Assembly (NCBI GenBank): GCA_947470855.1
Contig: CANIUQ010000012.1
Coordinates: 1-46,162, forward strand
Direction of reading: 5' to 3'
Source of the DNA: Opitutia bacterium
Lineage (GTDB): Bacteria > Verrucomicrobiota > Verrucomicrobiia > Opitutales > UBA953
DNA length: 46,162 nt
Under the pieces are notes generated by a model. That model saw nothing but the letters and a program-made list of their open reading frames with translations, searched no databases and was not told the origin of the DNA. Position numbers and translations under genes: made by a program. The first letter of the stretch is position 1. Each line of letters begins with the position of its first letter. This document shows, piece by piece, positions 1 through 46,162 of the stretch.

Positions 1-21
1 AGTGGCGGAGAGGATGAGATT
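1..21 (-). repeat. Fragment of tRNA-Ser 3' end (direct repeat copy 1)
   Basis: Positions 1-21 are identical to 168-188, which hold the last 19 bases of the tRNA-Ser gene (CCA end, acceptor strand and part of the T arm) plus two flanking bases. Identity stops at position 22, before the conserved TTCGAA loop, so this is not a working tRNA. It could be the scar of a duplication or of an integration at the tRNA 3' end. The window starts at this base, so the outer limit is unknown. Confidence 0.7.
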
Positions 22-37
22 GATTACGCTTCGCTTC

Positions 38-107
38 AGGGCTTCGCCCCAATGCTTCGCATTGTCTGTTCGCCTCCGGCTCACCGAACGAGTTCTCATC
101 TCATCCT
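38..107. repeat. Cluster of small hairpins with an inverted tRNA-like fragment
   Basis: Three short hairpins follow one another: GGGC-TTC-GCCC (39-49), AATGC-TTC-GCATT (51-63) and GTTCG...CGAAC (68-89). Positions 90-107 then match the T-arm/acceptor part of the neighbouring tRNA-Ser in the opposite orientation at 16 of 18 bases. AGGATGAGAT (11-20) and ATCTCATCCT (98-107) form a perfect 10-base inverted repeat enclosing the hairpins. No coding sequence is seen. The structure resembles a REP-like or tRNA-derived intergenic element. Confidence 0.5.
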
Positions 108-132
108 TTAAGTTTTACGGTTCGCCTATGCT

Positions 133-164
133 CTTAGACCCCTCGGGTGACAAAGGGGTCTAAG
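133..164 (-). terminator. 11-bp hairpin downstream of tRNA-Ser
   Basis: CTTAGACCCCT (133-143) pairs perfectly with AGGGGTCTAAG (154-164) around a 10-base loop. It begins 5 bases beyond the 3' end of the minus-strand tRNA, which is where a terminator or processing signal would be expected. No run of U follows on the minus strand, so factor-independent termination is not certain. Confidence 0.35.
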
Positions 165-169
165 CAAAG

Positions 170-260
170 TGGCGGAGAGGATGAGATTCGAACTCACGGT
201 ACCCTTTTGGGGTACACCCATTTAGCAAACGGGCGCTTTAGGCCACTCAGCCACCTCTCC
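170..260 (-). tRNA. tRNA-Ser (anticodon GCU)
   Basis: Read on the minus strand, the 91-nt segment folds as a class II tRNA. It has acceptor strand GGAGAGG paired with CCTCTCC, a D arm, the anticodon stem CCCGT/ATGGG with loop TTGCTAA (anticodon GCU, reading AGC/AGU serine codons), a long variable arm (TACCC...GGGTA) typical of tRNA-Ser, and a T arm with TTCGAAT. The 3' CCA is encoded (170-172). A promoter-like pair of hexamers lies just upstream (289-317). Confidence 0.95.
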
Positions 261-288
261 AGGCCTCATGTTAATTCATGAGAAAGGT

Positions 289-317
289 TTGATAGGCTAT
301 GACCTCAGAGAGGTCAA
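289..317 (-). promoter_or_regulatory. Promoter of tRNA-Ser
   Basis: On the minus strand TTGACC (312-317) and TATCAA (289-294) are spaced by 17 bases, close to the sigma-70 consensus. Transcription would begin near 282, about 22 bases before the tRNA. The perfect palindrome GACCTC-AGA-GAGGTC (301-315) overlaps the -35 box and the spacer. Confidence 0.5.
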
Positions 318-363
318 GCGTATGCCTAATCAACCAAAGAAATAGGCTTAGATAAATAATAAA

Positions 364-822
364 TTATCTCGCGATATCATTCTGACCAATCACTCGAATG
401 CCATGAGTTTGTAAAACGGAAGCAGCGAGCTCTTGAGCCTCCGCACGGACGACCAAACCGTAGCGACCATTGGGACGGAAGAGAAATGGATAAACGTAAT
501 GAATATTAATTTCAGCTTTCAGTAATACACTGGTTACTTCTCTCAGCTGAGCCTCGGAGTGTAGCTCGATTGCCACCACAGGAACAGTGTCATAAGAGAA
601 TCGGTGGTCCGATAAAACCTTCTCCGCTCGTTCGGGATAATCGACGACAATGCGGATAATCGAGGAATCGGTCGTATCAACCAAGCAAAGAGCCATAATA
701 TGGATATCAGCCTGACCGAGTGACTCAACGAGCTCGTTCAAACGACCTACCTTGTTTTCCACAAAAATAGAAAACTGGCGAACTGGCCCGAGGTCAGGCT
801 CGTTAGTAATTTCTGAACCCAT
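364..822 (-). CDS. Tandem ACT-domain protein
   Basis: 152-residue soluble protein made almost entirely of two ACT folds (about residues 14-80 and 82-148). The first opens with a pattern (VENKVGRLNELVESLGQADI) typical of ACT domains that bind amino acids. There is no catalytic domain, so a regulatory or sensing role is likely. Proteins of this layout are often labelled acetolactate-synthase-regulator-like. Here ilvB lies 16 kb away with no ilvN beside it, so a link to branched-chain amino acid synthesis is possible but unproven. The ATG at 822 fits the domain start. The gene is divergent from the TonB receptor gene, and its 3' end faces the tRNA-Ser promoter. Confidence 0.8.
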   Translation of the reverse strand: MGSEITNEPDLGPVRQFSIFVENKVGRLNELVESLGQADIHIMALCLVDTTDSSIIRIVVDYPERAEKVLSDHRFSYDTVPVVAIELHSEAQLREVTSVLLKAEINIHYVYPFLFRPNGRYGLVVRAEAQELAASVLQTHGIRVIGQNDIAR

Positions 823-888
823 GCATCAGATATGACAGAATTAAAAGGTTTCTCCAGCCTGTTTTCGGTTGATTTAACCACTTAGCAA

Positions 889-2766
889 ATGAATTTTACC
901 CCCATGTTAACTTTACTGGCCTTTGCCATTGCCCAAACACCCATTTTATTGCCTGAAACGGTTGTAGTTGAATCACGCAATGAGCAAGCTCTAGCCGAGT
1001 CTTCGCCCTCCATCTCTAAGATTCAAGTCAGCACTGTAACGGCCGAAGGTATCGGAACTTTAGGCGGAATCCTCCAATCCAGCCCGGGTATTTATACAGC
1101 TCCAACCTCGGGTGAAGGATCCCAGACTTCCTTGTTTATTCGTGGAACCAATTCATCGCAATCTGCCCTTTTGCTGGATGGTCGAAAACTCCCTCAAGGT
1201 TTTCTCAATACCTATGAGATTGAAAGATACCGCACTTTTGGCCTTTCCTCGGTTGAAATTCTGCGTGGGGCTTCCTCAGTCCTTTACGGTGCTAATGCCA
1301 TCGGAGGAGTAATCGATCTTCGTTTGGCTAATCCTTTGTGCGAAAAATCTTCAGGAGAATACGCTCTGACGGGTGGTTCTTACGGACGTGGTTCAGCCGC
1401 TATCCATATCGTCAGAAATAATGGCACGGAAACATCCCCAGCCACTCAAGGTACTGCCTTTTCTTTTACCACTTCCCACGAAGATGGCTGGCGGCCCAAC
1501 AGCACTCTCGATGCTTCAACTGCCTTGCTAAAATCGGAATGGCAAATTTCTCCCTCTCTCACGGTTAACTTAATTGGTTCAGCCGATAACAGTGAAGCTC
1601 GACTACCTGGTGCAGAAACAAACCCCAAGTATAACGATTTTCAAAATAACAAAGGGTGGATAATCTCTCCAGGATTAACCTACTATGGCGATAATTTACG
1701 AGCCACTGCTTTTTGGTCGCATGCACTTTCTGAATTAGAAAGCTATAATGAGTTTAGTTTTGGTAATGTGCATCAAAACTATCGACTCAGACACGACGAA
1801 ATTACCGCTTTCATCGATCAACGCCTAAACCAAGAAGTGAATTGGGGGCTAGGCACCAGCTACGAATGTTCAGACTATCAAATTAAGGTTCTTAACCTCG
1901 ATACCGCCTCGAGTAGCCCTTGGGATGGCACACACGAAAGTCTAGGAATCTGGACATATGCAGATTGGAAAGTCACGGCCTATGACCGAGTTAAATTCGC
2001 TATCCGACGCGATGAGTTCACTGATTTCAAAGGTAAGACAACCGAAGAAGTGACTTATGCGAGAAAGCTGAAATCCGAACTTACTTTACACGCTAAACTC
2101 GCCTCAGCCTATCGGACACCCGCTGCTGGTGAATTACTTTATGGCACGGTCGGGGGACTTCCCTTGCGACCTGAAACCAACACAGCCATTGAAATCGGCC
2201 TGCGTTATCATGATGCAAAGTCACCAATACCCGATTGGACTCTGGTGGCTTTTCAAAATCAACTCACGGACTTGATTGATGTCGATCCCTCGACATGGGA
2301 AGCCTACAACATCGCTAAAGCCCGCACGAGAGGAATTGAATACGGCATCGAAGGCCACCCAGTAAACTCACTGCGCTGCTTTGGCTCGATTACTTATTTA
2401 GAAACCGAAGCCTTGAGCACATACACAACGGGTAGCGGCATGAAAGTCGAAGCTGGGCAGAGTCTCTTAGCTCGCCCGCAATTAAACCTCAATGTTGGTT
2501 TCGAAATGACCTGGGAAAAAAACTGGGCCTGGGGAGTTTCGGCTAACCTGCTCCACGATCGCGTTGACTACGACTACAGCAGTTCTGTTCGGGTAGACTT
2601 GCCCGATGCGACATTTATCCGCAGCTGGATTCGCTATCAGCTAAGCCCGAGCTACGAATTAGCCTTACGACTGGAAAACCTTACTGGGGAATCTGCACCA
2701 CCCAAGGCCCTTGGTTATAGCGCCCAACCACGCTCAGCTTATTTTACATTTACCGGAAGATTTTAG
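889..2766 (+). CDS. TonB-dependent outer-membrane receptor
   Basis: 625 residues. A short hydrophobic N-terminus acts as signal peptide and is followed by a TonB-box-like segment (ETVVVESRNE). The plug domain spans roughly residues 40-150 and carries the usual plug motifs (SLFIRGTNSS, VEILRGASSVLYG, AIGGVIDLRL). The rest is a 22-strand-type barrel ending in an aromatic residue (TGRF), as outer-membrane proteins do. The overall length matches BtuB/siderophore-type receptors. Substrate is unknown: no cobalamin riboswitch fits in the 66-bp upstream gap and no ABC importer is adjacent. An internal ATG at 904 is a possible alternative start. The downstream methyltransferase gene follows after 53 bp. 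Confidence 0.9.
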   Translation: MNFTPMLTLLAFAIAQTPILLPETVVVESRNEQALAESSPSISKIQVSTVTAEGIGTLGGILQSSPGIYTAPTSGEGSQTSLFIRGTNSSQSALLLDGRKLPQGFLNTYEIERYRTFGLSSVEILRGASSVLYGANAIGGVIDLRLANPLCEKSSGEYALTGGSYGRGSAAIHIVRNNGTETSPATQGTAFSFTTSHEDGWRPNSTLDASTALLKSEWQISPSLTVNLIGSADNSEARLPGAETNPKYNDFQNNKGWIISPGLTYYGDNLRATAFWSHALSELESYNEFSFGNVHQNYRLRHDEITAFIDQRLNQEVNWGLGTSYECSDYQIKVLNLDTASSSPWDGTHESLGIWTYADWKVTAYDRVKFAIRRDEFTDFKGKTTEEVTYARKLKSELTLHAKLASAYRTPAAGELLYGTVGGLPLRPETNTAIEIGLRYHDAKSPIPDWTLVAFQNQLTDLIDVDPSTWEAYNIAKARTRGIEYGIEGHPVNSLRCFGSITYLETEALSTYTTGSGMKVEAGQSLLARPQLNLNVGFEMTWEKNWAWGVSANLLHDRVDYDYSSSVRVDLPDATFIRSWIRYQLSPSYELALRLENLTGESAPPKALGYSAQPRSAYFTFTGRF

Positions 2767-2819
2767 ACTAAATTAAGTCGCCTGCTCCCAATCCTTAGGG
2801 CAATAAAGGTTCGTCGCGT

Positions 2820-3515
2820 ATGCTACCAACAGGATATACCCAGCTTCTTGAAAATATTCTCAATCATCGCGAAAAAAGCCGCGCCCAACTTTATCAGGAT
2901 ATTTTTGCACTGCATTTTAATGGCTATCAAAAGAACTGTTTCTTCGTAGAATTCGGGGCAACTAACGGCGTCGATTTAAGTAATACCTACCTTTTAGAAA
3001 AAGAGTTTGGATGGAGAGGTATTCTCGCTGAACCGCTGCCAATTTGGCATAGTGCCCTGAGGGGAAATCGATCCTGCGTAATCGACACACGCTGCGTCCA
3101 TAGCACTACTGGCAAATTTGTCACATTTGCTAACACTACATCTTTTCCCGAACTATCTGGAATCGAGGAAAACCTGCCTAATGACATGAACTATGATGCG
3201 CGAAAAATCGCAAGACGCACGCTAATGGTTGAAACCGTTTCTCTGCTCGATTTATTGATACAAAATCAGGCTCCTCAAAAAATTGATTACCTCTCGATTG
3301 ATACAGAAGGCTCGGAACTTGAAATCTTATCTAACTTTGATTTCCAACGTTTTGAAGTAAATGTTCTTACCGTTGAACATAATTTTGTGAGCATTTCCCG
3401 AGAAGCCCTCTACAGACACTTAATCAATCATGGCTTCCGTAGAGTGTGCACTCCGATTAGCCGGTGGGACGACTGGTATGTTAATGAAAGAAACCCCTTT
3501 TTATCGTCCTTTTAA
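2820..3515 (+). CDS. FkbM-family methyltransferase
   Basis: 231 residues. The SAM-binding motif FVEFGATNG lies near residues 42-50, and the hallmark FkbM signature YLSIDTEGSELEIL near 157-170. Family members transfer a methyl group from S-adenosylmethionine, often to sugar or polyketide hydroxyls. No glycan cluster surrounds the gene, so the substrate cannot be inferred. No transmembrane segment is apparent. The only SD-like bases (AAAGG) are about 11 nt before the ATG. The gene may be co-transcribed with the receptor upstream. Confidence 0.85.
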   Translation: MLPTGYTQLLENILNHREKSRAQLYQDIFALHFNGYQKNCFFVEFGATNGVDLSNTYLLEKEFGWRGILAEPLPIWHSALRGNRSCVIDTRCVHSTTGKFVTFANTTSFPELSGIEENLPNDMNYDARKIARRTLMVETVSLLDLLIQNQAPQKIDYLSIDTEGSELEILSNFDFQRFEVNVLTVEHNFVSISREALYRHLINHGFRRVCTPISRWDDWYVNERNPFLSSF

Positions 3516-3567
3516 TGGGCGTTTTAACCGCGTTGCTTATCTCCCTTATTTAAGAAACAATTAACTT

Positions 3568-4020
3568 ATGAGTCGGTATTACTTTGCCTACGGTTCAAAC
3601 CTTGATGCCGCACAGATGGAGCGACGCTGCCCTCAATCACAGTTTCGCGGAAAAGCCCTGCTGCCGAAACATCGTCTCGCTTTTACTCACGCTAGCACCA
3701 CCTGGGGTGGTGGTTCAGCAGACATTCTAGAAGATGAGCTTTCTTCAGGAGTCTGGGGAGTTGTTTACGAACTAGCCTCCGAGGACTGGAAACGCCTCAA
3801 TGAGGCTGAAGGGTCAGCCTATAAACGTATCTCAGTCAATGTGCTCGAGGCGGGAGTGGAGGACTGCCCTCTCGAATGCGAAGCCTACAAAGTGATATCG
3901 CCTACGGGGCCTCACTTGCCTTCAAAGTTGTATCTAGAAAAAATTATACGCGCGGCCCTTACGCGAGGCTTGCCCGCAGGATGGGTTACTTGGCTCAAAG
4001 GGCTTTCTTGCAAAGATTAA
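3568..4020 (+). CDS. Gamma-glutamylcyclotransferase-like (AIG2/GGCT fold) protein
   Basis: 150 residues. It opens with YYFAYGSNL, the substrate-binding loop of the gamma-glutamylcyclotransferase family, and has the conserved acidic segment RLNEAEG followed by Y and V residues in the order seen in the family. The glutamate there is the likely general acid/base. Family enzymes convert gamma-glutamyl amino compounds to 5-oxoproline; the exact substrate is unknown. The stop codon abuts the GTG start of tag, so the two are probably translationally coupled. Confidence 0.85.
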   Translation: MSRYYFAYGSNLDAAQMERRCPQSQFRGKALLPKHRLAFTHASTTWGGGSADILEDELSSGVWGVVYELASEDWKRLNEAEGSAYKRISVNVLEAGVEDCPLECEAYKVISPTGPHLPSKLYLEKIIRAALTRGLPAGWVTWLKGLSCKD

Positions 4021-4599
4021 GTGAGCAAGATTCGCAAACGTTGTTCTTGGTGCGGGGATGACCCGCTCTATAAAGCTTATCACGATAACGAATGGGGAAT
4101 GCGAGTGCAGGACGACTGCATCCTTTTTGAACAGTTGATTCTTGAAGGCGCCCAAGCTGGCCTTTCTTGGCTGACCATTCTCAAGAAACGTCCGCATTAT
4201 CGAAAGGCTTTTGCCCAATTTGTTCCTCAAAAAGTTGCCCGATTTAAACATGAAAAAATCGATGAACTTCTAAAAAACGAAGGCCTGGTGAGACATCGAA
4301 GGAAACTTGAATCAGCCGTTCGAAACGCTCAAGTGTTCATCGATATACAAAAAGAGTTCGGCTCTTTTCGTCGATGGCTCGATACGCAGATTCAAACCAT
4401 CGATGATCGCCGCGCCTCGCTCAACCTACCTTCCGTCTTATCTAAAAAAGTCTCTTGTGAGTTAAAAAAAAGGGGCATGAAATTTGTTGGGCCATCGATT
4501 ATTCATGCGTATTTACAGGCCATTGGAGTCTACCAAGACCATCTCCCTGAATGCTGGAAATTTCGTCAAAAGAAGGTCTCCTCGCGTAGTACGCGTTGA
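4021..4599 (+). CDS. tag: DNA-3-methyladenine glycosylase I
   Basis: 192 residues. The N-terminus RCSWCGDDPLYKAYHDNEWG is diagnostic of Tag. The presumed zinc ligands are in place: Cys8, a His in the YHDNEWG motif, and the His and Cys of DHLPEC near the C-terminus. FEQLILEGAQAGLSW contains the active-site glutamate. The enzyme removes 3-methyladenine from alkylated DNA as the first step of base-excision repair. It starts with GTG directly after the preceding stop (no gap). The length matches the E. coli protein (187). Confidence 0.95.
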   Translation: MSKIRKRCSWCGDDPLYKAYHDNEWGMRVQDDCILFEQLILEGAQAGLSWLTILKKRPHYRKAFAQFVPQKVARFKHEKIDELLKNEGLVRHRRKLESAVRNAQVFIDIQKEFGSFRRWLDTQIQTIDDRRASLNLPSVLSKKVSCELKKRGMKFVGPSIIHAYLQAIGVYQDHLPECWKFRQKKVSSRSTR

Positions 4600-4649
4600 C
4601 ATTAAAATAGCACCCTTCAAGTTATTTTACCCAGCCCACGTAATCTTTT

Positions 4650-5900
4650 ATGCGCTTTCTTAAGCATCTCTACGTTCAGGTTTTAATCGGCATCGTTATC
4701 GGGGGTTTGATTGGTTTTTATTTTCCTACCACTGGCACCAGTTTAAAGCCTCTCGGCGATGGCTTCATTAGCCTAATCAAGATGCTGATTGCCCCGATTA
4801 TTTTCTGCACCGTGGTGGTTGGTTTAGCCGGAATGGGTGATTTAAAGAAAGCTGGAAAAGTAGGTTTCAAAGCTTTTGTTTACTTTGAAATCGTCACCAC
4901 CGCAGCACTCGTTATCGGACTGCTCGTGGCCAACCTCTTAAAGCCTGGCGACGGATTTAATGCGACTGTCGAAACACTGAATGCTGGCTCGGTAGCGAAA
5001 TATGAAACCGCAGCCAAAAGCATGACGGCAGTGGAACATATTTTACATATTATCCCCAAAACCTTTGTGAGTGCCTTTGCCGAAGGAGAAATCTTGCAGG
5101 TTCTCTTTCTTGCTCTGCTCTTCGGCATCGCACTCGGGCAACTGGGCGACCACGGTCGACCCATCCTTAATTTACTTCAGGAAGTTACGCGTGTCTTTTT
5201 CGGAATGCTCAATAGCATAACCAAATTAGCGCCGCTAGCTGCCGCTGGTGCCATTGCTTTTACCATTGGGCAATATGGCGTTAGCACTCTCACCCATCTT
5301 GGTAAACTCATGTTCTGCGTTTACCTTACCTGCGCCCTCTTTATTTTTATTGTCCTAGGTTTGATTGCGCGCTGGAGCGGATTTAGTCTGTGGAAAATTT
5401 TAAAATATATCCGTGAAGAAATCATGATTGTATTGGGGACTTCGACCTCGGAGACCGCTTTGCCTAGTTTAATGAACAAAATGGAAAAAGCGGGCTGTGC
5501 CCGTTCCGCCGTTGGTATTATCGTTCCTTCAGGTTATTCGTTCAATCTTGATGGCACCTGCATCTACTTAACTATGGCTGCCATTTTTATCGCGCAAGCG
5601 ATGAATGTCCCCATTACCTTGACCGAAGAGTTGACCCTACTCGCCACTCTCTTATTAACCTCAAAAGGGGCCGCTGCGGTGGCGGGCGGTGGCTTTATCA
5701 CTCTCGCTGCGACTCTTGCGACCGTTGGACATATACCTGTCGCTGGTATCGCCCTAATCCTTGGCGTGGATCGCCTACTCTCTGAAGCTCGATCTGTGAC
5801 TAATTTCATTGGCAATACGGTAGCTACCCTGGTGGTTTCTCGATGGAATGGTGATTACGACCACGCCAAGGGACAGGATGTACTCGCTGATAAATCTTGA
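4650..5900 (+). CDS. Dicarboxylate/amino acid:cation symporter (DctA-like)
   Basis: 416 residues with about eight transmembrane segments and two re-entrant loops, as in the DAACS family. Motifs include [20 protein letters not shown] (about residues 42-61), the serine-rich loop [33 protein letters not shown] and a late [13 protein letters not shown]. The closest known pattern is DctA, which imports C4-dicarboxylates such as succinate and fumarate with cations. GltP-type glutamate transport cannot be excluded. A TTGACA hexamer at 4596-4601, overlapping the tag stop codon, could be a -35 box, but the matching -10 is poor. There is no SD before the ATG. Confidence 0.9.
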
Positions 5901-5934
5901 GTGAATTTTTGCAAAGAAGTCATCATACCTCCGC

Positions 5935-5962
5935 TTGTCTTTTTATGATAATGGCTTAAAAA
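5935..5962 (+). promoter_or_regulatory. Candidate promoter giving a leaderless mRNA
   Basis: TTGTCT (5935-5940) and TAAAAA (5957-5962) are separated by 16 bases. The expected start of transcription, about 7 bases after the -10 box, coincides with the ATG of the M42 peptidase at 5969. No SD sequence precedes that ATG. This is suggestive only. Confidence 0.25.
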
Positions 5963-5968
5963 AAGCGC

Positions 5969-7045
5969 ATGTCCAAAAAGACTCCTGTCACTGCGTATCC
6001 TGAATTTCTGAAAGACTTACTCGAAGCCAAATCACCAACTGGGCATGAGTTTGCCGCCCAAGCGGTGGTCGATGCTTACGTTGAAAAGTCCGCCGATAAA
6101 TACCATCGAGATACTTTAGGCAATCGTATCGCTGAGCTGAAAGGCAAAGGTGGACCGACTTTAATGTTTGCCGGACACATTGATGAAATCGGACTGATTA
6201 TTTCTCACGTCGACGACAAAGGATTTTTATATTTTGAATTTTTAGGTGGCCATGATCATGTCATTCCCTCGGGGCGACGAGTTCATATCCTTACCCGCAA
6301 CGGACCTGTTTTAGGCATTACTGGTAAACGTGCCGTTCACCTTTTATCTCCCGAAGACCGTAAACGCGTTCCCGAACGCCACGATATGTGGATTGATATC
6401 GGTGTAACCAACCGCACCGAGGCCTTAACCATCGTTCGCATTGGCGACCCAGCGGTTTACGCCGATGGTCCTGAAATTTTACGTGGGTCAATTGGTGTCG
6501 CACGAGCTTTCGACGATAAGGCAGGTGCCTATGTTTGTATGGAAGCCTTCCGCCGTTTAGCCAAAGAAAAAGACCTAGCCGCTCGAGTCGTCTCCGTCGC
6601 CACAACACAAGAAGAAATCGGAACCCGTGGCGCACAAGTCGCCGCCCAAAGCATTAATCCTCAAGTTTCGATTACTGTTGATGTTGGACATGCCACCGAT
6701 CACCCCGATGCAGATAATCGGAAGTTTGGTAAATTCACCCTTTCGGGTGGTCCAATCATCAGTCGTGGCCCCAATATTAATCCTCTGGTTTTTGACCAAA
6801 TGATAGCTGCCGCCGAGTCCATTGATATACCCTACCAAGTCGCAGCTGAATCCCGACCTACTGGCACCGATGCACGAGCGATTCAAATGGCCAATGGTGG
6901 TGTCGCTTGTGGTTTAGTGTCCATCCCCTTGCGCTACATGCATACTCCAGGAGAAATTGTTGACCTCACGGTGGTTGAACAATCCGTCCAACTCTTGGTC
7001 GCCTTTGCCCTACAGGTAAAAAAGAACCAAAGTTACGCTTGGTAA
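5969..7045 (+). CDS. M42-family metallopeptidase (glutamyl aminopeptidase/endoglucanase-like)
   Basis: 358 residues. The two-metal site of the M42 family is complete: the His and Asp of FAGHIDEIGLI, the bridging Asp of RAFDDKAGAYVC, the catalytic Glu pair of TTQEEIGTRGAQ, the Asp of VDVGHATDHPD and the late His of YMHTPGEIV. Family members are cytoplasmic, usually dodecameric, aminopeptidases that trim peptides; older 'endoglucanase M' labels are thought to be mis-assignments. It stands alone between a transporter and a photolyase, both on the same strand. Confidence 0.92.
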   Translation: MSKKTPVTAYPEFLKDLLEAKSPTGHEFAAQAVVDAYVEKSADKYHRDTLGNRIAELKGKGGPTLMFAGHIDEIGLIISHVDDKGFLYFEFLGGHDHVIPSGRRVHILTRNGPVLGITGKRAVHLLSPEDRKRVPERHDMWIDIGVTNRTEALTIVRIGDPAVYADGPEILRGSIGVARAFDDKAGAYVCMEAFRRLAKEKDLAARVVSVATTQEEIGTRGAQVAAQSINPQVSITVDVGHATDHPDADNRKFGKFTLSGGPIISRGPNINPLVFDQMIAAAESIDIPYQVAAESRPTGTDARAIQMANGGVACGLVSIPLRYMHTPGEIVDLTVVEQSVQLLVAFALQVKKNQSYAW

Positions 7046-7072
7046 GTCTTTTCAAGAAAAGCACTTCGCCAT

Positions 7073-7101
7073 TTGCCTGCCTTAGATTGGCTTTCAAGAT
7101 A
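7073..7101 (+). promoter_or_regulatory. Candidate promoter of the photolyase gene
   Basis: TTGCCT (7073-7078) and AAGATA (7096-7101) are spaced by 17 bases. The predicted transcription start (about 7108) falls at the photolyase ATG (7107), so the transcript would be leaderless or nearly so. There is no SD sequence. Confidence 0.3.
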
Positions 7102-7106
7102 AAGCC

Positions 7107-8537
7107 ATGCCCAGTAGCCCTACCCTAGTCTGGTTTCGTCAAGATTTACGTTTGGCAGATAACCCAGCCCTTCGTGCCGCCGTGGCTTCAGGAGGCGAAG
7201 TGATTCCCGTTTATATTCATAATATCAAAGGAGAAGGGACTTGGGCTCCTGGCGGTGCCTCACGTTGGTGGCTACACCATGCACTCGCTGACCTTGAACA
7301 ACAATTTCAACGATTCGGCGTTTCCCTCATTATTCGTTCAGGTGATAGTTTATCGGTTTTACAAAAACTCTTAACCGAAACGGGCGCTGAACAAGTCGTC
7401 TGGAATCGACGCTACGAACCAGCGATTGTCCAACGAGATACCCAGATTAAAACTGTTTTACGAAATGCAGGTAAAAAGGTGGAATCGTTCAACGGCTCAC
7501 TTTTGCACGAGCCCTCCCGAGTCAAAAATCTTTCCGGCAATCCCTTCCAAGTTTTCACCCCTTTCTGGAAAAATTGTTTAGCAAATCACCAATGGGGTGA
7601 ACCAGAAAAAGCTCCGTCAAAAATTAAAGGTACCTCACTAAAAATCTCATCCGAGACCATTGATTCCTTAAATTTACTTCCCAAAATTAAATGGGATCGA
7701 ACCATCGCTACTTTTTGGAATCCGACACGTGCGGGAGCCGAAAAACGCTTGGCAGATTTTGTCGCTTCACCAGCCAAAGACTACGACACCGCTAGAGATT
7801 TTCCCGAACACGATGGGACTTCTCGACTCTCGCCTTATTTACACTTTGGACAAATTTCCCCTCTCGAAGCCTACGCCCGAGTCAAAGCCTCTCCCCATGG
7901 CGAAACTAAAAGCGGTCAACGTTTCTTAGCCGAGATTGGCTGGCGTGAATTTGGTTATCATTTACTCCATCATTTTAATCATACTCCAGAAAAACCCTTG
8001 CGAGCTGAGTTTGAACGTTTTCCTTGGGCTCCTGACCCTCAACTCCTTCGCTCTTGGCAAAAAGGTCGCACGGGATTCCCCATTGTCGATGCAGGGATGC
8101 GTCAGCTTTGGCAGACGGGTTGGCAACATAACCGTGTGCGCATGATTGCTGCCTCAGTGCTCGTTAAACACCTTCTCCAACCGTGGCAGTCAGGGGCCAC
8201 TTGGTTCTGGGATACTCTTGTGGATGCCGATTTGGCTTCAAACACCCTTGGCTGGCAGTGGGCTGGCGGTTGCGGAGCGGACGCAGCACCTTACTTCCGT
8301 GTGTTCAACCCCGTTCTCCAAGGAGAAAAATTCGACCCCCACGGAACCTATGTCCGCCAGTACGTCCCTGAATTGGCTAAAATGCCAGCCGAATGGATAC
8401 ACAAGCCCTGGGAAGCACCGGCTGAAGTCCTAAAGGCCGCAGGTGTCGAACTCGGAGTCAATTACCCCACTCCCGCCATTGGTTTAAATGAGGGCAGAGA
8501 CCGAGCCCTGGCCGCCTTTAAGAAGCTTAGATCCTAG
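7107..8537 (+). CDS. phrB: Deoxyribodipyrimidine photolyase
   Basis: 476 residues. The N-terminal Rossmann-like antenna domain opens with LVWFRQDLRLADNPAL. The C-terminal FAD-binding domain contains TSRLSPYLHFGQISP, the signature GFPIVDAGMRQLWQTGW and NTLGWQWAGGCGADAAPYFR, covering the FAD cavity and the tryptophan electron-transfer residues. This is the class I cyclobutane-pyrimidine-dimer photolyase/cryptochrome layout and usual length. It uses blue light to split UV dimers in DNA. The antenna cofactor (folate or deazaflavin) cannot be told from the sequence. No DASH-type extension is present. Confidence 0.95.
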   Translation: MPSSPTLVWFRQDLRLADNPALRAAVASGGEVIPVYIHNIKGEGTWAPGGASRWWLHHALADLEQQFQRFGVSLIIRSGDSLSVLQKLLTETGAEQVVWNRRYEPAIVQRDTQIKTVLRNAGKKVESFNGSLLHEPSRVKNLSGNPFQVFTPFWKNCLANHQWGEPEKAPSKIKGTSLKISSETIDSLNLLPKIKWDRTIATFWNPTRAGAEKRLADFVASPAKDYDTARDFPEHDGTSRLSPYLHFGQISPLEAYARVKASPHGETKSGQRFLAEIGWREFGYHLLHHFNHTPEKPLRAEFERFPWAPDPQLLRSWQKGRTGFPIVDAGMRQLWQTGWQHNRVRMIAASVLVKHLLQPWQSGATWFWDTLVDADLASNTLGWQWAGGCGADAAPYFRVFNPVLQGEKFDPHGTYVRQYVPELAKMPAEWIHKPWEAPAEVLKAAGVELGVNYPTPAIGLNEGRDRALAAFKKLRS

Positions 8538-8588
8538 CAAAAAACTTTTTTGAAACTTTGGCTGGGTTGCAGGGTTATATCAAATGTT

Positions 8589-9080
8589 ATGAAAATTATA
8601 ACCACACTCCTCACAGGACTATTAGCTTCATGGGCAACCTTAGCCTACGCGGGCGAATCTAAACGCACCGCTGAGTATATTCTCACGACACCTCTTGAAT
8701 TCGAAGGCAAAAATGTCGACCTCGATGTATCCTTCGTCAAACCCGTAAACTGGAAAAGCCCTAATACTGAAATCGCTTTTTTTCATGCCATGACAATGGA
8801 TCGTCATGATAAAAAGCGTGGAGGAAGCATTCTCGTAGCGATTCCTGCCGCGGATGCAGCGAAATTTGCCAAGCGTTATGGCACCGATTTCGACGGACGT
8901 AATGAATACGATCGATTGAATGGCGTCTTAACCACCGCCCCAGGTAAAAAAATTAAAGGACGCACTTGGATCATCGATATGACGGGCGGCAAAATAGCTG
9001 AACTCGTCAAAAACAAGCAGCTCGTCATCGAGGACAACGAAGGTAAAGAAGGTGAAGGTAAAGGCGAGCGCGCCCCTTAA
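8589..9080 (+). CDS. Small secreted protein of unknown function (paralogue of 26844-27353)
   Basis: 163 residues from the ATG at 8589; an upstream TTG (8550) would only add residues ahead of a good signal peptide. The N-terminus (MKIITTLLTGLLASWATLAY, ending AYA) is a Sec signal peptide with an AxA-type cleavage site. The mature part begins with a short TPLEFEGKNVDLDVSFVKP segment recalling an OB-fold strand pattern, then a GGSILVAIP strand, and ends in a charged Lys/Glu/Gly-rich tail. I do not recognise a named family. A second protein in the window shares the same order of motifs. A strong terminator for this gene lies inside the opposing purL (9141-9172). Confidence 0.75.
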   Translation: MKIITTLLTGLLASWATLAYAGESKRTAEYILTTPLEFEGKNVDLDVSFVKPVNWKSPNTEIAFFHAMTMDRHDKKRGGSILVAIPAADAAKFAKRYGTDFDGRNEYDRLNGVLTTAPGKKIKGRTWIIDMTGGKIAELVKNKQLVIEDNEGKEGEGKGERAP

Positions 9081-9108
9081 TTCATTATTAAATGTTATTT
9101 CGGAGTGG

Positions 9109-12100
9109 TTAACTAAAGTAGTCTACGCCACCTTCAAATAATCCCTGGAATTTATTTCCAGGGATATTTTTTGCCACCTGAGATCCACGTCGCTCGCTGT
9201 GCCCCATTTTTCCGAGAACACGTCCGCAAGGACTCGTAATACCTTCAACAGCCTGCACCGATCCATTAGGATTAAACTCAATCCGATGCGAAGGGACTCC
9301 TTGGGCATCACAATACTGGAAGGCCACTTGGCCATTTTTAATAAGTTCCGTCATAACCGCTGAAGAAGCCACATAGCGACCCTCACCATGCGAGAAAGGA
9401 ATCTGGTGAACTTGACCAACCTCGAGACGCGACAACCAAGGGGATTTCACTGAAGCCACCCGGGTATAGGCGTAACGCGATAGATGTCGGGCAATCGCAT
9501 TATGGAAAAGTGTGGGAGCCTGCGCATCGACATCGCGAATCTCACCAAAAGGAACGAGACCCAATTTAATTAAGGCTTGGAATCCATTACAAATACCCAA
9601 AGCGAGACCATCGCGGGATTTTAATAACTCCATGGTAGCCTCGCGAACCACTGGGGATTTAAAAACGGCGGCAATAAACTTACCCGAACCATCGGGCTCA
9701 TCACCGGCCGAGAATCCCCCAGGTATCATTAAAATCTGAGAACGTTGAATCGCCTGTGCTAAAGCCTGGAGTGATTCGGATAAGCCCTGTGCATCGTGAT
9801 TGCGGAAAACAAGAATCTCCGGTTCTGCACCAGCTTGGCGAAAAGCTCTCGCGGTATCGTATTCGCAATTACTTCCAGGAAAAACGGGTATAATAACGCG
9901 TGGACGAGCGACGCGAACCTTAGGCTTTAAACCTGAGCGCTGAGCAAAATGAATGGTTTCAGGCTGTCCAACAGGCTCCGAAGCTCGCGTTGGGAAAACT
10001 GACTCTAAAAGACTCTCGTGTGCCTGCAAAAGTTTTTCCACAGAAACCTGAACTCCCGGCCAAGTGATTTCAGCCTGAACAGTCGTTTTTCCAAGAACAC
10101 GGTGCGGCAAATCACCCAAGTCAGAATGGCGCGCGACTTCTAAAACCAGCGATCCGTAGGAAGGAGTAAAGAAATCGGCTGAAGGTACAGCGTCTAAGGC
10201 AACTCCTAAGCGATTACCAAAACACATACGTGCCAAGGCATGCCCTACTCCACCCTGACGGACCGCCGTCGCAGCAAGAATTTTTCCTGCCTTCATCAAG
10301 CGATGAACAGCCGATAAGCGATTTTGGGCCACCTTCAAGTCGGGCAACAAGGCCGAGGTACGAGGCACCTCAATGACGACGACCGTAGAACCTGCTTGCT
10401 TAAACTCAGCCGAAACAACCTCCGAGGCTTTTCCAGGAACAATGGCAAAAGAAACCAAAGTCGGTGGCACATCGAGATCTTTAAAGGAACCCGACATACT
10501 ATCTTTACCGCCAATGGCTGCTGTTCCGAAAGCACACTGAGCCTCCAGTCCGCCCAATAAGGCAACCAAAGGCTTACCCCAACGCTTAGGATCTTGTCCT
10601 AATTTTTCGAAATATTCTTGGAAAGTCAGTCGAGCACGAGCGGGGTTTCCTCCTGCAGCCGTCAAACGAGCAAGTGATTCAACCACTGCACAAACCGCAC
10701 CATGCCCTGGTGACCATTGAGCCACTTCAGGATTAAATCCGTAACTCATGATGGTACAGACATCTGTCTCACCATGTAATACAGGCAACTTAGCTGCCAT
10801 AGCCTCTTGCGGAGTCGACTGCGTTAGACCACCGAAAGGATGCAAAACGGTGTTGGCACCAATCGAAGCATCAAAACGCTCAACTAACCCACGCTGCGAA
10901 GCCAAAGGCAGAGCGCTAACCATGGCCAAGAAATCATCTGCTGTTACTGTCTTAGGCGTAACCGCAAAAGGATTTTTTTCTAAGTCAGGAGCAACCACAT
11001 GAGCCGTCGCCGTTTGTGTGACGCCATTCGTATCCAGAAAATCGCGCGAGATATCGACGATACGTTGACCACGCCATTCCATGACCAAACGTCCAGTGTT
11101 CGTGACATCAGCGACCGCAACTCCTTCTAAATTTTCTTGGCGGGCTGCCGCTAAAAATGTTGGGACATCTTTAGGCTCAAGCACAACAGCCATACGCTCT
11201 TGCGATTCGGAAAGTGCGATTTCTGTTCCATCAAGCCCATCATACTTCAATGGTACGCGATCCAAGTGCACATGCAAAGACGGTGCTAATTCACCGATTG
11301 CTACCGAGACTCCACCTGCACCGAAATCATTACAACGTTTAATTAAACGACTGACGCTAGGGTTGCGAAACAAACGCTGCAACTTACGTTCGGTAGGAGC
11401 ATCGCCTTTCTGAACCTCCGCTGAATTTTGGAGAGCCGTTTCGGTGTGTTCCTTAGAGGAGCCTGTCGCCCCACCCACCCCATCACGCCCCGTACGTCCG
11501 CCAACCAGAACAATGACATCATCTGGGGCGGGAACTTCGCGTCGAACACATGCACGAGGGCCAGCGGCCACGACGGCACCAATTTCCATCCGTTTCGCTA
11601 CATAACCTGGATGGTAGTGCTCCGAGACAAGTCCCGTCGCTAAACCAATTTGATTACCATAAGAGGAGTACCCTGCAGCTGCACCCGTCGTGATTTTACG
11701 CTGTGGCAATTTACCAGGTAGAGTTTGCTGATAGGGAGTGAGAGGATTAGCCGCGCCCGTCACCCGCATCGCTTGGTAAACGTAGGATCGACCTGAAAGG
11801 GGATCGCGAATCGCACCACCTAAACATGTTGCGGCACCACCGAAGGGCTCAATTTCTGTCGGGTGATTGTGCGTTTCGTTTTTAAACATGACCAACCACT
11901 CCTCCACCTTACCATCGATTTCCACAGGAACGACAATCGAGGCCGCATTGACCTCCTCCGAGTCTTCCATGTCATCCAAAATACCGCGTCGCTTTAATTC
12001 TCGCCCACCAATCGTGGCGATATCCATCAAGCAAATCGGCTTACCTTGGCGATTGAGGCCTAAGCGAATCGATTGATAGTTCTGCCAAGCTTGTCGAAAA

Positions 12101-12837
12101 GGCTCTAATAAAGGAGAAGGCTCAAACTCAACAGCAGTCAATTCAGCCAAGAAAGTAGTGTGTCGACAATGATCCGACCAGTAAGTGTCCAAGAGTTTAA
12201 TCTCTGTCAGCGTTGGCTCCCGCTTTGCCTCATCTTGAAAGTATTTTTGACAGAAAGCCAAATCGGCATCGGACATGGCTAAACCCATGCTTTTACGTAA
12301 ACTCGCAAGTTCAGCAGATGATTTTTTTAGAAAGTCTTTCACCGAAGCCACGGCCGCAGGCACAGGAGCCGCTCGACGAAGAGAATCAGGCTTAACCAGA
12401 GTTGCTTCACGCGAATCGACTGGATTGATGAGATAAGCTTTAATTCGTTTAACATCCTCATCGGACAGTTTTCCGGAAAGAATGTAGACGCGTGCAGCGG
12501 CAACTTCGGGGCGCTGACCACCACTAACAATTTGCAAGCATTGGGCAGCCGAATCGGCACGCTGGTCAAATTGACCTGGTAAATACTCAACCGCAAATGC
12601 CACCTCACCTGCCGCGATGGCCAAAGACTCAACGGTTACGTCATCGACGGGAGGTTCAGCAAAAACTGTAGGTATCGCTTGGCTGATTGAAGACTCAGAG
12701 GCGCCTTCGATATCGTAGCGTTGAATAATACGTATTCCCTGCAAAGAAGGTAGGCCAAGCGAGTCGCGCAGATCGCGCAACAAGCTTTCGGCTTCAGACC
12801 GAAAGGGGGGCTTTTTTTCGACGTAAAGACGTTTCAT
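9109..12837 (-). CDS. purL: Phosphoribosylformylglycinamidine synthase, large single-chain form
   Basis: 1242 residues from the ATG at 12837, chosen because a good SD (GGGGAG) precedes it; the open frame runs further upstream but lacks similarity there. Order: PurS-like N-terminal domain, linker (TYWSDHCRHTTF), two FGAM-synthetase halves (FKNETHNHPTEIEPFGG, GGRTGRDGVGGAT, GGKDSMSGSF) and a C-terminal glutaminase with PVFPGSNCEYDTA, nucleophile Cys in LGICNGFQAL and the His/Glu of SHGEGRYV. It makes FGAM from FGAR, ATP and glutamine in purine synthesis. This long form replaces the separate PurS/PurQ/PurL set. No other pur gene is adjacent. Confidence 0.95.
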   Translation of the reverse strand: MKRLYVEKKPPFRSEAESLLRDLRDSLGLPSLQGIRIIQRYDIEGASESSISQAIPTVFAEPPVDDVTVESLAIAAGEVAFAVEYLPGQFDQRADSAAQCLQIVSGGQRPEVAAARVYILSGKLSDEDVKRIKAYLINPVDSREATLVKPDSLRRAAPVPAAVASVKDFLKKSSAELASLRKSMGLAMSDADLAFCQKYFQDEAKREPTLTEIKLLDTYWSDHCRHTTFLAELTAVEFEPSPLLEPFRQAWQNYQSIRLGLNRQGKPICLMDIATIGGRELKRRGILDDMEDSEEVNAASIVVPVEIDGKVEEWLVMFKNETHNHPTEIEPFGGAATCLGGAIRDPLSGRSYVYQAMRVTGAANPLTPYQQTLPGKLPQRKITTGAAAGYSSYGNQIGLATGLVSEHYHPGYVAKRMEIGAVVAAGPRACVRREVPAPDDVIVLVGGRTGRDGVGGATGSSKEHTETALQNSAEVQKGDAPTERKLQRLFRNPSVSRLIKRCNDFGAGGVSVAIGELAPSLHVHLDRVPLKYDGLDGTEIALSESQERMAVVLEPKDVPTFLAAARQENLEGVAVADVTNTGRLVMEWRGQRIVDISRDFLDTNGVTQTATAHVVAPDLEKNPFAVTPKTVTADDFLAMVSALPLASQRGLVERFDASIGANTVLHPFGGLTQSTPQEAMAAKLPVLHGETDVCTIMSYGFNPEVAQWSPGHGAVCAVVESLARLTAAGGNPARARLTFQEYFEKLGQDPKRWGKPLVALLGGLEAQCAFGTAAIGGKDSMSGSFKDLDVPPTLVSFAIVPGKASEVVSAEFKQAGSTVVVIEVPRTSALLPDLKVAQNRLSAVHRLMKAGKILAATAVRQGGVGHALARMCFGNRLGVALDAVPSADFFTPSYGSLVLEVARHSDLGDLPHRVLGKTTVQAEITWPGVQVSVEKLLQAHESLLESVFPTRASEPVGQPETIHFAQRSGLKPKVRVARPRVIIPVFPGSNCEYDTARAFRQAGAEPEILVFRNHDAQGLSESLQALAQAIQRSQILMIPGGFSAGDEPDGSGKFIAAVFKSPVVREATMELLKSRDGLALGICNGFQALIKLGLVPFGEIRDVDAQAPTLFHNAIARHLSRYAYTRVASVKSPWLSRLEVGQVHQIPFSHGEGRYVASSAVMTELIKNGQVAFQYCDAQGVPSHRIEFNPNGSVQAVEGITSPCGRVLGKMGHSERRGSQVAKNIPGNKFQGLFEGGVDYFS
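9141..9172 (+). terminator. Terminator of the 8589 gene embedded in purL
   Basis: ATCCCTGGAA (9141-9150) and TTCCAGGGAT (9156-9165) form a perfect 10-bp stem with a 5-base loop, followed on the plus strand by ATTTTTT (9166-9172). It stands about 60 bases after the plus-strand stop and lies wholly within the 3' coding end of the convergent purL. The minus-strand side has only a broken T run, so termination should mainly serve the plus-strand gene. Confidence 0.75.
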
Positions 12838-12931
12838 GAAGTCTCCCCTACCTTGTCGGAAATCAGGGAGGGAGGACGACACAAAATTATGAAATTTTGT
12901 TACCAGACCTCCCCTTAGTACGCACCAACCC

Positions 12932-12965
12932 AAAGAAAAGGGGCGAACCTCACGATTCGCCCCTT
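12932..12965 (-). terminator. Rho-independent terminator after ppdK
   Basis: On the minus strand a perfect 10-bp stem, AAGGGGCGAA with TTCGCCCCTT (12938-12947 and 12956-12965), encloses an 8-base loop and is followed by TTTTCTTT. It starts 22 bases beyond the ppdK stop codon and separates ppdK from purL. Confidence 0.85.
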
Positions 12966-12987
12966 ACTTGAAATCTAGTCTCTTGGC

Positions 12988-15753
12988 TTACTTCTTCTTA
13001 GCTGCTCGCTTTTCCTCAATGGCTGCTTGGGCAGCAGCGAGTCGAGCGACTGGAACGCGGTAAGGGGAGCAAGAGACGTAGGAAAGCCCTACCCGATGGC
13101 AGAACTTCACGGATTCAGGCTCACCGCCGTGTTCACCGCAGATACCAAGCTTGATATCGGGGCGAGTCGAGCGACCCTTCTCGATTGCAATCTTAACGAG
13201 TTGACCCACGCCAGTTTGGTCAAGGCTTGCAAACGGATTCTTTTTGAAGATTTCGTTTTCCGTGTAAGCACCCAAGAAGTTACCCATGTCGTCACGGGAG
13301 ACGCCTAAGGCTGTCTGCGTAAGGTCATTGGTACCGAAGCTGAAGAATTCGGCCGTCTGAGCAATTTCATCGGCTGTTAACGCACCACGGGGGACTTCAA
13401 TCATCGTTCCCACGGTGTAAGGAATCTTCACTTTCTTCTCAGCTTGAACCTCAGCTGCTACGCGATGGATGACTTCAACCTGCAAGTCGAGCTCGCGCTT
13501 GAAACCAACGAGAGGCACCATCACTTCAGGTTTAACTTTGATGCCCTTCTTCAATACCGTCGCTGCGGCTTCGAAGATAGCACGTGCCTGAGTCTCGGTA
13601 ATTTCAGGATAAGCGATACCTAAACGGCAACCACGGTGTCCGAGCATCGGATTAAATTCATGAAGAGCAGCGACGCGGGAGATAACTTTCTCCTTCGAAA
13701 CTCCAAGTTTCTTCGCGAGTTCGGCCTGGGCTTTTTCATCATGAGGAACGAATTCATGCAAGGGAGGATCGAGCAAACGAATCGTCGCAGGAAGCCCCTT
13801 AAGCGTTTGGAAAATACCGATGAAGTCTTCGCGCTGGTAAGGCAGAATTTTGGCCAATGCTTTACGACGACCTTCGACGGTTTCAGCGAGAATCATTTCA
13901 CGAACGGCATCGATACGATCGCCTTCGAAGAACATGTGTTCGGTACGAGTGAGACCGATACCTTGCGCACCAAAAGCCATCGCTTGGGCGGTTTGCTCAG
14001 GGTTGTCGGCATTCGTGCGAACCTGTAAACGAGTCGCCTGCGAACACCACTTCATCAATTGGACGTAATTCTTATACTTCTCCGTCTTCTGGGCGGCTTT
14101 ATCGTCATTTAATAGACCAGCCACGATTTCAGAGGGAGCGGTCTTGATTTGGCCAGCATAGACAGTACCAGCAGTACCATCGATCGAGAGATAGTCGCCT
14201 TCCTTGAAGGTATGACCAGCAATTGTTGCCGTCTTTTTGTCATAATCAATTTGCACCGCAGCGGCACCACAAACACAGACTTTACCCATCTGACGTGCCA
14301 CGAGAGCAGCGTGAGAAGAAACTCCGCCACGCGCAGTGAGAATACCTTCGGCAGCAATCATACCCCGGAGGTCTTCAGGAGAGGTTTCCAAGCGGACCAG
14401 AAGAACTTTTTCACCCTTCTCGGCTGCCACAACTGCACGGTCGGCGTTAAAATAGATGCGACCCGTTGCAGCGCCAGGACCTGCAGGGAGACCACTCGCA
14501 ATCGCTTTGGCTTTCTTTACTTCAGCTAAATCGAAAATCGGCGCCAATAACTGTTCAAGCTGATCAGCGGGATTACGCAAAACAGCCGTTTCCCAGTCGA
14601 TGAGTTTCGACTTCACCATATCGGCAGCAAACTTCAAGGCAGCGGCAGCGGTACGCTTACCATTGCGCGTTTGTAGCATGTATAGTTTGCCTTCTTGGAT
14701 GGTAAACTCGATGTCTTGCACATCTTTGAAATGCTTTTCGAGAATTTGACGAACCTTGAGCAACTGTTCATAGCTCTTCGGCATCACATCCTTGAGTTTG
14801 ATGACTGGCTCAGGTGTACGCACACCAGCCACAACGTCTTCACCTTGTGCATTGACTAAAAACTCTCCGTAAAATTCATCGACACCGTTGGCAGGGTTAC
14901 GCGTGAAAGCTACGCCCGAGCCTGAACGTTCACCCGTATTACCAAACACCATGGCTTGAACGTTAACTGCGGTACCCCACTCGGCAGGAATGTTGTATTT
15001 ACGACGGTAAACAATCGCACGGTCGTTCATCCAGGAGCTGAAAACAGCACCCGCAGCACCACGGAGCTGATCCCATGGTTGATTCGGGAAAACCTTACCG
15101 GTGCGTTGTTTAACCAAGGCTTTGAAGCGCTTAACCAATTCTTTTTGGTCTTCAGCGGTGAGCTTCGAGTCTTCGATGTCACCTTTATATTTCTCGTGCT
15201 TAAATTCTTCGATGACAGACTCGAAAGGTTCGTGGTCTTCACCTTCACGCTTCTGCACACCCAAAACAACGTCGCCATACATCTGAATAAAGCGGCGATA
15301 GCAGTCCCAAGCGAAACGAGAGTTATTGGTGGCTTTCTCGAGAGCGACAACCGTTTGATCGTTCAAACCGAGATTTAAAATAGTATCCATCATCCCAGGC
15401 ATCGAGTCGCGAGCACCCGAGCGAACGGCAACGAGCAAGGGCATTCCTGAAGTTGCTCCAAATTCTGTGCCCATGATTTTTTCCATATTGCGCACACCAG
15501 CTTCCATCTGAGCTTGGAGTGAAGCGGGATACGTGCGTTTGTTAGCGTAGAAGTAAGTGCAGACCTCGGTCGTGATGGTAAAACCTGGAGGAACGGGAAG
15601 ACCAATACGGGTCATCTCCGCGAGATTCGCTCCTTTACCGCCGAGGAGGGCTTTCATCGTGCCATCTCCGTCAGCTTTGCCATCACCCCAAACGTAAACA
15701 ACTTTGGACGATTTAGAGGAGGCTTTATTTTTTGGATTTTTGGTCTTGGCCAT
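12988..15753 (-). CDS. ppdK: Pyruvate, phosphate dikinase
   Basis: 921 residues from the ATG at 15753 ([10 protein letters not shown]...), the start that leaves the conserved N-terminus [12 protein letters not shown] close to the beginning. Order: ATP-grasp domain ([29 protein letters not shown]), central phosphohistidine domain with the catalytic His in [16 protein letters not shown], and C-terminal PEP/pyruvate barrel with [13 protein letters not shown] and the Cys of LGICGEHGG. It interconverts pyruvate, ATP and phosphate with PEP, AMP and pyrophosphate, serving glycolysis or gluconeogenesis. There is no SD; TTGACA (minus strand, 15840-15845) is a possible -35 box about 90 bases upstream with no clear -10. 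Confidence 0.95.
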
Positions 15754-15938
15754 AGGTGTGTAAAAAATGGGTAATTGTATTGCCGAGAGACATTCGGTCG
15801 CGCGACAGAACCCCACAAAAAGGGGAAAGCAGGCTCTGCTGTCAATGGATTAGGGGCTCACATGGACCCTAAAAGGCTTAAAACCCGCTCTTTAATCGCC
15901 GTTAGGCCAATTCAAACAAGATGGGTTATTAACAGTCG

Positions 15939-15961
15939 AAAAAATCAGGATATTTAATCCT
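15939..15961 (-). terminator. Weak terminator after the 15960 gene
   Basis: A 5-bp stem AGGAT/ATCCT (15957-15961 and 15947-15951), partly inside the stop codon, is followed by GATTTTTT on the minus strand. The stem is short, but position and T run fit a terminator. Confidence 0.4.
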
Positions 15962-16307
15962 ATTTAAGTCGATAAATAAAAATCCCGATAAAAAACAAAA
16001 CCAACAGCACAATCATTAAGGTTTTGGCTGAGGCGCGACTCTGATTTTCCTCAAATTTACGATTCATGTAAGCCTTTCGTCCCGCTTCGGTAACCGCCTC
16101 CACAATGACATCAGGGAAACCTCGGCCAGGGACTTCTACGATGGTCCCCTTGACCAGACCGAGTCGCATTAAAATCATAAGGGCTAAAACCTTTCTCTCG
16201 GTTGATAAAATATCGAATTCATTACACTCACGTCCAACAACCAAACGCTCCAAAGCCAACAAAGCATCGGATGAAATATAGCGTCGTTGTTTAGTCGGCT
16301 TGCTCAT
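15960..16307 (-). CDS. Small tail-anchored membrane protein of unknown function
   Basis: 115 residues from the ATG at 16307 (a TTG two codons earlier is less likely). The N-terminus is basic (MSKPTKQRRY). The middle (about 35-80) alternates helices and short strands with LSTERKVLALMILMRLGLVKG and VTEAGRKAYM, a pattern that recalls a winged-helix fold, but I cannot assign a family. The last 20 residues are one hydrophobic helix (MIVLLVLFFIGIFIYRL) ending in a basic residue, so the soluble part should stay in the cytoplasm. It lies alone, downstream of a short gap shared with divergent thiD. Confidence 0.65.
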   Translation of the reverse strand: MSKPTKQRRYISSDALLALERLVVGRECNEFDILSTERKVLALMILMRLGLVKGTIVEVPGRGFPDVIVEAVTEAGRKAYMNRKFEENQSRASAKTLMIVLLVLFFIGIFIYRLK

Positions 16308-16391
16308 TCTCAAGATTTAAGTGAGAGTCACGCAGTTGCGTTAAACAACGAAATAAATCGATAAAACCTTCTTAAACAAACTTTAATTTTA

Positions 16392-17183
16392 ATGTTAAAA
16401 AATCGTGAAACTGAAATGTCTGTGGCTCTAAGCATTGCCGGATCCGATAGCGGTGCTGGTGCTGGCATACAGGTAGATTTACTCACCTTCGCTGCGCATG
16501 GAGTTTATGGCACCACAGCCATTACCTGTCTCACAGCCCAAAATCCTCAGGGTGTTTCCGACATTCATGTCGCACCTGCCAAATTCGTCATCGAACAATG
16601 CCAACAGGTAACCAAACATTATCACCCTAAAGCGATTAAAACAGGGATGTTATTTAACTCTGAAATTGTTTTAGCGGTCGCCGACTTTCTCACACAAAGT
16701 TCTATTCCTTACGTGGTCGACCCAGTCATGGTGGCATCAAGTGGAGCCACCCTTCTCTCTCCCGAAGCCATTGCCGCCGTCAAAAACTACCTCATTCCTA
16801 GAGCAACTCTGGTTACCCCGAATCTCGATGAAGCCTCTCTTTTGTTAGGGCGAAAAGCCCATGGGGGCGAAAAAAATGAAGCGGAAGCCTGTGAATTAGC
16901 CCACAGTTTCGGAGTCCCCTTTTTACTCAAAGGCGGTCATGCCCTCGGAGATGAATTAATTGACACTTTGGCTTGGCCTAACGGCAAAACCATCAGCCTA
17001 AAAGCAAAACGGATTCCCGACATTGATACACATGGAAGTGGTTGCACTTTGTCGGCTGCCATAACTGCCCAACTCGCTCTGGGCCAAGATTTGGCAACCG
17101 CAATCACCCTAGCCCATCGTTACCTTCAAGAGGCTATGAAAAACCCTATACGGGTAGCTGGACTTAAGCATATTCGACATTGA
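16392..17183 (+). CDS. thiD: Hydroxymethylpyrimidine/phosphomethylpyrimidine kinase
   Basis: 263 residues. Ribokinase-fold motifs of ThiD: LSIAGSDSGAGAGIQVDLLT near the start, VDPVMVASSGA, TPNLDEASLLLG, LLKGGHAL and the anion-hole/catalytic Asp motif DIDTHGSGCTLSAAI. It phosphorylates HMP and then HMP-phosphate for thiamine synthesis. An in-frame ATG at 16416 would give an N-terminus (MSVALSIAG) closer to other ThiD proteins and may be the true start. No other thi gene and no TPP riboswitch motif is seen in the short upstream gap, so the protein may act in salvage. Confidence 0.93.
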   Translation: MLKNRETEMSVALSIAGSDSGAGAGIQVDLLTFAAHGVYGTTAITCLTAQNPQGVSDIHVAPAKFVIEQCQQVTKHYHPKAIKTGMLFNSEIVLAVADFLTQSSIPYVVDPVMVASSGATLLSPEAIAAVKNYLIPRATLVTPNLDEASLLLGRKAHGGEKNEAEACELAHSFGVPFLLKGGHALGDELIDTLAWPNGKTISLKAKRIPDIDTHGSGCTLSAAITAQLALGQDLATAITLAHRYLQEAMKNPIRVAGLKHIRH

Positions 17184-17337
17184 TTGACTGACCTAGGGGC
17201 ACGCCTTCGCTGCAACACCCCCATCATTTCGAGAATTTTGTTCATTTTTTAGTGGTATTCAGGTTATTCACACTTGCCCCTTTAGTGGAGTCACCTTTTC
17301 TAACTCGCTCCCTAGGCCATCAAGCCGTCTCTCTCCT

Positions 17338-19146
17338 ATGTCAAAAAAGCACGCCGCCAAACAATCGACCACCCACACTCCTTCCACCACATCCGCCAAA
17401 ACGGGTGTCAAAATGCGTGGCTGTGATGTCATGGTGCGATGCTTAGAGAATCTCGGCGTGGATACCATTTTCGCCTACCCAGGTGGTGCTTCAATGGAGC
17501 TTCACCAAGGGCTCACGCGCTCGAAAAAAATTCGTACTATTCTGCCACGTCATGAACAAGGTGGCGCATTCATGGCTCATGGTTATGCTCGTGCCACAGG
17601 TAAGCCTGGAGTTTGTATGGCCACATCTGGCCCTGGTGCGACGAATCTCGTCACTGCCATTGCCGATGCTCACATGGACAGCATTCCACTTATCTGCATC
17701 ACAGGCCAAGTTTACCAACAATTTATCGGTCGTGCCGCATTCCAAGAAACAGATTTCTATGGCATGACGCTTCCCATCGTGAAGCACTCGTTCCTCGTTT
17801 TAAATTACGAAGAACTACCGATGATCATGTATAAGGCTTTCAAGATTGCGACAACTGGTCGTCCCGGCCCCGTAGTCATCGACATCCCGAAAGACGTTCA
17901 ACAGCACGAATGGGTTCCTGTATTCCCAAAATCAATCGACGACGTCAGCATTCCTGGCCTTCCTGTTCCGCCCAAAGCACCCGATAGCGAATTTGAAAAA
18001 GTCATTCGTCTCATCGAAAAATCGAAGCAACCCGTGCTCTACATCGGTGGCGGTATTCTTTCGGGTCATGCCCACCAAGAACTAATCAATTTCGCGGAAG
18101 CAACGGGCATTCCTGTTGCCTCAACGTTAATGGGCTTGGGAGCCTTCCCTGCCAACCACCCCCAATCACTCTACTGGTATGGTATGCATGGCACAGTCGC
18201 AGGCAATTGGGCCGTCTGTAAGAGCGATTTGTTAATCGTTCTCGGTGCGCGCTTCGACGACCGTATTACGGGAGCCATCGAAAAGTTCGCCCCTGATGCC
18301 ACGATTGTCCACATCGACATCGATCGTTCAGAACATCACAAAAATAAATTCGCTCACTACCCGATTCACTCCGACGTTAAGCACGCTCTCCAACGTCTTT
18401 TAGCATTAACGAAAAAGAATTTCCAGAAACCTGATTTTAAAAAGTGGTTCAGCACCATTAACGGATGGAAAAAGGAACATCCCTTCCCCTTCAGCTACGA
18501 TCGCAAGGGCTCCAAACATATTCTCCCCCAAGAAGCAGTCGAAGTTCTTTTCGAAGAATCCAAAGGCGAGGCGATTATCTCTACGGGCGTTGGTCAGCAC
18601 CAAATGTGGGCACCGCAGTATTATCAATTCAACAAGCCAAGAACCTTTATCAGTTCTCTTGGTGCTGGTACGATGGGCTTCGGCTTACCCGCCGCTATCG
18701 GTGCTAAAGTCGCTTTCCCCAAGAAACACGTAATCGATATCGATGGAGACGGCTCCTTCTTAATGAACATTCAGGAGCTTGCCTGTATGAAAATTGAGAA
18801 AATCAATGCCAAGATTTTACTCCTTAACAACCAACACCTCGGCATGGTGGTTCAATGGGAAGATCGTTTCTACGCAGGTGTTCGCGGTCACACAATTCTC
18901 GGCGATGCAGGCAACATCGGCAGCCCAGACAACCCGGCTGGGCTCTATCCAGACTTCGTCAAGATTGCCAATGGCTTTGGTATTAAAGCCCGACAAGTAA
19001 TGAAGCGCGAAGAACTTCGTGAAGCCATTCGTGAAATGCTCGCCCATGATGGTCCTTATCTGCTCGATGTGGTTGTTCCTTACACCGAGCACGTTCTACC
19101 CTTCATTCCGCAAAAGAAGTCGGCGATGGAAATTCTTACGAAGTAA
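17338..19146 (+). CDS. ilvB: Acetolactate synthase, large (catalytic) subunit
   Basis: 602 residues. The N-terminal TPP domain has [15 protein letters not shown], the catalytic Glu of [17 protein letters not shown] and [11 protein letters not shown]; the middle domain has ARFDDRITG (FAD/subunit contacts); the C-terminal TPP domain has the [12 protein letters not shown]...LLLNNQ metal/TPP motif. This is the biosynthetic, FAD-containing type that makes acetolactate or acetohydroxybutyrate for Val, Leu and Ile. The N-terminal 25 residues are extra, Lys/Thr/Ser-rich and likely disordered. No ilvN or ilvC follows; a terminator closes the unit. TTGCCC-17-TTTCTA at 17274-17302 is a weak candidate promoter. 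Confidence 0.95.
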
Positions 19147-19160
19147 GGAACTCTCGCATT

Positions 19161-19200
19161 GAATAAAAAAGGCGAAGCTGAAGCTTCGCCTTTTTTATTC
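19161..19200. terminator. Bidirectional terminator between ilvB and trxB
   Basis: A perfect 18-bp inverted repeat (19161-19178 and 19183-19200) with core GGCGAAGC-TGAA-GCTTCGCC is flanked by A6 on the left and T6 on the right. It therefore gives a stable hairpin with a T run on either strand, serving ilvB (plus) and trxB (minus). Confidence 0.95.
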
Positions 19201-19208
19201 ATTATAAA

Positions 19209-20132
19209 TCAGTGCCCAGCTAACCAACGCTCGGCTTCAATGGCTGCACGACAACCCATACCCGCAGCAGTGATGGCCTGGCGGTAAACATGGTCCGCAC
19301 AATCGCCAGCAACAAAGACGCCAGGAATCGGAGTACTAACCGTGTTATCACCAGCGACAAAATAACCATTTTCATCAATCGGCAAAGCAGGTGTGAATGG
19401 CTTGGTGTTAGGCACGTGGCCAATCGCAATAAAGACACACTTACAAGGAATGTCTCGGGTTTGTCCTGCCTGATCTTTGACACGCAAATGATCTACCTTC
19501 CCATCGGCACCGCCGAGCACTTCAAGTGGAGTGCAATTCAAAGCGAGTTCAATCTTCTCATGAGATTTAACACGTTGCACCATGATTTCTGAGGCCCGGA
19601 ATTTATCGCGACGGTGCACCAAAATAACTTTGGAAGCAAAACGCGTTAAGAATAAGGCCTCCTCGCAGGCAGAGTCGCCACCACCCACCACAACAACGGG
19701 AACATCGCGATAAAAGGCACCATCGCAGGTGGCACAGGTTGTCACTCCATTACCACCATAATATTCTTTCTCACCAGGGATTCCTAAAAGACGAGGAGAT
19801 GCGCCAGTGGCGATAATGACTGCCTTAGCTTCATATGTCGCTTCACCGCCCTTAAGTTTCTTAATGGATCCTGAAAAATCGACCGTATCAATGCGATCCC
19901 AGGCAAATTTTGCACCAAAGCGCTCTGCCTGAGCTTTCATGTTTGAAATCAGTTCATTACCATCAACGCCATGCACAAACCCTGGGAAGTTCTCGACCTC
20001 GGAAGTGGTGGTCAATTGGCCACCTGGCTGACCTCCTTCTAAAACAAGGGGAGAAAGACCTGCACGTGCCGCATAAATGGCGGCGGTAAGGCCAGCACAG
20101 CCCGTACCGAGGATAATGACGTTTTCTGCCAT
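19209..20132 (-). CDS. trxB: Thioredoxin reductase (NADPH)
   Basis: 307 residues from the ATG at 20132; the open frame extends further but would overlap the divergent secA promoter region and lacks similarity. FAD-binding motif [17 protein letters not shown] is at the N-terminus, the redox-active pair Cys133-Ala-Thr-Cys136 sits in the NADPH domain, and [17 protein letters not shown] binds [14 protein letters not shown] near the C-terminus closes the FAD site. It is the low-molecular-weight type and reduces thioredoxin with NADPH. It is divergent from secA across a 121-bp gap. Confidence 0.95.
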
Positions 20133-20253
20133 ACAGAAACCTATTCTATGGGCTAAGGGGGACGGCAAGGCGGAAAACCCTATCGTGAACAAGTGAGTCA
20201 AGGCTTGCCCCAGGGGGCTGGGTCGGGGTTTGCTACAGACTGTTACCGGACCC

Positions 20254-23253
20254 ATGTTTCTCAGCATCCTCAAGCTCTTCGCCGGCAGTCACAATCGGAA
20301 GTTCCTCCGTCAATGCGCTCCCATTGTTAAGCGCATCAATGCCCTCGAAAATGAGTATCAAAAACTTAGCGATGCCGAAATCCAGGCCAAGACCGCGGAG
20401 TTCAAATCACGCCATGCCAAGGGCGAGAGTCTCGATGCTTTATTACCTGAGGCCTTCGCCGTTGTAAAAAATGCTGCCCGCCGTCTCTGCGGCACAAAGG
20501 CCACGGTGTGCGATCATGAGCTCACCTGGCAAATGGTGCACTTCGATGTACAACTCATTGGCGGAATCGCTCTGCATCAAAACAAGATTTCTGAAATGGC
20601 TACGGGTGAAGGAAAAACCCTTGTCGCCACCCTGCCCCTTTACCTGAACGCTTTAACTGGAAAAAATTGCCAGCTGGTTACGGTAAATGATTACTTAGCC
20701 CGACGAGATTCTGAGTGGATGGGACACCTCTATCGCTGGTTAGGACTCACTGTCGGATGTATTCAAAATCAAATGGATAATGCCGAACGTCAAAAGGCTT
20801 ACGCCTGCGATATCACCTACGGCACTGCTTCCGAGTTTGGTTTCGATTATCTAAGAGATAATGGGATGGCACTCAGCGCGCCTGAACAAGTTCAACGAGG
20901 TCATTACTTCTGTATTGTCGATGAAATCGACTCCATCCTCATCGATGAAGCACGAACTCCACTCATTATTTCGGGTCCAGTTACCGAAGAAAGAGAGCCT
21001 CCCTTCCCGCGCTTGGTCTCACAGGTTAAAGGCCTCTTCGAAAAACAAACTCAATTAGTCACTCGCCTCATCAACGAGGCCGAATCGGAACTCAAAGCCC
21101 TACCAGAAGGACGCGAACCCAGTGACGCCACCCTCGATAAACTTTGGCTTACTTCACATGGTATGCCTCGCAATAAAGCGTTTGCACGTCTGATGGAAAA
21201 CGGACGTTGGCGTAAGGCTTTAGAGAGATTCGAAGGTATTCTTGCCAGTGACATCGAGAAAGACCGCCGCTTCCACTTGAAAGAACGACTCTATTTTGCA
21301 ATCAACGAACGCAACCATGAGTCCGACCTCTCTCAATTAGGTCGCGACACTCTTCGTCCCAACGAACCCGACGCTTTCGTTCTTCCTGATTTACCCACTC
21401 GCTATATCGAACTCGATAAAGATGAATCGCTTTCGCCTGAACGTCGCAATGAGTTGCGCGCTGAAGCGGAAGCGAGTTATGTTAAAGTTTCTGAGGACAT
21501 TCATGCGATTGGCCAGCTCTTGAAGGCATTTGCGCTGTACGAAAAAGACCGTCACTACGTCGTGCAAGACGGCAAGGTGATGATCGTCGATGAGAATACG
21601 GGACGCATTATGGCAGGACGTCGCTGGAGCGACGGACTACACCAAGCCGTTGAAGCCAAAGAAGGTGTTGCCCTTGAAAAAGAAAATAAGACCTACGCAA
21701 CAATCACGATTCAAAACTACTTCCGTATGTATGCCAAATTAGCTGGCATGACTGGCACAGCGGAAACTGAAGCCACCGAGTTCCATGAAATTTACGGTCT
21801 AACCGTGGTAACGATTCCGCCGAATCGCACCTGCATTCGTATCGATAAAAACGATATCTTTTTCAAGACGAGACGCGAAAAGTACAACTACGCTATCAAA
21901 GAGGTATCAGAGGCCTATCGTCGGGGTCAGCCTGTGCTTGTCGGCACGGCTTCGGTGGAGGCCTCCGAAACCTTTAGTCGTATGTTAAACATCGCTAAAG
22001 TACCTCACAAAGTTCTGAACGCTAAACACCACGAGCAAGAGGCTGATATTGTTGCCTTAGCTGGACAAAAAGGTGCGGTGACGATTGCGACAAACATGGC
22101 TGGTCGTGGTACAGACATTCGACTAGGCGAAGGGGTTCGCGATTTAGGCGGTCTCTACGTTCTCGGCACCGAACGTCACGAATCTCGTCGAGTCGATCGT
22201 CAGTTGCGCGGTCGTTGTTCTCGACAAGGCGACCCTGGCTGCTCTCGCTTCCTCGTTTCCCTGGAAGACGATTTAATGCGTCTCTTTTCCAATGCGGGCA
22301 TTATCTCTTCCCTCTTGGAAAAATCTTTTAAAGAAGGTGAACCCTTAGAACACCCTTTACTCAATCGCTCGATTGGTACGGCGCAAAAACGCGTTGAAGG
22401 TCAGAATTATTCTCAACGAAAACGTCTTTTACAGTACGACGACGTTCTCAATCATCAGCGCCAAATCGTTTACGGTTTGCGTAATCGCATCCTCACTGAG
22501 GAAAACTCTCGAACCATTCTTCTTGAGGTGATTGCTGATGAAATTGAGGACCGCTTAGACACCGCCTATCGTGATTTCGAGTCGAACGCAGAACGGACTG
22601 GTGCAGAGGCTTTTGTCTCTTGGTTTGTTGGTACTTTCCCTATTCGCCTGACCATCGATGACTTATTACCTCTCAATCGCGATTTAGCAGTCGCTTTGGT
22701 GATGAAAAAAATCACCGAGTTACAAACCAGTCGCGAGCAACACGAATCTAAAGAGATACTGCAACACCTCGAACGGCATATTCTACTACGTGCGATTGAT
22801 CGTCATTGGCAAAATCACCTCACTGAAATGGAGGAATTACGCCGAGCCGTAGGCCTGCGAGGTTATGCCCAGAAAGATCCGCTCAATGAATACAAGACTG
22901 AAGCCTATAAAGCCTTTGAGCAGTTAATGCGTCAACTGCGCACCGAGGTTTGCTCGGGTCTATTCCGAACCGCTTCCAGTATGGAAGCCTTGGAGTCACT
23001 CTTGCGTGCTGCTCAAGAAAAAGCCGTAGCGACAGGTCCAGCTGAACCTGGCACACCCGAAGACACGGCAGGAATCTCTGCGCCAGCCAATCGCCCAAAA
23101 TTAGAACCCTACCGTCGAAGTGTACCTAAAATTGGTCGTAATGCGGTGGTTCGCATCCGCAAGGGAGATCAGGTCCAGGATTTGAAATGGAAAAAAGCAG
23201 AAGCCTTGGTGCGCGATGAAGGCTGGGAAGTTGTGGAAACCCTTTCCGAATGA
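20254..23253 (+). CDS. secA: Preprotein translocase ATPase SecA (long form, altered C-terminus)
   Basis: 999 residues from the ATG at 20254 (TTG at 20230 rejected). Walker A region [14 protein letters not shown], Walker [18 protein letters not shown], motif [29 protein letters not shown] and [13 protein letters not shown] are all present. Between ISGP and YVVQDGK there are about 85 more residues than in E. coli SecA, as in the long SecA of Bacteroidetes and related groups. The usual zinc-binding tail is missing: after PKIGRN, where CPCGSG normally follows, the protein reads [20 protein letters not shown] and ends. It drives Sec export at the inner membrane and overlaps lnt by 4 nt. Confidence 0.95.
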
Positions 23254-24890
23254 ACGAATCTCCTCTTTCGTTTTTTAAATCCCACTCCTTCTTAACGTGG
23301 GCTGGCCTCAGCTTATCCGCGGTTCTTTTATTTTTCTCTTTCGGGCCGATTGGTCATCCCTTTTTAGCATTTTTCGCTCTCCTTCCTGCTATCCTGCTCA
23401 GCCACTTACAACCGGAATGGAAAACGTGGCTACGTGCTTCATTGACCGTCAGTTGGTTGCTTTGGATTGCACTGCTTATCTGGCTAAGACACGTCTACCC
23501 ACCCCTTGGCTATGTGGGATTAATCTTCTTAACGGCTTACTGTGCACTTTATTTATTTGGATGGTTAGTGGCTCTTCGTTGGATTTACCCATCCATCAAT
23601 CAATCGCCTCTCTGGGCTCGTTGTCTGGTCATTCTTGGTTTAGCAGGTGCCTGGGGTGTAGGGGAATGGATTCGCGGTAACATTCTTACTGGCTTCGGAT
23701 GGCTACCCTTGGCTGCAACACAGGAAACCAACCCTGTCATCTTAAGTTTATGTGCTTGGGTCGGTCCCTATGGTTTATCGGCTTTGATTGTTTTGGTTAA
23801 CTTGGGCTTCGCTCGTTGGATCAACCGACTGATTCATTTTCGCAAAGAGTTGCATGAGGTTGGCCCTGCAACACCCATGACATGGTTTTCGCGAATCACT
23901 CCCGAACTTTATCTCGGTCTCGCTCCCTTGGGGATAAGTTTCATACTCTATGCCAATAGTTTTAGCGAGTCACTCCTCACCCTTCCGCCGAGGACCAGTT
24001 TTTCCAGTGGTATCGTACAAACGGATTTTGATCCAAATGCCAAATGGGACGCACATCGCCTAAACAATCATCTTCATCAAATTACTTTGCATACGATTGA
24101 GGCCTCGAAGCCCGATAAAAATGGTCAAAGGCCTGATTTCGTTCTCTGGCCCGAAGCTGCTCTTCCGATTTCCCTAGAAAATAAAATCTATCTGCAAATT
24201 CTTACCCAACTCGCCAAGACCACACAAACCACCCTCATTATTGGTGTAATCAATAAACGCGGAACAGGCTACGCTAACGGAGTTGCAGTAATCACCCCCG
24301 AGGGTTTGCAGTCGCCCATTTATGCGAAGAGACACTTAGTTCCTTTTGGCGAGTATGTCCCCTTCGCAAACTACCTCCCCCTAAGAAAAGTCGTCCCCAT
24401 CCAAGAGGATTGCGTGGCTGGTCAGGATATCGCCCACCTCAATTTGACCACCCAGCGTGGAGAAAAAATTAGAGCTGGCGCTCTGGTATGCTATGAAGAC
24501 GTCTTCCCTTCTTTAGGACGTGAGCATGCTTTAGCTGGAGCACAACTCATGGTTGTCGTAACCAACGATGCTTGGTACGGACGTGAAGCTGGTGCCTATC
24601 AACACAATGCTCACTCCGTATTACTGGCGGCGGCCACAGGAATTCCTATTTTACGCTGTGGCAATGCAGGTTGGAGCGGATTTATCGATTCTCGTGGACG
24701 CATGACTGCCCTGACTCAAGGGGAAGACCCCACCATCTATTTTTCAGGCTCAGGAAGAATTGGACCCGTGGCAGTTAAAGGAGAAAAAACTCCGCCAACT
24801 TTTTGGGTTAAACAGGGAGATTTTGCCATCGCCTTAGGCGGACTCTTTTTTGCCCTCACGGCTTTTTGGCGTCGTCAACAAAAGTCCTAA
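23250..24890 (+). CDS. lnt: Apolipoprotein N-acyltransferase
   Basis: 546 residues. Five or six transmembrane helices fill roughly residues 13-190, another lies near 220-235, and the periplasmic nitrilase-like domain follows. The catalytic triad is complete: Glu302 in LWPEAALP, Lys360 in YAKRHLVPFGEYVP and Cys414 in LVCYEDVFP. A final helix lies near 525-540. The enzyme adds the third acyl chain to outer-membrane lipoproteins, feeding the Lol system encoded at 32284-34162. Its ATG overlaps the secA stop (ATGA), indicating translational coupling. Confidence 0.94.
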   Translation: MNESPLSFFKSHSFLTWAGLSLSAVLLFFSFGPIGHPFLAFFALLPAILLSHLQPEWKTWLRASLTVSWLLWIALLIWLRHVYPPLGYVGLIFLTAYCALYLFGWLVALRWIYPSINQSPLWARCLVILGLAGAWGVGEWIRGNILTGFGWLPLAATQETNPVILSLCAWVGPYGLSALIVLVNLGFARWINRLIHFRKELHEVGPATPMTWFSRITPELYLGLAPLGISFILYANSFSESLLTLPPRTSFSSGIVQTDFDPNAKWDAHRLNNHLHQITLHTIEASKPDKNGQRPDFVLWPEAALPISLENKIYLQILTQLAKTTQTTLIIGVINKRGTGYANGVAVITPEGLQSPIYAKRHLVPFGEYVPFANYLPLRKVVPIQEDCVAGQDIAHLNLTTQRGEKIRAGALVCYEDVFPSLGREHALAGAQLMVVVTNDAWYGREAGAYQHNAHSVLLAAATGIPILRCGNAGWSGFIDSRGRMTALTQGEDPTIYFSGSGRIGPVAVKGEKTPPTFWVKQGDFAIALGGLFFALTAFWRRQQKS

Positions 24891-24891
24891 A

Positions 24892-24909
24892 GCTGAATTA
24901 AAATTCAGC
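24892..24909. terminator. Small symmetrical hairpin after lnt
   Basis: GCTGAATT-AA-AATTCAGC is a perfect 8-bp inverted repeat directly after the lnt stop, between converging genes. A T run is short (CTTTGG on the plus strand), so its strength as a terminator is doubtful. Confidence 0.3.
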
Positions 24910-24938
24910 CTTTGGGCTATCAGAGTGGGTGAAAGAGA

Positions 24939-25679
24939 TTAACGGCGACGACCCGAATTTCCGCCTTCTTCCCCCTCTTCACTTTCCTCAGGACGTTCTT
25001 CGTCTTCATCCCACTTTAACTTACCTTCAAATTCTTTGTCTAATTTTTCGTCGTCTTCGACTTCAGGTAAATCGCCAATTTCTTCTTCTGCTGATACCGC
25101 ACGAGAGGGCTTATCTTCATCATCATCTTCTCCTGGAACTTCGTGACCAGCGGGGACGAATTCTAAAATATCAGTAATTTCCTCGAAGGGATGAATATCG
25201 CGGCCTTCAATCATCGCCTGATTGCGCAACTCACTGAGTTGTTCATCAACATCCTCAACCGTCAACTTCTGCTCCAACTTAATCGTATCGTTAATCAACT
25301 TTACCCGCAGACGCATGATATGCTCTAAAAAGTCGGCGTACGATCCTTTATCACCGTCTTTGATATTAGGGAGAGCGAAAAGTTGTTCTTCGGAATCAAG
25401 AATATGTTCGGCAACGCGAGCTAAGCGCACCACTTCATCTTTATCAATGGAGTGGACCTGAAATGGCACAAAGGCGGCTTCGAGGATTTCATTGGATAAT
25501 CCATACTCACGCAATGGGTCCATCATGTCCAAGACCCAAGGAAATTGATAAGGGTCTAGGATACCCAAACCATCGGGGTCGTAATGCTTAGGATCAGAGT
25601 TTTCCTTTACCCACCAGTTGCCCGTTTCTTTTTTATAACGAATGGTACACCAGAGCAGTTTAGATGTCGTCACAGCCAT
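24939..25679 (-). CDS. Hypothetical protein with strongly acidic C-terminal tail
   Basis: 246 residues from the ATG at 25679; the longer reading frame starts with TTG. The first ~180 residues are mostly helical with a conserved-looking block YDPDGLGILDPYQFPWVLDM near residue 34 and a possible coiled-coil stretch (KLINDTIKLEQKLTVEDVDE). From about residue 185 the protein is dominated by Glu and Asp (GEDDDEDKPS, EVEDDEKLDK, EERPEESEEGEEGG) and ends GRRR. No signal peptide or membrane segment is visible. I recognise no family and propose no function. TTGACT on the minus strand about 35 bases upstream may belong to its promoter. Confidence 0.7.
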   Translation of the reverse strand: MAVTTSKLLWCTIRYKKETGNWWVKENSDPKHYDPDGLGILDPYQFPWVLDMMDPLREYGLSNEILEAAFVPFQVHSIDKDEVVRLARVAEHILDSEEQLFALPNIKDGDKGSYADFLEHIMRLRVKLINDTIKLEQKLTVEDVDEQLSELRNQAMIEGRDIHPFEEITDILEFVPAGHEVPGEDDDEDKPSRAVSAEEEIGDLPEVEDDEKLDKEFEGKLKWDEDEERPEESEEGEEGGNSGRRR

Positions 25680-25800
25680 GATGGCTGGTTTGACCAAGTT
25701 TAGGAGAGAGTCAAGAGGCGGTCGTAACCTGCCCCTTTTTTCAGCAGGGGAAGACTCCTTCTCCGCTTTCCTTCTAAAAAATCCCCCTTAATAAGAACCT

Positions 25801-26853
25801 ATGTCCTTTCTCTACGAAAAAGTCTTAGCCAAGGCCCTTTACGCGATGGACCCAGAAACCGCTCACCAAGTGGGTCTGCGTGGCATGGGAGTTCTAGGCT
25901 CAATTACCCCGCTGCGAGTATTACTCGAGCGTCGACTTTTACCAAAAGATGCAAAACCCATCGAACTCTTTGGACTCAAGTTTCCCAATCACATCGGGCT
26001 AGCAGCAGGATTCGATAAAGATGGAATCGGTTGGCGCGGAGCGGGGGCTTTAGGCTTTGGCCACGTGGAAATCGGGACAGTGACGCGTCACCCCCAAGCT
26101 GGCAATGAGAAGCCTCGCGTCTTTCGTTACCCCCACCTTAAAGCGGTCGTTAACTCTTATGGGTTTCCCAATGCTGGCGCTGATGCCTTGCGTGCTCGCT
26201 TACTGAGTCAACCAGGTCGCGGTAAAAGACCCTACCCTCTCGGAATCAATATTGGAAAATCTAAAATCACTCCCTTGGAATTAGCACACGAAGATTACCT
26301 CTATTCATTCAAGCTTCTGGCACCTTTCGCTGACTACCTTGTTGTCAATATCAGCAGTCCAAACACGCCAGGACTACGTGCACTGCAAGATCGTGCTCCA
26401 CTCATTCAACTTCTAACAACCTTGAAAAAGGAAAATCTCCAAACGGCGGGTGGACCAGTGCCACTTTTACTCAAAGTAGCACCTGATTTAAATCCGAAAC
26501 AACTCGAAGATATTGTTCAAGTCGTTGATGAAGTTGGGTTCTCTGGCATCATTGCCACTAACACCACTATTAGTCGTCCACCTGGCACTGAAATCTGTGA
26601 AACCAAAGGAGGATTGAGTGGCAAACCATTACTCGAAAAGTCTCTGCAGGTCGTACGCTTTCTTCATAAAGCTTCAGGAGGTCGCATCCCCATTATTGGC
26701 TGCGGAGGAATCACTCAGGCTAAAGATGCAGGCCGATTCATGGATGAGGGAGCCTCTCTCGTGCAAGTCTACTCCGGCTTGGTTTTCCGTGGCCCCAGTC
26801 TCGCTCGCGAAATCAGTGAAGCCCTTGCATGGCATCAACGCACATGGGCCTAA
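25801..26853 (+). CDS. pyrD: Dihydroorotate dehydrogenase (quinone), class 2
   Basis: 350 residues. The N-terminal helical membrane-associating extension (about 1-40) and the motif GLAAGFDKDG mark the class 2 enzyme. The catalytic serine lies in VNISSPNTPGLRALQ. FMN phosphate contacts are in IIGCGGI and the preceding GGLSGKPL. It oxidises dihydroorotate to orotate at the inner membrane with quinone as acceptor, in pyrimidine synthesis. Its end overlaps the start of the next gene by about 10 nt. Confidence 0.95.
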   Translation: MSFLYEKVLAKALYAMDPETAHQVGLRGMGVLGSITPLRVLLERRLLPKDAKPIELFGLKFPNHIGLAAGFDKDGIGWRGAGALGFGHVEIGTVTRHPQAGNEKPRVFRYPHLKAVVNSYGFPNAGADALRARLLSQPGRGKRPYPLGINIGKSKITPLELAHEDYLYSFKLLAPFADYLVVNISSPNTPGLRALQDRAPLIQLLTTLKKENLQTAGGPVPLLLKVAPDLNPKQLEDIVQVVDEVGFSGIIATNTTISRPPGTEICETKGGLSGKPLLEKSLQVVRFLHKASGGRIPIIGCGGITQAKDAGRFMDEGASLVQVYSGLVFRGPSLAREISEALAWHQRTWA

Positions 26854-27353
26854 AAACTCTACTTTATTGCTTAATCATGAGCGGTACTGTTTTAGCTGCG
26901 AATCGCCCCGTGGCCAAAAAAGGCGACACCATGGTTGCAGATACATGGCGAGCAAACCCGAAACAATTTGAAGCCAAAGCCATTAAGACAGCCGTCATCA
27001 GTTTGGATCCTCCTGGGTTTGTCAGTAGTGATGCACCGGTCGCTGCGGTTCGTATCCTAACTGGAAATCAAAAAGATGAAGTAGGCGGGAAAATTATTGT
27101 CTTAATGCCCCTTGAAGAATTTCAGGAATTCGTGGGCAACTTCTCACAAAGAGAAATAGGTTCTCGCCGGGATGGTTCACTTCTCGGTGCGTCATTTCCC
27201 GTTATGAATGGAATCTATGTCACCATTCAGGGTGAAGGAGCTGCTCTTTATCAATTAAAACCCGAGTTAGTCCAAAAATTAAATAAGCCGAGTAAAATTC
27301 TCGCCGACCAAATCGAACTAGAAAAGCAGTCCGAAAGTACCGAAAAAAAGTGA
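26844..27353 (+). CDS. Small secreted protein of unknown function (paralogue of 8589-9080)
   Basis: 169 residues from the ATG at 26844, chosen because it places a compact signal peptide (MGLKTLLYCLIMSGTVLA) at the N-terminus; ATG 26829 is an alternative. It overlaps pyrD, so the two should be co-transcribed. The mature part shares an order of motifs with the 8589 protein: NPKQFEAKAIKTAV..., then a PG/S-rich turn, then GGKIIVLMPLEEFQEFVGNF. The last ~25 residues are charged (KQSESTEKK). The shared pattern suggests a small extracytoplasmic beta-fold, possibly OB-like; no named family is recognised. Confidence 0.72.
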   Translation: MGLKTLLYCLIMSGTVLAANRPVAKKGDTMVADTWRANPKQFEAKAIKTAVISLDPPGFVSSDAPVAAVRILTGNQKDEVGGKIIVLMPLEEFQEFVGNFSQREIGSRRDGSLLGASFPVMNGIYVTIQGEGAALYQLKPELVQKLNKPSKILADQIELEKQSESTEKK

Positions 27354-27361
27354 AGTAGTTA

Positions 27362-27922
27362 TTAAGGAGCCCTAGGGGACTTCTTTAACTGTACTGGAAT
27401 ATGTACTTCTGATTGCTTCAGGAAAAAGGGAACAAAGGGACTGTTCCAATAAACCCCGTAAGCCTCGCCCGTAACTTCATAGTCGGTCTGAACAGCCAAC
27501 CATGTTTGAAGTTTAATCAAAGCTTCAGTGTAATTTTCCTCACTGTAAGAACCGCGAATACCAATCGCCGCAACGAGTCGAACGGGTAAATCTTGAAATT
27601 TAACTTCAGCCGAAGGCTGGACGTCCGCTCGCTGCTGAGATTGCGAGTCCATGTAAAAAACCATCACCCCAGGATCCATACGAGCTTCTACTGGTGCTGT
27701 CATGGGGATTTGATTTGAACTGATGTAACGAAAAAGTTTTCCAAACAACTGATTGTTACTTGAAAAGTATCGATTCGAGGATTCGGCTAAAAGTAAACGA
27801 GCAGCTGGAAGTTGCTTGATTTCGATAACTCCTGGTGCCGTTCGCGGATAGGCATCCTCCACGGCGTTCGCAAATGTTGGGAAAAAGGCGGACATAAATA
27901 CCAAAAAAAAGGCTAATTTCAT
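27362..27922 (-). CDS. SOUL-family heme-binding-like protein
   Basis: 186 residues from the ATG at 27922, which starts a clear signal peptide (MKLAFFLVFMSAFFPTFANA). The rest follows the SOUL/HBP pattern: VIEIKQLPAARLLLAES, GKLFRYISSNQIPMTAPVEA, VMVFYMDSQ, VRLVAAIGIRGSYSEEN and a C-terminal YWNSPFVPFF. Eukaryotic relatives bind heme or tetrapyrroles; in bacteria the role is poorly defined. It is predicted to be periplasmic. The gene converges with the pyrD unit and diverges from the DUF502 gene. Confidence 0.85.
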   Translation of the reverse strand: MKLAFFLVFMSAFFPTFANAVEDAYPRTAPGVIEIKQLPAARLLLAESSNRYFSSNNQLFGKLFRYISSNQIPMTAPVEARMDPGVMVFYMDSQSQQRADVQPSAEVKFQDLPVRLVAAIGIRGSYSEENYTEALIKLQTWLAVQTDYEVTGEAYGVYWNSPFVPFFLKQSEVHIPVQLKKSPRAP

Positions 27923-28013
27923 TCGTTTCAGTCTATGCGGGATAAAATGAATAGCAAACTTTAGCCTGCGATAGACCTCTTGCCTCCTCACCAAAAAGGC
28001 CTTTTGTAATGGA

Positions 28014-28694
28014 ATGTCCGACCTTCCAGAAAAAACGACGTTTCTTTCCCGTGTTGGTCACAATTTTTTGACCGGTTTGTTTTTGGTTATGCCTCTTGGT
28101 CTGACCTTTTACGTGGTCACCATTTTAGTCGGACTGATTGGTGCACCAGTGCAAGGCATCCTGCAAGCAGTCCTCCCACTCGTTTTCAATAATCCCGACA
28201 AAGTCATTAATTTCGAAAGTGGCCCCCTCCATACTGCTCTCGTGATTATCTCCGCCCTCATTATGGCGATGATCTTAGTTACGCTCGGGTGGCTTTCGAA
28301 GAGAATTTTTGGCAAAATTATCCATCGTTGGTTTGCCGAAAAAGTGGAGCGCATGCCTGGACTGGGTGCCATCTACAACACGATTCGCCAAATGGTCGAT
28401 GCCTTGAGTGGAAGAAATAAAGACACCTTTCGCCGAGTCGTTTTGGTGCAATTCCCCCACCCTCATTGCTGGAGTATTGCTTTCGTGACTCACGAACAAC
28501 CCGAAATTTTTTCCGAACTACTGCAAGAAAGAATGGTTAATGTTTTCGTGCCCAACGCCCCCGCTCCCACCGCAGGATTTATTTTACAAGTTCCAGAAAA
28601 AGAGATTCGGGAAACTTCATTAACCGTACCCGACGCTATCACTTTACTGATGAGTTTTGGGTCGGTTTTACCTACCCCCAAAGTAAAAAAGTAA
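28014..28694 (+). CDS. DUF502-family membrane protein
   Basis: 226 residues. A short cytoplasmic N-terminus, two transmembrane helices (about 18-45 and 75-100) and a soluble C-terminal domain with the DUF502 signature VERMPGLGAIYNTIRQ...DAL and VLVQFPHPHCWSIAFVT. The molecular function of DUF502 is not established; relatives occur widely in bacteria and plants. It is the first gene of a three-gene run (6 bp to the RecO-like gene, then a 1-nt overlap with the helicase gene), so a connection with DNA repair or simply shared transcription is possible. Confidence 0.88.
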   Translation: MSDLPEKTTFLSRVGHNFLTGLFLVMPLGLTFYVVTILVGLIGAPVQGILQAVLPLVFNNPDKVINFESGPLHTALVIISALIMAMILVTLGWLSKRIFGKIIHRWFAEKVERMPGLGAIYNTIRQMVDALSGRNKDTFRRVVLVQFPHPHCWSIAFVTHEQPEIFSELLQERMVNVFVPNAPAPTAGFILQVPEKEIRETSLTVPDAITLLMSFGSVLPTPKVKK

Positions 28695-28700
28695 AGACGC

Positions 28701-29303
28701 ATGTCGTCCACTGCCCTGCGTGCTATTGTTCTCGGTCGTGACCCATCAGGTGAATCGCATTGGCTACTAACTCTTTTGGAAGAAAATACTGGATTGGAAC
28801 GGTGTTTGATTCGACAAACTCGCAACCCCAAAACCACATCACCCGATTTATTCGACGAATGTGAAGTGGTTTTAGAAAAATCAAAAGAAGGCGGAAATCG
28901 TTTTGCTCGAGATTATCGTCTGATTGCCCGACAGGCTGGCATTGCCAAAAACCATCGCACCTTGGAGCGAGCTTGTCGCTGGGCGGCCATCATACGAAAA
29001 AATCCACCACCACCGGAATCAGCACCAGTCTGCTATCGTATCGCCTTAGAAACTTTCCGTGCCATGGCCGAACGTCCTCGTGCTGATTGTGCTTACTTTA
29101 AAGGACTTTGGCTAATGATTAAAGATGGAGGGTGGCCCGTTCATGAACACTGGTTTAACCGACTCGGCCCCCGTCAAAGCGATGTCGCTGCCATTCTCTC
29201 GCAACCTCTCGATGCCCAAACAACGGATGAAGAAACGGTCAGCCTTTTAACCGCCGACTTAGAACGCTGGACGGCAGGAGAAATTCATTTTGTTCTTCCT
29301 TAA
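28701..29303 (+). CDS. RecO-like protein (divergent)
   Basis: 200 residues. The opening (TALRAIVLGRDPSGESHWLL) matches the start of the RecO OB-fold domain, where the usual pattern is AIVL followed by a GE motif and a run of leucines. A LFDECEVVLEK strand and a helical bundle (about 80-175) follow in RecO order. The zinc-finger cysteines of many RecO proteins are absent and the protein is shorter than E. coli RecO (242). RecO loads RecA on SSB-coated gaps. Assignment rests on motif order and on its place before a helicase gene, so it is moderately certain. Confidence 0.6.
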   Translation: MSSTALRAIVLGRDPSGESHWLLTLLEENTGLERCLIRQTRNPKTTSPDLFDECEVVLEKSKEGGNRFARDYRLIARQAGIAKNHRTLERACRWAAIIRKNPPPPESAPVCYRIALETFRAMAERPRADCAYFKGLWLMIKDGGWPVHEHWFNRLGPRQSDVAAILSQPLDAQTTDEETVSLLTADLERWTAGEIHFVLP

Positions 29304-31597
29304 TGCTCATCGATATTAAATCGAAACGGATTGAGTTGAGCGCTCAGGAATTTGCGACATTTCGCCCTGGACCAGGAGCCGGAGTCTCCGCCTCACCGTG
29401 GCGAGCCGAAACGGGAAGGCAGTGGCATGAGACCCTCCGTCAGCAAGCCGAAGCAGAGAAACAGTCTTGGGTGTTTGAACAAGTAATGACTTGTGAAATC
29501 AAAACCTTGGGTTGGACGATTGCTATCTCAGGGCGAACTGATCAACAGCGAGAAGTCGATGGTACACTTTACATCCGAGAGATTAAAACGGTCATGACCA
29601 GCCTGCCACGTCGGCCTGACTTTCTCTATCAACGCTATGCCCATCACTTCTTACAATTAAGTGTTTACTGCCATGCTGCTCGATTCCTCCCCAACCTTCG
29701 TAAAGTAAAAGGAGAATTGGTATTCATCGACCCAACCGATGGGTCTAAACAAATCTTACCTCTACCTCATTCGGCTGAAGCCGATTTATTAAAACAGGCT
29801 GAGGTCCTCGCTGCTCACGCTGAAAATAGACGCGCCAGCCATGCCCGTCTCTTAAACCTGCCTAATCGACTGCCTTTCGCTGAACCAAGGCCAGAATGGT
29901 TACAGGTTGGCGACGAACTCAAGGAAGCCTCCACTCTCTCTCGACTCCGATTGCTCGTTGCACCCACCGGTTTTGGAAAAACCTCCGCTGCTCTTCGCCA
30001 TGCCCTCGATTTATTACGCAGCGGCAAGGTCGGTCGACTCATCTACGTTACTGGAAAAGGATCCGGACAACTCCAAGTGCTTTCTGAACTAAGACGCTTA
30101 GCGAATGCACAAGAATTGCGAGCCATGGTCTTACGACCCCGAGCCGAACACGAGATGGATGGTTTACCCGATGATCCCGAGGAGATTCGTAAAAACTGGG
30201 CTCGAGCCTTCATCGACCCCTCTTCTCTCTTAGCCGAAGGAGCTGAACTACAAAAAATTCGCGACCTAGGTCGTCTCGCTGGCGTGCCACCTTGGGATAT
30301 TACCAAGGCTATGCTCGCTCAGGCTGAAGTCATTGTTTGCGATTATAATTATGTTTTCTCTCCGCGTAATCGCTCAGCGCTCGAAACCATTCCCGGTTGG
30401 AATGAAAGTGATACGATGCTCATCGTTGATGAGGCTCACAACCTGCCTGAACGTGCTGCTGAATGTCTTTCTTTGCGCGACGATTATTCCTCCGCGACTC
30501 GTTTTATCGATACCCTATCGCAAAGAGGAGCACCCTCCCCTTGGGTTCAAACTTATCAACTTTGGGCGGATTTTTTGACACGCTTACCTCCAGCGGATAT
30601 TCTTTCTCCTGATGATCGTATTGAGGCCATGGTTTTGGCCGAGAGACTCTCTTCACTCGGCATCTCCTTCCCCATTGATACAGATAAACTTCCTGAAGAG
30701 GCCCGTGCTGCGGTTTGGCAAGCCTCACTGTGGTCGAATCGACTCGAAGAAGCCGATCTCGGCTGGCTTCTTTGGTCACCCAAAGCTGGCCTGCTGAATC
30801 TTGATTGCCTATCGGCAGCGAAATCCATCGGAGAAAGACTGACAGCGTTTTCCCATGTGCTCCTCATGACAGCTACTCCTGGACCCAAAGGTGCTTTGGC
30901 AAATGACTGCGGACTAGAATCGGATTCGCTCTATCGTATCGATGCCCACGCACCTTGGCGCCATGGTGCCTATACCGTAGCCATCGATGGCCGAGTTGAC
31001 ACCCGCTTAAAAGCCCGGGAAACGCATCACAACAAAACGGCAATTTCTCTCATCAAACTTTCCCATGAGGGTGCGGTTGCAGCTTTCTTCCCTTCCTACA
31101 AATACGCCGAAACGATTGTGGCTGAAATCAAGCGATTACACCCTGAAGCTGATGTGGCTCTACAACCCCGTGGCCTAGGTCCAGAGGGGACTGCGCGATT
31201 TGTCGAGGATGCCATTAAACCTTCTGCCATTGTCTGTTTAATCCTTGGCGGGTCGCTCGGTGAAGGCGTTGATCTTTTGGGAGGACGAATTCGCTCAGCC
31301 GTTGTCATCGGCCCTGCCCTGCCTGAAGTCAATGCTCTGCAAGAAGCACGACGAAAAATGTTTCAGGAAGAGGGAATAGAAGACGCTTTTGCTTTGGCTT
31401 ACATCCGTCCAGGAATGCGCAAAGTCAATCAGGCCCTCGGTCGATTAGTCCGTGCTCCAGGACACACGGCTCGGGTGCTTTTACACTGCCGACGATTTGC
31501 TGATGAAAGTTACAAAAACCTCTTATCCGCCGAATACGGCGAACCAGAGGTTTTAGCGGATGACGATGATTTTCGTCGCTGGATACTGCACAGTTAG
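29303..31597 (+). CDS. XPD/DinG-like helicase with N-terminal RecB/Cas4-like nuclease domain
   Basis: 764 residues. Residues 1-180 look like a PD-(D/E)XK nuclease of the RecB/Cas4 group: Asp80 in SGRTD, Glu93-x-Lys95 in IREIKT and Gln118...Tyr122 in HFLQLSVY. The superfamily 2 helicase follows: Walker A APTGFGKTS at 220-228, DEAH at 376-379, VAAFFPSYKY, LGGSLGEGVDLLGG and a motif VI NQALGRLVRAPG. XPD and DinG carry four cysteines for an iron-sulfur cluster between Walker A and DEAH; here only Cys346 is found there. It probably unwinds and cuts DNA during repair. The start overlaps the RecO-like stop (TAATG). Confidence 0.85.
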   Translation: MLIDIKSKRIELSAQEFATFRPGPGAGVSASPWRAETGRQWHETLRQQAEAEKQSWVFEQVMTCEIKTLGWTIAISGRTDQQREVDGTLYIREIKTVMTSLPRRPDFLYQRYAHHFLQLSVYCHAARFLPNLRKVKGELVFIDPTDGSKQILPLPHSAEADLLKQAEVLAAHAENRRASHARLLNLPNRLPFAEPRPEWLQVGDELKEASTLSRLRLLVAPTGFGKTSAALRHALDLLRSGKVGRLIYVTGKGSGQLQVLSELRRLANAQELRAMVLRPRAEHEMDGLPDDPEEIRKNWARAFIDPSSLLAEGAELQKIRDLGRLAGVPPWDITKAMLAQAEVIVCDYNYVFSPRNRSALETIPGWNESDTMLIVDEAHNLPERAAECLSLRDDYSSATRFIDTLSQRGAPSPWVQTYQLWADFLTRLPPADILSPDDRIEAMVLAERLSSLGISFPIDTDKLPEEARAAVWQASLWSNRLEEADLGWLLWSPKAGLLNLDCLSAAKSIGERLTAFSHVLLMTATPGPKGALANDCGLESDSLYRIDAHAPWRHGAYTVAIDGRVDTRLKARETHHNKTAISLIKLSHEGAVAAFFPSYKYAETIVAEIKRLHPEADVALQPRGLGPEGTARFVEDAIKPSAIVCLILGGSLGEGVDLLGGRIRSAVVIGPALPEVNALQEARRKMFQEEGIEDAFALAYIRPGMRKVNQALGRLVRAPGHTARVLLHCRRFADESYKNLLSAEYGEPEVLADDDDFRRWILHS

Positions 31598-32244
31598 ATT
31601 CGTCCAAAGACGCGCGAAGCGGGAAAACGAACTTTCTTGAACTTAGCGTATTTATCTTCGGGCGATCGATATCCAACGGCACAGGCAACCAAGGTTTCAT
31701 AGCCCGAACCCTTCAGTCCTAAAATCTGATCGTATTGAGCAGGGTCAATCCCCTCCAACGCACAGGTATCGACTCCAACCATCGCGGCACAAGCCATTAA
31801 CTGACCGAGTGCGATGTAGACTTGGCGAGCCGCCCAATCCTTTTGACCAACCGCATCTTTTCCTTTCACCACTCCACCCAACATCATTTGTCGATAGGGT
31901 TCCAATGCCGTTGCGTTGGCATTACGCTCGGTAATCATCAAATTAAAGAAATCGTTAACATCGACCTCAGTCATTTCAGTCCGACGAGCAAAAACCACTA
32001 AATGTGAAGCATCCGTGACTTGAGTTTGATTCCAAGAAACGGGCTTTAACTTCTCCCGCACGGCTGGATCTGAAACGATGAAAAACTTCCATGGTTGCAA
32101 ACCGTAAGACGAAGGAGCGAGCTGTAATGACTTCTCGATTGCCTGCCAAGTCTCAGCAGGGATTTTCTGCGTCGAGAAAACTTTGGTCGCGTAACGCCAT
32201 TCGAGGGCATTGACCAATTGAGAAGGTGTAGTCGCTGGTTGCAT
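31594..32244 (-). CDS. Nitroreductase-family NAD(P)H oxidoreductase
   Basis: 216 residues. NfsB-type flavoprotein: FMN-binding N-terminus LEWRYATKVFSTQKIP, LAPSSYGLQPWKFFIV, a middle QVYIALGQLMACAAMVGVDT and C-terminal VACAVGYRSPEDKYAKFKKVRF. Such enzymes are homodimers that reduce nitroaromatics, quinones or flavins. The stop codon shares bases with the stop of the convergent helicase gene (TTAG overlap, 4 nt). A promoter and an inverted repeat lie upstream, so it is probably transcribed on its own rather than with lolD. Confidence 0.92.
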   Translation of the reverse strand: MQPATTPSQLVNALEWRYATKVFSTQKIPAETWQAIEKSLQLAPSSYGLQPWKFFIVSDPAVREKLKPVSWNQTQVTDASHLVVFARRTEMTEVDVNDFFNLMITERNANATALEPYRQMMLGGVVKGKDAVGQKDWAARQVYIALGQLMACAAMVGVDTCALEGIDPAQYDQILGLKGSGYETLVACAVGYRSPEDKYAKFKKVRFPASRVFGRI

Positions 32245-32282
32245 AGATTCGAGGAATCTAAACCCGCAGAAGCTATTGTCAA
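32244..32282 (-). promoter_or_regulatory. Nitroreductase promoter with overlapping inverted repeat
   Basis: On the minus strand TTGACA (32277-32282) and TAGATT (32255-32260) are spaced by 16 bases. The perfect inverted repeat TAGATTC-GAG-GAATCTA (32244-32260) covers the -10 box down to the first base of the start codon and could be an operator for a regulator or a hairpin masking the start. Confidence 0.4.
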
Positions 32283-32283
32283 A

Positions 32284-32949
32284 CTACGCTGGCGTAAGAA
32301 CTCCCGAAGAGAGAAAATACCGCCGTTGGGTTCGATCGGCAAACTCTTTGCTATGAGTCACTAAGACCAGAGCGGCATTTCGCTCTGCGACCACTTCGAG
32401 CAATAGATTCATCACTTCTTTGCCCGTCACTTCATCCAGATTACCAGTTGGTTCATCCGCTAAAATAATCGCGGGACGATTAATTAACGCTCGAGCAATC
32501 GCAACCCGCTGACATTCACCGCCTGATAATTGCGATGGCATATGTTCAGCTCGATGGGCAAGGCCCACTAAAGCCAAGAGGGTTAGGGCTTCTTTTTTGC
32601 TTTCACCATGCCCCGCAATTTGGGCAGCCAGTGCAACATTTTCCCAAGCACTGAGTTCGGCCATCAATTGATAATTTTGGAAAACGAAACCCACTCCCTG
32701 ACCGAGGCAACGATGTGGAGAAATCATCCCTTGGTTGGCCAATTGTAATTTCACTACACCCGAATCTGGCACATCGAGTCCACCTAAGAGTTGTAGCAAG
32801 GTCGTTTTTCCTGACCCCGAAGAACCACGAATGGAGACAGACTCTCCAGCGTGAACCTCAAGATCAATCGAACGCAAAACATTCAATGAACCTGTGGGGG
32901 ACTTAAAAGATTTTTTCAACCCATTCGCTTGTAAGACAATTTCAGACAT
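32284..32949 (-). CDS. lolD: Lipoprotein-releasing ABC transporter, ATP-binding subunit
   Basis: 221 residues. Walker A GSSGSGKTTLLQLLGGLD, Q-loop FVFQNYQLMAELSAWENVAL, signature LSGGECQRVAIARAL and Walker B IILADEPTGNLD are in place. The MacB/LolD subgroup is indicated by length, the LDVPDSG spacing and by the linked permease gene, which overlaps its start by 8 nt. It powers release of lipoproteins from the inner membrane to the LolA carrier. Confidence 0.92.
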   Translation of the reverse strand: MSEIVLQANGLKKSFKSPTGSLNVLRSIDLEVHAGESVSIRGSSGSGKTTLLQLLGGLDVPDSGVVKLQLANQGMISPHRCLGQGVGFVFQNYQLMAELSAWENVALAAQIAGHGESKKEALTLLALVGLAHRAEHMPSQLSGGECQRVAIARALINRPAIILADEPTGNLDEVTGKEVMNLLLEVVAERNAALVLVTHSKEFADRTQRRYFLSSGVLTPA

Positions 32950-34162
32950 CGCGCATTGCCTCCGAAGGTTTACGTCCCGCTGCCCAGAGAGCAGGCACCA
33001 AGCCAGCTAAGGTGGTGACGAGTAGAGTAAATATAGCCGCAATAAAAAAATCCATCGGCTCGTAATGGAGTGGCACGTGAGCAAACTGGTAGACATTGGC
33101 AACCATATCACCATCACCGAAAAGTTGATTAATGGTTCCAAGAATACCGTCGCGAAAAGCAAGAATAGTCCAAGTAAGAATGAATCCTAAAGAGGTGCCT
33201 AAAGCGCCAATCCAAAGACCTTGTAAACCAAACAGACCAACGAGTTGCCAGGGTTTAGCTCCTAAAGCAATCAGCACTCCAATTTCCCGAGAACGTCGAA
33301 TCACGGCGGAGAATAAAGTGCTACCAATGGAGAATGAGGCGACTAACGTGATGATAAACATCAAGAAAAAAAGCATCGTTTTTTCAAATCGAATCGCCTC
33401 AAGAAAGTTCTTTTTAATTTCCTGCCAGGGTACAAAACGTAAATCAGGTTTGCCTTGATTTAATCGTGCAGCAATGGCGGGTGCTTGAGAAGGGTCATCC
33501 AAACGAAGGACCACACCGTGCACTTTATTTCCGAGAGACCATAACTCACGAAAACGGCGCAAAGAAATCATAGCTGCTCGATTATCGACTTCGGAAAAAC
33601 CCGTGCGAACAATGGCACAAACTTCGAGTTCTGCTGGCAAAGGTGCTTTCCCTTTTCCCGCTTGGTCCACCATCACCGGTGACCACAGATCAATCTTGTC
33701 TCCTACCTTCACCCGTAAATCACGAGCTAGACCGATTCCAAGAACCACTCTTCCATCGTCGAGATCATTAAAATCTCCCGAGACAACATAACCACGAGCT
33801 GGTAAATCTTCGTCCGTTGGTACTACCCCACGAACAAAAGCTACGCCCGAGAAAGACCCTCGTCGAGTTAGCGCAGGACCCTCGGCATAAGGACTGATGG
33901 AAAGTACTTCTTCCTGTAGGTTGAGCGAAGAAATTAACTCATCAACCTGAGCAATAGGACGATTGGCTATTACGACGCACTCGCCAAATGATTCTCGAAT
34001 TCGCAGGCGATGCTCTTCCCCGAAACCATTCATTACCGTCTGAACCACTAAGAGAGAAGCAACACCCAGACCGACTCCTAAAATCGAAACCATCGCAAAA
34101 GCTGGAAAACGCTTTCCTGGTGGAAAGAGTTGTCGAAGGGCGAGATGGAAAAACCAGGCCAA
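32942..34162 (-). CDS. Lipoprotein-releasing ABC transporter permease (LolC/LolE family)
   Basis: 406 residues. The N-terminal helix with SILGVGLGVASLLVVQTVMN is the hallmark of LolC/E, followed by a periplasmic MacB-like domain (about 45-260) and three more helices with the FtsX-type motif RRSREIGVLIALGAKPWQLV. The start is a TTG at 34162, 4 nt after the lysS stop; no ATG fits and the N-terminal alignment supports it. Only one permease gene is present, which suggests a homodimeric LolF-type complex. The order lysS, permease, lolD is tight and likely one operon. Confidence 0.88.
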   Translation of the reverse strand: MAWFFHLALRQLFPPGKRFPAFAMVSILGVGLGVASLLVVQTVMNGFGEEHRLRIRESFGECVVIANRPIAQVDELISSLNLQEEVLSISPYAEGPALTRRGSFSGVAFVRGVVPTDEDLPARGYVVSGDFNDLDDGRVVLGIGLARDLRVKVGDKIDLWSPVMVDQAGKGKAPLPAELEVCAIVRTGFSEVDNRAAMISLRRFRELWSLGNKVHGVVLRLDDPSQAPAIAARLNQGKPDLRFVPWQEIKKNFLEAIRFEKTMLFFLMFIITLVASFSIGSTLFSAVIRRSREIGVLIALGAKPWQLVGLFGLQGLWIGALGTSLGFILTWTILAFRDGILGTINQLFGDGDMVANVYQFAHVPLHYEPMDFFIAAIFTLLVTTLAGLVPALWAAGRKPSEAMRDV

Positions 34163-34166
34163 GGAG

Positions 34167-35654
34167 TTAAACAGGATTGTTATCAGGACCTAAAGTGGGG
34201 AATAAAATGACATCCCGAATATTAACCGCACCCGTAAGTAAGATGACGAGGCGATCAATTCCAATACCAAGACCACCTGCTGGAGGCATCCCATGTTCAA
34301 GGGCGAGCAAGAAATCTTCATCGATCTTATGCTGTTCAGCGCCCGCTTGAATCTCGAGCATCTTGCGTTGAACTCCAGGATCATTCTGCTCCGAGTAAGC
34401 AGGAGCGATTTCTTGTCCATTGATACACAGTTCAAAAACATCGATGGTGCTTTCATCACCCACCGTCACTTTAGCCAGAGGACAGAGTTCCTTAGGAATA
34501 TGTGTAACGAAAGTAGGCTGAATGAGTGTAGGCTCAATTAGTTTACCAAAAACTTCGTTGGTTACTTCATAATCTTCCCAGTCCGAACGCGGTTCGTGTA
34601 AATCCATCTTTTTGCAGGCAGCAATTTTTTCTTCTTTGGTTCGCGAGAACCACTGAGAGTCACCCGTTTTTTCGATAATCAAATCCTTATATTTCACTTC
34701 ACGCCAGTTGCCGCCCAATTCAATCGCGACGCCATCGTGGCGAGTGACGGTGGTCGATCCCAAAACTTCACGACATACGGTCTGAATTAAAGAACGAACC
34801 AACTCCATCATTCCACGGTAATCCGAGTAAGCTTGATAAGCCTCAAGCATCGTAAATTCAGGACTATGTTTCACCGAAACACCTTCATTACGGAAGACTC
34901 GACCGATTTCGAAAACACGATCCATTCCTCCGACTAAGCAACGCTTGAGGTGTAACTCTAGTGCGATACGCAAATAAAAATCACAATCGAGAGCATTCGA
35001 GTGGGTTTCAAAGGGACGCGCAGCCGCACCCCCGGCAATCGTATGTAAAACGGGGGTTTCTACTTCAACAAATTGGCGACTCCAGAAAAACTTGCGAATC
35101 GATTCAACCACTCGACTGCGAATCATCAGGCGACGACGAGAGTCCTCGTTAACGATTAAATCTAAATAGCGCTGACGGTAAATTTTTTCAGCATCGGTAA
35201 GTCCAGCCCACTTTTCAGGCAATGGACGCAGAGCTTTGGCGAGCAGTTTATAGTCAGCAGCCCGTACGGTTACCTCTCCAGTCTTGGTACGAAAAAGCTT
35301 ACCGCGCACTCCTACAAAATCACCGAGGTCGACTAGTTTCTTGAAATGCGTATCGTAGCAATCGGTCAGTGCATCCCGCGTGAAGTAACATTGCTGCACC
35401 CCTCCCCGATCTAGAATCTTCACAAAACTTGCCTTTCCCATGACGCGAACCGCAACCACCCGACCAGCGACGGAAACTTCAGGACCTTCCTCAACACCCT
35501 CGGGCAAAAGTTTAGCGCAGTCCTGAGAAACATGAGTTTGTGGCCATTCTTCGCGATAGGGGTCCTCCCCAGTGGCACGAAGTTGGGCAAGTTTCTCCAG
35601 ACGAACCGCATGCAGGTCGTGGGAGATGGCATTTAAATCGGGCTTATCACTCAT
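34167..35654 (-). CDS. lysS: Lysyl-tRNA synthetase, class II
   Basis: 495 residues. The N-terminal anticodon-binding OB domain (about 60-150) is followed by the class II core: motif 1 around IRKFFWSRQFVEVETP, motif 2 FRNEGVSVKHSPEFTMLE and motif 3 GLGIGIDRLVILLTG. It charges tRNA-Lys. The ATG at 35654 has a good SD (AAGGGAG), one of few in this window, within the palindrome CCCTTAAGGG (35662-35671). It heads a unit with the Lol genes and diverges from thyA. Confidence 0.95.
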   Translation of the reverse strand: MSDKPDLNAISHDLHAVRLEKLAQLRATGEDPYREEWPQTHVSQDCAKLLPEGVEEGPEVSVAGRVVAVRVMGKASFVKILDRGGVQQCYFTRDALTDCYDTHFKKLVDLGDFVGVRGKLFRTKTGEVTVRAADYKLLAKALRPLPEKWAGLTDAEKIYRQRYLDLIVNEDSRRRLMIRSRVVESIRKFFWSRQFVEVETPVLHTIAGGAAARPFETHSNALDCDFYLRIALELHLKRCLVGGMDRVFEIGRVFRNEGVSVKHSPEFTMLEAYQAYSDYRGMMELVRSLIQTVCREVLGSTTVTRHDGVAIELGGNWREVKYKDLIIEKTGDSQWFSRTKEEKIAACKKMDLHEPRSDWEDYEVTNEVFGKLIEPTLIQPTFVTHIPKELCPLAKVTVGDESTIDVFELCINGQEIAPAYSEQNDPGVQRKMLEIQAGAEQHKIDEDFLLALEHGMPPAGGLGIGIDRLVILLTGAVNIRDVILFPTLGPDNNPV

Positions 35655-35767
35655 AATGACTCCCTTAAGGGGTGTCCACAGGGGGGCGGGCTGGCAAGGG
35701 CGAAAGGTTTCCGTTTTATCGCCTTTCCGGATTGCCGAACCCGCATTCTAGGGAATAACCAGAAGCC

Positions 35768-36613
35768 ATGAAGGCTTATCTCGACCTACTCCGCCATGTT
35801 CGGCAAACCGGAGAAGTTCGCAAAGACCGCACGGGAGTGGGCACCATCGGAATTTTTGGTGCCCAACTGCGATTCGATTTAGCTGAGGGATTCCCTCTGG
35901 TTACCACTAAAAAAGTCCATACCCGTTCAATCATCCAAGAGTTGCTTTGGTTTCTAGCAGGAAGAACTGACAACCAATGGCTCACCGAGCGAGGCGTAAC
36001 GATTTGGGATGAATGGGCCACCGCTGAACAATGTGCGAAATTTGGTCGGGCCGCTGGGGAACTCGGTCCTGTTTACGGACACCAATGGAGACGATTTGGC
36101 GCAACAAAAAATCCTGATGGAAGTTATCGTGCTGATGGAGTCGACCAAATCAAAAACCTCTTAGAACAACTCAAAAAGAATCCTTCCAGTCGAAGACATA
36201 TCGTCACTGGTTGGAATCCCTTAGAAGCCGACCAAGTTGCCCTGCCCCCTTGTCATACGCTCTTTCAATTTCACGTCTCTACCGATCATCGCCTCAGTTG
36301 CCAACTCTACCAGCGAAGTGCTGATTTATTTTTAGGCGTCCCTTTCAATATCGCCAGTTACTCTCTCCTCACGCACATGATTGCCCAAGTCACTGGACTT
36401 AAACCTGGGCATTTCGTTCATACTTTCGGAGATGCCCACATTTATTTAAATCACCTCGAGCAAGTCGATTTACAATGTTCGCGTGAACCACGTCCCTTGC
36501 CGCGTTTGATTTTAAATCCTGCCGTGACTGATCTCTTTGCTTTCAAATACGAAGATATCACCCTTGAAGGATACGACCCGCATCCGGCCATTAAAGCACC
36601 TGTCGCCATTTAA
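35768..36613 (+). CDS. thyA: Thymidylate synthase
   Basis: 281 residues. Folate-dependent Thy[21 protein letters not shown] at the N-terminus (phosphate-binding Arg), WDEWA, the catalytic Cys in [31 protein letters not shown] and the late [10 protein letters not shown]. It methylates dUMP to dTMP, turning methylene-THF into DHF, which the adjacent folA product recycles. The start is preceded by AGGGAAT, a weak SD. Confidence 0.96.
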
Positions 36614-36617
36614 CTTC

Positions 36618-37091
36618 GTGCGTCCCGCCCGACCCCTCATTGCCATTGCAGCGGTTGCCCGTAATCGCGGAATTGGCATTCAAAATAAACTTCCTTGGCA
36701 TATTCCTGAGGACTTTGCGTTTTTTAAACGCAAGACGATGGGGCAAGCCTTAGTGATGGGTCGAAAAACCTACGAGTCCATCGGTCGACCGCTCCCTGGA
36801 CGAACCACGATTGTTTTAAGTCGCTCAGGCTTTTCTGCTCCTCAAGTTCTGACGGCACGTAATTGGGAAGAGTGCTGGCAACTGGCACCCGACAAAACAC
36901 TTTTTCTCGCTGGTGGGGCAGCCCTTTACCAAGAAGCCCTACCCTGGTGCTCTGAGTTACTAATCACCCATGTCGATGCCGAGCCAATGGCTGATGCCTT
37001 TTTCCCAGATTGGTCGACCTATTTCGATGAAGGTAAAGTAATGGAGAGTTACGCCCAGTGTATAATGAAAAGGCACCTGCCCAAGGCCTAA
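36618..37091 (+). CDS. folA: Dihydrofolate reductase
   Basis: 157 residues when read from the GTG at 36618, 4 nt after the thyA stop. This matches the usual DHFR length (about 159) and puts IAAVARNRGIGIQNKLPWHI at the N-terminus. The frame is open further upstream inside thyA, but that part has no DHFR similarity. The substrate-binding acid is in the IPEDFAFFK motif; the NADPH motifs VMGRKTYESIGRPLPGR and FLAGGAALYQEAL follow. The enzyme regenerates THF after thymidylate synthesis. Confidence 0.92.
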   Translation: MRPARPLIAIAAVARNRGIGIQNKLPWHIPEDFAFFKRKTMGQALVMGRKTYESIGRPLPGRTTIVLSRSGFSAPQVLTARNWEECWQLAPDKTLFLAGGAALYQEALPWCSELLITHVDAEPMADAFFPDWSTYFDEGKVMESYAQCIMKRHLPKA

Positions 37092-37136
37092 GCACCCCCG
37101 ATAGGTGCAGATGGGTGATAAAGAATAAGCCCATCT
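37092..37136 (+). terminator. Tandem hairpins between folA and nuoJ
   Basis: GCACC...GGTGC (37092-37108) is followed directly by AGATGGG...CCCATCT (37109-37136). They begin right after the folA stop. No T run follows, so they may be a weak terminator or a stabilising element for the thyA-folA mRNA rather than a classic terminator. Confidence 0.3.
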
Positions 37137-37222
37137 AAGCAATCGGGTGAAAAGTTATTCAGAATGACATTTTGGGTCGTTTTCTCCTTTCCAATATTCC
37201 CCCCTCTCCTACCTTGCCCATC

Positions 37223-37759
37223 ATGCCAGATGGCTTGTTTATATTCTTTGCTGCACTGACTCTCGGTGCCGCCTCCCTCTTGGTTCTCAGTCGCAATGCA
37301 GTGACTTCTGCCATGGGAATGATTCTAACCCTCGTGGGCGTCGCCGCGGACTTCTTCTTGCTCGATGCTTACTTTCTCGGGGTGCTACAGGTACTGGTTT
37401 ATGCCGGCGCCGTGATGGTTCTCTTCCTCTTTATCATCATGTTGCTCTCCGACAGTGGAGAGTCCTCTACGGCATACCCCTGGAAACAAGCGACTCTAGG
37501 TTTAGCGATTTTCTTCTTTTTAGCCGCTGGAGTTTTTTGGCTCTTTCTTTGGTCGGGAGCTCTCCCCCACACTGCGGCTGGAGCAACGCCACCCGAACTG
37601 TCAGCCAACCCTGGAGAGTTTACCACCTCCGCTAAATCTTTTGGGCGCTTACTCTACACTAAATATTTACTACCACTTCAAATTTCAGGGTTCCTTCTTC
37701 TCGTCGCTTTAGTTGGCGTCGTCTCCTTAAGCAAAGAACCTAAAAACGAAGTGCCCTAA
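37223..37759 (+). CDS. nuoJ: NADH-quinone oxidoreductase subunit J
   Basis: 178 residues from the ATG at 37223 (a TTG at 37172 only adds non-conserved residues). Five transmembrane segments; the third contains the NuoJ signature [20 protein letters not shown], with the pi-bulge region VLVYAGA of the complex I E-channel. It is a membrane-arm subunit of the NADH:quinone reductase. First of a tight nuoJKLMN series; nuoA-I are not upstream. Confidence 0.92.
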
Positions 37760-37770
37760 TTCGTCCAACC

Positions 37771-38079
37771 ATGGAAAACACGACTCTCGCTCATCATTTA
37801 CTTCTCGCTGGTTTACTTTTTGTCATCGGCCTCACTGGAGTTCTCGTCCGCCGCAATTTACTCGTGGTTTACATGTGCCTCGAACTCATGCTGACCGCTG
37901 CGACCTTAGCTCTCGTTGCTTTTTCTCGTTTTAACCAAACGATGGATGGTGCCGTTTTTGTTTTCTTTATCATCACAGTAGCAGCGGCCGAAGTAGCTGT
38001 TGGTTTGGCACTAATTGTAGCCCTATTCCGCCAGCAAAAAACCGTGCAATCCAACGAACTAAACACTCTCTGCGACTAA
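37771..38079 (+). CDS. nuoK: NADH-quinone oxidoreductase subunit K
   Basis: 102 residues, three transmembrane helices. The two conserved membrane glutamates needed for proton movement are visible in [13 protein letters not shown] and [15 protein letters not shown]. Length and hydrophobic pattern are typical for NuoK. It lies 11 bp after nuoJ and 6 bp before nuoL. Confidence 0.95.
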
Positions 38080-38085
38080 TTTTCG

Positions 38086-39924
38086 ATGGACCCTATCCAA
38101 TCACTTCACTGGATTCTTTTCCTGCCGCTGGTCAGTGCTACCTGCATTGCCTTATTCCTGCGTCGCCATGGATCAATCGCCGCTTGGCTTTCAACGGCTA
38201 CGGCTTTCAGCATCGCTGGCTTAGCCTTAAATCTACTGCTAACAACCGATGGTAAAATAGGCTGGCATCACGATTTAGCAAAATTGGGAGAAATCTCTTT
38301 GGGCTTTGGTTATCTTCTCGATGCCAACGCTCGCTTGATGTTGTTCGTGGTGACCTTTGTCGCAGCCTGGATTCATCTCTTCTCGATTGGGTACATGCAT
38401 GATGACGAAGCTCGAGGAAGATTCTTTGGCGGACTTTCCATCTTCATGTTTTCGATTCTCGGCATCGTTCTCGCCGACAATTTATTGATGACCTTCATCT
38501 TCTGGGAACTGGTTGGATTTAGTTCCTACATGTTGATTGCTCATTATTTCGATAAAGACTTTGCTGCGGCTGCTTCCAAAAAAGCTTTTATCACCAATCG
38601 TGTCGGTGACTTAGGTTTTATTCTCGGTATCGCTTTTTGTCTCCATCATTATGGCACGCTCAATTTTGAAGCTTTAGCCTCTGTCTCAACCTTCCAAGGC
38701 GTTCCCATCATTGTTGGACTTCTTTTAATGTGCGGTTTCTTAGGCAAATCAGCACAATTCCCTCTCCATGTCTGGTTAACCGATGCCATGGCAGGACCCA
38801 CACCCGTTTCAGCATTAATTCACGCCGCCACGATGGTCGCCGCTGGCGTTTATTTCATGGCCAGAGTGAGTTTCCTTCTCGCACCCGAAGTCTTACAATG
38901 GATGGCGGTTTCGGGAGCGGGCATGGCTGCATTGGCAGGACTCTGTGCCCTCGCTCAAACCGACATTAAGAAGTCTCTGGCTTACTCAACTCTCGCGCAC
39001 TTAGGAATCATGGGCTGCGCTCTCGGTCTTGGTCATCCCGAGTTAGCGGTCTTGCATATGGCAATGCATGCATTCTTTAAAGCGACTCTGTTTTTAGGTG
39101 CTGGATCTGTTATCCACGGATGTCACCACGAACAGGACATGCTCAAGATGGGCGGACTTCTTAAGAAAATGCCCATCACTGCAGCGACATTTATTGCAGC
39201 GACCCTCTCCAATTGCGCCGTGCCATTTTTCGCGGGTTGGTACTCTAAAGATGCCATCATTGAAGCAGCTTGGCAGCAACACCATTACGCTATCTTTACT
39301 TTTCTCGCCCTCGCTGCCTTGGCGACTTGTATCTACAGCGGGCGTATGTTGCGTTTAGTTTTCCTCGGACATCCCCAATCCAAGAACGCTGAACAAGCCC
39401 ACGAGTCTCCTTGGACCATGACAACGCCGATTATTATTCTCGGCTTAGGGTATTCTATTGCCGCTGGGTTTGCGGCTGACGCCATCATACCAGCCTCCTC
39501 CCGACAAGTTATTGAAAAGCCTCTTCAGGAAATGGCTTTTCATTTAAGTGCTCCGTCGACCTGGGTAGGATTTTTCGCCCTCACTTTTGGTTTGTTAGGT
39601 AGCTTGAAATTCTACGCCATTTTCCCGGGTCGTGATAGTTTACAAGTTTTCTCTCCCCAAACCTACAAACTTCTCGAGTATCGTTATTTCGACCACGCCT
39701 ATGGTTGGTATATTAATCATATCCAACGTCGCCTAGCCGAATTCATTGCTTTCCTCGATCTCTTGGTCATCAATGGCCTGGCGGTTCGTTGGATTGCTGG
39801 AGGATTTACGGCGGCTGTTGGACAACTTACTTCACGTACGTTTCATCGCGGTCAGACTCGTGGGTATGCCCTCTGGATTACCCTCGGATCTCTTTTAATC
39901 ATCTGGTTCTTACTCGCTCGCTAA
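38086..39924 (+). CDS. nuoL: NADH-quinone oxidoreductase subunit L
   Basis: 612 residues with about 16 transmembrane helices and the C-terminal amphipathic transverse helix region (about 500-612). Antiporter-like motifs are intact: IFWELVGFSSYMLIAHYF (key Glu), HVWLTDAMAGPTPVSALIHA (Lys/His region nearby) and SLAYSTLAHLGIMGCALGLG. It is the distal proton-pumping subunit of complex I and the same length as E. coli NuoL. Confidence 0.95.
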   Translation: MDPIQSLHWILFLPLVSATCIALFLRRHGSIAAWLSTATAFSIAGLALNLLLTTDGKIGWHHDLAKLGEISLGFGYLLDANARLMLFVVTFVAAWIHLFSIGYMHDDEARGRFFGGLSIFMFSILGIVLADNLLMTFIFWELVGFSSYMLIAHYFDKDFAAAASKKAFITNRVGDLGFILGIAFCLHHYGTLNFEALASVSTFQGVPIIVGLLLMCGFLGKSAQFPLHVWLTDAMAGPTPVSALIHAATMVAAGVYFMARVSFLLAPEVLQWMAVSGAGMAALAGLCALAQTDIKKSLAYSTLAHLGIMGCALGLGHPELAVLHMAMHAFFKATLFLGAGSVIHGCHHEQDMLKMGGLLKKMPITAATFIAATLSNCAVPFFAGWYSKDAIIEAAWQQHHYAIFTFLALAALATCIYSGRMLRLVFLGHPQSKNAEQAHESPWTMTTPIIILGLGYSIAAGFAADAIIPASSRQVIEKPLQEMAFHLSAPSTWVGFFALTFGLLGSLKFYAIFPGRDSLQVFSPQTYKLLEYRYFDHAYGWYINHIQRRLAEFIAFLDLLVINGLAVRWIAGGFTAAVGQLTSRTFHRGQTRGYALWITLGSLLIIWFLLAR

Positions 39925-39927
39925 TTC

Positions 39928-41478
39928 ATGGAAACCTTTAGCCAATTTAATCCTACTCTCTTGCTGGTGGCTATATTTACGCCACTCATCGTGGGACTGA
40001 TTCTCCTCGCTGGTAAAACGCTACCCCGAAGCTTTTCATCAGGCTTCGCCTTCTTAGGATTTGCCCTCCCCGCCGCAATAGCAGTGTGGCTATTCCTTCC
40101 TTCATCTGAGGCTTTTGGTTCTCCATTAAAACTTCGCTTCACTGGACCATGGGGTTTCAGCTTCGGCTTAAACGGTATCAGTCTACCCCTCTTTGCCATG
40201 ACAGCGGTCGTCGGCTTGGCAGCGGGCATTAAAGCCCTCATTCAAGAAGTCGAAAACCGTAATGCTTATTTGGGTCTTGTTTTATTCATGCTCGGCGGAA
40301 CGTTAGGAGTTTTTGCCACTGATAACATTATTGGATTTTACTTCTTCCACGAGTTTGCCCTCGTTCCGACCTTTATCTTAACCCTCTATTGGGGAGGTGA
40401 AGGTCGTCGCTCAGCAGCGATGCAAATGGCGATTTATTTGACTGTCGGTGCCATGCTTTCGTTGGCAGGAATTCTCATCGCAATGTCTGCCGCTGGACTG
40501 AGTTTGATGGATGCCACCTTTGAACAACTTTTCCTCGGATTACACAATCCACAGGTAAGTTTACCTACAGCGACCGCCGCCATTACTCTTTTTGGGTTTG
40601 GCACTCTTGCCTCGCTGTTCCCTTTTCACTCTTGGGCTGCTCCAGGTTACTCTGCTGCACCAACCCCAGTCTCTATGATTCATGCGGGGGCTTTAAAGAA
40701 ATTCGGTCTTTACGGTATCATTATCATCGCTGCCGCTTCGATGAACATTGGTCATGGTACAGTTGGTAAATGGTTTTTAATTTGTGCGGTGGCAAATGTC
40801 GTTATTGCCGGTCTGATTTGCCTCGCTCAACGAGACCTCAAACAATTGATTTCTTGGAGTTCAGTGGCACATATGGGTCCCATCTTCTTGGGTATTTGGG
40901 TGTGCACAAGTCGAGGAGTTGCAGCAGGATTAGACGCTGCACTCTTTTTAATGGTAGCTCACGGTCTCTCCTGTGCTGCTCTTTTCTTATTGGCTAATGC
41001 TGTGCGTACCCGAGCCGGAACATACCGTTTTGATGAGCTGGGAGGTTTAGCCAAACACACACCCATTCTCGCTGCGTGTTTTGTCGCAGCAACCATGGCA
41101 TCCGTGGGTTTACCTGGTTTTGGTAATTTTTGGGGTGAAATCGGAGTCTTCCTTTCGCTCAAAGGAGAGTCACTCTGGTTACAAGCTCTGGTGGCATCGA
41201 CCGTCGTCATTTCTGCCGTTTATTCGCTTCGCGCCGTAGCCAATGTTTTCTTCGGTCCTCCCTCCAAGGAAATCACTGAGCGTTTTTCTTTTGCTCCCTT
41301 TAAGGATCTCAGTGGTGCCGAACGATTAGCCACTTTCATTTTACTGGGTGCCTCCCTCGCTATCGGCTTTGCTCCTCATTTAATTACCCGGCATACTAAC
41401 GAAGATGCTCAAGGTTTAGCTAAGCTATCAAAACTGACTCAGGCTAACTCTCCTCATTCGACCCCTTCTGCCCGATGA
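39928..41478 (+). CDS. nuoM: NADH-quinone oxidoreductase subunit M
   Basis: 516 residues, about 14 transmembrane helices. FFHEFALVPTFILTLYWG carries the conserved membrane Glu, and HSWAAPGYSAAPTPVSMIHAG and SWSSVAHMGPIFLGIW the usual antiporter-like motifs. It is a proton-pumping subunit of complex I. Its stop overlaps the nuoN start (ATGA). Confidence 0.94.
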   Translation: METFSQFNPTLLLVAIFTPLIVGLILLAGKTLPRSFSSGFAFLGFALPAAIAVWLFLPSSEAFGSPLKLRFTGPWGFSFGLNGISLPLFAMTAVVGLAAGIKALIQEVENRNAYLGLVLFMLGGTLGVFATDNIIGFYFFHEFALVPTFILTLYWGGEGRRSAAMQMAIYLTVGAMLSLAGILIAMSAAGLSLMDATFEQLFLGLHNPQVSLPTATAAITLFGFGTLASLFPFHSWAAPGYSAAPTPVSMIHAGALKKFGLYGIIIIAAASMNIGHGTVGKWFLICAVANVVIAGLICLAQRDLKQLISWSSVAHMGPIFLGIWVCTSRGVAAGLDAALFLMVAHGLSCAALFLLANAVRTRAGTYRFDELGGLAKHTPILAACFVAATMASVGLPGFGNFWGEIGVFLSLKGESLWLQALVASTVVISAVYSLRAVANVFFGPPSKEITERFSFAPFKDLSGAERLATFILLGASLAIGFAPHLITRHTNEDAQGLAKLSKLTQANSPHSTPSAR

Positions 41479-42971
41479 TTTCTCTGCTCTCCACCATCGA
41501 CGTCGCCTTCAAGGCCCTTGCTCCACAAAGGGCTGATTGGGCGTCCATCCTCCCTGAAATCTGCGTCGCAGGCTTGGCTCTCTTCTGCCTCATCCAAGCG
41601 ATGGTTTTACCAAAAAGCCTACGCTGGCTCATCCCCTCTACGGCTCGCACAGGTATTGTTCTCGTTTTGGTGATGTGTTTAGTTTCGGGTACGGCTTGGA
41701 ATCCACACGAAGGCACCCTCACCACCTTTGCTGGCTTACTTCAAATTTCCGACGTGACCGTTGGATTTAGAGCAACCTTCTTGCTCTGTGCTTTCTTAAC
41801 CAGCCTCCTAGCCACGCCATTTCTTGAAGAAAGAAAAGCAACCATCACCGATTACCATCACGTACTCTTAGTAATCACGGCTGCCTTCATGCTCTTGGCT
41901 CAGTCGAATCACTTTGTTACCCTCTTTGTCAGTCTAGAAACCGCCGCGGTCGGTCTCTATATCTTGGTAGGCTATCTTCGCCTAAGCGGGGCTTCGCTCG
42001 AAGCGGGAGTTAAATACCTAGTGGCTGGTGGACTGAGTTCTGCCTTCCTCCTCATGGGCATGGTTTTAGTTTACGGGTCACTCGGTGCACCTGGAGTTGA
42101 TTCTCTAAACTTCGATCAAGTGGCTTCAGCCATTCATGCTGGCAAGACAACAGCTCTGACCATGACGGGAATCGCTCTGATTCTTGGCGGTATCGCATTC
42201 AAATTGGGTTCATTCCCCTTCCACGCTTGGATTCCTGACGTTTATCAAGGCGCACCTACCCCAACGACTGCTCTGTTAGCCACTGCTTCGAAGGCTGCGG
42301 GTGCATTCACTTTATTCCTTCTCGTGACCGGACCTTTCCAACCTCTGGATTTCCGAATTGCACCACTGCTGGCTGGTTTAGCGGTGATTACTTTACTAGT
42401 TGGTAATCTCGGTGCCCTAGCCTCAACCGACATTAAACGCACGCTGGCCCTCTCGGGTGTTTCTCATGCTGGATTTATTTTAGCTGCCATCACAGGCATC
42501 TTGGTTTCAGGACAAAATGGAGACTACGATCGTCACCTTCTCTCGATTTACCTCCTCGCTTACACCGTGGGCACTTATTTAACGGCTCAGGCTTTAGTCT
42601 TCCTTCCTGTCGCAGAAGATCATCGCCGCCCACTGCTCGGTCTCAAAGGCCTGCTTCGTCGCTCTCCGATTCTCACGAGTGCCTTAGGTTTCGGCATCAG
42701 TTCACTAGCAGGAGTTCCTCCCTCGGTTGGATTCTTTGCAAAACTGCTCATTTTAATTCTCCTCGCCCAAGCGAAACTCTGGTGGGTCTTCGGCGTCGCT
42801 CTACTGAGTGTTGCTATCAGTATTCATTACTATTTCGCCATCTTGCGGGAGGCCGTCATTCGGCCCTCACAAGAGTCCCAAGAAGTCCAACCTATCAGCG
42901 TCCCGCTTTCGGCTCAATTTATCATCGGTGCCCTGATTGTCATCACCCTCTTGGGCGGACTGCTCTTTTAG
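41475..42971 (+). CDS. nuoN: NADH-quinone oxidoreductase subunit N
   Basis: 498 residues, about 14 transmembrane helices. The conserved Glu lies in FVSLETAAVGLYILVGYLR; FHAWIPDVYQGAPTPTTALL and the lysine-bearing ALSGVSHAGFILAAI are typical of NuoN. It closes the nuo series; 4 bp separate its stop from that of the convergent xerD, with no visible terminator. Confidence 0.95.
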   Translation: MISLLSTIDVAFKALAPQRADWASILPEICVAGLALFCLIQAMVLPKSLRWLIPSTARTGIVLVLVMCLVSGTAWNPHEGTLTTFAGLLQISDVTVGFRATFLLCAFLTSLLATPFLEERKATITDYHHVLLVITAAFMLLAQSNHFVTLFVSLETAAVGLYILVGYLRLSGASLEAGVKYLVAGGLSSAFLLMGMVLVYGSLGAPGVDSLNFDQVASAIHAGKTTALTMTGIALILGGIAFKLGSFPFHAWIPDVYQGAPTPTTALLATASKAAGAFTLFLLVTGPFQPLDFRIAPLLAGLAVITLLVGNLGALASTDIKRTLALSGVSHAGFILAAITGILVSGQNGDYDRHLLSIYLLAYTVGTYLTAQALVFLPVAEDHRRPLLGLKGLLRRSPILTSALGFGISSLAGVPPSVGFFAKLLILILLAQAKLWWVFGVALLSVAISIHYYFAILREAVIRPSQESQEVQPISVPLSAQFIIGALIVITLLGGLLF

Positions 42972-42975
42972 TAAG

Positions 42976-43923
42976 TTAACTGCCTAGTTTGCGACCACGA
43001 GGGTGATGCTTTCGGTGAGCATCACTCAGTGCTGTTCGTTCAACCGATGTGTAAATCTGAGTTGTCGCGATATCTGCATGACCAAGCATCTCTTGGATTG
43101 AACGCAAATCGGCACCACCAGCTAATAAATGAGTTGCGAAAGCATGCCGCAATAAGTGCGGTTTTACTGGCACTTCTAAACCAGCACGTCGCGCAGCGGT
43201 TTTAACGCCCAGCCAAAATGTTTTTCGAGAAAGAGCCTGACCACGTGCACTGAGAAAGAGCGCACTTCCTGTTTTTGGCTTAAGCAACCGAGGGCGACCC
43301 TCCTTGAGATAGGACTGCAAGGTAGTGATTGCGGTTTCTCCTAAAGGGACCACGCGGTCTTTCGATCCTTTGCCTCGTACTCGCACGAGAGCTGAATCCA
43401 AATCAAGAGCTTGAATCTCCAACCCGCAAAGTTCGGAAACTCGCAAACCCGAACCATACATCAATTCCAACATCGCACGATCCCGTAATCCTTGAGGCGT
43501 GGAAGTATCCGGCGCAGAAACAACTTTAGCGACCTGTTCGGGTGAAAGCGTTCCTGGAAGCGACCGCTTTAACTTTGGACCACGAGCGAGTTCAGTAAAA
43601 TCATCACGACGTAAACCGACTCTAACAAGATAAGCGGCAAAAGTACGCACGGCCGATAAGCGGCGGGCCAATGAGGTTGCAGCCTGCCCTCGCCGGTCAA
43701 GTGACTTCACCCAAGAATCGACTGAGGATAAAGTGACTTCCGCCCATGATTTTTGCCCAGCACGACCGCAATGTTCGGCAAATCGAATTAAATCATCCTC
43801 GTATGCCTGCACCGTTAACTTTGCTAAACCTCGCTCCAAGGCGAGGTAGGCCAAAAAGGCGTCCACCGACTCCATTAGCTCAGGCGGAGCCTTTTTTTGA
43901 GTGTGATGTCGCCTCTCAGCCAT
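42976..43923 (-). CDS. xerD: Tyrosine recombinase XerD-like
   Basis: 315 residues. The N-terminal SAM-like core-binding domain (about 17-105) and the catalytic domain are complete: Arg in GSGLRVSELCGL, Lys in GKGSKDRVVP, His-x-x-Arg in HLLRHAFATHLL, His in LGHADIATTQ and the Tyr nucleophile in QIYTSV. Size and context fit the chromosome-dimer resolvase rather than a phage integrase; XerC and XerD cannot be told apart with certainty. The internal Met17 is also a possible start. Neighbours are housekeeping genes. Confidence 0.88.
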   Translation of the reverse strand: MAERRHHTQKKAPPELMESVDAFLAYLALERGLAKLTVQAYEDDLIRFAEHCGRAGQKSWAEVTLSSVDSWVKSLDRRGQAATSLARRLSAVRTFAAYLVRVGLRRDDFTELARGPKLKRSLPGTLSPEQVAKVVSAPDTSTPQGLRDRAMLELMYGSGLRVSELCGLEIQALDLDSALVRVRGKGSKDRVVPLGETAITTLQSYLKEGRPRLLKPKTGSALFLSARGQALSRKTFWLGVKTAARRAGLEVPVKPHLLRHAFATHLLAGGADLRSIQEMLGHADIATTQIYTSVERTALSDAHRKHHPRGRKLGS

Positions 43924-43996
43924 GCATTCATCAGTATTGCGAAGAGCCCAAAGGAGTCCATAAAGATTCCCTATGTCCAGTCAGCGAGAGAGAACA

Positions 43997-45298
43997 ATGA
44001 AACCCACGGACCTTCGTGGCATCCTCCGGTATGTCCCGATGTTTCGTGACCACGTCTTCATCATCGCTGTCGACGGTTCCATCGTCAGTCATGAAAATTT
44101 CACCAACATCGTCACCGACATCGCCGTCCTGCGTAGTCTTTCGATTAAAGTCATCCTCGTTCACGGGATTGGTTATCAATTGGTCTCGTTGGCAGGTGAA
44201 CACAATGTCCCTCTCTCCGACGTTCAAGGTGAAGGAATAACCGATGCGGCCACGATGTCCTTAGCTCGTGAAGCTTCTGCTCTCGTATCACAAACCGTTC
44301 TCGAACACCTTTCGCAAGCAGGATTGCGGTGCGCTATTACCAATGCGGTTCGGGCAACCAACCTGGGAGTCATTAAAGGCAAGAACCATCTCTTCACGGG
44401 CAAAGTTGAAAAAGTCGACGTTGCGATTCTCAAGTCGATGCTAGCGCAGGACATTCTCCCACTCGTCACACCGATTGTGTGTGACCGCGAAGGCCAATCC
44501 TTACGGGTCAACAGCGATCACCTCGCTATGGAATTGGCCGCCGCGATGGGGGCTTCCAAACTCATCTACTTAACTCCCTTTTCTGGCCTACAAATCAATG
44601 GACAGGTTCGGGTTAATTTACCCGAAGATGAATTGAAAAAAATCTTGGCCGATAAATCGATTATTTTGGATCCACGGATTCGGAGTAAAGCGGTGCAAGC
44701 AGCCAAAGCACTGGATGAAAACGTACCCCGGGCTCACATCCTTGATGGCCGAGTTTTCGGCGGTTTATTAACCGAAATCTTTGATAAAGTCGGTCTTGGT
44801 ACGATGATTCACGCCAATGATTACGACCAAATTCGTCAGGCAAAAAAGAAAGATGCTCAAGCTCTCTATAATTTAGCAAAGCATGGTGCTAAAACGGATG
44901 CACTCGTCTTAAGAACTCGTCAGCAAATCGAGCAATCCATCAGTGAATTTTTTGTCTACGAAATCGATGACAGTATTATTGGCTGTGCGGCCTTGAAGCC
45001 TTACCCCGATGGTAAAACCATGGAAGTTTGTGCGGTTTACGTGCAGCCTTTTTACCACGGTCGCGGGGTTGGAAAAAAACTTGTCGAATACGCCAAACTC
45101 AAAGCCAAAGAAAGTGGAGCGAAAAAATTAGTCGCCCTTACCACCCAGACCCAAGGATTCTTCCAGTCGGCCTGTGGATTCGTTTCTGGTTCACTCCACG
45201 ATTTATCCGCCGCACGTCGTAAAGAATTAAAAGTAAGTGGTCGCAACTCACAGGTTCTTCAATTCCCTTTGCGGAAATTAAAGGATGCCGTGCGTTAG
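43997..45298 (+). CDS. argA: N-acetylglutamate synthase (ArgA-type: amino-acid kinase plus GNAT)
   Basis: 433 residues from the ATG at 43997, chosen because GAGAG precedes it at a suitable distance and the N-terminus (MKPTDLRGILRYVPMFRDHV) lines up with ArgA; ATG 43973 adds 8 residues. The amino-acid-kinase domain (about 20-280) has ILVHGIGYQL and the feedback-site-type region; the C-terminal GNAT domain (about 290-430) has VCAVYVQPFYHGRGVGKKLV, which binds acetyl-CoA. It acetylates glutamate as the first step of arginine synthesis. No other arg gene is adjacent. Confidence 0.9.
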   Translation: MKPTDLRGILRYVPMFRDHVFIIAVDGSIVSHENFTNIVTDIAVLRSLSIKVILVHGIGYQLVSLAGEHNVPLSDVQGEGITDAATMSLAREASALVSQTVLEHLSQAGLRCAITNAVRATNLGVIKGKNHLFTGKVEKVDVAILKSMLAQDILPLVTPIVCDREGQSLRVNSDHLAMELAAAMGASKLIYLTPFSGLQINGQVRVNLPEDELKKILADKSIILDPRIRSKAVQAAKALDENVPRAHILDGRVFGGLLTEIFDKVGLGTMIHANDYDQIRQAKKKDAQALYNLAKHGAKTDALVLRTRQQIEQSISEFFVYEIDDSIIGCAALKPYPDGKTMEVCAVYVQPFYHGRGVGKKLVEYAKLKAKESGAKKLVALTTQTQGFFQSACGFVSGSLHDLSAARRKELKVSGRNSQVLQFPLRKLKDAVR

Positions 45299-45313
45299 GA
45301 TGGTCATTTTCGA

Positions 45314-46162
45314 CTACTTTAAAAAGTAATCTCTCTGCTTAGAGGAGATGGGAAGATTCAGTTTTTCCATCACCTTTAAAAAATCTTCCCACACCTTGCG
45401 TTTATTCGTGATACTTGGACTGTTCAGAATGTAGTTGGGGTGAAAAGTAGACATCAGCGGGAAACCTTCCACCTCTTGCCAGACTCCTCGAAGATGACTG
45501 ATGGTTTCTTTGGTGCCCGTCAAAGCATGGACGGCTTGTTGCCCTAGAGCCATGACGCATTGAGCTCGAATGATATTTAAAACCGCCTTGATATAGGGTT
45601 TGTTATAAGCAATTTCCCATTCTTTCGCCATGGCCTTGGCATGCGGAGTGGGGGTTGCTGGACGCCACACCATCGAGTTAACGAGATAAACATCGTTCTC
45701 CGTCAACCCCGTCTCCTTAAGAATTTTTTGTAAGGTCACAGCCACATCACCAACAAAGGGACGACCCGCTTCGATTTCTTCGATACTTGGAACATCGCCC
45801 ACCAAGACGATTTTGGCCTCAAGCGATCCAAAACCCAACAGGGGTTTGATTCCATTTTTTAAATGGTGACGTGTTTGCTCACACTCCGAAACTATTTCTT
45901 GCAGCCATTGCATTTGCTCTATCTTCGTTCCTGCGGGCAAAGCGACAATTGGAGGTGGTGGAACGGAAATTGAAGATTCATTACGCACCGACTGAGATAC
46001 GGTTGTACCAGACGGAGGAGATTTTTTCGGAGTAATTTTAACAGGTTCCTTGACGGCTATCGATGGTTTCGTGACAGAGGAATCTTTGGCAATTGAACAA
46101 GAAAGAGATTTCAAAAGTTGAATCGATTCAGCCGAAACACCGACATGAGTCGCCCCTTCTGC
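45314..46162 (-). CDS. Uracil-DNA glycosylase family 4-like protein (5' end outside the window)
   Basis: The frame is open to the right edge (first readable residues AEGATHVGVSAESIQLLKSL), so the gene is truncated by the window; at least 282 residues are seen. A long low-complexity linker rich in Pro, Ser and Lys (about 40-90 of the visible part) precedes a UDG domain: KIVLVGDVPSIEEIEAGRPF, VYLVNSMVWRPATPTP, CVMALGQQAVHAL, LRGVW and the late MSTFHPNYIL. The positions normally filled by the four iron-sulfur cysteines are mostly other residues (only ECEQTR keeps one). The enzyme would remove uracil from DNA, but activity is uncertain. Confidence 0.8.
   Translation of the reverse strand, partial: AEGATHVGVSAESIQLLKSLSCSIAKDSSVTKPSIAVKEPVKITPKKSPPSGTTVSQSVRNESSISVPPPPIVALPAGTKIEQMQWLQEIVSECEQTRHHLKNGIKPLLGFGSLEAKIVLVGDVPSIEEIEAGRPFVGDVAVTLQKILKETGLTENDVYLVNSMVWRPATPTPHAKAMAKEWEIAYNKPYIKAVLNIIRAQCVMALGQQAVHALTGTKETISHLRGVWQEVEGFPLMSTFHPNYILNSPSITNKRKVWEDFLKVMEKLNLPISSKQRDYFLK

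Follow-up and report, generated by a model that had tools for sequence, protein, structure and literature searches.

Two small look-alike genes in one genome

Two genes for small, apparently secreted proteins lie about 18 kb apart on the forward strand of the DNA analysed here, a stretch of 46,162 nucleotides from an Opitutia bacterium (hereafter the window). Their likeness raises the question of whether they share an ancestor, by which routes they reached their present places, and what their products may do. Protein A (163 aa) is encoded at 8589..9080, from the ATG at 8589 to the stop at 9080, and protein B (169 aa) at 26844..27353, from the ATG at 26844 to the stop at 27353. Alternative starts are available for both, namely a TTG at 8550 that would lengthen A and an in-frame ATG at 26829 for B. 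The starts at 8589 and 26844 place a hydrophobic stretch N-terminally, so that both proteins, read by eye, begin with a signal-peptide-like sequence. The putative signal peptide would comprise 21 residues in A (8589..8651) and 19 residues in B (26844..26900). Both frames are coding, and their codon changes are compatible with purifying selection: those in A were 11 synonymous and 3 non-synonymous relative to genome G018, and those in B were 16 and 4 relative to G018 and 70 and 27 relative to G031.

The shared pattern described in the original prediction was found in full. An opening of the form P-x-x-FE-x-K is present in both proteins (PLEFEGK in A, PKQFEAK in B), the central GG-(S/K)-I-(L/I)-V strand is followed by a proline (GGSILVAIP and GGKIIVLMP), and a helix-like, F-containing stretch comes next, with the charged tails last. 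The conserved domain, with boundaries as trimmed for a joint 38-row domain alignment (A3), corresponds to 8652..9002 in A and 26901..27278 in B. It is followed in A by a Glu/Lys/Gly-rich charged tail (9003..9077), unconserved in an alignment of five A-type rows, and in B by a short tail (27279..27350).

Common ancestry of A and B

The direct similarity between A and B was low, with 20% identity and E 0.010 in pairwise BLASTP, and each protein retrieved the other in their own genome at E 0.007-0.010. The profile-profile comparison proposed with the original prediction was carried out with the five A-type rows (A1) and 18 B-type rows (A2), and over 108 columns the two profiles matched in hhalign at E 1.9e-9, with a probability of 96.3, giving a homologous stretch of approximately 110 residues. 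After removal of the signal peptides, the match was retained (probability 95.2, score 52.5), against a peak of probability 3.3 and score 20.6 among 200 column shuffles and values of 0.5 and 15.1 for a reversed profile. In addition, the A-type profile directly found B-type members, and the B-type profile found A-type members. The joint A3 profile detected A at E 7.3e-31 and B at E 1.7e-35 in their own genome; since both proteins are rows of A3, the independent support comes from the hhalign match, the shuffles and the cross-matches.

An origin of the likeness in chance short motifs of two unrelated secreted proteins is extremely improbable and was refuted at the sequence level, because the pairwise similarity is weak by itself but none of the 200 shuffles came near the real score, each profile cross-matches the other type, and the family members align co-linearly. 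At this level, A and B were shown to be homologous members of one domain family with two branches. The pair had been said to look paralogous. Common ancestry stands, but B belongs to a pyrD-linked subfamily, the nearest relatives of A lie in another order, and A and B look like members that separated anciently rather than recent paralogues.

Spread and architectures of the domain family

The A profile matched 32 of 372 sampled genomes of the order, including B-type genes (G059, G158), a short third subgroup (f17) and two partial short matches. The A3 profile matched 45 of the 384 genomes in a class sample and 15 of the 387 in a phylum sample; these 15 all lie within the same class, for a sample whose out-of-class share was not given. 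Within the class, the distribution is patchy. Only a GG pair, one Ala and one Thr are at least 90% conserved over the 38 rows; GK and Tyr/Phe-Gly are common in the family, and A and B both match A3 with a T...GGxIxV core. The isoelectric point of the domain spans 4.4-9.6 across the family.

The original prediction recognised no known family, and the library searches agree with it. Pfam, NCBIfam and PHROGs yielded no match, or weak ones limited to one or two members (e.g., Transposase_23, Avidin, Ribosomal_S4e at 0.0049, and a single cyclohexanecarboxyl-CoA dehydrogenase match at 0.0031), no family of these libraries explained the domain, and PDB sequence searches returned nothing below E 0.38. 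The viral contigs scanned held no relative of the family, and the scan of genome contigs matched only the close relatives L035 and L036. No published description of the domain was found in the titles and abstract openings surveyed. Some candidate matches were dropped from the family: those of G049 and G044 had in-frame stops and E about 0.001, that of G058 (C1) fell in a 6629-residue frame, and one in the window's own genome (C5) covered the tail only and held one stop.

Most of the family frames examined are standalone proteins with a signal-like start by eye, and other architectures were also observed. Tandem copies of the domain (two) occur in G082 and G109, and one frame of G082, 542 residues in length, has an extended tail of low complexity. 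In genus g151, the domain lies near the N terminus of three frames (352-389 residues) that, by eye, close with a hydrophobic stretch. In five proteins, the order is SNase, helix-hairpin-helix and then the new domain (genomes G149, G146, G107, G092 and G167; loci L101, L094, L098, L099 and L100). All five passed the Pfam cut-offs for SNase (PF00565; 22.6-39.8 bits, cut-off 21) and for HHH_3 (PF12836; 43.3-49.5 bits, cut-off 27), and hhalign matched their C-terminal domain with probability 92.2 to the A-type and 94.5 to the B-type. The same domain forms the C-terminal part of these thermonuclease-like SNase-HhH proteins, as a third domain covered by no Pfam model. In contrast to these fusion relatives, A and B gave no match to SNase or helix-hairpin-helix.

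Neighbouring genes differ between families. For the neighbour clusters listed, with reading-frame shadows of family genes set aside, sharing was seen within families and not across the domain family as a whole. Two distant members, L086 (G138) and L105 (G149), lie near genes like the window ORFs at 35768 and 36537, which we take to be thyA and folA.

Fold and possible function

In an OB fold, five strands form a closed barrel and a helix connects the third strand to the fourth, and the original prediction had suggested that A and B might be OB-like. AlphaFold models were obtained for both proteins from three-row alignments, with pLDDT 43 and pTM 0.41 for A and pLDDT 40 and pTM 0.38 for B. In the low-confidence model of B, the elements H20-24, E28-41, E46-56, E61-70, H71-82 and E105-109 follow one another in the strand-helix order of an OB barrel, with the fifth strand missing. 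This order fits the suggestion, but both models are of low confidence, and Foldseek found no match for them at E 0.001 or better; the best were a SacM protein of the SnoaL-like group for B (E 0.043) and a cell-surface protein for A (E 0.46). An OB fold for A and B, although consistent with the model of B, is accordingly unproven.

The tRNA_anti-like OB-fold family (PF12869) likewise consists of small signal-bearing proteins. A and B differ from it in having neither a Pfam match to PF12869 nor a profile-profile match, the family profile reaching an hhalign probability of only 0.4 against a real PF12869 member. A tRNA_anti-like protein adjoins the A-type gene in three g179 genomes (L089:797-1312, L085, L088), as read from a Pfam run on one of them and from the 92-93% likeness of the other two.

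Since the domain spans pI 4.4-9.6 and has no conserved catalytic set, and since the neighbours listed differ between families, it is probably a small non-enzymatic binding module. After the putative export, A and B would each fold as a small barrel, probably OB-like, and this extracytoplasmic barrel would bind a ligand or polymer without acting as a catalyst. Within the nuclease fusions, the domain would hold or position a substrate or partner beside the nuclease. A and B would represent the domain working by itself, and the variable tails or extra regions would set its location.

Two more specific functions can be weighed against this binding module. The first takes the domain as an extracytoplasmic nucleic-acid-binding OB fold that assists in processing environmental DNA or RNA. 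The position of the domain C-terminal to SNase and helix-hairpin-helix in the five fusions speaks for it, as does the element order in the model of B; a nucleic acid would be the foremost candidate ligand solely in the case of the fusion forms. For the family as a whole, the pI range implies that no nucleic-acid-binding charge is conserved, a conserved basic set is absent, the standalone forms share no nucleic-acid neighbour among the clusters listed, and the fold itself is unproven, which makes this reading somewhat unlikely. The second, in which tails place the domain in the cell envelope, where it would serve a structural or adhesive purpose, would accommodate the many members with charged or Pro/Gly-rich tails, the low-complexity tail of the long G082 frame and the hydrophobic ends of the three proteins of one genus. 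It leaves the nuclease fusions unexplained, and no envelope partner was recognised among the neighbours listed; we consider it unlikely. The non-enzymatic binding module is the reading favoured here.

B in the pyrD-SOUL slot

The start of B overlaps by 10 nt the end of an ORF at 25801..26853 (+), presumably pyrD, as in the original prediction, and this ORF lies 5′ of B in all 14 B-bearing genomes seen in the genus. Convergent with B is the gene of a SOUL heme-binding family protein (27362..27994, minus strand; PF04832, 68.2 bits), and the next conserved neighbour past it encodes a DUF502 protein (28014..28694, plus strand; PF04367, 98.5 bits). All 14 of the 14 genus genomes with B, and G058 as well, show the order pyrD-B-SOUL-DUF502 within about 1.5 kb. 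Only the pyrD side is kept in G060, and none of the three neighbours lies near B in G055, G056 and G059.

In the survey of related genomes, B was present in 14 of 55 genomes of the genus and in five of the six other genomes of the family; many of the 41 genus genomes without it are less than 90% complete. In all 11 of these 41 that were tested, pyrD is followed by SOUL without B. A small other ORF fills the pyrD-SOUL gap in two B-less genomes, G041 (L146) and G001 (L147). From this conserved position, B is likely the resident form, occupying a fixed slot, and the older of the two. SOUL is a separate gene whose place beside B is conserved, and a partnership between the two proteins is a guess from gene position alone.

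The B proteins also differ in length. Some 75 C-terminal residues are missing from B of the window, G018 and G031, which form a three-genome clade, and also from G056; this region follows the position of the short tail in the other 11 B-types of the genus, and is present in G055, G058, G059 and G060. The assemblies of the three-genome clade measure 0.9-1.4 Mb, smaller than most of the genus, and one of them is only 74% complete.

The origin of A

A lies between two ORFs that we take to be phr, encoding a photolyase (7107..8537, plus strand, 5′ of A), and purL (9109..12933, minus strand, convergent with A). In the genus, A was found in three of 55 genomes only, those of the three-genome clade: that of the window (G000), G018, and G031, in which a 3′ fragment is preserved at a contig end. 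Its neighbours in G018 are phr and purL as in the window, and only the purL side is visible in G031. Four further genomes show the slot (G042, G053, G019 and G049), and in each of them it lacks A; phr and purL were not seen on one locus in the remaining genomes examined, which have no bearing on it. The spacing without A is a few bases in G042 and G053 and about 200 bases in G019. In G049, a PhnA-domain (YjdM) gene occupies the gap (L114:2366-2707), on account of which the phr-purL gap may be an insertion spot.

The closest matches to A belong to family f44 of another order of the class, with 61% (G948) and 62% (G470) identity, against 38% for the best match within its own order. A-type genes are carried by 10 of 26 f44 genomes, and all 16 without one belong to a single genus. 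In a 78-row tree, flagged by the software for its low number of columns and its long branches, A was placed among f44 and f30 rows (98/87), apart from the own-order A-types and from B. A 44-row tree, from which 38 of 82 rows had been removed beforehand (most B-types, the fusions, f17, f62 and other long branches), grouped A with three f44 rows (92/88), and 20 own-order A-types together with G446_L090 formed a group that excludes A (99/98). The branch separating B from the A-types is long (100/100).

AU tests, with groups picked after the first tree had been seen, were more reserved. With A constrained to group with the 20 A-types of its own order, p was 0.0136, but this constraint also expelled G446_L090, which the tree places inside the own-order group, and it therefore overstated the case for transfer; with G446_L090 included, the grouping was not rejected (p 0.066). 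Placing A with all ten f44 rows cost 3.7 lnL relative to the free tree (p 0.10), and f44 without A gave p 0.052. A grouping of A with five B rows was not rejected either (p 0.45), a value that we attribute to weak resolution where the A-types diverge and do not read as evidence for duplication.

Vertical descent, with A as an old member or in-lineage paralogue lost in most relatives, would need no transfer between orders, and the two groupings that the AU tests left standing (p 0.066 and p 0.45) are in its favour, as is the behaviour of B, by which family genes come and go at fixed slots. Against it stand an identity of 61-62% to genes of another order, compared with at most 38% within the own order and 20% to B, the coherence of the own-order group without A, the long branch between B and the A-types, and the absence of A from 52 of 55 genus genomes. 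Vertical descent is on these grounds quite unlikely. The evidence leans towards transfer of A from another order of the class, with identity and patchiness weighing as much as the tree, and the three-genome clade likely gained the gene into the phr-purL gap.

The G031 copy (L036) provides a further indication of movement. Over the 177 bases of A visible there, identity to the window is 98.3%, and positions 8901-9111 contain three mismatches, whereas the adjoining end of purL (9109-9399) is only 82.5% identical, the divergence of about 18% beginning at the very end of purL, at 9112. Because none of the three changes in A alters the protein, constraint at the protein level does not account for the near-identity. 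The simplest reading of these sequences is that the G000 and G031 lineages recently exchanged the A gene; an artefact of the contig end is possible.

Implications of the two proposed histories

Taken as a whole, the preferred explanation, in which one domain family comprises a resident B and a gained A and its exported barrel binds without catalysis, has in our estimation an even chance of being right. A broader proposal, in which an undescribed extracytoplasmic binding domain of this class serves as the third module of secreted SNase-HhH nucleases and also travels between orders as a one-gene cassette, with the G031 copy pointing to a recent move or exchange inside the genus, appears rather unlikely in its entirety.

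For the organism, the findings suggest that each of the two look-alike genes in this small genome has a history of its own, a difference that calling them paralogues would hide. For the family, dozens of small proteins left unnamed by the searched libraries would gain a family and, through the nuclease fusions, a functional lead.
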